From assembly GCA_947066815.1 (NCBI GenBank), contig CAMSZT010000029.1, forward strand, positions 1 to 40,147: a stretch of 40,147 nucleotides of DNA, written 5' to 3'. The notes under the pieces were generated by a model. That model made no database searches and was not told the DNA's origin. It saw only the letters and a list, made by a program, of their open reading frames with translations. The first letter of the stretch is position 1. Every line of letters begins with the position of its first letter. This DNA comes from an uncultured Lachnotalea sp. GTDB lineage: Bacteria > Bacillota > Clostridia > Lachnospirales > Lachnospiraceae. The translations under genes were made by a program, and so were the position numbers. This document shows positions 1 to 40,147 of this stretch, piece by piece.

Positions 1-1400
1 TAGGGCGTAATTATGTGGAATCCGGCAATTATCTGGAAAAAATATTTCCCTTTCTTAATGTTCGGTTCATTGCTGTGAATGATCATTATGACAGCGCTTC
101 TTTAACTTCGGGAGAAGAGCTGGGCGCCTCTTTGAAAAACGTAGTAAATGATATTTATGCCAAAGACATTTCACGAAAGGTCAGCTCGACCATGAAGGCC
201 AAACGGTTGCGGGGGGAATATATCGGAAATTATGCACCATACGGATACCTGAAAGATCCTAAAAACAGGAATCATCTGATCATTGACCCTGAGATTGCGC
301 CATTTGTTGTTGAGATTTTTGAAATGAGGGCGGAGGGCCTCGGGATTACTGCGATTGCAAGGAGGCTGAATGAGAGAGATGTTCCTTCGCCCGGCCGGCT
401 GCGGTATGAGCGGGGGATTCTGACCAATAACAATAAGGCCGGCTCCGGGCTTTTATGGAACCGGCATGTACTTACAGATCTGCTGAAAAATGTGGCTTAC
501 ATCGGGAATCTGGAACAGGGGAGAAGTACCAGCTGTCTGTATAAAGGCGTTGCCTTTCACTGGACAGAAAAATCGGAATGGGATCTGGCAGTAGGAACTC
601 ACGAACCTGTTATCACCTGCGAGCTTTGGGAAAGGGTCCAGACAGTCAATGAAAAAAAAGCACGGGAAGCGAAAAACACTTACGGAAAATATGCCGGCCT
701 GCCCAAAAGGGAAAATCCATATGGTTCTCTGCTTCGCTGTGCAGACTGCGGACGGGTGATCAAGCAGGTACATTCATACAGTACTTCTAAAAAAAGCGGA
801 ACCAGTATCTACTATAATTATAAGTGTCCGGAGAACATTGAACTTGGAGAAACGGCCTGCCCTAAAAAAAATATCAGGGCGGCAGAACTGGATGAAGCAG
901 TATTACGTACCATTCAAAAACAGATGGAGGTGTTTTTAGACACGCAGAAGGTATTGAAACAGTTGATTGCCATGGAAAAAGAAAAGTCAAAGAGGACAGC
1001 TCCACTTGCCCGCATTCAGGAAATTCAGTCCGGGATAAACAAATATAAAGATCTATGTACTTCGCTTTATGTGGATTTAAAAGAAGGACTCCTTTCTCAG
1101 GACGAATATGTGTATGCGAAACAGAAGTATGCGGTGGAATTGGAATGTCTTGAGCAGGAACTGACTGAGCTTAAACGGATTCGCACAAAAACAGAGAGAA
1201 CCGGAGAGGGAGAAAAGAAGTGGGAACAGCTTATTGCAAAGTATTATCACACAAAAAAACTGACGCCTGTGATGGTTCAGGCCATGGTGGAAGAAATCAG
1301 GCTTTATGCGGATAAAAGCATTGATATTTCCTTTAAATATATGAATGAGTTTGAAGCTCTGATGCAGGAATGCGAGAGAATACGGGAGGAGGTTGCATAA
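1..1400 (+). CDS. Large serine recombinase, 5' end outside window
   Basis: Site-specific DNA recombinase of the large serine (TnpX/TndX-like) family that would integrate or excise the element to the left of spoVT. The reading frame is already open at the window edge: the first visible residues, GRNYVESGNYLEKIFPF, match the middle of the catalytic domain, so the N-terminal part with the nucleophilic serine is off the window. A GTG at position 15 is internal and not the true start. After the catalytic domain come the recombinase domain (PYGYLKDP onward), a zinc-ribbon with CADC near nt 740 and further cysteines near nt 825-865, and a charged coiled-coil region near the C-terminus. The second recombinase gene starts 1 nt after this stop codon, so both are probably co-transcribed. 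AT content is higher than in the chromosomal genes downstream. Family assignment is firm; whether the full gene is intact cannot be seen. Confidence 0.9.
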   Translation, partial: GRNYVESGNYLEKIFPFLNVRFIAVNDHYDSASLTSGEELGASLKNVVNDIYAKDISRKVSSTMKAKRLRGEYIGNYAPYGYLKDPKNRNHLIIDPEIAPFVVEIFEMRAEGLGITAIARRLNERDVPSPGRLRYERGILTNNNKAGSGLLWNRHVLTDLLKNVAYIGNLEQGRSTSCLYKGVAFHWTEKSEWDLAVGTHEPVITCELWERVQTVNEKKAREAKNTYGKYAGLPKRENPYGSLLRCADCGRVIKQVHSYSTSKKSGTSIYYNYKCPENIELGETACPKKNIRAAELDEAVLRTIQKQMEVFLDTQKVLKQLIAMEKEKSKRTAPLARIQEIQSGINKYKDLCTSLYVDLKEGLLSQDEYVYAKQKYAVELECLEQELTELKRIRTKTERTGEGEKKWEQLIAKYYHTKKLTPVMVQAMVEEIRLYADKSIDISFKYMNEFEALMQECERIREEVA

Positions 1401-1401
1401 T

Positions 1402-2964
1402 GTGGCACTTGCAGTGTATCTGAGATTGTCGCAGGATGACCTGGATCTTGGGACAAATGGATTAAAGAATGAAAGTGACAGTATTCAGAATCAACGTTTG
1501 CTGATAAAACGGTATATCAGCGGCCATGCGGATTTGGAACGGCTCCAGACCTTGGAATTTGTCGACGACGGGTATACGGGGACGAATTTTAACAGGCCCG
1601 GATTTCAGAAAATGATGAAGCTGGTCCGTTCCGGCAAGATCACATGTATTATTGCAAAGGACTTGTCCCGATTCGGGAGAAATTATCTGGAAGTCGGGGA
1701 TTACTTAGAGCATATTTTTCCGTTTCTGGGAGTCCGGTTTATTGCCGTGAATGATTCTTATGACAGTAATGGATATATTGGGACTACCGGTGGAATTGAC
1801 GTGGCATTTCGTAACTTAATTTATCAGAGATACAGTCAGGATCTTTCTGAGAAGGTAAAGTCGGCGATGCATCTGAAAATGGAAAAAGGACGGTATGTAA
1901 CGAATTGTCCATATGGATATATGAAAAAAGAAGGTGTAAAACATGAGATGATCCCGGATCCGGTCACGGCGCCCGTTGTCCAGGAGATATTCAAAGCGGC
2001 AATATCCGGCAGGAAAACGACGGAAATCGCTGCAATGCTCAATGCCAGAAAAATTCTGACACCAATGGAATATAAGAAGCTTTCCAGGTCGAATCAATAC
2101 AGTGACGTCATGTGGAGCCATCAGGCGGTACTCCGTATTATAAAAGATTATAAGTATACGGGGGCAATGGTTAATTTCAAATGTGAAAACAGGACGATAC
2201 GGGCAACCACACAGCATAGGAGGAAGCCGGAAGAATGGGTGATTGTGGAAGGAAGCCATCCGCCTATCGTAACCCATGAAGAATATGAGGCCGCAAATGC
2301 TTCCCTGCGGAAAGTGAAATATTATCTGCCCGAACATAAAGACTGCCGGGACCGGGTTTATTACTGCGGCCATTGTGGAAGACGCCTGAGAAAAACCTTC
2401 GGTACAGACGAGTATTATTCCTGCGCAACAAAATTATATCGAAAGGATGCTGTATGCAGAGAAATCAGTTGGAGCAGGACAGAGATTGAAGGGATCCTTT
2501 TAACAGCATACAAAGCCCAGCTGCAGCTGATGGATGAAGAATACCGGAAGATACCCGGGACTTACAAAGAGCGGCCGCTTCAGTCCTGCAGGCGGAAACA
2601 AAAGGCGGCTGCTTCAGAGCTTGCGGCGATCAAGGACAAAAATCTGCAATTTTATGAAAAGTTCCGGGAAGGGACTTTGACGAAGAATCAGTTTCTTCAG
2701 GAAAAGGAAAAGCTTCTCAAACGTAAAGAAGAATTGCAAAAGAAACTGGAGGTGCTGCAGGAAGAGGAAGACGATTTGAGGGAAGAGCAGGAACGGGCAT
2801 CGGAGCGCATCGGCCAGCTTGCGGCTTCCGGAGGCCTGTTGGATTTATCAGATGATGAACTGCGGAAACGAATGTATGACGAGGTAGAGCGGGTGACGGT
2901 ATACAGCTCCAGGGAAATCGAAATTGCATGGAAATTGGGAAATGTTTTTGAAACAGTGGTTTGA
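1402..2964 (+). CDS. Large serine recombinase, complete
   Basis: Second large serine recombinase, 520 aa with the chosen GTG start. The GTG at 1402 is preferred over the TTG at 1393 because the ribosome binding site GGAGGAGG (1385-1392) lies 9 nt upstream of the GTG and touches the TTG. The catalytic domain is visible: AVYLRLSQDD carries the likely nucleophile Ser10, followed by IAKDLSRFGRNYLEVGDYLEHIFPF, here split into the motifs DLSRFGRN and GDYLEHIFPF. The recombinase domain follows (PYGYMKK), then a zinc-ribbon (CGHCGRRL with later cysteines near nt 2420-2460) and a long coiled coil (about residues 400-475). The gene lies directly after another recombinase and 0.4 kb before the broken spoVT, as expected for the integration module at the end of an integrative element. 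It may act alone or as a pair with its neighbour; the sequence does not decide this. Confidence 0.92.
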   Translation: MALAVYLRLSQDDLDLGTNGLKNESDSIQNQRLLIKRYISGHADLERLQTLEFVDDGYTGTNFNRPGFQKMMKLVRSGKITCIIAKDLSRFGRNYLEVGDYLEHIFPFLGVRFIAVNDSYDSNGYIGTTGGIDVAFRNLIYQRYSQDLSEKVKSAMHLKMEKGRYVTNCPYGYMKKEGVKHEMIPDPVTAPVVQEIFKAAISGRKTTEIAAMLNARKILTPMEYKKLSRSNQYSDVMWSHQAVLRIIKDYKYTGAMVNFKCENRTIRATTQHRRKPEEWVIVEGSHPPIVTHEEYEAANASLRKVKYYLPEHKDCRDRVYYCGHCGRRLRKTFGTDEYYSCATKLYRKDAVCREISWSRTEIEGILLTAYKAQLQLMDEEYRKIPGTYKERPLQSCRRKQKAAASELAAIKDKNLQFYEKFREGTLTKNQFLQEKEKLLKRKEELQKKLEVLQEEEDDLREEQERASERIGQLAASGGLLDLSDDELRKRMYDEVERVTVYSSREIEIAWKLGNVFETVV

Positions 2965-3366
2965 GAGGAGAACCTTCTCCAATATGAAGATAAATCATTC
3001 CTGATTGACAGGATTCGCAAAATCGAATATCGTATATTACGAAAAAAGGTGCAGTAGCACCTGAATCCGTAATGGAGGGATTCTATGGAAATTCGTGGAA
3101 GATAACATTAAGGCCAGAAGAAATGAAGAAGGCATTATTACCATGGGGCTTCGCAATTTCCTGCTTGATGAAAACAGTTTAAAGATATAAGGTGAATTTT
3201 GGCCATTCAAGGATAAAATCTTGAGAAATTCGAAGTTTGTCCTAAAATATCACAAGGGGTAAGCGATTTTGGGCCAAAATCGGAGTAGCGCCGGTTGACG
3301 AGAAAAGTCGAAAAAGCCAGTAATTATGCGGCTTCGCAGATTTAGAAAAAATTTTCTTGTGAGGAC
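2965..3366. other. Non-coding right end of the mobile element
   Basis: About 0.4 kb of AT-rich DNA without a convincing gene. It contains several inverted repeats: ATTCG/CGAAT at 3013-3028, GAATCC/GGATTC at 3063-3083, and a 19-bp palindrome at 3264-3282 (arms CGATTTTGG and CCAAAATCG around one G). These could be recombinase or regulator binding sites. A short open stretch with a GTG at about 3094 encodes some 31 residues ending at 3189, but it lacks a clear ribosome binding site and a recognisable family, so it is not called as a gene. The region ends at the junction with spoVT near 3378. Confidence 0.5.
3264..3282. repeat. 19-bp perfect palindrome near element end
   Basis: Arms CGATTTTGG (3264-3272) and CCAAAATCG (3274-3282) are perfect inverted repeats separated by one base. 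The site lies about 100 bp inside the element from the spoVT junction. It could be a dimeric regulator operator or an accessory recombinase site; no function can be assigned from sequence. Confidence 0.6.
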
Positions 3367-3897
3367 TTGACACAAGCAGACGACCTTGGCCGGGTGGTGA
3401 TCCCTAAGGAGATCCGCAGGACCCTGCGGCTCAGAGAGGGGACGCCGCTGGAAATTTTTACCGACAGGCAGGGCGAGATCATCCTGAAAAAATATTCTCC
3501 CATGGCGGAACTCGGGAATTTCGCGAAGCAGTATGCGGACGCACTGGCTCAGTCTACGGGGCTTGCGGTCTGCGTCACCGACAGGGATCAGGTCATTGCG
3601 GTAGCCGGAGGGGCGAAGAAGGAGCTTCTGCAGAAGAGCATCAGCAAGGCGCTGGAGCAGTCCATCCTGAACCGGAATAATGTGCTGGCAGAGAAGGATG
3701 ACGGACAGTTCATTCCTGTGACGGACGAGGATGCGGAGGAATATTCCGGAGAAGTGACGGCGGTCATTCTATGCGAGGGGGATGCCATCGGTTCCGTCCT
3801 CTTACTTTCTAAAGATCCCAAGTACAGGATGGGGACGCTGGAACAGAAGCTGGCCCTGACGGCGGCGGGATTTTTGGGAAGACAGATGGAAAGCTGA
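3367..3897 (+). CDS. spoVT: SpoVT sporulation regulator, 5' end replaced by mobile element
   Basis: SpoVT is an AbrB-family transcription factor that acts in the forespore under sigma-G and adjusts late sporulation and germination genes. From DDLGRVVIPKEIRR onward the AbrB-type DNA-binding domain (about 40 residues) and the C-terminal GAF-like domain, ending GFLGRQMES, are intact. The total open length (176 aa) is close to the usual 178-180, but the first residues are wrong: the only in-frame start is a TTG at 3367 giving MTQA before DDLGR, whereas the family begins MKATGIVRRI. An in-frame stop lies at 3343. The GAGGA before the TTG is only about 1 nt away, too close for normal initiation. 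The first beta strand of the swapped-hairpin fold is therefore missing, and the gene is probably not expressed as a working protein in this configuration. Precise excision of the element would restore it. The following gene order (mazG, hup, rqcP, yabP) is the normal context of spoVT. Confidence 0.85.
   Translation: MTQADDLGRVVIPKEIRRTLRLREGTPLEIFTDRQGEIILKKYSPMAELGNFAKQYADALAQSTGLAVCVTDRDQVIAVAGGAKKELLQKSISKALEQSILNRNNVLAEKDDGQFIPVTDEDAEEYSGEVTAVILCEGDAIGSVLLLSKDPKYRMGTLEQKLALTAAGFLGRQMES
3370..3384 (+). other. Candidate attachment junction (attR) inside spoVT
   Basis: Similarity to the SpoVT family begins abruptly at the two Asp codons GACGAC (3379-3384). In known SpoVT proteins these residues follow a conserved N-terminal strand of about ten residues (MKATGIVRRI), which is absent here. 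Upstream DNA is AT-rich, does not encode that strand in any frame, and belongs to the recombinase element. The crossover should therefore lie at or just before 3379. Serine recombinases exchange at a 2-bp core, which may be within these bases, but the exact core cannot be fixed without the other end of the element. Confidence 0.6.
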
Positions 3898-3901
3898 CAA
3901 C

Positions 3902-4018
3902 CCTCCGGGGACCCCGCTATTGCCAGGGTCTGCCCCAGCGTAAGCGAGGGCATTCGGCGAAAAATAAGGTATCCCCTCCGGGGACCCCGCTATTGCCATT
4001 CGGCAAAAAATAAGGTAT
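3902..4018 (+). repeat. Two-copy direct repeat between spoVT and mazG
   Basis: Copy 1 (3902-3972) and copy 2 (3975-4018) both begin CCTCCGGGGACCCCGCTATT and end with CATTCGGC(G/A)AAAAATAAGGTAT. Copy 1 carries an extra block of roughly 27 bp in the middle (near 3926-3951). The copies are nearly identical, which suggests recent duplication or local gene conversion. They lie downstream of spoVT and 20-30 nt upstream of the mazG ribosome binding site; no promoter or terminator is clear inside them. Confidence 0.75.
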
Positions 4019-4041
4019 GCTTATCCGAGGAGGATAAAGAC

Positions 4042-4452
4042 ATGGAGACAAAAGAGCGATACAGCTTTGAGGAATTGAAGGAGATCATAGCCACACTCCG
4101 CTCGGAGCACGGCTGCCCCTGGGACAGGGCTCAGACCCACGGGTCCATGAAGAAATGCCTGCGGGATGAATGTGACGAGGTCCTGGAGGCCATTGATAAA
4201 GAGGATATGGAAAATCTCTGCGAGGAATTGGGGGATGTCCTTCTGCAGGTCATGCTCCACAGCAGGATCGCCGAGGAGTCTGGGGAGTTCACCGTGGAGG
4301 AGGTCATCTCCGTGCTGTGCCGGAAGCTGATCCGGCGCCATCCCCATGTGTTCGGCGGGGAAAGCTACGGGACTGCCGAGGAGAGCAGGGCCCGGTGGGA
4401 CGAGATCAAACGTCAGGAGAAAGAGGCCAGAAAGCGGGGAATCAGGCTGTAA
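4042..4452 (+). CDS. mazG: MazG-family nucleotide pyrophosphohydrolase
   Basis: Hydrolyses non-canonical or excess nucleoside triphosphates to monophosphate and pyrophosphate in the cytoplasm. The 136-aa protein is the short single-domain form. It has the CPWDRAQTH signature near residue 30, the metal-binding pattern DECDEVLEAI followed by EELGDVLLQVMLHSRIA (about residues 50-80), and RRHPHVFGGE later. In Bacillus the same locus carries yabN, a MazG domain fused to a methylase domain; here the methylase half is absent. The start is chosen because GAGGAGG (4027-4033) lies 8 nt upstream. The gene sits in the conserved spoVT-hup-rqcP neighbourhood. Confidence 0.9.
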   Translation: METKERYSFEELKEIIATLRSEHGCPWDRAQTHGSMKKCLRDECDEVLEAIDKEDMENLCEELGDVLLQVMLHSRIAEESGEFTVEEVISVLCRKLIRRHPHVFGGESYGTAEESRARWDEIKRQEKEARKRGIRL

Positions 4453-4513
4453 AACAGGCGGGGATGACGGAAACGGCAAAAACGGTAAAAACTGCGGGAA
4501 CGGAGGATTTTCC

Positions 4514-4542
4514 TTGACAAAACGCGCTTATCAGTTTATAAA
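4514..4542 (+). promoter_or_regulatory. Sigma-A promoter of hup
   Basis: TTGACA (4514-4519) and TATAAA (4537-4542) are separated by exactly 17 bp. The promoter stands about 50 bp upstream of the hup start and matches the high expression expected for HU. Confidence 0.85.
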
Positions 4543-4594
4543 TAATGGAGAGCAATATTGATTTCTATGAACAACCCTAGGAGGAACAGCTATT

Positions 4595-4870
4595 ATGAAC
4601 AAAACTGAATTGATCGCAGCAGTGGCCGAGCAGGCAGAGCTGTCCAAAAAAGATGCCGAAAAGGCAGTAGCCGCATTGGTCGATGTTATCAGCGAGGAGC
4701 TGGTAAAGGGAGAGCGGGTGCAGTTAGTCGGCTTTGGTACCTTTGAAGTGTCTGAGAGGCCGGAGAGGGACGGAAGGAATCCCAGGACCGGCGAGGCCAT
4801 GAAGATCGCGGCCTCCAGGATGCCCAGATTCAAGGTGGGCAAGGCACTCAAGGACAAGGTGAACAGTTAG
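4595..4870 (+). CDS. hup: HU-type DNA-binding protein
   Basis: Histone-like HU protein, 91 aa, which compacts and bends chromosomal DNA as a dimer. The sequence starts MNKTELIAAVAEQAELSKKD and shows the family core VGFGTFEV, the arm tip GRNPRTGE, and the C-terminal PRFKVGKALKD. The start is preceded by AGGAGG (4579-4584). The gene has its own consensus promoter (4514-4542) and a strong terminator (4889-4923), so it is an independent high-level unit inside the spoVT-yabP region. Confidence 0.97.
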   Translation: MNKTELIAAVAEQAELSKKDAEKAVAALVDVISEELVKGERVQLVGFGTFEVSERPERDGRNPRTGEAMKIAASRMPRFKVGKALKDKVNS

Positions 4871-4888
4871 ATCCCCCAGTCAGGACCA

Positions 4889-4923
4889 AAACTGCCGCAG
4901 GCATCTGCGGCAGTTTGTTTTTT
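4889..4923 (+). terminator. Intrinsic terminator of hup
   Basis: Perfect 12-bp stem AAACTGCCGCAG (4889-4900) with CTGCGGCAGTTT (4905-4916), a 4-nt loop, and a T-rich tract ending near 4923. Confidence 0.93.
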
Positions 4924-4930
4924 GCACACG

Positions 4931-5025
4931 CCGATGCAGAGGATGATATGCCGCAGGAGCGGCGCATCGGTGGTCTACGCTCCGCTTCGGTCGGTGCTAA
5001 ACGCGTGCCACCGGCACACAGCACC
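4931..5025 (+). other. Hairpin-rich stretch upstream of rqcP
   Basis: CCGATGC (4931-4937) pairs with GCATCGG (4964-4970). GGTGCT (4993-4998) pairs with AGCACC (5020-5025), and inside that stem GTGCC (5005-5009) pairs with GGCAC (5013-5017). The two structures fill most of the gap between the hup terminator and rqcP. They may form a structured 5' leader of rqcP, but no known riboswitch class is recognised. Confidence 0.4.
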
Positions 5026-5063
5026 GCGGCGAGCAGGGGGAAGAAAGCGTAAAGGAGAGGAAT

Positions 5064-5303
5064 ATGAGACTGGATAAATATTTAAAGGTTTCGCGGATCA
5101 TTAAGCGGAGGACGGTGGCAAACGAGGCCTGTGACAGCGGCCGGGTGTTTGTCAACGGGAAGCAGGCCAGAGCCTCTTTAAATGTCAAAGAGGGCGACGT
5201 GATCGAGGTGCAGTTTGGGAACCGTTCTGTGAAGGCAGAAGTCCTGAAGGTGCAGGAGAGCACCAAAAAGGAGGATGCGGGAGAGATGTTCCGTTATCTT
5301 TGA
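5064..5303 (+). CDS. rqcP: RqcP/YabO, S4-domain ribosome quality-control factor
   Basis: Small RNA-binding S4 protein of 79 aa. In Bacillus, RqcP (YabO) works with RqcH on obstructed 50S subunits to add alanine tails to stalled nascent chains. The S4 fold is plain: MRLDKYLKVSRIIKRRTVANEACDSG reads as the two S4 helices (shown here as MRLDKYLKVSR and RRTVANEACDSG), followed by GRVFVNGKQA and VKEGDVIEV. AAAGGAGAGGA ends 2-3 nt before the ATG and provides the ribosome binding site. The gene is followed by yabP, as in Bacillus. Confidence 0.93.
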   Translation: MRLDKYLKVSRIIKRRTVANEACDSGRVFVNGKQARASLNVKEGDVIEVQFGNRSVKAEVLKVQESTKKEDAGEMFRYL

Positions 5304-5310
5304 GCATCCG

Positions 5311-5339
5311 TCATAGGCCGGCCCATTTCCGCATAGGAT
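5311..5339 (+). promoter_or_regulatory. Possible sigma-E promoter of yabPQ
   Basis: TCATAGG (5311-5317) and CATAGGAT (5332-5339) are 14 bp apart. They fit the sigma-E pattern (KMATATT, 14-15 bp, CATACAHT) at its most conserved positions with four mismatches. The yabP-yabQ operon is mother-cell, sigma-E-dependent in Bacillus, so the site is in the right place. It lies about 50 bp before the yabP start. Confidence 0.45.
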
Positions 5340-5391
5340 TCAGATAGGGAGATGCCCCGACAGAGGGGGATCTGGAAGGGAGAGAGCGGGA

Positions 5392-5679
5392 ATGGAAGAG
5401 CAGAGGCAGAGGACAAAACCTCACAGGATATCGCTGGATAAGCGTTCCTACGCGGTCATAAGCGGCGTAGACGACGTGATATCCTTTGATGAAAAAGAGG
5501 TGATCCTGGAGACGACCCTTGGCCGTCTGACGGTGAAGGGGGAGGATATGAAGGTGAGCCGCCTGACGGTGGAACAGGGCGAGGTGGAGATCGGGGGCCG
5601 CGTGGACAGCCTGGTCTATTCGGAGAGCCGGGGCAGGAAGGCCCAGGGGGAATCCTTCCTGGGCCGTCTGTTTAAATGA
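5392..5679 (+). CDS. yabP: YabP sporulation protein
   Basis: YabP family, 95 aa, needed in Bacillus for normal spore coat and cortex development in the mother cell. The predicted protein is a small all-beta domain: residues 15-80 contain the family pattern SLDKRSYAVISGVDDVISFDEKEV (core GVDDVISFDE), LTVKGEDMKV and VDSLVYSE. It lies between rqcP and yabQ as in Bacillus. Its TGA stop overlaps the yabQ ATG, so the two genes are probably translated in a coupled way. A candidate sigma-E promoter lies just upstream. Confidence 0.92.
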   Translation: MEEQRQRTKPHRISLDKRSYAVISGVDDVISFDEKEVILETTLGRLTVKGEDMKVSRLTVEQGEVEIGGRVDSLVYSESRGRKAQGESFLGRLFK

Positions 5680-6461
5680 TGAGCGGCATGATCCGCCAGG
5701 AGGCGGAATTTCTTCTGGTATCCCTGCTGTGGGGAGCAGCCCTGACGGCAGTTTACGATGTGTTTCGCATCCTGAGGACGGCCGTGAGACATGCTTCTGC
5801 CGTGGTAGCGGCAGAGGATTTCCTGTACTGGATCTTCGCGGCGTTTGCTCTGTTTGTGCTGCTATTTTCCATGAATGACGGAAATCTCAGGTGGTATGCC
5901 CTGGCGGGGGCCGGGGCAGGCATGTGGCTGTACCATATCACCCTGAGCCGTTTTTTCGTGAAATGGCTGGGAGCCGCCCTCGGATTCGCCATAAAAGGAC
6001 TTGCCGCGCCCCTAAAAATCTTGGGACGGCTATTGAAAAAGCGGGCGGGATGGCTTACAATAAAAATCAGGGAGAAACAGCGTGCCGTGAGATCCGGGCT
6101 GGAGATAAAACGGGCGCAGAAAAAAGAGAGTAAACGGGAAGGTTCGGAGGAAAACTGTGGCAGGAAACAGAGAAAGAAAAAGATACAGGAAGCAGAGCAA
6201 GACCGTCATCATGGGGATCCTGCTGGTGACATTCCTGTTCTGCGGCATTCTTTTTTACAAGACGAAGGCGCTGCAGGTCAGGGACAGCCGGTACGGGACC
6301 AGGGAGACCGAACTGCAGGAGGAGATCGAGCAGGAAAAAAAGAGATCGCAGGAACTGGAAGAGCGGGAGGCCTACGTACAGACAAAAAAATACATAGAAG
6401 AGATCGCAAAGACAAAGCTGGGTCTGGTAAATCCCGGCGAGACACTCTTAAGGCCGAATGA
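5676..6461 (+). CDS. yabQ: YabQ spore protein with anomalous readthrough tail over divIC
   Basis: YabQ is a mother-cell membrane protein needed for spore cortex formation in Bacillus. Residues 1-125 look genuine: an N-terminal membrane segment (FLLVSLLWGAALTAVYDVFR), then segments near residues 45-65 and 70-90, and a basic tail rich in Lys and Arg. From about residue 150 the frame runs on for some 110 residues, covering 305 nt of the 315-nt divIC gene in a different frame. That tail has the composition of a shadow translation, not a membrane protein tail. An A6 run at 6120-6125 marks the likely boundary: a -1 slip there, or one extra A, gives AGA GAG TAA and stops at 6133, just before the divIC ribosome binding site. 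The functional protein is therefore probably about 152 aa; otherwise the overlap is real and very unusual. Confidence 0.8.
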   Translation: MMSGMIRQEAEFLLVSLLWGAALTAVYDVFRILRTAVRHASAVVAAEDFLYWIFAAFALFVLLFSMNDGNLRWYALAGAGAGMWLYHITLSRFFVKWLGAALGFAIKGLAAPLKILGRLLKKRAGWLTIKIREKQRAVRSGLEIKRAQKKESKREGSEENCGRKQRKKKIQEAEQDRHHGDPAGDIPVLRHSFLQDEGAAGQGQPVRDQGDRTAGGDRAGKKEIAGTGRAGGLRTDKKIHRRDRKDKAGSGKSRRDTLKAE

Positions 6462-6471
6462 GGAAGAATAA
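6157..6471 (+). CDS. divIC: DivIC/FtsB-like septum formation protein
   Basis: Bitopic membrane protein of the divisome, 104 aa. Family members bridge FtsL and FtsQ/DivIB and help activate septal peptidoglycan synthesis. A basic cytoplasmic N-terminus (about 20 residues) is followed by one membrane segment (VIMGILLVTFLFCGILFY, about residues 22-40). A coiled coil then runs to about residue 70 (ETELQEEIEQEKKRSQELEE), followed by the conserved extracytoplasmic end EIAKTKLGLVNPGE. The start is GTG at 6157, supported by GGAGG (6146-6150) 6 nt upstream. It is almost wholly covered by the yabQ frame. Order yabQ-divIC is conserved in Bacillus. Confidence 0.93.
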   Translation: MAGNRERKRYRKQSKTVIMGILLVTFLFCGILFYKTKALQVRDSRYGTRETELQEEIEQEKKRSQELEEREAYVQTKKYIEEIAKTKLGLVNPGETLLRPNEEE

Positions 6472-6485
6472 TGATCAATGCGGGG

Positions 6486-6521
6486 GCGGCGTGTTCCGGA
6501 GGGAACGCGGCCGCTCTTTTT
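6486..6521 (+). terminator. Intrinsic terminator after divIC
   Basis: GCGGCGTGTTCC (6486-6497) pairs with GGAACGCGGCCGC (6502-6514), with one bulge and one G-T pair, followed by TCTTTTTG. It separates the yabP-divIC unit from spoIIE. Confidence 0.85.
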
Positions 6522-6559
6522 GTCATATAAGAAACTTCGTTCCCTGCATGACAAAAAGA

Positions 6560-6625
6560 TGTCGAAAACTTTTTTCATGCGGCTCTCCCCTTTCGACAGC
6601 CTTCCCGGGACAGGACTGTTATAAT
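6560..6625 (+). promoter_or_regulatory. Spo0A-controlled promoter of spoIIE
   Basis: Two exact Spo0A core boxes are present: TGTCGAA at 6560-6566, and TTCGACA (its reverse complement) at 6592-6598. The second overlaps a -35-like TCGACA (6593-6598), and TATAAT follows at 6620-6625, giving a 21-bp spacer. Bacillus spoIIE and spoIIG are known for sigma-A promoters with abnormally long spacers activated by Spo0A, so this layout matches early-sporulation control. Confidence 0.8.
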
Positions 6626-6647
6626 AGTCTCTCAGGGAGGATTCGTT

Positions 6648-8306
6648 ATGAAAAAGGAGACATTTATCAGAGCGGTCCTGGCGATGTCCGGAGGATTTAT
6701 GCTGGCGGCATTTCTGGCGCAGGGGCGGGCCTTTGCCTCGGTCCTGCGGGCCGGGCTGTATTTCAGCGTACTGTTTACCGGCTATAAATATGGGGCGGGG
6801 ATCGGGGCTGTGGCCGGGACCGGCTGCGGGATCCTGGAAACGGTCCTGCAGGAGGATATTTCTTCCATGGGGATGCTGTGCCTGGCCGGAGTCCTGGCCG
6901 GTCTGTTTAGGAGCCTCGGGAAAACCGGGAGCGCCATGGGCTTTCTCGCCGGCGCGGCGATCCTGGGGATCCTTTATGTCCCCCAGGAGGCGCAGCCGGG
7001 GATCGGCGGCTTTTTTTCTGCGGCAGCGGCTTTTTTTCTGGTACCGGAGGATCTGTGCACCAGGGAAGAGATCCGAAGGGAGCCGGTGCGGACGTTTTCT
7101 TTTTATATGCCGGGGAAGGAGCGGACGGCGGCAGAACGGGTGAAGGCTGTCTCCGATTCCATGGAACGGCTGGCAAAAACCTTTCGGCCTCCTGAGGAGG
7201 CGCCTGAGGAGGCGGATGAGAATGTGGTGGCGGAGGGGATCCCGGTGGTTCCCGGGGATACGGCCGCCCTTTCCCTGGAGGGACTTATCTGGAAGGGCAG
7301 GTATGAGGAGTGCCGGGAGGCGGTGGCGGAAAGTTTCCGGGAAATGGAGCGGATCCTCTCGGAGCTATCCGTGGATATCGAGGCCACCGGGGACATTTCC
7401 GGGGAATACAGGGACAGGCTTTCCAGGGAGCTTAAGTTTCGGCGGGTCCGGCTCCTCGATCTGACGATCCTGGAAAAGGGCGGTGAAAAGAAGGAAATCT
7501 GTCTCCGGCTCAAAGCGGCGGGCAACCGGTGCATGACGGCCAGGGAGCTTTCCGAGGAAGTAAGCCGGATCCTGGGGGAACCGTTTGTCCCGGCCATAGA
7601 CAGCAGGAGGATCGTGACCAGGGAGGCCTGCAGCCTGCGGCTGGTGAAAGCTCCGGAATATATGATGCTCCACGGGATCTCCAGGGCTTCGAGGACGGAA
7701 AAGGAGCCCTCCGGCGACAATTTTACCTTCTGCAAACTTCCTGACGGCCGGATGCTTTTCGGGGTGGCCGACGGAATGGGTTCCGGCAGCAGGGCCTTTA
7801 AGGACAGCGAGGCGGTCATGGAGATGGCGGAACAGCTGCTTTCCAGCGGCTTTGGGCTGGAGCAGGCTCTTAAGCTCATGAATGCGGTGTTGCTCTTAAA
7901 AGAGCAGGAGCAGAGGCCCATCACCGTAGATCTGGCCGTGGCCGATCTTTACAGCGGAAGGTGCCGCTTTGTGAAAGCGGGGGGCGTGACCACTTTTGTC
8001 AAGAGGAAACGGAATATCGAGGTGATAAAAGCCGAGGGGCTGCCGGCGGGGATCTTAAGCGGCATACGGCCGGAATATCTGGAACGGAAGCTGGAGGACG
8101 GCGATAAGATCGTCATGGTGACGGACGGTGTCCTGGATGCGCTGGCCGGAGAGGACAAGGAGGAGACCATGCGGGAGATCCTCTCCTGCATTTCCGGGGA
8201 AAACCTGCAGGATGTGACCGACGAGATCCTGCGGTATGCGAAGCTTTCCGGAAAGGAATGCAGGGATGATATGACGGCATTGGCGGTGGGGATATGGAAG
8301 GCCTGA
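6648..8306 (+). CDS. spoIIE: SpoIIE phosphatase, shortened membrane domain
   Basis: SpoIIE is the stage II serine phosphatase that dephosphorylates SpoIIAA in the forespore and so releases sigma-F; it also associates with the polar septum. The protein is 552 aa against about 800-830 in Bacillus. The C-terminal PP2C-type domain is complete: SGDNFTFCKL, VADGMGSG (metal-binding Asp), a late VTDGVLD and CRDDMTALAVG. A middle region (about 140-350) corresponds to region II. The difference is at the N-terminus: only about 135 residues with some 4-5 hydrophobic segments precede region II, where Bacillus has about ten segments. The start is well supported by GGAGG just upstream and the Spo0A-type promoter at 6560-6625, so the short form is not a start-site error. 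A terminator overlaps the stop codon. Confidence 0.93.
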   Translation: MKKETFIRAVLAMSGGFMLAAFLAQGRAFASVLRAGLYFSVLFTGYKYGAGIGAVAGTGCGILETVLQEDISSMGMLCLAGVLAGLFRSLGKTGSAMGFLAGAAILGILYVPQEAQPGIGGFFSAAAAFFLVPEDLCTREEIRREPVRTFSFYMPGKERTAAERVKAVSDSMERLAKTFRPPEEAPEEADENVVAEGIPVVPGDTAALSLEGLIWKGRYEECREAVAESFREMERILSELSVDIEATGDISGEYRDRLSRELKFRRVRLLDLTILEKGGEKKEICLRLKAAGNRCMTARELSEEVSRILGEPFVPAIDSRRIVTREACSLRLVKAPEYMMLHGISRASRTEKEPSGDNFTFCKLPDGRMLFGVADGMGSGSRAFKDSEAVMEMAEQLLSSGFGLEQALKLMNAVLLLKEQEQRPITVDLAVADLYSGRCRFVKAGGVTTFVKRKRNIEVIKAEGLPAGILSGIRPEYLERKLEDGDKIVMVTDGVLDALAGEDKEETMREILSCISGENLQDVTDEILRYAKLSGKECRDDMTALAVGIWKA

Positions 8307-8332
8307 GTCCGGTCCTTCCCATATCCCTGTTT
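8288..8332 (+). terminator. Hairpin terminator at end of spoIIE
   Basis: GGGATATGGAAGG (8289-8301) pairs with CCTTCCCATATCCC (8314-8327), with one bulge, overlapping the stop codon. The following TGTTTGATT is only moderately T-rich, so termination may be partial. Confidence 0.65.
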
Positions 8333-8334
8333 GA

Positions 8335-8387
8335 TTGGCGCTGCCAGGCTTTGGACGGACATATTGGCAGAATATTCCCGCAATTGC
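8335..8387. repeat. Dispersed intergenic repeat, copy 1
   Basis: Starts TTGGCGCTG, contains the invariant core CTTTGGACGGACATATTG, then ATATTC and AATTGC. A second copy with the same order and spacing lies at 35287-35338. Both copies are in intergenic DNA 40-70 bp before a gene start; here just upstream of the tilS promoter. Confidence 0.75.
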
Positions 8388-8397
8388 CTATCCTTGT

Positions 8398-8426
8398 TTG
8401 ACTTTACGCGGGATATCAAGTATAGT
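8398..8426 (+). promoter_or_regulatory. Sigma-A promoter of tilS-hpt-ftsH
   Basis: TTGACT (8398-8403) and TATAGT (8421-8426) with a 17-bp spacer, about 30 bp before the tilS start. Confidence 0.75.
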
Positions 8427-8457
8427 AGGAACTATCAGACCTGAACGGAGGCAGTAC

Positions 8458-9927
8458 ATGCTTCGGAGAATACGGGAAACCATTGAAAGAGAGGGACTCA
8501 TAAAGGCAGATGAGCTGGTCGTGGCCGGAGTATCCGGCGGGGCAGATTCCATCTGCCTGCTCTCTGTACTTTTGGAGCTTGCGGGACGGCTCGGGATCCG
8601 GACGGCGGCTGTCCATGTCCACCACAGGATAAGGGGGGCGGAGGCGGACAGGGACGAGGCTTTTGTGAGAAAGTTCTGCGCGGGAAGGGGGGTGCCTCTC
8701 CTGGTCTATCACCGGAATGTCCCGGAGCTTGCGAAAGAGAGGGGGATCTCTCTGGAGGAGGCCGGTCGGGAGGTCCGGTACGCCTGTTTCGAGGAGGCGC
8801 TCAGGGAGCTTTCCGGCGACCGGCTGGCGGTGGCCCACAACCGGGACGACAATGCGGAGACGGTACTGTTCCGCCTGTTCCGGGGCAGCGGCCTTCGGGG
8901 GCTCTCCGGGATGGACTTTAAGGCGCCTCTCCCCTGTCTGGAGAAAACGGCCTTTGGGGCGGGGAGCTCTTTGGAAGGCGGCGGAAGCTCCGTTTTGATC
9001 CGGCCGCTCCTGGAGATCTCGAGAAAAGAGATCGAGGCGTATCTCCTGGAACGGGAGATCCCCTTCTGCCGGGACAGCACAAACGCCTCGGAGGAGTACG
9101 GCAGGAACCGGATCCGTCTGAGGATCCTGCCGGAGGCCGGAAAGATCAATGAGGAGGCGGCCGCGAACATCGTCCGGGCGGCGGGGATGTTAAAAGAGGC
9201 GGGGCGGTGGATGGAACGGGAGGCCGCGGCCTGGCTCGACGGGCAGGCCGCCTTTGAGGAGGAGGGGCCGGTCGTCCGCCTGCCGGGGGGCGCGCTGGCA
9301 GCCCTGGAACCGGCAATGTCCGGGTTGGTCCTCCGGAGCGCCCTGGAGCGGCTCACAGGGGGCCTTAAGGACGTCACGAAGCAGCATACGGACAGTATCC
9401 TGGAATTGACAAAAAAGGGGACGGGGCGGAGGATTTCCCTCCCGGGGGGAGTGACCGCGCGGAACGAGTACGGGACCCTGATCCTTTCCGGAGGGCAGGC
9501 GGGGCAGTTTCCGGAACCGGAGGACAGGATGGAGGAGCGCTTTCTTTTCCCGGAGGAAATATGGAAGGAGGAGGAGCTTTTCGGGAAAAGGTTCCGTTAC
9601 CGGCGGGTCCGGAGGAAACCGGGACAAAAAATTCCGGAAAACAGGTATACGAAATGGTTTGCGTGTGATAAAATAAAAGGTAATCTTTCTTTGCGGGGAA
9701 GACGTCCGGGAGACTGGTTTCAGGCATTTGCGGCCGGAGGGCGTCAGACTGTGAAGGCGTATATGGTCAATGAGAAGATCCCGCCGGATGTGCGGGGGCG
9801 GATCCCTCTTCTCGCGGAGGGGAGCCATGTGCTCTGGATCGCGGGCCGGAGGGCCAGCGAGGCTTACAGGGTAACGGAGGAATGCGGCTGGGTCCTGGAG
9901 GTTACGGTCTCCGGGATGCAGGAGTAG
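8458..9927 (+). CDS. tilS: tRNA(Ile)-lysidine synthase TilS
   Basis: Converts C34 of the CAU-anticodon isoleucine tRNA to lysidine using ATP and lysine, which changes both charging and codon reading; essential in most bacteria. The protein is 489 aa. The PP-loop ATP motif SGGADS is at residues 26-31, followed by VHVHHRIRG, HNRDDNAETVLFRLFRG and RPLL, then the C-terminal TilS domains including RYRRV and a late GDWF. The ATG at 8458 is preferred over an upstream in-frame start because GGAGG (8447-8451) is 6 nt before it and the protein then begins like other TilS (MLRRIRETIEREGLI). The order spoIIE-tilS-hpt-ftsH is conserved in Firmicutes. Confidence 0.95.
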   Translation: MLRRIRETIEREGLIKADELVVAGVSGGADSICLLSVLLELAGRLGIRTAAVHVHHRIRGAEADRDEAFVRKFCAGRGVPLLVYHRNVPELAKERGISLEEAGREVRYACFEEALRELSGDRLAVAHNRDDNAETVLFRLFRGSGLRGLSGMDFKAPLPCLEKTAFGAGSSLEGGGSSVLIRPLLEISRKEIEAYLLEREIPFCRDSTNASEEYGRNRIRLRILPEAGKINEEAAANIVRAAGMLKEAGRWMEREAAAWLDGQAAFEEEGPVVRLPGGALAALEPAMSGLVLRSALERLTGGLKDVTKQHTDSILELTKKGTGRRISLPGGVTARNEYGTLILSGGQAGQFPEPEDRMEERFLFPEEIWKEEELFGKRFRYRRVRRKPGQKIPENRYTKWFACDKIKGNLSLRGRRPGDWFQAFAAGGRQTVKAYMVNEKIPPDVRGRIPLLAEGSHVLWIAGRRASEAYRVTEECGWVLEVTVSGMQE

Positions 9928-9957
9928 GAAGATCAAAAGAAAAGGGGACGGTTATTT

Positions 9958-10482
9958 ATGGAAGACAAAATCAGGATCCTGCTTCCGGAGGATGACGTGG
10001 ATGCCAGGGTGGAGGAGATCGGGAAGCAGATCAGTGCGGATTATGCGGGGAAGGCCGTGCATCTGATCTGTATCTTAAAGGGCGGCGTATTTTTTACCTG
10101 TGAGCTGGCAAAGCGGATCACCGTACCGGTGTCTCTGGACTTTATGTGTGTGTCCAGCTACGGCGCAGGGACAAAGTCCAGCGGGATCGTGAAGATCGTC
10201 AAGGATCTCGACGAGCCCCTCGAGGGGAAGCATGTCCTGATCGTGGAGGATATCATCGATTCCGGAAGGACCTTAAGCTACCTGACGGAGGTCTTAAAGC
10301 AGCGGGGACCTGCGGATATCAAGATCTGTACCCTCCTTGACAAGCCCTCCAGGCGGGTCAAGAAGGAAGTGAAGGTGGATTATACATGTTTCAGCATCCC
10401 CGATGAGTTTGTGGTGGGGTACGGGCTGGACTATGATCAGAAATACAGAAATCTGCCGTATATCGGAGTGGTAGAGGTATAA
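9958..10482 (+). CDS. hpt: Hypoxanthine phosphoribosyltransferase
   Basis: Purine salvage enzyme, 174 aa: transfers phosphoribose from PRPP to hypoxanthine or guanine to give IMP or GMP. The PRPP-binding motif [15 protein letters not shown] is at about residues 93-107. The N-terminal LKGGVFF and the C-terminal [20 protein letters not shown] motif are typical. It lies 30 nt after tilS and 17 nt before ftsH; in Bacillus the three form the same cluster. Confidence 0.96.
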
Positions 10483-10499
10483 TTAGGAGGTTTTTCAAA

Positions 10500-12341
10500 T
10501 TGGAGCAGAGACACAGCAGCGGGCTGGGCTTTTACCTGTTTATCATCGTGGTGGCAGCCGTGGCCTTTATGTGGATCCGGAAGGATATGAACGAGACCAG
10601 TGCGAGGCCTTGGCAGGAATTTGTGGCCGAGGTGGAGCGGGATAATGTGGAGAAGGCGGAGATCCGGCCCAACAAGGAGGTCCCGACCGGGCAGGTCAAG
10701 CTGTATTTTAAAAACAGCTCCACCCCGTTCAGCTGGAGTGTGGAGGATGTGGCGGCGGCAAAGGAATATCTCCTGGAGAAGGAGATCACCGTGGTCATGA
10801 TGGATGTGCCGGAGGAGGATACGTTCTTTACCATCGTGCTGCCGATCCTTGTGGGGATGCTGGTGGTGATCCTGGTGGTCATGAGCATGTTCACCCGTTC
10901 CATGAACGCCATGGGCGGCGGGGGCGGCGGCTCCCGGATGGCCAATTTCGGAAAGAGCCGGGCGAAGGTCTCCAGGGACGGCCACGGGATCAATTTTAAA
11001 AAGGTGGCCGGGCTGGAGGAGGAGAAGGAAGATCTGGCGGAGGTCGTGGATTTCCTCAAGAATCCCGGCAGATATATGAAGGTGGGAGCCAGGATCCCCA
11101 AGGGAGTCCTTCTGGTGGGCCCTCCCGGAACCGGCAAGACCCTCCTGGGAAAGGCCGTGGCAGGAGAGGCCGGCGTCCCCTTTTTCAGCATTTCCGGTTC
11201 GGACTTTGTGGAGATGTTTGTGGGCGTCGGCGCTTCCCGTGTCCGGGACTTGTTTGAGGATGCGAAGCGGAACGCGCCCTGTATCATATTCATTGACGAG
11301 ATCGATGCGGTGGGCAGGCGCCGGGGCACCGGCCTTGGCGGCGGCCACGACGAGAGGGAGCAGACCTTAAACCAGCTTCTGGTGGAGATGGACGGCTTCG
11401 GGGTCAACGAGGGGATCATCGTGATGGCGGCCACCAACCGGGTGGATATCCTGGATCCTGCGCTCCTGCGCCCCGGCCGTTTTGACCGGAAGGTGGCGGT
11501 GGGCCGTCCCGACGTGAAAGGGCGGGAGGAGATCCTGCAGGTCCACGCCAAAGAAAAACCCCTGGCGGAGGATGTGGATCTGAAGAGGGTGGCGCAGACC
11601 ACGGCGGGCTTCACCGGGGCCGACCTGGAAAACCTGATGAACGAGGCGGCCATCCTGGCGGCCAAGGAGAACCGGGCTTTTTTGAAGCAGGAAGATATTG
11701 AGCGGTCCTTTGTGAAGGTTGGGATCGGTATGGAGAAAAAGAGCAGGCTGATCTCCGAGAAGGATAAGCGTATCACGGCGTATCACGAGAGCGGCCATGC
11801 GATCCTTTTCCATCTGCTCCCGGATGTGGGGCCGGTCCACACGGTCTCCATCATCCCCACAGGGATCGGGGCGGCAGGCTATACCATGCCGGTGCCGGAA
11901 AAGGACGAGATGTTCAGCACGAGGGGCAGGATGCTCCAGGAGATCACAGTCAGCCTGGGCGGCCGTATTGCCGAAGAGATGATCTTTGACGACATTACCA
12001 CGGGGGCGTCCCAGGATATCAAGCAGGCCACGGAGACGGCCAGGAACATGGTCACCAGGTACGGCATGTCCGACCAGATTGGCATGATCTGTTACGGGGA
12101 TGACGACGATCAAGTGTTTATCGGAAGAGATCTGGCCCACGCCAAGTCCTACGGCGAGCGGGTGGCCTCCACCATTGACGAAGAGGTGAAGCGGATCATT
12201 GACAGCTGCTACGGACGGGCAAAGGAGCTTCTGGCGGAGAACCGGGAGATTCTCCACAAGAGCGCGGCACTCCTCATGGAAAGGGAAAAGATAAGCGGCG
12301 AGGAGTTTGAAGCCTTGTTTGAAGTTAGAGAGACTGTTTAA
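10500..12341 (+). CDS. ftsH: ATP-dependent membrane zinc protease FtsH
   Basis: Membrane-anchored AAA+ metalloprotease that degrades unfolded membrane proteins and specific regulators; in Bacillus it is also needed for sporulation. 613 aa. It has a first membrane segment at about residues 9-27, an external domain, and a second membrane segment at about 110-132. A Gly-rich linker follows, then the AAA module with Walker A GPPGTGKT near residue 207, Walker B IIFIDEID, and the zinc site HESGH at 429-433. Most family members read HEAGH, so Ala to Ser is a mild variant that keeps the catalytic His-Glu-His. The third zinc ligand region ([10 protein letters not shown]) is also present. The start is TTG at 10500 with AGGAGG at 10485-10490. 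A terminator follows at 12375. Confidence 0.97.
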
Positions 12342-12374
12342 AAGAACAGATAAAATGAAACAGAGAAGAATGAG

Positions 12375-12414
12375 AACGCCATGCAGAACAGTGACATTTT
12401 GCATGGCGTTTTGT
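12375..12414 (+). terminator. Intrinsic terminator after ftsH
   Basis: Perfect 11-bp stem AACGCCATGCA (12375-12385) with TGCATGGCGTT (12400-12410), a 14-nt loop and TTTTG after it. Confidence 0.8.
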
Positions 12415-12460
12415 GATTCCCGGTAAGGATTCCGTCAGACTTAAGGAACGATAGAATGGT

Positions 12461-12904
12461 TCAGCGGGAAGTGTCGACAACAACAATGTCGGAATCCCCC
12501 TGCCTTGCCTGTTCCAGAACGGCTTCTGCCAGCTTTTGGAAGGAGCCGTGGGAGGTAGAGGCGCCGCTTAAAGCGTCGATACTGTCGGCGTTCTGATCGT
12601 CCAGGAGCTGTCCGGCATAATTACGGGTGTACTCGTTGGGATAGGTCCCGGCGGAATGGAGCATGTTCTGCATGTAAGCGTTATCCCAGCTTTTGATAAA
12701 TCCGCTGGGATTTTCCGCGTTGTACTCCACAGAGACGATGCTCCCTCCTTTGACGATGATCGTGACATATTCTTTCCAGCCGTGGCTGAACTGGGCGGCC
12801 TGGGCCGTGTAGTAACCGTCCTTCAGATCCGTTTTGCTTTTGCAGGCGGCAAGAAGCAGGGCCGGAAGCAGCAGGAGCAAGATGCTTTTGAGGATTCGTT
12901 TCAT
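12461..12904 (-). CDS. FMN-binding-domain lipoprotein
   Basis: Predicted extracytoplasmic lipoprotein, 147 aa. A signal peptide ends in the lipobox LAAC with the lipidated residue Cys21. The mature part reads as a small FMN-binding-type domain: DGYYTAQ, VTIIVKGGSIVSVEYNAEN and, near residue 110, DALSGASTSHG. This resembles the D-x-x-SGA-[ST]-[ST] flavinylation motif in which a Thr or Ser is covalently linked to FMN. Its ATG shares one base with the TAA stop of the upstream chemoreceptor gene (TAATG), and its AGGAGG lies inside that gene, so translation is coupled. Function is inferred: a redox or ligand-binding partner of the receptor is possible. The flavinylating enzyme is not in the window. 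Confidence 0.75.
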   Translation of the reverse strand: MKRILKSILLLLLPALLLAACKSKTDLKDGYYTAQAAQFSHGWKEYVTIIVKGGSIVSVEYNAENPSGFIKSWDNAYMQNMLHSAGTYPNEYTRNYAGQLLDDQNADSIDALSGASTSHGSFQKLAEAVLEQARQGDSDIVVVDTSR

Positions 12905-14916
12905 TATCTGTGTTCCTCCTTTAAAATAAATTTTTCTGCCTGGGATCGGAGGCTTTCGGCCTCGTCGGCCAGAAGCCCGCTGGACTGTTCCGTCCCACCG
13001 GCATTTTGGAGATTCCTGTCGGCAATGTCGGAGATGGATCCAATCCGTTCTTCCATAATGCCGAGGGCGCTTTCCTGGCTCCGGACCGCTGCGACCAGAT
13101 GGTCGGAAATGGCGTTGATCTGATCAGAAACGCCGGAAATGGCCTGAAGGGAATCTGCCGTGTTCGCAGTCAGATCCACGCCGGTCTGGATGATGGCTCG
13201 GGTGTTGGTGACCATATTGGTTGCGCTCTGGGCAGCCTCGGCGCTTTTGGAAGCCAGCTGGCGAACCTCGTCCGCGACCACGGCGAACCCTTTTCCGGCA
13301 GCGCCGGCACGGGCGGCTTCTATGGAAGCGTTGATGGCCAGGATATTGGTCTGGAAGGCGATATCCTCGATATCCATGGCGATCTTCGTGATCTCTCCGG
13401 TATTGGCCCGGATGTCGTCCATGGCCCTGGAAAGAGAAGACATCTGGTCGTTGGCATCCTGGATGCGCCCGGCGATCTCTTCCGTCTTGGCGCGGGTTTG
13501 GAGACTGTTTTCGTTAACGTCGGCCAGCCGTTCCTTCACGTGGGAGACCTCCTGGACCAGGGCTTCCGCAGACTGATTCTGCTCCAGAGAAGCCTGGTGG
13601 AGCTGGCCGGACTGGCCGCTCAGTTCTTCGGACATGCTGGCGAGTTTGGCGGAGGCGGCCCGGAAGCCGGAGATGGTCCCGTTCATGGATTCACAGATGG
13701 CCGTCAGGCTGCTCTGGATCAGGGAAAAGTCTCCCTGGTAATCCACCTGGGGGGCGACGTCCAGATTGCCGTCGGCAATCTGAGTCAATACCTGCCGGAT
13801 GTCCGATATGTAACGGTTCAGGCGTTCCACGGTGGCATTCAGTGTCCGGGTCAGTATCTCCAGTTCGTCTCCCGAATCCACGGAAGGAGTCTCTGTATGA
13901 AGGTCGCCGTCGGCCAGAGAAACCATCCGCTCCGTCACGGCCTTGACCGGACGGGAGATTGACCGGGACAGGCGCAGGACCACCAGGATGGAAACCGTCA
14001 GCACTGCCGCAGTGACCAGTACGGCCACCAGCAGTGCCTGACTGATCAGTTGGTCGTAATCTGATTTCGGGACCTGGATGATCAGGGCCCACTGGGTGCC
14101 CCGGACAGGAGAGAAGGCTGCCAGCATGGCTTTGCCGTCTGCTGTAAATTCCTCTGCCCCGGTTTCCCCGATGGCGGCATGGGCAAGGTCATCCCCGTCA
14201 TAAAGCTGCGACAGGGTGCTTTTGCTGAGAACCAGGGATTGGTCCGGATGGCCTACAATGTCGCTTTCCCGGTTGATCAGGCAGGCCATGCCGTTTTTCC
14301 CCAGGTTGATGCTGCCGATCACGTCATTGAGGGCGTCATATTTGTAGACGCCGACCACGTACATGCAGGTTTCGCCGTCCTGTTTTACCGGTATGCCCAT
14401 GGTGATGCCCAGCCGCTCTTTAAAAATAGTGGAGGGGTGGATCGTCAGATTATCGGTCTCCTTTAAAAGAGGGAAGAATTCGCCGTCGAGGCTTTCCGGT
14501 GCGTCTCCGACTCCCTGCATCAGTGTTCCTTCCATACTATAGAGGGCGATGGCGTGAAACTCGTAAATTTCCGCAGCTTCCGTAAGGACGGCTTCCCGGT
14601 TCCGCCGGAGCCCTTCTTCCTCCGGGAACGATTCTTCTCCGGAAGGTTTGGCGGCGGTGTTCATCCGGGAATCTGCCGCAATGGCCATCATCCGGTCTGC
14701 CAGCATGTGGATGTTGGCCTCTACGGTCTTGGCGGACTGTCTGGCCATGGGCTTTAAGCTGTCTAACAGGATGCTTCCGGCCAGCGAATACATGGAAAGA
14801 GCCATGATCACGCAGCATACGATCACCAATACCAGAATATTAAGGACCGTGTTTTTCAGGATCTTTCCGCTTAAGCTCCGCTTTTTTTTTCTGCCGGAAT
14901 GGGATTGTGTTTTCAC
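12904..14916 (-). CDS. Methyl-accepting chemotaxis protein
   Basis: Transmembrane chemoreceptor of 670 aa. Membrane segment 1 is at about residues 22-45, followed by an extracytoplasmic ligand domain of about 245 residues that looks like a Cache-type fold (not certain). Membrane segment 2 is near 291-312, then a HAMP domain (SRSISRPVKAVTERMVSLADG, core RSISRPVKAVTE) and a long coiled-coil signalling domain. The conserved tip, near residues 530-555, contains GKGFAVVADEVRQLA. No C-terminal CheR-binding pentapeptide is seen. The GTG start has AGGAG about 10 nt upstream. The lipoprotein gene is coupled to its end. No chemotaxis or flagellar genes are in the window, so motility of the organism is suggested but not shown. 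Confidence 0.93.
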   Translation of the reverse strand: MKTQSHSGRKKKRSLSGKILKNTVLNILVLVIVCCVIMALSMYSLAGSILLDSLKPMARQSAKTVEANIHMLADRMMAIAADSRMNTAAKPSGEESFPEEEGLRRNREAVLTEAAEIYEFHAIALYSMEGTLMQGVGDAPESLDGEFFPLLKETDNLTIHPSTIFKERLGITMGIPVKQDGETCMYVVGVYKYDALNDVIGSINLGKNGMACLINRESDIVGHPDQSLVLSKSTLSQLYDGDDLAHAAIGETGAEEFTADGKAMLAAFSPVRGTQWALIIQVPKSDYDQLISQALLVAVLVTAAVLTVSILVVLRLSRSISRPVKAVTERMVSLADGDLHTETPSVDSGDELEILTRTLNATVERLNRYISDIRQVLTQIADGNLDVAPQVDYQGDFSLIQSSLTAICESMNGTISGFRAASAKLASMSEELSGQSGQLHQASLEQNQSAEALVQEVSHVKERLADVNENSLQTRAKTEEIAGRIQDANDQMSSLSRAMDDIRANTGEITKIAMDIEDIAFQTNILAINASIEAARAGAAGKGFAVVADEVRQLASKSAEAAQSATNMVTNTRAIIQTGVDLTANTADSLQAISGVSDQINAISDHLVAAVRSQESALGIMEERIGSISDIADRNLQNAGGTEQSSGLLADEAESLRSQAEKFILKEEHR

Positions 14917-15452
14917 GTTTCAGTTTCTCCTTTTCAGATCATTCTTTAAAAGACATAAGAAAAGCCCCTCAATGTCTGGACGGATGTCCGGTTTCCCATC
15001 CGTTTGACCGATGAATGACTTTGCCGTTAGTATACCATAAAATGCCGGTATCGGAAAGTGCTTTCTTCAAAGTAAATGAAGCGTTTTGTGAAAAATTAAT
15101 AGGAGGAGTTCTGAGCAAGGAGGAGAAGGGCTGTTAAAAATACTAAAAATATTTTTGTATTTCCGAAAAGTTTGTGCACACTTAAGAGGCGCGGAATGCT
15201 ATAATAATGAACGTACCCCCCCAATACATTTTATATAGTTTTGCTACACCCCATAAGAAAGAAATACCTTCTCCTAAAAAGGACAGCGATCGACAGGCTG
15301 TCCTTTTTACTTGCCGCATCTGCCGGGCGGGATCCTTTTTGCATAGGCAGACAGGGAAACGGACCGCCGCGGCCGTAAAGCAGGATTCTGTCTTGTATTT
15401 GGGCGGGTTTTGGTATAAAATGTTAAAAGACAACATAGCGAGGAGTGTTTGT
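14917..15452. other. Divergent intergenic region between chemoreceptor and glucan hydrolase
   Basis: 536 bp without a supported gene. On the minus strand a TATACT (plus-strand AGTATA near 15028-15033) with a weak -35 about 17 bp upstream could start the chemoreceptor mRNA; CGGATG/CATCCG (within 14980-15003) forms a hairpin in that leader. On the plus strand TATAAT at 15200-15205 is followed about 70 bp later by a strong terminator hairpin (15276-15308), so a short transcript or attenuated leader is possible. AT-rich DNA (15120-15180) fills the middle. A weak ribosome binding site (GAGGAG near 15439) precedes the hydrolase start. Confidence 0.5.
15276..15308. terminator. Bidirectional terminator hairpin upstream of the hydrolase gene
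   Basis: AAAAAGGACAGC (15276-15287) pairs perfectly with GCTGTCCTTTTT (15297-15308). A-tract and T-tract flank the stem, so it can work in both directions. No gene ends here, so it may terminate a short RNA starting near 15210 or act as an attenuator for the hydrolase gene. Confidence 0.8.
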
Positions 15453-17519
15453 ATGCACCGGACAGATGGAATCAACAGACGAGCTCTTTTCAGTGACGAG
15501 ACAGCAGATTACCGATGTCCCATGGAGCCGGATGCGGGCGATACGGTCAGGATCAGGTTCCGGGCAGCAAAACAGGATCTGGACAGCGTATATCTGGTGG
15601 ATGACGGAGGCGGGCAGCAGGAGATGCGGCCGGTTTCCGGAGAAGGACAGCCGGCATTCACATTTTATGAAACAGAGATCCTTCTTTCTGAGGATCCATA
15701 CCGTTATTGTTTCCGGCTTGAAAAGGGCGGGGAGACCTGCTGGTACAGCAAGATCGGGGTTTCGGAACACCCGGAATGGGGGTATCCGTTCCGGATCACG
15801 CCGGGTTTCCATACGCCGGACTGGGCGAAGGGCGCCGTGATCTATCAGATCTTTGTGGACCGTTTCCGGAACGGATGCCCGGACAACGATGTGAGGGACG
15901 GGGAATATCTGTATGTGGACGGCCGGCCGGTCCGCAGGGTCAGGGACTGGGGGCAGCCGCCCGAGCCTCTGGATGTCAATAATTTTTACGGCGGGGACCT
16001 GCAGGGAGTCCTGGAGAAGCTGGATTATCTGAAGGATCTTGGCGTGGAAGTGATCTATTTTAATCCGATCTTCGTCTCCCCGTCAAACCATAAATATGAC
16101 ATCCAGGATTATGATTATATCGATCCCCATTACGGGAAGATTATCAATGATGTTTCCCGGCCGGTAGAGCCCGGCGAGACGAACCGGGAGGCGCTGGGAT
16201 ACATCACGAGGGTGACGGACAAGGTAAACCTGGAGGCCAGCAACGCTTTTTTTGCCGAAGTGGTGGAGGAGGCCCACAGGCGGGGCATGCGGGTAATCCT
16301 GGACGGCGTTTTCAACCACTGCGGTTCTTTCAACAAATGGATGGACCGGGAGCGGATCTACGAGGAGCAGGAGGGCTACGAGAAGGGGGCCTATGTCTCG
16401 GAGGAGAGTCCTTATCGGGATTTTTTTCGGTTTACGGGGGGGCACTGGTCTTATAATGTCCATTATGACGGCTGGTGGGGCCACGATACGTTGCCCAAAT
16501 TAAACTATGAGAAGTCCCAGGAGCTTTATGATTACATTATGAGGATCGGGCAGAAATGGGTGTCGGAGCCTTACAATGTGGACGGCTGGAGGCTGGATGT
16601 GGCGGCGGACCTGGGCCACAGTGAGGAGTTTAACCATAAATTCTGGCGGGATTTCAGAAAGAGTGTCAAGGCGGCGAAGCCGGATGCGCTGATCCTGGCG
16701 GAGCATTATGGGAATCCGGAGAGCTGGCTTGTCGGGGATCAGTGGGATACCGTCATGAATTACGACGCCTTCATGGAACCGCTCACCTGGTTTCTGACGG
16801 GGATGGAAAAGCACAGCGATGAGCGCCGGGACGATTTTTACGCGGACGGCGGGCTGTTTTTCCGGACCATGCGCCATGAGATGAGCCGGTTTCATGTGCA
16901 GTCCCTCCAGGTGGCCATGAACGAGCTTTCCAATCACGACCATTCCCGTTTTCTGACCAGGACCAACCGGACGGTGGGACGGACCGGCTCCATGGGAGCG
17001 GAGGCGGCGGATGAGGGTGTGAAAAAGAGGGTTCTGCACATGGCTGTGACGGTGCAGATGACCTGGCCGGGAGCGCCGACCATCTATTACGGGGACGAGG
17101 CGGGGCTGTGCGGATGGACCGATCCGGACAACCGGCGCACCTATCCCTGGGGGAACGAGGATCAGGCACTGATCCGGTTCCACAAATGCATGACCAGGAT
17201 CCATAAGGCTTATTCTGCCTTGAAGACCGGTTCTTTAAAGCCGCTGGCGGAGGGATGGCATTTGATCGCCTACGGAAGGTTTGACAAAAAGGACAGGCTG
17301 GCGGTGGCCCTGAACAGCAGCGAGTCTCCCATGTGGGTGGAGATCCCCGTGTGGGAGATCGGGGTCCGGCCGGACGGCCTCATGAGACGGCTGATGCTGA
17401 CGGCAGGGGATTCCTACGAGGAAAGGGAGGTCCTTGCCACCATACAGGACGGGATCCTGGCTATGGAGCTGCCGCCGGAGAGTTCGGTGATCTTTATAGA
17501 ATGTGAAAAAGAGGATTGA
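15453..17519 (+). CDS. GH13 alpha-glucan hydrolase (neopullulanase/cyclomaltodextrinase type)
   Basis: 688 aa, no signal peptide, so probably cytoplasmic: it would degrade imported maltodextrins, cyclodextrins or pullulan fragments. An N-terminal beta domain (about residues 1-120) typical of neopullulanase-type enzymes precedes the catalytic barrel. The GH13 regions are visible: DGVFNHCG near 284, GWRLDVA near 376-382 (nucleophile Asp), LAEHYG near 415 (acid/base Glu), and LSNHDHSRF near 493. The ATG at 15453 is chosen because the family fold begins here and GAGGAG lies a few nt upstream; the open frame extends further 5' but through a terminator hairpin. A terminator overlaps the stop. The exact substrate cannot be told from sequence. 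Confidence 0.9.
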   Translation: MHRTDGINRRALFSDETADYRCPMEPDAGDTVRIRFRAAKQDLDSVYLVDDGGGQQEMRPVSGEGQPAFTFYETEILLSEDPYRYCFRLEKGGETCWYSKIGVSEHPEWGYPFRITPGFHTPDWAKGAVIYQIFVDRFRNGCPDNDVRDGEYLYVDGRPVRRVRDWGQPPEPLDVNNFYGGDLQGVLEKLDYLKDLGVEVIYFNPIFVSPSNHKYDIQDYDYIDPHYGKIINDVSRPVEPGETNREALGYITRVTDKVNLEASNAFFAEVVEEAHRRGMRVILDGVFNHCGSFNKWMDRERIYEEQEGYEKGAYVSEESPYRDFFRFTGGHWSYNVHYDGWWGHDTLPKLNYEKSQELYDYIMRIGQKWVSEPYNVDGWRLDVAADLGHSEEFNHKFWRDFRKSVKAAKPDALILAEHYGNPESWLVGDQWDTVMNYDAFMEPLTWFLTGMEKHSDERRDDFYADGGLFFRTMRHEMSRFHVQSLQVAMNELSNHDHSRFLTRTNRTVGRTGSMGAEAADEGVKKRVLHMAVTVQMTWPGAPTIYYGDEAGLCGWTDPDNRRTYPWGNEDQALIRFHKCMTRIHKAYSALKTGSLKPLAEGWHLIAYGRFDKKDRLAVALNSSESPMWVEIPVWEIGVRPDGLMRRLMLTAGDSYEEREVLATIQDGILAMELPPESSVIFIECEKED

Positions 17520-17535
17520 CGCAGTCCTCTTTTTT
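17506..17535 (+). terminator. Terminator overlapping the hydrolase stop codon
   Basis: AAAAAGAGGA (17506-17515) pairs with TCCTCTTTTT (17525-17534); the TGA stop (17517-17519) is in the loop. A T-tract ends the structure. Confidence 0.88.
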
Positions 17536-17590
17536 CATTTAAGAAATTATTTTCTGCCTTTGGCGCATACTAAGTCCGAGGTGATAAAAT

Positions 17591-19054
17591 ATGAATTCTC
17601 TTTGGACGGAAACCATATCCATCCCGGAGCGGGAGGCCCTGCCCGGGGACATGAAGACAGAGGCGGCAGTAATCGGAGGCGGGCTGGCGGGGATCCTGAC
17701 GGCCAGGCTCCTCTCGGAGAGCGGCGTCAGGACGGTGGTCCTGGAGGCAGACCGGATCGGGGGCGGCCAGACGAAAAATACCACGGCAAAGATCACTTCC
17801 CAGCACGGACTGATCTACGACAGGCTGGCGGAGCAGTTCGGCATGGAGGCGGCGGAGCAGTATGCTTCGGCAGGAGAAAAGGCCATCGGCGAATACCGGC
17901 GCGTCATAAAAGAATACGGGATCGACTGCCATTTTACGGAGAGCAGCGCCTGCCTCTATTCCTGCAGAAAGGGGAAGGCACAGGAGGCGCTCATGCGGGA
18001 GGCAGAGACAGCGCAGGCCCTGGGGATCCCCGCGGGCTTTACCACGAAGACGGAGCTTCCCTTTCCGGTGACAGGGGCGGTCTGTTTTCACGGGCAGGCC
18101 CATTTCCATCCGCTGGAATTTTTAAAGGGGGCGGCGGAGGGGCTTACGGTCTACGAAAATACCCTGGTACTCTCGGTGGAGGGCAGCCAGGTCCGGACGG
18201 GACGGGGGACCGTGAGCGCGGAACACGTGGTGTTCGCATGCCATTATCCTTTTGTCAATGTACCAGGCTATTACTTTATGCGGATGTACCAGGAGCGCAG
18301 CTATGTGCTGGCGTTGGATATGGAGGGGCCGGGGAGAAGGGGGGCTTTTCTGCCTGAGGGAATGTATTACGGAGTGGATCGGGACGGCCTTTCCCTTCGG
18401 AGCGCCGCCGGCCTTTTGCTCCTCGGCGGGGAAGGGCACCGGACCGGGGAAAACCGGGAGGGAGGCAGATACGGGAAGCTCCTGGAACGGGCGAAGGCAC
18501 TCTGGCCGGACTGCAGAGAAAGGTTCCGCTGGTCGGCCCAGGACTGCATGACCCTGGACGGCCTGCCCTATATCGGCCGGTTTTCCGCGAAAACGCCGAA
18601 CTGGTATGTGGCGACCGGTTTTCAGAAATGGGGGATGACAAACTCCATGGCGGCGGCAATGGTCATCCGGGACGCCATCATCGGAAAGGAAAATCCGGAT
18701 GCGGCAGTGTTTTCGCCGGAACGGTTCACACCGGCGGCCTCCGCGAAAAATTTTGTGTCAGGCGGCCTTCACTCGGTCCGGGACCTGGCCAGGGAGGTCT
18801 TTATGCCGCCCCGGGCCATGACGGAGGAGCTTCCCTGCGGCCACGGCGGAGTGGTGGAGTTTGAGGGAAAGAAGGCCGGCGTCTACAAGGAGGAGAACGG
18901 GGAACTCCATGTGGTCTCCGTCCGTTGCCCCCACATGGGCTGCCAGCTGGAGTGGAATCCGGACGAGAAGAGCTGGGACTGTCCCTGTCACGGTTCCCGC
19001 TTTGACTATACGGGAAAGCGGATCGACAACCCGGCTCAGGAGGGGATAAAATAG
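17591..19054 (+). CDS. FAD-dependent oxidoreductase with C-terminal Rieske domain
   Basis: Two-domain redox enzyme of 487 aa. The N-terminal part is a DAO-type FAD oxidoreductase: dinucleotide motif VIGGGLAGILTARLL from about residue 26, and further family features such as GLPYIGRF and the late GFQKWGMT near the flavin. The C-terminal domain (about 400-487) is a Rieske [2Fe-2S] centre: CPHMGC at 446-451 and CPCHGSRF from 464. These give the ligands Cys446, His448, Cys464 and His467; Cys451 and Cys466 could form the stabilising disulfide seen in cytochrome bc1-type Rieske proteins. Similar fusions are found in many anaerobes and bacilli, but the substrate is unknown. The gene stands alone, between a terminator and the convergent plsC-like gene. 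Confidence 0.88.
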   Translation: MNSLWTETISIPEREALPGDMKTEAAVIGGGLAGILTARLLSESGVRTVVLEADRIGGGQTKNTTAKITSQHGLIYDRLAEQFGMEAAEQYASAGEKAIGEYRRVIKEYGIDCHFTESSACLYSCRKGKAQEALMREAETAQALGIPAGFTTKTELPFPVTGAVCFHGQAHFHPLEFLKGAAEGLTVYENTLVLSVEGSQVRTGRGTVSAEHVVFACHYPFVNVPGYYFMRMYQERSYVLALDMEGPGRRGAFLPEGMYYGVDRDGLSLRSAAGLLLLGGEGHRTGENREGGRYGKLLERAKALWPDCRERFRWSAQDCMTLDGLPYIGRFSAKTPNWYVATGFQKWGMTNSMAAAMVIRDAIIGKENPDAAVFSPERFTPAASAKNFVSGGLHSVRDLAREVFMPPRAMTEELPCGHGGVVEFEGKKAGVYKEENGELHVVSVRCPHMGCQLEWNPDEKSWDCPCHGSRFDYTGKRIDNPAQEGIK

Positions 19055-19065
19055 AAAAGCGTTCT

Positions 19066-19791
19066 TTATCTCATCTCCTCCGGGAGCATCTCTAAGATCC
19101 GTTCCCTTGTGTATGCTCCCAGGAATTTTTTCTGCTGTCTGTCCAGGGCGGCAACGTCGATGGGTTCGCCGAAGGTGACGGTCACATGGGAACGCTTCAC
19201 CCGGGGAAGGTGTTTTTCAAAGATCTCGGCGGTTCCTGTCATGGCTACGGGGATGATGGGGCAGCCGCTCTTCTCGGCGATCTTCATGCTGCCCTCCTTG
19301 AAATCCATCAGGCCGGAGCCGGGATTGCGGGTGCCTTCCGGAAAGATCCAGATGCTGACGCCGTTTTTCACGTGATCGATCCCGGTCAGGATCGTCTTAA
19401 GCCCTTCTTTTAGATTTTCCCGGTCCAGGAACAGGCAGTGGAGGTTGGTCATCCACCGCCTTAAGAAAAAGATCTTCTGCATTTCCTTTTTTGCCACGAA
19501 ACCGGCTTCCCCTTTGATCAGTCGGTAGCCGATGACGATGTCGAAGTAACTCCGATGGTTGCCCACGTAGAGTACCGGGCGGTCGTCGGGAATATTTTCT
19601 CGGCCCGTCACCTCGATTTTTGTTCCGGCCAGGAACAGGATAACGCCGAAAGCCCTCTGGACCAGCCAGAGGGAACTTTTTGATTTGGCTTCGGGGTTAA
19701 ATTTCCCGATGATCCATTCCACCAGAAGGGCGGGGCAGAGAAGGACCAGGAAAAAGAAAAGAAAAAGTCCGATGAGGATCAGTCGTATCAT
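19066..19791 (-). CDS. plsC: 1-acyl-glycerol-3-phosphate acyltransferase (PlsC-like)
   Basis: Membrane-bound acyltransferase, 241 aa, which would acylate lysophosphatidic acid to phosphatidic acid in phospholipid synthesis. An N-terminal membrane segment (about residues 2-27) is followed by the acyltransferase motif HX4D (His79 to Asp84, NHRSYFD), the lipid-binding FPEGTRN block and a conserved IIPVAMTG. It lies 48 nt after pncB in the same direction, so the two are likely one transcript. The stop codon is only 11 nt from the convergent oxidoreductase stop, with no clear terminator between them. Confidence 0.9.
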   Translation of the reverse strand: MIRLILIGLFLFFFLVLLCPALLVEWIIGKFNPEAKSKSSLWLVQRAFGVILFLAGTKIEVTGRENIPDDRPVLYVGNHRSYFDIVIGYRLIKGEAGFVAKKEMQKIFFLRRWMTNLHCLFLDRENLKEGLKTILTGIDHVKNGVSIWIFPEGTRNPGSGLMDFKEGSMKIAEKSGCPIIPVAMTGTAEIFEKHLPRVKRSHVTVTFGEPIDVAALDRQQKKFLGAYTRERILEMLPEEMR

Positions 19792-19839
19792 AAAGGTCTC
19801 CCGTTCGTCGTTTTTAGGGCGTTTTCCGAAGCTCCTGCC

Positions 19840-21312
19840 CTAATCTGTCTGATGGTGGGTCATATTGTCGACGGACTCCAGCAGGTCGTTCTTCATGGCG
19901 TGGAGCCTGGCCGACAGGTCGATATGGGCCCGGTGGGGATTGATCAGGCGTTTTGCCTCGTCCCAGAGGGTGTCCAGCTCTCGTTTGCAGTAATCCCGGA
20001 TCTCCATGACGGAATCCGACTGATAGACACATTCCCCGTTCTTAAATATCTGCACGGGGAGCTCTCTGATGGTGTAGGTCCTGGGCGCCAGGTGGGTCTT
20101 CTTCCAGGTGTCGATAGGATCGAACAGGAGGAGCGGCTGGTCGGAGGAATATTCCTCGTCGACAAGGGCGATCAGGTCGGCGATCATCTTTCCGGTCTCG
20201 GCGCCGTAGATGCGGTAGACCGTCTTGTTGCCGGGGTTGGTGACCTTCTCTGTGTTTTCCGAGAGTTTGATCTTGGGAATGAACTCTCCTGTCTTCTTAT
20301 CCTTCAAGGCTACCAGCTTGTAGACGCCGCCGAAGGCGGGCCAGTCGCTGCTGGTGATCATATTGGTGCCGACGCCCCAGGAATTGATGGCGGCTCCCTG
20401 GGTCTTTAAGCTGTTGATCAGATGCTCGTCCAGATCGCTGGAGGCGGAGATGACGGCGTCGCCGAAGCCGGCCTCCGTGAGCATCTTCTTGGCTTCCTTG
20501 GAGAGGTAGGCCAGGTCGCCGCTGTCTAAGCGGATGCCGTAGCCCTTCAGGGGAATGCCCTCCGCCTTCATCTCGTTAAAGACTTTGATGGCGTTGGGAA
20601 CGCCGGAGCGGAGCGTGTCGTAGGTGTCCACCAGCAGGATGCAGGCGGTGGGGTAAAGCCTCGCATAGGTGCGGAAGGCCGTCAGCTCGTCGGGGAAGCT
20701 CATGATCCAGCTGTGGGCGTGGGTGCCCTTCACCGGGACGTCAAACATCTGCCCGGCCAGCACGTTGGAGGTGCCGATGCAGCCGCCGATCATGGCGGCC
20801 CTTGCGCCGTAAATGCCGGCATCCGGTCCCTGGGCGCGCCTCAGGCCAAACTCCATGATGCCGTCGCCCCTCGCCGCATGGACCACCCGGGCAGTTTTGG
20901 TGGCGATCAGGCATTGGTGGTTGATGATATTGAGGATCGCCGTCTCCACAAGCTGGGCTTCCATGATCGGCGCGATCACCTTGACCAGGGGCTCCCTGGG
21001 AAAGACCACGGTTCCCTCGGGAATAGCGAAAATATCGCCGGAAAATCTAAAATTCCGCAGATAATCCAGGAAATCTTCCTCGAACAGCCCGGTGCTTCTC
21101 AGATAATCCACTTCTTCCCCGCCGAAGTGCAGATCCTTCACATAGTCGATGACCTGCTCCAATCCGGCCATGATGGCAAATCCGTTTCCGCTGGGATTGG
21201 TCCGGTAGAAAACGTCAAAGACTGCCGTCTGGTTTGCGTTCTCTTTAAAATATCCCTGCATCATGGTAAGCTCATACAGGTCGGTCATCAGTGTCAGGTT
21301 TCTGGTGTCCAT
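19840..21312 (-). CDS. pncB: Nicotinate phosphoribosyltransferase
   Basis: NAD salvage enzyme, 490 aa: condenses nicotinate with PRPP, with ATP hydrolysis, to give nicotinate mononucleotide. N-terminal LTMTDLYELTMMQGYF (core LYELTMMQGY), the MEFGLRRAQGPD block, and VKGTHAHSW with the phosphorylatable histidine are present, as well as GIRLDSGDLAYL for phosphate binding. The ATG is preceded by AAGGAG. A promoter with an extended -10 lies upstream (21370-21397, minus strand). It lies next to the divergent leuB operon, with which it shares a 288-bp intergenic region. Confidence 0.95.
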   Translation of the reverse strand: MDTRNLTLMTDLYELTMMQGYFKENANQTAVFDVFYRTNPSGNGFAIMAGLEQVIDYVKDLHFGGEEVDYLRSTGLFEEDFLDYLRNFRFSGDIFAIPEGTVVFPREPLVKVIAPIMEAQLVETAILNIINHQCLIATKTARVVHAARGDGIMEFGLRRAQGPDAGIYGARAAMIGGCIGTSNVLAGQMFDVPVKGTHAHSWIMSFPDELTAFRTYARLYPTACILLVDTYDTLRSGVPNAIKVFNEMKAEGIPLKGYGIRLDSGDLAYLSKEAKKMLTEAGFGDAVISASSDLDEHLINSLKTQGAAINSWGVGTNMITSSDWPAFGGVYKLVALKDKKTGEFIPKIKLSENTEKVTNPGNKTVYRIYGAETGKMIADLIALVDEEYSSDQPLLLFDPIDTWKKTHLAPRTYTIRELPVQIFKNGECVYQSDSVMEIRDYCKRELDTLWDEAKRLINPHRAHIDLSARLHAMKNDLLESVDNMTHHQTD

Positions 21313-21369
21313 AATATCTCCTTTCGGCCTGCCGCATTCCGCCGGCCGGTCCGGTTTCTTCTTTGTTTT

Positions 21370-21397
21370 ATTATAGCATGATTTCGGTTTAAAACAA
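21370..21397 (-). promoter_or_regulatory. Promoter of pncB-plsC
   Basis: Reading the minus strand, TTGTTT (21397-21392) and TATAAT (21375-21370) are 16 bp apart, and the -10 is preceded by TGC, giving an extended -10. Confidence 0.75.
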
Positions 21398-21535
21398 GTA
21401 TTACATTGACGCTTATGGGTGACAAGACAAGAAGGTATAATTTCCGATCATTCCGAAAATCCATTCCATAACAGAATGTTATATCAGAAATTCCAGTTTT
21501 GTATGGACGGATTGCTGGAAAATCCCGTGTACGGC

Positions 21536-21564
21536 TTGAAAAACAACAAAAAATAAGATACTAT
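21536..21564 (+). promoter_or_regulatory. Promoter of leuB-ilvD-ilvB
   Basis: TTGAAA (21536-21541) and TACTAT (21559-21564), spacer 17 bp, about 35 bp before the leuB ATG. A second TATAAT at 21436-21441 has no good -35. The resulting leader is too short for a T-box or leucine attenuator. Confidence 0.65.
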
Positions 21565-21600
21565 AAAGGGTAATCGAAGAAAGAAGGAGAGAGAAGCCTT

Positions 21601-22686
21601 ATGGATTATCAGATTGCGGTGATTCCCGGTGACGGTATCGGGCCGGAAATTGTTACGGAGGCCATGAAGGTGCTTGACCGGGTCGGTGCCGTTTATGGCC
21701 ACACATTTACATATAAAAAGCTTTTGATGGGCGGGGCGTCCATCGACGTCCATGGAGTGCCCCTGACGGAAGAAACTCTTGCGGAGGCGAAGGCCAGCGA
21801 CTCGGTCCTTCTGGGGGCCGTGGGCGGAAACGTGGGCAATTCCCGCTGGTACGACGGGCCGCCGGCCACAAGGCCGGAAGCCGGGCTCCTCGGCATTCGC
21901 AAAGGGCTGGAACTTTTTGCCAACATCCGGCCGGCCTGGCTCTATCAGGAGCTGGCGGATGCCTGCCCTCTGAAGAAGGAGATCATCGGCGACGGCTTTG
22001 ACATGGTGATCATGCGGGAGCTGACCGGGGGGCTTTACTTCGGGGAGCGAAAGACCGTGACGGAGAACGGCGTGAGGAAGGCCGTGGACACCTTGGTCTA
22101 CGACGAGAACGAGATCCGGCGCATCGCCGTCAAGGCCTTTGAGATCGCCGGGAAGCGGTCAAAAAAGCTGATCAGCGTGGACAAGGCCAACGTGCTTGAT
22201 TCCTCCAGGCTCTGGAGGGCCGTGGTGGACGAGACGGCGAAGGATTATCCGGACATTGAGGTGAGCCACATGCTGGTGGACAATGCGGCCATGCAGCTTG
22301 TGATGGATCCGGGCCAGTTCGACGTGGTGCTGACGGAGAACATGTTCGGGGACATTCTCTCCGACGAGGCCAGCGAGATCACGGGCTCCATCGGCATGCT
22401 GCCCTCGGCGAGCCTTGGAGAGACGAAGCTGGGGCTCTATGAACCCAGCCACGGTTCCGCGCCGGACATTGCGGGGAAGGACATCGCGAACCCTCTGGCG
22501 ACGATCCTGTCGGCGGCCATGATGCTCCGGTATTCCTTTGATCTGGATAAAGAGGCGGACGCCGTGGAGGCGGCGGTGCAGCAGGTGCTCACGGACGGAT
22601 ACCGGACGGGAGATATCTTCTCGGAGGGATGTAAAAAGGTCGGCACGAAGGAAATGGGAAGCTTAGTAGCGGAAAGGATCAGGTGA
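21601..22686 (+). CDS. leuB: 3-isopropylmalate dehydrogenase
   Basis: Leucine biosynthesis enzyme, 361 aa: NAD-dependent oxidation and decarboxylation of 3-isopropylmalate. N-terminal [14 protein letters not shown]-type motif (here [12 protein letters not shown]), the substrate loop [30 protein letters not shown], and the NAD-binding [13 protein letters not shown] are all present. Gene order leuB-ilvD-ilvB with 6- and 14-nt gaps suggests one operon. leuA, leuC and leuD are not in the window. Confidence 0.96.
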
Positions 22687-22692
22687 AGATAG

Positions 22693-24357
22693 ATGAGAAG
22701 TGACGCAGTAAAGAAGGGGATGCAGCAGGCGCCCCACAGATCGCTGTTTAATGCCCTCGGTTATACGGAGGAGGAGCTTAACCGGCCGCTTATTGGCATT
22801 GTGAGCTCCTACAACGAGATCGTGCCGGGACACATGAATCTGGACAAGATCGTGGCGGCCGTGAAGCAGGGAGTCGCCATGGCGGGCGGGACGCCCATCG
22901 TGTTTCCGGCCATCGCCGTGTGTGACGGCATTGCCATGGGCCACATGGGGATGAAGTATTCCCTGGTGACCAGGGACTTGATCGCCGATTCCACGGAGTG
23001 CATGGCCCTGGCCCATCAGTTCGACGCCTTGGTCATGGTCCCCAACTGCGACAAGAACGTGCCGGGACTTTTGATGGCGGCGGCCAGGCTGAACATCCCG
23101 ACCATCTTTGTCAGCGGCGGCCCCATGCTGGCGGGCCGCGTGAAGGGGCAGAAGAGAAGCCTTTCCAGCATGTTCGAGGCGGTGGGCTCCTACAGCGCCG
23201 GCACCATGAGCGAGGAGGATGTGAGGGAGTTTGAGAACAAGGTATGTCCCACCTGCGGCTCCTGCTCCGGCATGTACACGGCCAACAGCATGAACTGCTT
23301 GACGGAGGCCCTCGGCATGGGGCTCCCCGGAAACGGAACCATTCCCGCCGTCTATTCGGAGCGGATCAAGCTGGCGAAGCGGGCGGGCATGCAGATCATG
23401 GAGCTCTTGAAAAAGGACATCAAGCCCCGCGACATTATGAATGAGAAAGCGTTCATGAACGCGCTGACCGTGGACATGGCCCTCGGGTGCAGCACCAACA
23501 GCATGCTCCATCTCCCGGCCATCGCCCATGAGGCGGGCGTGGAACTGAATGTGGACATCGCCAACGAGGTGAGCGCCAGGACGCCCAACCTCTGCCATCT
23601 GGCTCCGGCGGGCCCCACGTACATGGAGGACCTGAACGAGGCGGGCGGCGTCTACGCGGTCATGAACGAACTGTCGAAGAAGGATTTATTATATACGGAT
23701 CTGATCACGGCCACCGGGAAGACGGTGGGGGAGAACATCGCGGGCTGCGAGATCCGGGACAAAGAGGTGATCCGCCCTCTGGATGATCCCTACAGTGAAA
23801 CCGGCGGCCTTGCCATCCTGAAGGGGAATATCGCCCCCGACTCCGGCGTGGTGAAGCGCTCGGCGGTGGTGCCGGAGATGATGAAGCACGAGGGTCCGGC
23901 CAGGGTCTTTGACTGCGAGGAGGACGCCATCGAGGCCATCAAGGGCGGAAAGATCGTGGCGGGCGACGTGGTGGTCATCCGCTATGAGGGCCCCAAGGGC
24001 GGTCCCGGCATGAGGGAGATGTTAAATCCTACCTCGGCCATTGCGGGCATGGGTCTCGGCTCCAGCGTGGCCCTGATCACCGACGGACGGTTTTCCGGCG
24101 CCTCCAGGGGAGCTTCCATCGGCCACGTGTCCCCGGAAGCGGCGGTCGGCGGCCCCATCGCCCTGATCGAGGAGGGCGACATCATTGCCATCGACATCGA
24201 CGCCTGCAGCCTGAACGTGAAGGTGTCGGACGAGGAGCTTGCCGCAAGGCGGGCGAAATGGCAGCCCAGGGAGCCGAAGATCACCACGGGATACCTGGCC
24301 CGCTATGCGAACCTGGTGACGTCCGGAAACACAGGGGCGATCCTGCAGGATAAATAA
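22693..24357 (+). CDS. ilvD: Dihydroxy-acid dehydratase
   Basis: Fe-S enzyme, 554 aa, which dehydrates 2,3-dihydroxy-3-methylbutanoate and the corresponding isoleucine intermediate, in valine, leucine and isoleucine synthesis. Cluster cysteines are in PNCDKN (about residue 118) and [19 protein letters not shown] (about residues 188-206). The C-terminal half has GRFSGASRG and a conserved GHVSPEA. It begins 6 nt after leuB, and ilvB follows after 14 nt. Confidence 0.97.
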
Positions 24358-24371
24358 GGAGGAGAACAACC

Positions 24372-26057
24372 ATGAAATTAACAGGTGCGGAGATCGTGGT
24401 GGAGTGCCTGAAGGAGCAGGGTGTGGATACCGTGTTCGGCTATCCCGGCGGCACGATCTTAAATATTTATGACGCATTGTATAAGCATTCCAATGAGATC
24501 AACCATATTTTGACATCCCACGAGCAGGGAGCGTCCCACGCGGCCGACGGCTATGCCAGGGCCACGGGAAAGGTGGGGGTCTGCCTGGCCACCTCCGGCC
24601 CCGGGGCCACCAACCTGGTGACGGGGATCGCCACGGCCCAGATGGATTCCGTCCCCATGGTGGCGATCACGGCCAACGTGGCGGTGAACCTTCTGGGGCG
24701 GGATACCTTCCAGGAGGTGGATATTGCCGGGGTGGTGATGCCCATCACCAAGCACAGCTTTATCGTCAAGGATGTGACGAAGCTGGCGGACACCATCCGC
24801 AGGGCATTCCGCATCGCGGCGGAGGGACGGCCCGGTCCGGTGCTGGTGGACGTGACCAAGGACGTGACGGCGGCGGAGACAGAATACACGCCGGCGAAGC
24901 CCTCCCCGGTCCTTCCCAAGGTGAATACGATCAAGGAGGACGCCGTTTCGAGGGCAGTGGAACTGATCGAGAGATCAAAACGCCCCTACATTTTCGTGGG
25001 CGGCGGCGTGAGCATTGCGGGGGCCTCCGAGGAGCTTATGGAGTTCGTGGAGAAGGTGGACGCCCCGGTGGCGGACACCCTGATGGGCAAGGGCGCCTTC
25101 CCCGGGGAGCATGAGCGCTACACCGGCATGGTGGGTATGCACGGGACGAAGACCTCCAACCTGGGGATCACGAAGAGCGACCTCCTGATCGCCGTCGGCA
25201 CCAGGTTCAGCGACCGGGTGACGGGCAATACCAAGCGGTTTGCCAGGGACGCGAAGGTGCTCCACATCGACGTGGACGCGGCGGAGATCAACAAGAATAT
25301 TTCCAGCGACGTCTCCGTGGTGGGCGATGCGAAGGCAGTCCTTAAGATTTTAAATGAGCGCCTGAATAAACAGGATCATCATGAGTGGGTGGCCGAGATC
25401 GAGGCCATGAAGGAGCGGCATCCCCTGACTTATCCTCAGGACGCGCTGACCGGTCCCTACGTGGTGGAGACTTTATATAAGGTGACAAACGGCGACGCCA
25501 TCATCACCACGGACGTGGGACAGCACCAGATGTGGGCGGCTCAGTTCTATAAATATAAGGAGCCCCGGACCTTCATCACCTCCGGCGGCCTCGGGACCAT
25601 GGGCTACGGCCTGGGGGCGGCCATGGGCGCGAAGATGGGACGTCCGGACAAGGCAGTGTTCAACATTGCCGGGGACGGCTGTTTCCGCATGAACATGAAC
25701 GAGGTGGCGACGGCGGTCCGCTCCAATATCCCGGTGGTCGAGATCGTCATCAACAACCACGTGCTGGGCATGGTGCGGCAGTGGCAGACCTTGTTCTACG
25801 GAAAGCGCTATTCTTCCACCATCCTCCGGGACAAGACGGACTTTGTGAAGGTGGCCGAGGCCATGGGCGCGAAGGGGATCCGGGTTACGAAGAAGGAAGA
25901 GGTGGAGCCGGCCATTAGAGAGGCCATGGCGGCGGGAGGACCCGTGGTCATCGACGTGCAGATCGACAGCGACGACAAGGTATTTCCCATGGTAGCGCCG
26001 GGCGGAGCCATCGAGGAGGCTTTCAATCAGGAGGATCTGGACGCGAAAAATGCCTGA
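24372..26057 (+). CDS. ilvB: Acetolactate synthase, large (catalytic) subunit
   Basis: Thiamine diphosphate enzyme, 561 aa, that condenses two pyruvates (or pyruvate and 2-oxobutyrate), the first common step of branched-chain amino acid synthesis. The catalytic Glu is in LTSHEQGASHAADGYAR (about residue 50). The central FAD/ADP-like domain follows, and the ThDP motif begins GDGCFRMNMNEVATAV near residue 435. It ends the leuB-ilvD-ilvB operon. The small regulatory subunit gene ilvN does not follow, so feedback control must come from elsewhere in the genome or be absent. Confidence 0.95.
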   Translation: MKLTGAEIVVECLKEQGVDTVFGYPGGTILNIYDALYKHSNEINHILTSHEQGASHAADGYARATGKVGVCLATSGPGATNLVTGIATAQMDSVPMVAITANVAVNLLGRDTFQEVDIAGVVMPITKHSFIVKDVTKLADTIRRAFRIAAEGRPGPVLVDVTKDVTAAETEYTPAKPSPVLPKVNTIKEDAVSRAVELIERSKRPYIFVGGGVSIAGASEELMEFVEKVDAPVADTLMGKGAFPGEHERYTGMVGMHGTKTSNLGITKSDLLIAVGTRFSDRVTGNTKRFARDAKVLHIDVDAAEINKNISSDVSVVGDAKAVLKILNERLNKQDHHEWVAEIEAMKERHPLTYPQDALTGPYVVETLYKVTNGDAIITTDVGQHQMWAAQFYKYKEPRTFITSGGLGTMGYGLGAAMGAKMGRPDKAVFNIAGDGCFRMNMNEVATAVRSNIPVVEIVINNHVLGMVRQWQTLFYGKRYSSTILRDKTDFVKVAEAMGAKGIRVTKKEEVEPAIREAMAAGGPVVIDVQIDSDDKVFPMVAPGGAIEEAFNQEDLDAKNA

Positions 26058-26094
26058 AATCTGCGGATCAGGACAAAAGGGTCAGGATGATTTT

Positions 26095-26135
26095 GACCGG
26101 GCGGCTTTGCGGCTGCCCGGTCCGTCTTCATTATA
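26095..26135 (+). terminator. Possible terminator after ilvB
   Basis: GACCGGGC (26095-26102) pairs with GCCCGGTC (26115-26122). The following bases (CGTCTTCATTA) are only weakly T-rich. Confidence 0.5.
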
Positions 26136-26187
26136 CAGAAAAATCCTCAGGATTTCTTGATCATACAAAGGAGGGGTACATAGAAGC

Positions 26188-27990
26188 ATGCAGGAACAGT
26201 GGCGCGTATACGGAAAAAAAGCAGATTTTAAAGGCATTTCAGAACAATTTGATATCGATCAGGTGACGGCCAGGATCATCCGGAACCGGGAGATCAAGGA
26301 ACCGGAGGATATCAGGCTGTATCTTCGTGGAACCCTGGCCGACTGTGACCCGCCGTTTCTCATGAAGGGCATGGAGGAGACCGTGGAGATCCTGGGGAGG
26401 AAGATCAGCGGCAGGAAAGCCATCCGGGTTGTCGGGGATTATGATGTGGACGGGATATGCGCCACCTATATCCTGCTGCAGGCCCTTGGGCGGCTGGGGG
26501 CCGACGTGGACTGTGATATTCCTGACAGGATCCGGGACGGTTACGGGATCAATGTGCGGCTGATCGATCAGGCTGCGGCCGACGGCATCGACACCCTGCT
26601 GACCTGTGACAACGGGATCGCGGCGAAAAGCCAGATCGCCCATGCCAAGGACCTGGGCATGACGGTGCTGGTGACGGATCACCACGAAGTGCCTTTCGAG
26701 GAGGAAGGCGCAGGGGAAAAGCGGGAAGTCCTTCCTCCGGCGGATGTGGTGGTAAATCCTCACCGTTCCGGCTGCAAATATCCCTTTAAGCTGCTCTGCG
26801 GGGCGGCCATTGCCTACAAACTGGCCCAGGCCCTTTACGAGACCTGGGGGATCCCGAAGGAAGAGCTCTCCCCGTTTGTGGAGACGGCGGCGCTGGCGAC
26901 GGTCTGCGATGTGATGCTGCTGCGGGGGGAAAACAGGATCCTGGTGAAGGAGGGATTGAAACGGATGGCCGATTCCCAGATCCTGGGACTGCGGACCCTG
27001 ATCGAGGCCAACGGGCTGAACGCCGAGGCCCTCGGCTGTTATCACCTTGGATTCATACTGGGACCCTGCCTTAATGCGGGGGGGCGGCTGGATACGGCAA
27101 AAAAATCTCTGGCCCTGCTCCTCTCCGAAAAAAAATCTGAGGCGGAAAAGCTGGCCTGGGAGTTAAAGGAGCTAAATGACAAGCGAAAGGATATGACGGC
27201 GGAGAGTGTGAAAGCTGCCATATATAATATAGAAGAAACGGGGATCAAAAAAGACGATGTCTATGTGGTCTTCCTGCCGGAATGCCATGAGAGCCTGGCC
27301 GGGATCGTGGCCGGGAAGATCCGGGAAAAATACAATCATCCGGTCTTTGTGATCACCAGGGCGGCGTCGGGGCTGAAGGGATCCGGGAGGAGTATCGGGC
27401 CTTATTCCATGTATGAGCATCTGGTCCGCTGTCAGGAGTATCTGACAGCCTTTGGCGGCCATCCCATGGCGGCGGGGCTTTCCCTGCCGGAGGAGAATCT
27501 GGAAGCCTTTCGGAAGGCTCTGAACCGGGACAGCGGGCTTTCGGAGGAGGATTTTGTCAGGCAGGTGTGGATCGATGTGCCCATGCCCTTTGCCTATGTG
27601 ACGGAGGAGCTGCTCTCGGAATTTCGGCTGCTGGAGCCCTTCGGAAACGGGAACGAAAAACCGCTGTTTGCCCAGAAGGGCCTGCTGGTCCGGCAGAAAA
27701 GCATTGTCGGAAAAAATAAAAATGTGCTGAAGTTTCTCCTGTCCGACGGGGCGGGACTCAACATGGAGGGGATCATGTTCCAGAATGTACAGGAGACAGA
27801 CCGGCTTGTCCGGGAGGGGGACCGGATCTCCGTCACCTACTACCCGGAGATTCATGAATATATGGGCAGGAGGACTTTGCAGGTGCAGATCTTAAGCTGC
27901 CAGCTGGGAAACCGATTGGAGGCGGAAAGGAGAGCACTCGAGGGCAGGATGGCGATCGAGGGGAGGCCGGTGATCGAGGAGAGAAAATAG
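26188..27990 (+). CDS. recJ: Single-stranded-DNA-specific exonuclease RecJ
   Basis: 5'-3' single-strand exonuclease of recombination and mismatch repair, 600 aa. The DHH phosphoesterase motifs are visible: VVGDYDVDGICATY at 81-94 and VTDHHEVP near 165-170. CGAAIAYKL-type and NAGGRLDTAKKSL motifs follow, then the DHHA1 domain with FGGHPMAAGLSLP and a C-terminal OB-like domain. AGGAGG at 26169-26174 precedes the start, with longer spacing than usual. recJ-apt is a common clostridial order. Confidence 0.93.
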   Translation: MQEQWRVYGKKADFKGISEQFDIDQVTARIIRNREIKEPEDIRLYLRGTLADCDPPFLMKGMEETVEILGRKISGRKAIRVVGDYDVDGICATYILLQALGRLGADVDCDIPDRIRDGYGINVRLIDQAAADGIDTLLTCDNGIAAKSQIAHAKDLGMTVLVTDHHEVPFEEEGAGEKREVLPPADVVVNPHRSGCKYPFKLLCGAAIAYKLAQALYETWGIPKEELSPFVETAALATVCDVMLLRGENRILVKEGLKRMADSQILGLRTLIEANGLNAEALGCYHLGFILGPCLNAGGRLDTAKKSLALLLSEKKSEAEKLAWELKELNDKRKDMTAESVKAAIYNIEETGIKKDDVYVVFLPECHESLAGIVAGKIREKYNHPVFVITRAASGLKGSGRSIGPYSMYEHLVRCQEYLTAFGGHPMAAGLSLPEENLEAFRKALNRDSGLSEEDFVRQVWIDVPMPFAYVTEELLSEFRLLEPFGNGNEKPLFAQKGLLVRQKSIVGKNKNVLKFLLSDGAGLNMEGIMFQNVQETDRLVREGDRISVTYYPEIHEYMGRRTLQVQILSCQLGNRLEAERRALEGRMAIEGRPVIEERK

Positions 27991-27999
27991 GATTTCCGG

Positions 28000-28028
28000 T
28001 TGCCAAGGGAATCCGGGCAGATTATAAT
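28000..28028 (+). promoter_or_regulatory. Promoter of apt
   Basis: TTGCCA (28000-28005) and TATAAT (28023-28028) with a 17-bp spacer, between recJ and apt. Confidence 0.8.
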
Positions 28029-28073
28029 AGGAAGAGAGGCGGAAGGAAAGCCGCAGAAACGGAGGGCAAGACG

Positions 28074-28598
28074 ATGAAGAAGATAGAAGAATACGTGAGG
28101 AGTATCCCGGATTTTCCGGAGAAGGGGATCATTTTCCGGGATGTTACCTCGATCCTGCAGGATGCGGATGGCCTTCACCTGGCCATCGACCTTTTGCAGG
28201 AGACATTAAAGGGGCTTGATTTTGACGTGGTGGTGGGACCGGAGTCCAGGGGATTTATCTTCGGCGTGCCGATCGCCTACAACCTTCACAAAGCGTTTGT
28301 GCCGGTGCGGAAGAAGGGAAAGCTCCCCCGCGAGACGGTGGAAATGGAATACGAGCTGGAGTATGGCAGCGCCGTCATCGAGATGCACAAGGATTCCATC
28401 AAGCCGGGCCAGAAGGTGGTCATCATCGACGACCTGATCGCGACAGGCGGGACTATTGAAGCCATCACGAGGCTGGTGGAGGGCCTGGGCGGCGAGGTGG
28501 TGAAGATCAGCTTCGTTATGGAGCTGGCGGGCCTCAAAGGCAGGGAGAAGCTGAAGGGATACGATGTTTCCAGCGTGATCTGCTATGAAGGGAAGTAG
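28074..28598 (+). CDS. apt: Adenine phosphoribosyltransferase
   Basis: Purine salvage enzyme of 174 aa making AMP from adenine and PRPP. N-terminal PDFPEKGIIFRDVTSIL (core FPEKGIIFRD), VGPESRGFIFG for substrate binding, and the PRPP loop VVIIDDLIATGGT at about 116-128. Many clostridia have relA directly downstream; here a potassium uptake gene follows after 14 nt. Confidence 0.96.
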   Translation: MKKIEEYVRSIPDFPEKGIIFRDVTSILQDADGLHLAIDLLQETLKGLDFDVVVGPESRGFIFGVPIAYNLHKAFVPVRKKGKLPRETVEMEYELEYGSAVIEMHKDSIKPGQKVVIIDDLIATGGTIEAITRLVEGLGGEVVKISFVMELAGLKGREKLKGYDVSSVICYEGK

Positions 28599-28612
28599 GC
28601 GGCGGTAAAGAT

Positions 28613-29995
28613 ATGGAAGAAAAAAGAACTTTCCCGAAACGAAAACGGGGACTCAGCACCACCAGGATCATCGCACTGGGTTTTGCGGCGGCGATCCTGG
28701 TGGGCGCCTTCTTTTTGATGCTTCCCGTCTCTTCGGCGGACGGCGCCTGGACGAATCCTGTCGACGCCCTGTTTACGGCCACGACCAGTATCTGCGTGAC
28801 CGGTCTGGTGACGGTGACGACGGCGGTCCACTGGAGCCTGTTCGGCCAGATCGTGATCCTCATCCTGGCGCAGTTGGGCGGCCTCGGAGTCATCACGGCG
28901 GCCATGTGTGTCCTGATCCTGGTGGGGAGAAGGATCACCCTGAAGGACCGGATGTTGATCCAGGAGACCTACAACATGGACACCCTCTCCGGCCTGGTAC
29001 GGCTGGTGGTGAGGATCGTAAAAGGGACCTTCCTTCTGGAAGGGATCGGGGCCGTATGTTACGCTGCAGTGTTCATACCGGAGTTCGGGTTCTTTCCGGG
29101 GCTCTGGAAGTCCATATTCAATGCGGTCTCCGCCTTCTGCAACGCGGGGATGGATGTGGTTGGGGAGACCAGCCTGCGGGCTTACGCGGGAAACCCGGTC
29201 ATCAATGTCACGACCATGGTCCTGATCGTCTTAAGCGGTCTCGGCTTCATGGTCTGGTGGAACCTGATCGATTCCTGGAAAAAGCGGAAGGAACACAAAC
29301 GAGGATTCGCAGCCGGGCTGACCCTCCACACAAAGCTGGTGCTCATTATGACGGCGGCTCTCGTGCTGGGAGGGGCCCTGTTCTTTTTCCTCTTTGAATA
29401 CCGGAATCCGGCGACCATCGGCGACATGGGGACAGGGGATAAGATCATGGCCTCGTTTTTCCAGTCGGTGACGACAAGGACGGCGGGATTCGAGACCATT
29501 CCCCAGGCAGAGCTGACGGACGGCTCCACGCTGCTGACCATGATCCTGATGCTGATCGGCGGATCTCCGGCAGGGACAGCCGGGGGGATCAAGACCACCA
29601 CGGTGGGGATCCTGTTTCTGATCATCCTGTCCACGGTCCGGGGAAAACGGGAGACCGAGTTTATGAAGCGGCGGATCTCCGCCGACGCGGGCCGGACGGC
29701 CCTGACGGTGACGGGTCTGGCGGTCATGGTGGTGTTCGGTGCGTCGATCCTCCTTTTTGCCACGGATGGCCTTGGGTTTAAGGATACGATCTACGAGGTC
29801 GTGTCGGCGATGGGGACGGTGGGTCTGACCAGGGGGATCACCTCCGGCCTGAGCACTGCCGGCAAGCTGATCCTCATCCTGGTCATGTATATCGGCCGGA
29901 TCGGCCCGGTGACCCTGGCTCTGGCTTTGGCCATGAAACGGAGGGGAAAGGAGCAGAATGTTTCCCTGCCGGAGGAGCGGATCCTGATCGGATGA
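28613..29995 (+). CDS. ktrB: TrkH/KtrB-family potassium uptake membrane subunit
   Basis: Ion-conducting subunit of a Ktr/Trk potassium transporter, 460 aa, with about 8-9 membrane segments. The four filter-loop segments of the family can be picked out: TTSICVTGL, NAGMDVV, TRTAGFETI and MGTVGLTRG. The associated RCK protein is encoded downstream after a 157-nt gap, an arrangement typical of KtrAB. The start at 28613 lies 14 nt after apt, so it may be co-transcribed with it. Confidence 0.92.
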   Translation: MEEKRTFPKRKRGLSTTRIIALGFAAAILVGAFFLMLPVSSADGAWTNPVDALFTATTSICVTGLVTVTTAVHWSLFGQIVILILAQLGGLGVITAAMCVLILVGRRITLKDRMLIQETYNMDTLSGLVRLVVRIVKGTFLLEGIGAVCYAAVFIPEFGFFPGLWKSIFNAVSAFCNAGMDVVGETSLRAYAGNPVINVTTMVLIVLSGLGFMVWWNLIDSWKKRKEHKRGFAAGLTLHTKLVLIMTAALVLGGALFFFLFEYRNPATIGDMGTGDKIMASFFQSVTTRTAGFETIPQAELTDGSTLLTMILMLIGGSPAGTAGGIKTTTVGILFLIILSTVRGKRETEFMKRRISADAGRTALTVTGLAVMVVFGASILLFATDGLGFKDTIYEVVSAMGTVGLTRGITSGLSTAGKLILILVMYIGRIGPVTLALALAMKRRGKEQNVSLPEERILIG

Positions 29996-30078
29996 GTGTC
30001 TTTGGCTGGATGCGGGATATCAAAGTCGAAAATGAGGAATGAGAAACAAAACAGGACAAAAAGAAACAAAAAAATTTC

Positions 30079-30121
30079 ATAATGATCTGCGGTCAGACAA
30101 GATATGACATTATGGCAGATC
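30079..30121 (+). other. Interleaved inverted repeats between potassium transporter genes
   Basis: CATAATG (30079-30085) is complementary to CATTATG (30108-30114), and GATCTGC (30084-30090) is complementary to GCAGATC (30115-30121). Arms appear in the order A-B-A'-B', so the two hairpins exclude each other unless they form a pseudoknot. The site is about 30 nt before the ktrA start and could influence its translation. Confidence 0.45.
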
Positions 30122-30152
30122 GTGGGCGGATTTGTCAGGAAAGGCGGGCAAA

Positions 30153-30803
30153 ATGGCGAAAAAGGAATTTGCGGTTTTCGGACTGGGAGAATTTGGAAGC
30201 AGCATTGCGGTCACCCTGGAGGAGAGCGGCTGTCAGGTGCTGGCGGTGGACAGCAGGGAGGACCGGGTACAGAATATTTCGGAATATGTCACCCACGCGG
30301 CCTGCGCCAATGTGGCGGACCAGGCGGTGGTGCGGTCTTTCGGGGTACAGAATATGGACGGTGTGATCGTGGGGATCGGGGAAAACCTGGAGTCCAGCAT
30401 CATGGCGACCATCTGCGCCAAGGAGTGCGGCGTGCCCTATGTGCTGGCCAAAGCCAACAGCGATATGCACGCGGCGGTGTTAAAAAAGGTGGGGGCCGAC
30501 CAGGTGATCTTTCCGGAGAAGGCTACGGGGATCCGGCTGGGGCGGAACCTGGCTTCCGGCAATTTCCTCGATACCATCGAGCTTTCCAAGAAATTCAGCA
30601 TGGTGGAGATCGAGGTCCCTTCCAAATGGATCGGAAAGAGCATCCGGGAGCTGAACCTCCGGAAGAAAGGCATCAACATCATTGCCAGGAAGGGCGATCT
30701 GGAGGATATCGTCCTCATCGTGGATCCGGACCGGATCATCGAGGGCCAGGAGACCTTTATCATCATCGGGAGCAACAAGGATCTGGAGCGGGAGCTTTTA
30801 TGA
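30153..30803 (+). CDS. ktrA: TrkA/KtrA-family potassium uptake regulatory subunit
   Basis: Cytoplasmic RCK protein of 216 aa that gates the membrane subunit in response to nucleotides. The N-terminal RCK-N Rossmann domain starts FAVFGLGEFGSSIA (GxGxxG) and contains an acidic residue at the end of strand 2 (VDSRED). The C-terminal RCK-C domain (about 140-216) ends FIIIGSNKDLEREL. The ATG at 30153 gives the usual short N-terminus; an upstream TTG at 30132 is possible. Its stop overlaps the next gene's ATG (ATGA). Confidence 0.92.
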   Translation: MAKKEFAVFGLGEFGSSIAVTLEESGCQVLAVDSREDRVQNISEYVTHAACANVADQAVVRSFGVQNMDGVIVGIGENLESSIMATICAKECGVPYVLAKANSDMHAAVLKKVGADQVIFPEKATGIRLGRNLASGNFLDTIELSKKFSMVEIEVPSKWIGKSIRELNLRKKGINIIARKGDLEDIVLIVDPDRIIEGQETFIIIGSNKDLERELL

Positions 30804-31579
30804 GGATCGACAGCGCAAAGAGCAGTCAGGTAAAACAGGTGGCGGCCCTTCAGAAAAAGCCGGGATGCCGGAGAGAGCAGGGCGCCTTTGTGGTGGAGGG
30901 GATCAAAATGGTGCGGGAGGCGCCGAGAGGGAGGCTGCTTTCAGTCTACGCTTCCGATTCCTTCCTGGAGCAGGGAGGGGCGGAAAAGCTTGGCGGCATT
31001 CCCTTCACGGAGATGTCCGACCACGCCTTCAAAGCCATGGCGGATACACAGACGCCGCAGGGGGTCCTGGCGGTGGTGAAGGCCATGAACTGGAAGAAGG
31101 AGGATTTTTCCGGAAAGGGCAGGGCGCTTCTCCTGTTTTTGGAAAATATCCAGGATCCCGGAAATCTGGGGACCATATTCCGGGCCGGAGAGGGGGCCGG
31201 GGTGACCGGGATCCTCATGAGCCGGGAGACTGTGGATGTCTACAATCCCAAGGTGGTCCGTGCAACCATGGGTTCCATTTACCGGGTGCCGTTCGCGGTC
31301 TGCGACAATCTGCAGGAGACACTGGACAAATGTCACAAAGTGGGGATTGCGTCCTATGCGGCCCATCTGGAGGGAAAGAAAAACTACGAAGAGGCAGATT
31401 ATGGAAAACCGTCGGCTTTCCTCATCGGCAATGAGGCGGCGGGGCTCTCGGAAAAATTTTCTTCTGCCGCCGATCATCTGATAAAAATTCCCATGAAAGG
31501 GCAGGTGGAGTCCCTGAATGCGGGGGTGGCGGCTTCCGTACTCCTGTATGAGGCAGCGCGGCAGAGGCGGCATGGATAA
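30800..31579 (+). CDS. SpoU/TrmH-family RNA 2'-O-methyltransferase
   Basis: SAM-dependent methyltransferase of tRNA or 23S rRNA, 259 aa. An N-terminal substrate-binding domain (about 1-95) is followed by the SPOUT knot domain: ENIQDPGNLGTIFRAGEGAGV, here given as DPGNLGTIFRAGEGAG, then FLIGNEAAGLS and SLNAGVAASVLLYE. The exact rRNA or tRNA target cannot be told. It overlaps ktrA by 4 nt. A terminator follows at 31610. Confidence 0.93.
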   Translation: MRIDSAKSSQVKQVAALQKKPGCRREQGAFVVEGIKMVREAPRGRLLSVYASDSFLEQGGAEKLGGIPFTEMSDHAFKAMADTQTPQGVLAVVKAMNWKKEDFSGKGRALLLFLENIQDPGNLGTIFRAGEGAGVTGILMSRETVDVYNPKVVRATMGSIYRVPFAVCDNLQETLDKCHKVGIASYAAHLEGKKNYEEADYGKPSAFLIGNEAAGLSEKFSSAADHLIKIPMKGQVESLNAGVAASVLLYEAARQRRHG

Positions 31580-31609
31580 GGCAGGGAAAGGATGCGGGAC
31601 AGAAATCGG

Positions 31610-31660
31610 GGCGTTCCGTTCAGGGCACAGATAGTTGTGTTTTGGGCGGAACGCCTTTCT
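31610..31660 (+). terminator. Terminator after the SpoU-family gene
   Basis: GGCGTTCCG (31610-31618) pairs perfectly with CGGAACGCC (31647-31655), with a long loop and TTTCTATATAT after it. Confidence 0.8.
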
Positions 31661-31798
31661 ATATATGGTGTATTTTCAAGGCTTTTTGGGGTCTGATGTA
31701 CAATCTTTTTCCATAAAAGGGGGAAAAATCAGAAACGGAGGCAAAGTGGTGGCGAAAAGTCGAAAAAGGGCGCAAAAAAAGAGCAAAGTGGGAAATGG
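31661..31798. other. Leader DNA upstream of the 3D lipoprotein promoters
   Basis: About 140 bp of purine-rich, AT-rich DNA between the SpoU-gene terminator and promoter P1 of the lipoprotein gene. No gene or clear structure is seen. Confidence 0.5.
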
Positions 31799-31827
31799 TT
31801 GACAAATCGAAAAGTTGGTGATATGAT
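31799..31827 (+). promoter_or_regulatory. Promoter P1 of the 3D lipoprotein gene
   Basis: TTGACA (31799-31804) and TATGAT (31822-31827) with a 17-bp spacer. The WalR-type box begins 6 bp after the -10, so a bound regulator would overlap the start of this transcript. Confidence 0.75.
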
Positions 31828-31832
31828 GGCGG

Positions 31833-31849
31833 TGTAACAAAGTTGTAAC
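31833..31849 (+). promoter_or_regulatory. WalR (YycF)-type binding box
   Basis: TGTAAC (31833-31838), 5 bp, TGTAAC (31844-31849). This fits the WalR consensus TGTWAH-N5-TGTWAH exactly. WalR is the regulator of peptidoglycan hydrolases in Gram-positive bacteria, and the downstream gene carries SH3b and 3D domains. It lies 2 bp upstream of the -35 of promoter P2. Confidence 0.65.
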
Positions 31850-31903
31850 AATTGACCCAGAGGTTTAATATTTTATACAGATGGGAGTCAGAATTGTTAC
31901 AAC
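31842..31903 (+). repeat. 12-bp inverted repeat flanking promoter P2
   Basis: GTTGTAACAATT (31842-31853) and AATTGTTACAAC (31892-31903) are perfect inverted repeats 38 bp apart. The first includes half of the WalR-type box. The segment between them holds P2. Confidence 0.75.
31852..31879 (+). promoter_or_regulatory. Promoter P2 of the 3D lipoprotein gene
   Basis: TTGACC (31852-31857) and TATACA (31874-31879), spacer 16 bp. The WalR-type box ends 2 bp upstream of the -35, a position used by activators. Confidence 0.6.
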
Positions 31904-31923
31904 AGGTCACAAGGAGGTATACA

Positions 31924-33573
31924 ATGTTAACCAGAAAGAAAAGCCTCATTTTGTGCTTTATCATCGGTGCATTGCTTTGTACTCTGATTTCCTGCGGAGA
32001 CCCGGACAGCGCGCCTGCGGAGGATGCCGGAAAGACGGCGTCTGCCAAGGAGCCGCCTGAGTCGGAAAAGGAGATCCAAGACATCAGGAAAACCTCACTG
32101 GAAGAACATACGAGAGAAATTGTAAAAGCTACCATAAAGAGTACAGAAAGCGACAATCTGCAGAGTGGAGAGGTATCCGGGGACCAGGAGGGGGCTCAGG
32201 GGCAGGAAGCTTTGCAGAACCAGGATGCCATGGCGGCGAGGATTGCCGGGGCGTCGGTGAAGAGCGGCGCCGCAGATTATGGAACGACAGCACAAAACGG
32301 GCAGGCCGTACAGACGGACGCTGCGCAGCCGGAGGAGGCAGCCGCAGGACCGGCAGAGACGGAGGCGGCAAATGTCATTGCCCCCGAGCTGGAGAACAAG
32401 GTCGTCACTACGGTGGTAGATACGTACCTGAATATCCGCCTGGAGCCCTCTGAGGACAGTGAGATCGTCGGACGGCTGTATGAAGGCAGCGCCGGCGAGG
32501 TGCTGGAGACGGCGGAGGGATGGACAAAGATCTCTTCCGGCGGTGTGGAGGGCTGGGTCCACAATGAATATGTGGTATCCGGTGAAGCGGCACAGAGCTT
32601 TGCGGAGGAATCTCTGAGGCAGGTTGCCACGGTCAAAGAGGAGGGTGTCCGGGTAAGAGCCGGCGCATCCCTGGATTCTCCGTGGGTCGGGATGGTGGAT
32701 CTGAATGAAACCTACCGGGTCGTACCGGAGGAGCCTTCCGAGGCCGAGCCGGCCGAACCGGAAACGGAGCCTCAGCCGGAGAGCGTGGAAGCCCCTGCGC
32801 CGCAGGAAATTTCTGTGGAGCCGGAGACGCCGGTGCAGCCCGAGGAGACGGGATCCGTACCGGAAACAGAAGCGCCGGCCGGATCGGAAATGCCCATGGC
32901 GCTGGACGCGCCGGTAGGGGCGGAGGCCTTGATCATTCCCGAGACGAGCGGGGAGTCTGCCGGCCAGCCGGCAGAAGCGCAGCCGGAGGAGAATCCGGCG
33001 GCAGAAAGCCAGCCGGCGGAGACACAGCCGGCCGGGACATCTGAGCAGCCGGCCGAACTGAAATGGATTCGGATCGTTTATGACGGTGACCAGGAGGGCT
33101 ATGTCTGTGCGGATTATGTGACGACATCCTTTGTACTTGGGAAAGCCAAGTCCATGGAGGAGATCCGCGCGGAGGAGGAGGCTGCCGCGAGGGCGGAGGC
33201 CGAGAGAGAGGCAGCCAGAAAAGCAGAACGGGCCAGGGCAGCGGCGGAGGATACCTCTGCGGGCTCCGGATGGGTGTCCCTCGGGGAATTCAAGATCACG
33301 GCTTACTGCGGCGGCGCATGCTGCAACGGCCAGTGGGCGGGCACGACCTCGTCAGGAGCGGCTCCTACGGAAGGGCGTACTATTGCCGTGGCTCCCGGCC
33401 TGATCCCTTACGGGACGCATGTCAAGATCGCCGGCGTGGACGGCGTATTCGTAGCCGAGGACACCGGAGGCTTTGCCAACAGCAATCCCAGACAGATCGA
33501 TATCTATTATGCAGATCACGGCCGTGCTACCAGCAGGGGCGTGTCCTACAGGGAGATCTGGGTGCAGAGATAA
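31924..33573 (+). CDS. Lipoprotein with SH3b domains and C-terminal 3D domain
   Basis: Envelope protein of 549 aa, probably acting on or bound to peptidoglycan. The signal peptide ends in the lipobox LISC with Cys24. A first bacterial SH3 domain spans about 158-220 (YLNIRLEPSEDSEIVG and GVEGWVHNEYV). The second starts near 232 (EEGVRVRAGASLDSPW) and ends near 380-400 (WIRIVYDGDQEGYVCADYV); about 110 residues rich in Pro, Glu, Ala and Gln sit between its halves. A charged helical stretch (about 410-443) leads to the 3D domain (about 450-549), with the conserved KITAYCGG, GTTSSG, AVAPGLIPYGT, AEDTGG and DIYYAD. 3D domains occur in lytic transglycosylase-like wall enzymes such as Bacillus YocH and YuiC. 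The ATG at 31924 is preceded by AAGGAGG. Two promoters and a WalR-type box stand upstream. Confidence 0.88.
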   Translation: MLTRKKSLILCFIIGALLCTLISCGDPDSAPAEDAGKTASAKEPPESEKEIQDIRKTSLEEHTREIVKATIKSTESDNLQSGEVSGDQEGAQGQEALQNQDAMAARIAGASVKSGAADYGTTAQNGQAVQTDAAQPEEAAAGPAETEAANVIAPELENKVVTTVVDTYLNIRLEPSEDSEIVGRLYEGSAGEVLETAEGWTKISSGGVEGWVHNEYVVSGEAAQSFAEESLRQVATVKEEGVRVRAGASLDSPWVGMVDLNETYRVVPEEPSEAEPAEPETEPQPESVEAPAPQEISVEPETPVQPEETGSVPETEAPAGSEMPMALDAPVGAEALIIPETSGESAGQPAEAQPEENPAAESQPAETQPAGTSEQPAELKWIRIVYDGDQEGYVCADYVTTSFVLGKAKSMEEIRAEEEAAARAEAEREAARKAERARAAAEDTSAGSGWVSLGEFKITAYCGGACCNGQWAGTTSSGAAPTEGRTIAVAPGLIPYGTHVKIAGVDGVFVAEDTGGFANSNPRQIDIYYADHGRATSRGVSYREIWVQR

Positions 33574-33595
33574 GACAGTGAAGAAGCAGAAAAGG

Positions 33596-33637
33596 ACGAT
33601 CGGGCAGGGGCGTATGTTCCCCGGCCCGGTCGTTTTT
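33596..33637 (+). terminator. Terminator after the 3D lipoprotein gene
   Basis: ACGATCGGGC (33596-33605) pairs with GCCCGGTCGT (33624-33633), with one G-T pair and an inner AGGG/CCCC extension, then TTTTT. Confidence 0.9.
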
Positions 33638-33721
33638 CATCCTGCAAAAAAGTACTCTGGGAGACCGCATTTTACCTTCGCGCCATCACAGTGATTTAAT
33701 CTCACACCATTGCTTTGTTCC

Positions 33722-33768
33722 TATAATTCTTACCATTACATATACTAATGATACTGATAATAAGTATA
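33722..33768 (+). promoter_or_regulatory. Promoter and operator of XRE gene 1
   Basis: TATAAT at 33722-33727 (weak -35) is followed by a perfect inverted repeat CATATACT (33740-33747) and AGTATATG (near 33763-33770), 16 bp apart. The same arrangement occurs before XRE gene 2, so it is a likely autoregulatory operator. Confidence 0.55.
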
Positions 33769-33781
33769 TGGGGTGATGATG

Positions 33782-34132
33782 ATGAAAGAAAGGAAAGAGC
33801 GAAAGGAGATCAATGTCTTTGTGGGGAATCAGATCCGGATCGCAAGAGAACGGGCCGGGCTCACCCAGGAGCAATTCGGGGCCCTGGTATCTCTCGGGCC
33901 GAAGAACGTATCGGATATTGAGCGGGGCCTTGTCGGGATTTCCGTTTCTACGTTAAAGCGTATCTGCGAAAAGATGTCCATTTCCGGCGACTGGATCCTG
34001 TTCGGAGACCGGGAGATGAACGAGCCGGAGTATCTCACGGAACGGCTAAGGCGCCTTCCCTCCGAGGAGTTCACAGTGGCGGAGGCATTTTTGAACCAGA
34101 CCTTCCATTTGTTCGGGACTTTGCGGGAATAA
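33782..34132 (+). CDS. XRE-family transcriptional regulator 1
   Basis: Small DNA-binding protein, 116 aa. The helix-turn-helix covers about residues 10-65: NQIRIARERAGLTQEQFGAL, then GPKNVSDIERG and ISVSTLKRICEKM. A short C-terminal region (about 70-116) with a hydrophobic helix may dimerise. GGGG at 33770-33773 acts as the ribosome binding site; several ATG codons lie in a row and 33782 has the best spacing. It is a tandem paralogue of the next gene. Ligand and target genes are unknown. Confidence 0.85.
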   Translation: MKERKERKEINVFVGNQIRIARERAGLTQEQFGALVSLGPKNVSDIERGLVGISVSTLKRICEKMSISGDWILFGDREMNEPEYLTERLRRLPSEEFTVAEAFLNQTFHLFGTLRE

Positions 34133-34181
34133 AGGATTCGCGACTTTGCCAGGATAAAATATCATATCCTCGTATTGTTTC

Positions 34182-34230
34182 TATAATAGCCACTATTACT
34201 TATACTAATGGTGTTGATAAACAGTATGTG
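34182..34230 (+). promoter_or_regulatory. Promoter and operator of XRE gene 2
   Basis: TATAAT at 34182-34187 is followed by TATACTAATGGTGTTGATAA from 34201. ATACT (34202-34206) and AGTAT (34223-34227) are inverted, 16 bp apart, as in the first copy. Spacing from the -10 and to the start codon is conserved between the copies. Confidence 0.55.
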
Positions 34231-34240
34231 GGGTGTAATA

Positions 34241-34582
34241 ATGAGAGAGAGGAAAGAGATCAATATCCGGATGGGCGATCAGATTCGCATGGTCAGGGAG
34301 CAGGCCGGGCTTACGCAGGAACAGTTTGGGGCGCTGGTATCACTGGGACCAAAGAATGTTTCCGATATCGAGCGCGGTATCGCGGGGATTTCCGTTTCCA
34401 CGTTGAAGCGGATCTGCGAAAGGATGTATGTTTCCAGCGACAGAATCCTTTTCGGGGAGCGGGAGTTCAATGAGACCGATCATCTGGTGGAGCGGCTGGA
34501 CCGTCTTTCCGGCTGGGATTATGTGCTGTTGGAATCGTTTTTGAACCAGGTATTTTATCTCTTTGGGATGTTGAGAAAGTAG
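34241..34582 (+). CDS. XRE-family transcriptional regulator 2
   Basis: Second XRE regulator, 113 aa, closely similar to its neighbour: GDQIRMVREQAGLTQEQFGA (20-residue window), then GPKNVSDIERGIAGISVSTLK, core GPKNVSDIERG. The start at 34241 follows the GGGGTG element 7-12 nt upstream. The DNA of the two genes differs mostly at third codon positions, so the duplication is not recent, yet the upstream operators remain alike. The C-terminal regions diverge more (EFNETDHLVERL against EMNEPEYLTERL), which suggests separate partners or ligands. Confidence 0.85.
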   Translation: MRERKEINIRMGDQIRMVREQAGLTQEQFGALVSLGPKNVSDIERGIAGISVSTLKRICERMYVSSDRILFGEREFNETDHLVERLDRLSGWDYVLLESFLNQVFYLFGMLRK

Positions 34583-34651
34583 GCTGCTGTCCGCGCGCGT
34601 CTGCAGCAATGAAAGAGGCCGTACCACATCAGAAACTCCTTGATTGCCATC

Positions 34652-34680
34652 TTGTAATAACTGTCAAATTAGGGTATACT
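34652..34680 (+). promoter_or_regulatory. Promoter of the nfeD-type gene
   Basis: TTGTAA (34652-34657) and TATACT (34675-34680), spacer 17 bp, about 95 bp upstream of the GTG start. The leader includes small hairpins (TGCAC/GTGCA near 34710-34725). Confidence 0.6.
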
Positions 34681-34776
34681 AGTTACAAGCGGGCGGAGGA
34701 GTTTTTTTATGCACAGGCCCGTGCAGCGGGCAGGAAGAAGGTTTTTTCCTGTCTGGTCCGGAAAGGAGGGAACGCC

Positions 34777-35208
34777 GTGACTGCAGTATACTGGCTTGGG
34801 GGGATCATCGTGCTTCTGATCATCGAGGCGCTGACCCTGGGATTGACGACGATCTGGTTCGCAGGGGGAGCGCTGGCGGCCTTTATCGCATGTGTGGCAG
34901 GGGCTGACCTGGCGGTTCAGATCGTTTTGTTTGTCGTTGTGTCCCTGGGACTTCTGTTTTTTACCAGGCCTTTTGCAAAACGATATATCAACAGAGGAAC
35001 GGAGAAGACCAACGTGGAGGGGGTCATCGGCCGGGAGGCCCGTGTGACGGAACAGATCGACAACCGGATGGAAACCGGAGAGGCGGTACTTGCCGGACAG
35101 TACTGGTCGGCCCGCGCTGCCGGAGCCGACGAAGTGATCGGCAAGGGTGAACGGGTGATCGTCGAGGCGGTGGAAGGTGTGAAGCTGATCGTCCGGAAGA
35201 TCCGGTGA
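34777..35208 (+). CDS. NfeD-family membrane protein
   Basis: Short NfeD protein of 143 aa. Two or three membrane segments occupy about the first 75 residues (YWLGGIIVLLIIEALTLG, then segments up to LLFFTRPF). The C-terminal OB-fold domain runs from about 80 to 143 (EGVIGREARVTEQID onward). The start is GTG at 34777 with AAAGGAGGG upstream; the open frame extends further 5' but only through promoter DNA. NfeD proteins are nearly always encoded next to SPFH proteins and help organise membrane microdomains; an SPFH gene follows 167 nt downstream. Confidence 0.88.
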   Translation: MTAVYWLGGIIVLLIIEALTLGLTTIWFAGGALAAFIACVAGADLAVQIVLFVVVSLGLLFFTRPFAKRYINRGTEKTNVEGVIGREARVTEQIDNRMETGEAVLAGQYWSARAAGADEVIGKGERVIVEAVEGVKLIVRKIR

Positions 35209-35286
35209 TCTCTGCAGGATGGTGCGGGATGATCGTGCTATAGATTTTCCCGAGCGGCTTCTGTGGTTCTGGGCCTGCAGGGACCT

Positions 35287-35338
35287 TTGGCGCTGTAGGC
35301 TTTGGACGGACATATTGCCGGGATATTCTTAAAATTGC
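35287..35338. repeat. Dispersed intergenic repeat, copy 2
   Basis: Same ordered blocks as at 8335-8387: TTGGCGCTG, CTTTGGACGGACATATTG, ATATTC, AATTGC. Here it lies between the nfeD-type gene and the SPFH gene, about 38 bp before the SPFH start. Confidence 0.75.
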
Positions 35339-35375
35339 GTGATGGATCTGGTTATAAATGAGGAGGAAATGAATT

Positions 35376-36335
35376 ATGAACGGAAGGTTTTTGATCATGG
35401 CATCCGGCAGCATCTGGATGCTGGCGGCGGTCGTCGTCCTGGCAGTGGTCATACTGATGATCGTTGTGTCCTGTATCAAGATTGTGCCCCAGGCGAAGGC
35501 GGTGGTCCTTGAGCGGCTGGGCGGCTACCGGACGACCTGGTCCGTGGGGCTCCATGTGAAGGCGCCCTTTATCGACCGGGTGGCAAAGCGGGTGAATCTG
35601 AAAGAGCAGGTCATCGATTTCAAGCCCCAGCCGGTGATCACCAAGGATAACGTCACCATGCAGATCGACACGGTGGTGTTTTTCCAGATCACGGACCCTA
35701 AGCTCTATGCTTACGGCGTGGAGAATCCGCTGATGGCCATTGAAAATCTGACGGCCACCACCCTCAGGAACATCATCGGCGACCTGGAGCTGGACCAGAC
35801 CCTGACATCCAGAGAGCTGATCAATACGAAGATGCGCACCCAGCTCGACGTGGCGACGGATCCCTGGGGGATCAAGGTCAACCGGGTGGAATTAAAGAAT
35901 ATCATCCCGCCCAGGGAGATCCAGGATTCCATGGAGAAGCAGATGAAGGCGGAGCGTGAGCGCCGGGAAAAGATCCTCCAGGCGGAGGGCGAAAAGAAGT
36001 CCACGATCCTGGTGGCAGAGGGCAAGAAGGAATCGGCGATCCTGGACGCGGAGGCCGAAAAGCAGGCGGCGATCCTGCGGGCGGAGGCGAAGAAGGAAGC
36101 GACTATCCGCGAGGCGGAAGGCCAGGCACAGGCGATCCTTAAGGTACAGGAGGCCAATGCGGAGGGCATCCGTCTGATCAAAGAGGCCGGTGCCGACGAG
36201 GCGGTGCTGCGGCTCAAGAGCCTGGAGGCATTTGCAAAAGCGGCCGACGGCCAGGCGACGAAGATCATCATCCCTTCGGAGATCCAGGGGATCGCAGGCG
36301 GGATCAAAAGCCTGGTAGAGGTGGCGAAGGACTGA
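35376..36335 (+). CDS. SPFH-domain (stomatin-like) membrane protein
   Basis: Band-7/SPFH scaffold protein, 319 aa, anchored by an N-terminal membrane segment (about residues 10-33). The SPFH domain runs from about 35 to 190 ([19 protein letters not shown], core [10 protein letters not shown], to [12 protein letters not shown]). From about 195 to 270 there are 11-residue repeats of the type ILxAExxKxxx ([44 protein letters not shown]), giving a long amphipathic coil for oligomerisation. GGAGG precedes the ATG. Paired with the NfeD-type protein upstream; such pairs form ring-like assemblies in membranes and can modulate FtsH, but this is inference here. Confidence 0.93.
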
Positions 36336-36360
36336 AAAAGAGACGGAGGATAAGACGGCG

Positions 36361-37308
36361 ATGGAGATCATGAAGAGCCTGAAAGGGCGGAGCTTTCTGA
36401 CATTAAAGGATTTTACACCGGAGGAGATCCAGAATTTTCTCGATCTGGCGGCGGATTTAAAGGCAAAGAAAAAACAGGGGATCACAGGAGACAGCCTGAA
36501 GGGGAAAAACCTGGCGCTGATCTTTGAGAAGCCCTCCACCAGGACTCGCTGTGCCTTTACGGTGGCCGGGAACGACGAGGGTGCCTTCCCCACTTATCTC
36601 GGAAAGGGCGAGATCCAGCTGGGCAAGAAAGAGAGCGTGGAGGATACGGCCAGGGTGCTGGGGCGTATGTTTGACGGGATCGAATTCCGCGGCTTCCTTC
36701 ATTCCCACGTGGAGGCTCTGGCAAAATATTCGGGCGTGGTGGTCTGGAACGGTCTGACCGACGACTATCATCCGACCCAGATCCTGGCGGATTTTCTGAC
36801 CATGCAGGAGAATTTCGGTCATCTTAAGGGACTCAATTTCGTGTTTATCGGCGACGGCCGCAACAATATGTCCAACAGCCTGATGGTGGGCTGCGGAAAG
36901 ATGGGCGTTAACTGTACCGTCATCGCGCCCAAGGCGCTCTGGCCGGAGGAAGAGCTTGTGGAAACCTGCAGGGGATATGCCGGGGAGGCGGGAAGCACGC
37001 TGACCATTACGGACGATCCGGCAGCGGTAAAGGGGGCGGACGTGATCTACACGGACGTATGGTGTTCCATGGGCGAGGAGGGCAAGGCAGCCGAGCGCAT
37101 GGCGCTCCTAAAGCCTTACCAGGTGAACCGGACTCTCATGGAGGCGACGGGGAAGAGGACTACCGTTTTTATGCACTGCCTGCCCGCCGTGAAGGGTAAC
37201 GAGGTGACGGAGGAGGTCTTTGAATCGGAGCAGTCCGTGGTATTTGACGAGGCGGAAAACCGGATGCACACCATCAAAGCGGTGATGGTAGCGACTTTGG
37301 GTGAGTGA
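36361..37308 (+). CDS. argF: Ornithine carbamoyltransferase
   Basis: Arginine biosynthesis (or catabolic arginine deiminase pathway) enzyme of 315 aa: carbamoyl phosphate plus ornithine to citrulline. The carbamoyl-phosphate motif STRTR is near 59-63, HPTQILADF near 140, the ornithine loop DVWCSMG near 235, and HCLPAVKG near 271. SMG favours ornithine over other transcarbamylase substrates. It stands alone, 25 nt after the SPFH gene and without other arg genes. Confidence 0.95.
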
Positions 37309-37338
37309 ACCTTGTCCGATACGGGAGATTGAATTTTC

Positions 37339-37650
37339 ATGTATGTAAACAGAACGAAAAAAAATCCATATACAAAACAGATGGTATTTGACGTGCTGTC
37401 TGCGGTGGTGGGGCTGGCAGTCATTGTGGTGGGGATTGTTTCCTTTATCGACCCGGAGGAAAATGCGTGGATGTTCCCGATCGTTTTTCTGCTGGCGGCG
37501 GTTTTCCAGTGCCTGCTGGGCATCCCGCGGATGACGGGAGGCTATGGGAGAGGGAGCGGGAGAAGAAAGGCGCTTGGCATCGGCCTGTTCTTTATCGCCG
37601 GAGTCCTGCTGATCCTCAGTGTAGTCGGCGCCCTCTGCCTTTGGAGGTAA
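37339..37650 (+). CDS. Small membrane protein of unknown function
   Basis: 103-aa protein with a basic N-terminus (MYVNRTKKNPYTKQ) and three hydrophobic segments, at about 17-38, 44-60 and 78-100. A Gly/Arg-rich loop lies between segments 2 and 3. No family is recognised. It lies 5 nt before the birA start and may be co-expressed with it; the birA ribosome binding site (GGAGG, 37643-37647) overlaps its end. Confidence 0.7.
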   Translation: MYVNRTKKNPYTKQMVFDVLSAVVGLAVIVVGIVSFIDPEENAWMFPIVFLLAAVFQCLLGIPRMTGGYGRGSGRRKALGIGLFFIAGVLLILSVVGALCLWR

Positions 37651-37655
37651 TTCAG

Positions 37656-38633
37656 TTGAAAGCGGAGATTTTGAGGCTTCTCAGGGAAGAAGAGGGGTAT
37701 CTGTCAGGCCAGGAGATCTGTGGGAAGCTTTCGGTTTCCCGGACGGCTGTGTGGAAGGCGGTCAGACAGCTGAGGGAAGAGGGTTATAACATCGAGGCGG
37801 TACAGAACAGAGGTTACCGCCTTTCGGACGGACCGGATCTGGTGACAAGGGAGGAGATCATTTCCCGGCTGGATACCAGATGGGCCGGCCATCCGACGGT
37901 GTTCCTTCCGGAAACGGATTCCACCAACAATGAGGCAAAGCGCCGGGCGGAGGCCGGAGCCGCCCATGGGACGCTGGTGGTGGCAGAATTCCAGGAGGCA
38001 GGAAAGGGCCGCAGAGGCCGGAACTGGACTTCCCAGAGCGGGACAGGGATCTGGATGACGATCCTGTTAAAACCGGACTTTCCGCCCTCTCAGGCTGCCA
38101 TGCTGACCCTGGTGGCTGCCATGGCCGTAGCGGACGGGATCCGGGAGGTGACGGGGCTTCATGCCGGGATCAAATGGCCCAATGATATCGTGCTCTCAGG
38201 GAAAAAGGTCTGCGGGATCCTGACGGAAATGAGCGCGGAACCGGATTACATCAATCACGTGGTGGTGGGGATCGGTATCAATGCCAATATCCGGGAATTT
38301 CCGGAGGAACTCCGGGAGAAGGCCGTTTCTCTGTTCCTGGAGCAGGGGAAGCCTGTAAGCCGTGCCGCGGTCATCGCCGCGGTCTGGAAGGCTTTTGAGG
38401 GGTATTATGATCGATTTGTGGAAACGGCAGATCTGTCTCTTTTGAAAGCGGGATACGAGGCGAGGCTTCTCAATAAAAACGAAGAAGTATGTGTGCTCGA
38501 CCCGGGCGGAAGCTGGACGGGAACCGCCAGAGGGATCGATGAAAACGGCCGTCTCCTGGTAGAAACAGGAGCGCAGGTCAGGGCTGTGGACTCCGGCGAG
38601 GTGTCGGTCAGGGGGGTATACGGATATGTATGA
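37656..38633 (+). CDS. birA: Bifunctional biotin ligase/biotin operon repressor BirA
   Basis: 325 aa. The N-terminal winged helix (about 1-60: LSGQEICGKLSVSRTAVWKAV, core SGQEICGKLSVSRTAVWK) binds biotin operators; the rest is the ligase that makes biotinyl-AMP and attaches biotin to carboxylases. The catalytic loop GKGRRGR is near 116-122, with KWPNDI and a late GxG-type C-terminal SH3-like domain. The start is TTG at 37656 with GGAGG 8 nt upstream. The open frame extends further 5' but overlaps the previous gene. It overlaps the next gene by 8 nt. Confidence 0.93.
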   Translation: MKAEILRLLREEEGYLSGQEICGKLSVSRTAVWKAVRQLREEGYNIEAVQNRGYRLSDGPDLVTREEIISRLDTRWAGHPTVFLPETDSTNNEAKRRAEAGAAHGTLVVAEFQEAGKGRRGRNWTSQSGTGIWMTILLKPDFPPSQAAMLTLVAAMAVADGIREVTGLHAGIKWPNDIVLSGKKVCGILTEMSAEPDYINHVVVGIGINANIREFPEELREKAVSLFLEQGKPVSRAAVIAAVWKAFEGYYDRFVETADLSLLKAGYEARLLNKNEEVCVLDPGGSWTGTARGIDENGRLLVETGAQVRAVDSGEVSVRGVYGYV

Positions 38634-38961
38634 CATGGATGGAAACAGAGTTTTGTGCGGAGCAAACGTTTATACGCAGAAATACTATTTTAATGAAAAA
38701 TTTTCCATGCTGCCGGAGGATGTCCGGGATGAACTGCAGGCGCTCTGCGTCCTCTATGTGGAGGATGTGGGCGGGATCATGCTGCTGGAATTTGACGCGG
38801 AGGGCAACCTGCTGATCCGGGTGGAGAGTGAGGAGGGCGATCTTTCCTTTGACGAGATCGGAAGCGCGCTGAAGATCAGGCAGATCCAGCGGGACAGAAA
38901 ACCGCTCTTGGAGTCGCTGGAATTATTCTACCGGACCTTTTATCTGGAGAAGGATGCATGA
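38626..38961 (+). CDS. Short conserved protein, function unknown
   Basis: 111 aa, acidic, no membrane segment or signal peptide. It reads as a compact alpha/beta domain with conserved-looking DMDGNRVLCGANVYTQKYYF (core CGANVYTQKYYF), VEDVGGIMLLEFD and LFYRTFYLEKDA. It overlaps birA by 8 nt and dusB by 4 nt (ATGA), so it is translated within the birA-dusB unit. Such proteins occur between birA and dusB in Lachnospiraceae; the role is not known to me. Confidence 0.8.
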   Translation: MYDMDGNRVLCGANVYTQKYYFNEKFSMLPEDVRDELQALCVLYVEDVGGIMLLEFDAEGNLLIRVESEEGDLSFDEIGSALKIRQIQRDRKPLLESLELFYRTFYLEKDA

Positions 38962-39971
38962 GTGCGGGAGAGAGGAAGTCAGAAAAAAAGCTGGCGGTCG
39001 GCAGTGTGATCTTGGACACTCCGGTGGTGCTGGCGCCGATGGCAGGTGTGACAGACCTGCCTTTTCGCATGCTCTGCCGGGAAATGGGCTGCGGTCTGGT
39101 ATGCACGGAGATGATCAGCGCCAAGGCCGTCTACTATGCCCGCAGATCCGCCCGCGGGGAAAAAAACAGAAGCGGCCGGTTTTTGCTGGCAGTGGACGAG
39201 ACAGAGCGGCCGGTCTCCCTGCAGCTTTTCGGTTCGGAGCCGGAGCTTCTCGGAGAGATCGCGGCATTCCTGGAACCTGGGCCTTATGATATCATCGACT
39301 TTAATATGGGCTGTCCGGTTCCCAAGGTGGTGAACAATCGTGAGGGTTCCGCTCTTATGAAGGAACCGGAGCTGGCGGGAGAAATCCTCCGGGCCATGGT
39401 GAAGGCAGTAAAGAAGCCGGTCACGGTCAAGATCCGAAAGGGCTTTGACGAGGCGCATGTCAATGCGGTCGAGATCGCAAAGATCGCCGAGGATGCCGGA
39501 GTTTCGGCTATTGCCGTCCATGGGAGGACCAGAGAGCAGTATTATTCCGGAACGGCAGACTGGGATATCATCCGCCGGGTGAAGGAGGCGGTGTCCATAC
39601 CGGTCATCGGAAACGGAGATATTTTTACGGCGGCGGATGCCGTGCGGATGATGGAGGAGACCGGCTGCGACGGGGTCATGGCGGCCAGGGGAGCCCGGGG
39701 GAACCCCTGGATCTTCCGGGAAACAAGGGAATTCCTGAAAACGGGCCAGATACCGTCCAGGCCGGATACCGGAGAGATCCGCAGGATGATCCTGCGCCAT
39801 GGCCGGATGCTCTCGGAGTTCAAGGGAGAGGGCCTGGCCATGCGGGAGATGCGAAAGCACGTGGCCTGGTATACGGCCGGCTGTCCCCATTCTGCGTCGC
39901 TCAGAGAGGCTGTGAACCGGGTGGAGACTATGGCGGAGCTGACGGCGCTCCTGGAAGAAAGACTGGCGTGA
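38958..39971 (+). CDS. dusB: tRNA-dihydrouridine synthase
   Basis: FMN enzyme, 337 aa, that reduces specific uridines in tRNA D-loops to dihydrouridine. N-terminal APMAGVTDLPFR, the FMN and tRNA-binding DFNMGCPVPKVV with the catalytic Cys near residue 118, VKIRKGFD, AVHGRTREQYYSG and IGNGDI are all clear, as well as the C-terminal helical domain. Its ATG overlaps the previous stop codon. In many Firmicutes greA and lysS follow; the next gene here is beyond the window. Confidence 0.95.
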   Translation: MSAGERKSEKKLAVGSVILDTPVVLAPMAGVTDLPFRMLCREMGCGLVCTEMISAKAVYYARRSARGEKNRSGRFLLAVDETERPVSLQLFGSEPELLGEIAAFLEPGPYDIIDFNMGCPVPKVVNNREGSALMKEPELAGEILRAMVKAVKKPVTVKIRKGFDEAHVNAVEIAKIAEDAGVSAIAVHGRTREQYYSGTADWDIIRRVKEAVSIPVIGNGDIFTAADAVRMMEETGCDGVMAARGARGNPWIFRETREFLKTGQIPSRPDTGEIRRMILRHGRMLSEFKGEGLAMREMRKHVAWYTAGCPHSASLREAVNRVETMAELTALLEERLA

Positions 39972-39972
39972 A

Positions 39973-39998
39973 GCCGGATCGGAAATTTTTGATCCGGC
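39973..39998 (+). other. Hairpin after dusB
   Basis: GCCGGATC (39973-39980) pairs with GATCCGGC (39991-39998). No T-tract follows, so it is more likely an mRNA-stabilising hairpin or factor-dependent stop than an intrinsic terminator. Confidence 0.5.
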
Positions 39999-40033
39999 CC
40001 CGGAAAAGAGCCGGAACAGCCGACGTGAAAACG

Positions 40034-40062
40034 TTGACAATCTCAGCCCTTTGGGATATAAT
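40034..40062 (+). promoter_or_regulatory. Consensus sigma-A promoter at window end
   Basis: TTGACA (40034-40039) and TATAAT (40057-40062), spacer 17 bp: a perfect consensus. It should drive the gene or RNA beyond the window. The -10 lies inside a tandem repeat unit. Confidence 0.9.
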
Positions 40063-40147
40063 ACCTTGACGGACGGCAGTTCGCCTGCCCGCAGGGCATG
40101 CATTCACGAGTGCCCTTTGGGTATACCTTGACGGACGGCAGTCCGCC
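40048..40147 (+). repeat. Tandem repeat running off the window end
   Basis: The blocks GCCCTTTGGG and ATACCTTGACGGACGGCAGT occur twice, 62 bp apart (second starts 40061 and 40123, with one mismatch over the 25 visible bases). Between them GGCAG/CTGCC (near 40075-40089) and AGGGCA/TGCCCT (near 40093-40116) can form hairpins. At least two units are visible; the array may continue. Confidence 0.8.

Follow-up and report, generated by a model that had tools for sequence, protein, structure and literature searches.

In the window analysed here, a stretch of 40,147 bp that is contig G000:C29 with window base 1 at the contig start, homology to SpoVT begins abruptly at codon 11. SpoVT is a forespore regulator, and the locus raises the question of whether a mobile element has split its gene and whether exact excision could rebuild it. 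An earlier note made from the sequence alone placed two large serine recombinases (LSR), on AT-rich DNA, directly before codon 11 and described spoVT as otherwise intact. Both descriptions were borne out. GC content in 500-base bins, profiled to position 9000, stays at 0.41-0.49 through position 3250 and at 0.51-0.64 over 3251-9000, with mixed values at the junction, and Pfam identifies both recombinases as well as a SpoVT_C domain in an ORF free of internal stops (Table 1). The note had also set the start of the element at 1402. That position merely begins the second visible recombinase; the element runs left past the window and is bounded on the right by the GA dinucleotide that opens codon 11. 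LSR1 is truncated because the contig begins at window base 1; it shares 54-75% identity with the middle LSR in five relatives. LSR2 is 56-64% identical to its counterparts in five relatives and 34-36% identical to two Streptococcus records in a plasmid collection. Matching records in the plasmid and phage collections numbered 342 and 382, respectively, all below 60% identity.

Table 1. Features at the right end of the element and in the adjoining sporulation locus (window coordinates).
Feature	Position	Strand	Basis
LSR1, middle recombinase of the triplet, N-terminal part missing	1..1400	+	Pfam Recombinase, Zn_ribbon_recom
LSR2, outermost recombinase of the triplet	1402..2964	+	Pfam Resolvase, Recombinase
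Element right end, non-coding	2965..3378		Alignment of 6 right ends
Conserved box TTTGTCCTAAAATATCAC in the right end	3236-3253		Alignment of 6 right ends
Conserved box TAATTATGCGGCTTCGCAGA in the right end	3321-3340		Alignment of 6 right ends
TTGACA, -35 half of predicted circle-junction promoter	3367..3372	+	Exact in 12/13 spoVT-joined right ends
GA crossover core, first two bases of spoVT codon 11 (Asp), right boundary of element	3379..3380		Common to attB and attP in relatives
spoVT 3' part, codons 11 to end, ORF intact	3379..3897	+	Pfam SpoVT_C, 167 bits
yabP, yabQ, spoIIE, downstream sporulation genes	5392..8306	+	Pfam YabP, Spore_YabQ, SpoIIE

A right end of the form TTGACR-N6-GA is joined to spoVT codon 11 on 13 contigs, window included and possibly not all independent, with the TTGACA box placed 6 bases before GA in every spoVT-joined right end. 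In five cases (G061, G062, G064, G065 and IMGVR_UViG_2897530398_000009) the element's left end is joined to the 5' part of spoVT; the last case, a 64-kb contig, bears both spoVT halves 62.7 kb apart. In each of the five pairs attB and attP share 2 to 6 bases, of which only GA recurs throughout; attL and attR both contain GA in 5/5, giving a 2-bp common direct repeat at the disrupted target. Short inverted repeats of 9-12 bases also link the right end with the left end in relatives. Rejoining at GA in silico produced an intact SpoVT of 178-182 aa in all five relatives. Thus, the relatives' 5' fragments uphold the proposal that an element interrupts spoVT at codon 11, and exact excision would restore the gene as had been suggested. 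The missing 5' strand, expected at the other end as KATGIVRRI, is present there in relatives (MKATGIVRRI) and absent from the assembly of the window genome. The recombinase modules of G061 and G065 share 95% DNA identity, against 63% protein identity for SpoVT just beyond the core; near-identical elements are present in two distinct species. Two metagenome contigs (L101 and L103) end exactly at the core, as expected of a branching assembly. Scanning 84,980 species genomes with LSR2, a search that detects close relatives only, found 10 loci, of which 5 are joined to spoVT; L069 and L071-L074 had no SpoVT match. The left-end pattern was present in 0/397 family genomes, that of the window among them.

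Several loci bordering on this set were assessed individually. L098 bears the same right end on another sequence, together with a shortened LSR2, and is a secondary site. In the Blautia MAG G063, the junction (L067) lies on a 5.7-kb contig and an intact spoVT is found elsewhere in the genome; this contig, counted among the 13 right ends and left out of the left ends, may be contamination. L261 is a spoVT-like gene that is intact, and the match at L264 is due to chance. A stricter attR pattern, with which L105 and L102 disagree, matched no viral contig. The excised junction was not seen among viral contigs matching the left-end pattern, which gave one real left end, joined to spoVT. A loose attP pattern returned at least 120 promoter-like loci with an element left end in none of the matches listed, and these were rejected as circle junctions in favor of ordinary promoters.

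The earlier note had counted a second complete spoVT elsewhere as evidence against its reading; the window genome contains only one SpoVT match, without internal stop. The gene is whole in 10/10 congeners searched, where it opens with codons for MKATGIVRRIDDLG, and the insertion is found in none of them. In the window genome only attR is visible, its 86-contig draft assembly containing neither the 5' fragment nor the left end of the element nor the first LSR of the triplet; the assembly was searched for the spoVT 5' codons with exact and 2-mismatch patterns and with relatives' DNA as query. Genes syntenic upstream of spoVT lie on C37 and C66. C66 terminates within a group II intron, and the flank expected to bear the 5' fragment therefore probably falls in an assembly gap. 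A 16-base match on C43 to upstream DNA was judged to be chance. An actin-like gene on C35, only 32% identical to the relatives' gene, was rejected as part of the element, and this genome yielded no close actin-like partner gene.

Collectively, these data indicate that the window very probably contains attR of an ICE-type element whose LSR triplet inserts site-specifically at GA in spoVT codon 11. Sequence comparison establishes the insertion site, both ends, the restored frame and conjugation genes in two relatives. Integration would split spoVT into an 11-codon 5' stub with a sigG-type promoter and a promoterless 3' part; with the 3' part cut off from that promoter, SpoVT should be off. A sigG/F-type promoter with one mismatch does precede the stub in 4/4 cases. 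Recombination between the two GA cores would excise and circularize the element and rejoin spoVT exactly. At the predicted circle junction, TTGACA-N17-TATAAT occurs in 5/5, the -35 box coming from the right end and TATAAT from the left end, while the attL (five) and attR (seven) sequences alone have at most 3/6 bases of the partner hexamer at 16-18 spacing. We infer that circularization assembles a consensus sigma-A promoter, whose predicted activity would be directed into the left end and, in the IMGVR element, toward DUF6017/HTH, DUF3801 and the coupling protein. The integrated state would thus have spoVT off and the promoter split, and the excised state spoVT restored and the promoter formed. 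A weak sigma-A-like box with 2-3 mismatches lies at the same place before the recombinases in 4/4; shuffled sequences match equally well. Such an element would be expected to excise, to abolish SpoVT function when integrated and to respond to ordinary ICE signals instead of sporulation.

Gene content was examined for membership in the ICE class. The full LSR triplet is present in L065, L066, L068, L070 and L105, with two members visible in the window, and DUF6870 adjoins it in relatives. The window's own element is visible for 3.4 kb only. Among four elements with long left parts, two encode conjugation genes: G062 has a TraG P-loop (VirB4-like) protein and a coupling protein, and the IMGVR contig has DUF3801 and a coupling protein. 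The 44.8-kb left part of G061 contains only a 78-aa piece of a coupling protein, and the examined parts of G065 contain none of the five proteins searched for. No relaxase was identified in the elements. The IMGVR left end opens with DUF6017/HTH, DUF3801 and the conjugative coupling protein, whereas G062 begins with Bro-N and an AAA protein, and G061 and G065 also begin with other genes. A repressor and an ImmA-like protease occur in one element. The best reading of the spoVT-inserted elements is an ICE family with a triplet of serine integrases and a new target, spoVT, that excision would restore.

Whether the insertion simply destroys its target bears directly on this reading. A recent insertion whose excision is rare and of no consequence, leaving carriers SpoVT-minus and losing sporulation, is possible though doubtful. 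It would fit the sporadic occurrence noted above (5 spoVT-joined of 10 loci in 84,980 genomes; left end in 0/397 family genomes) and the state of G061, where sigG is split too, by an insertion of roughly 170 kb. Hand three-point counts, which mix times before and after insertion, also assign the window branch of SpoVT somewhat more amino-acid changes than its neighbors (amino-acid to silent changes of about 8:27, versus 2:19 and 4:20). Against simple inactivation, none of seven complete 3' parts contains a stop, SpoIVA is whole in 5/5 carriers, and the window copy, 93-95% identical to those of the six closest congeners, has a dN/dS of 0.02-0.06 against them, although most of the branch may predate the insertion. 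The same intact frames, retained SpoIVA and a whole SigG-like protein in 4/5 carriers, along with the exact restoration of the frame and the sigG-type promoter kept by the stub in 4/4, would also suit the developmental element that the earlier note had likened to skin. Such an element would leave spoVT in sporulation, whether in the predivisional cell, the forespore or a subpopulation, and either re-integrate from a circle carried in the spore or be inherited as an unexcised copy. Published precedents for sporulation genes rebuilt through excision exist in the available parts of PMC4191935 and PMC10747680: skin (sigK), SPbeta (spsM), vfbin (spoVFB), gin (gerE) and yin (yabG). The cases given in the accessible text of the SPbeta paper are mother-cell genes rebuilt during sporulation, and most of the elements are prophage-like, gin being described as an exception. 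Sporulation control of the spoVT element is nonetheless improbable. Neither a sigF/G-type motif (one mismatch allowed) nor a sigE-type motif (three allowed) precedes the recombinase operon, DUF6870 and the LSRs, in the 4/4 elements scanned; the element is ICE-like with a triplet; the insertion is carried by 0/10 congeners; it moves between species and is not itself a domesticated remnant; and a repressor with an ImmA-like protease in one element counts in the same direction. Its target is a forespore regulator, whereas the SPbeta-paper elements, as far as its accessible text goes, act in the mother cell. Developmental control of excision is possible but unsupported.

Two further explanations concern the junction itself. 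The element might supply a start codon, TTG at 3367 (MTQ-A-DDLGRVV), allowing a SpoVT with a replaced N-terminus to be made while integrated. An in-frame TTG is indeed found in 13/13 spoVT-joined copies. This TTG belongs to the conserved TTGACA, however, and is in frame because the core position is fixed. Moreover, L066, L067 and L068 lack a GAGG motif, which in the window, L065 and L070 precedes the TTG by just 2 bases, and the DNA-binding fold would lose its first strand, formed by the residues that the insertion removes. We consider such a start very unlikely. That an unrelated recombinase contig was fused to spoVT during assembly might be suspected from a window that opens inside a recombinase and lacks the left end. 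A chimera is nearly inconceivable given that 12 further contigs share the junction, among them one two-ended contig and two genome records whose titles do not call them MAGs.

ICE-type insertion at codon 11 thus being preferred, its implications differ from those of earlier intervening elements. In the accessible part of the SPbeta paper, intervening elements act in the mother cell, where chromosomal loss costs nothing. A forespore-regulator target would pose the opposite problem, as turning the gene on means that the cell destined to form the spore loses the element from its chromosome. Related elements recur at one exact spot in spoVT, and their movement in and out would turn the gene off and on; one recombination event is predicted both to restore spoVT and to assemble a promoter. 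The att sites provide markers for finding such elements. A more speculative and improbable extension is that spoVT serves as an integration hub, with mobile elements controlling forespore development through it. On this view excision would turn on SpoVT and the circle promoter at once, possibly in a subpopulation of sporulating cells, and the circle would travel in the spore and re-integrate when the spore has germinated. Separately, G044 contains an in-frame LSR-SpoVT fusion at codons about 30-33, and in three contigs the first element is accompanied by a break following GGYGACCC. This other spoVT site (codons about 30-33) seems to be the target of a second, unrelated single-LSR system; no usable relative emerged when the G044 LSR served as query. 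The sigG insertion of G061 is phage-like. A literature search, with subscription papers mostly outside it, returned no report of serine-recombinase, ICE or prophage insertion in spoVT.

Among known systems, elements of the skin/SPbeta type resemble the spoVT element, to the extent their accessible descriptions go, in that a sporulation gene is split and rebuilt by exact excision (for spoVT, in silico in 5/5). The spoVT element differs in being ICE-type, in lying in a forespore regulator and in giving no sign of sporulation control. Triplet-serine-integrase ICEs of Streptococcus, with targets mutT, traG and hsdM (Ambroset et al. 2016, PMC4701971), are probably a closer match, as judged from the available part of that paper. 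Both groups have three tandem integrases of the same orientation next to a disrupted target, sometimes with extra genes between triplet and target; direct repeats of 2-8 bp in the published elements compare with the 2-bp common core here, and conjugation genes are present in two of the spoVT-element relatives. The target, spoVT, and the hosts, spore-forming Clostridia, set the present elements apart. Titles cited in PMC13023037 describe a circle-junction promoter for Tn4451/Tn4453 and transfer transcripts after circularization for Tn916, and end joining in the spoVT element would similarly create or connect a promoter only in the circle. The Tn4451 promoter, by these titles, serves tnpX, whereas that of the spoVT element would face the left end, with its recombinases at the right end.

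SpoVT similarity in the window, which comprises an entire contig (G000:C29), begins at codon 11, in agreement with the earlier note, and GC content steps up at the recombinase/spoVT junction. Between spoVT and the next gene lies a short direct repeat, CCTCCGGGGACCCCGCTATTGCC, in two copies (3902-3924 and 3975-3997). The spoIIE reading frame (6648-8306; 552 aa) covers the SpoIIE_N profile in part only and looks short.

Genes and other features of the window and of related elements
Feature	Position	Source or remark
Large serine recombinase	1-1400	window; contig begins inside it
Second large serine recombinase (LSR2)	1402-2964	window
Non-coding DNA, about 400 bases	between second recombinase and spoVT 3' part	window
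spoVT 3' part	3379-3897	window
mazG, hup, RNA-binding protein	after spoVT 3' part	window; read by eye
yabP, yabQ, spoIIE	next after these genes	window
DUF6870 gene	adjoins recombinase triplet	locus L065
Actin-like, helix-turn-helix and sigma-region-4 proteins	further inside element	locus L065
VirB4-like P-loop protein, T4SS coupling protein, NlpC/P60 protein	left part, behind Bro-N and AAA proteins	genome G062
DUF6017/HTH gene, DUF3801, T4SS coupling protein	from about 320 bases off left end	single contig
Helix-turn-helix repressor-like gene, IrrE/ImmA-like protease	towards right end	single contig

When LSR2, the outermost recombinase of the triplet, was used to search 84,980 species genomes, 10 loci emerged, five of which carry SpoVT beyond the recombinase, likewise from codon 11. 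Viral contigs scanned with a six-sequence alignment yielded at least 79 loci and a SpoVT scan at least 80. The right-end pattern was checked in the window and 30 of the 169 loci from these scans, and the remaining hits from both LSR2 scans were screened for SpoVT with tblastn alone. TTGACR-N6-GA, its GA being the first two bases of codon 11 and the crossover core, was joined to spoVT codon 11 in 13 of those examined, window included, although some of these contigs may come from one population and L104 and L108 show just 6-7 spoVT codons before the contig end. The hexamer is TTGACA in 12 and TTGACG in L099. L098 (6522-6645), where the right end is joined to non-spoVT sequence and the C-terminal part of LSR2 is changed or deleted, is a secondary insertion. 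Metagenome contigs L101 and L103 are identical over their last 184 bases and both stop exactly at the core, as an assembly branch would produce; L110 stops three bases past it, and L100, L106, L109 and L112 end short of it. Ten further loci with more distant recombinases were never joined to spoVT, and the short pattern was present in five. In two of these five, L128 and L129, TTGACA-N6-GA lies about 100 bases past the recombinase, possibly representing related ends at other targets.

Among the window's genome and 60 relatives, 50 of 61 had a SpoVT match, including 10/10 congeners, in whose fetched regions the MKATGIVRR codons open the gene and no stop intervenes before the normal end. The comparison of related genomes proposed earlier thus bore out the interruption: spoVT is whole in all 10 congeners and split at codon 11 in other carriers. 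The spoVT 5' pattern occurs once in each of the five genomes behind the five species-genome loci. In a Blautia MAG (G063) it belongs to an intact gene; in the other four (G061, G062, G064 and G065) it is a stub ending at ATHGA, followed by CTAMTGYGTTATAATAGGACAAGG. A single viral contig of 64,246 bases (IMGVR_UViG_2897530398_000009) bears the stub (1030) as well as the 3' part (63,734), giving an element of ~62.7 kb. The prediction that the missing 5' strand lies at the element's other end therefore held in these four genomes and the single contig; the window genome's assembly yielded no spoVT 5' codons. That genome has one SpoVT match only, and its syntenic upstream genes lie on contigs C37 and C66. 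On C66 they are followed by a group II intron (RF02001, 113.8 bits; L063, G000:C66:1-1500), and the contig ends within the intron's reverse transcriptase gene.

Integrated stubs code for 11 aa (G061, G065 and G062), 23 aa (G064) and 12 aa (single contig). Rejoined in silico at GA, they give SpoVT of 182, 182, 180, 178 and 180 aa, respectively, bearing out in 5/5 the idea that exact excision would rebuild the gene. Place of insertion and exact restoration of spoVT are well supported at the sequence level. Joining the ends would also create TTGACA-N17-TATAAT at the predicted circle junction in 5/5. TATAAT is conserved on all five left ends; on the right, copies vary in the six-base stretch that separates TTGACA from GA, yet the hexamer is retained at a constant distance. 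The integrated ends (five attL, seven attR) have no good partner hexamer, matching at most 3/6 bases. Circularization would thereby form a candidate promoter, although part of the end conservation could reflect recombinase binding, since both ends share short inverted boxes. This predicted promoter reads straight into transfer genes in the single-contig element only; two other genes intervene in G062, and the genes closest to it in G061 and G065 are, by eye, not transfer genes.

Skin-like sporulation control, raised by the earlier note, found no backing: upstream of the DUF6870 gene and first recombinase, none of four elements had a sigF/G match at one mismatch or a sigE match at three. A weak TATAAT-type box recurs there, matching no more than in shuffles. 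The stub keeps a one-mismatch sigG/F-type promoter in 4/4. Carriers look like spore formers, because SpoIVA is whole in 5/5 and a SigG-like protein in 4/5, all scoring below the NCBIfam SigG cut-off. In G061, an insertion of roughly 170 kb, containing a Pfam-recognized serine recombinase as well as genes phage-like by eye, divides sigG (G061:C5:57115-57426 and 226978-227526; L095, L096); both sigG parts are open and have the core TTCCCATGA in common. G061 either lives without spoVT and sigG or has two elements to remove. Developmental control, though appealing as an extension, is unsupported.

A second integration site within spoVT is suggested by G044, where one 686-aa reading frame joins a serine recombinase to SpoVT, the latter starting near codon 30 (L178, G044:C11, 4947-7007, minus strand). 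In L099 (9081-9198), L102 (6037-6183) and L107 (4775-4945), spoVT runs from codon 11, after the triplet element's right end, to GGYGACCC (codon 33), then gives way to short in-frame tails beginning S-x-x-T-L, possibly two elements in one spoVT. From one recombinase example, whose scan found no usable relative, this site would fit a different, single-recombinase element swapping gene 3' ends, as PMC4701971 describes for rumA elements.

Conjugation genes make the G062 and single-contig elements look like ICEs, with no relaxase identified in these elements. Of five proteins of these two elements compared, the 44.8-kb left part in G061 has only a 78-aa coupling-protein piece, and the G065 parts outside its middle none; both left parts hold many transporter genes by eye. 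As the sequence examined lacks both middles, these elements may be decayed or carry the conjugation module there. By recombinases, ends and site, the remaining elements are judged relatives of the ICE-like two. The G061 and G065 recombinase modules are 95% identical over 5.3 kb whereas SpoVT past the core is 63% identical, indicating recent element transfer between species into the same codon. The feature is real and very probably represents an ICE-type family whose integrase arrangement is known but whose target is novel and biologically unusual; confidence is slightly tempered by the confirmation of conjugation genes in just two of the four elements.

The literature searched held no report of spoVT as an integration target. 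Intervening elements in sporulation genes are known; an SPbeta paper terms its listed cases mother-cell genes (PMC4191935), and a yin paper lists sigK, spsM, spoVFB, gerE and yabG as interrupted (PMC10747680). ICEs with triplet serine integrases are likewise already known, with mutT, traG and hsdM as targets in PMC4701971, whereas the triplet elements described here target spoVT.
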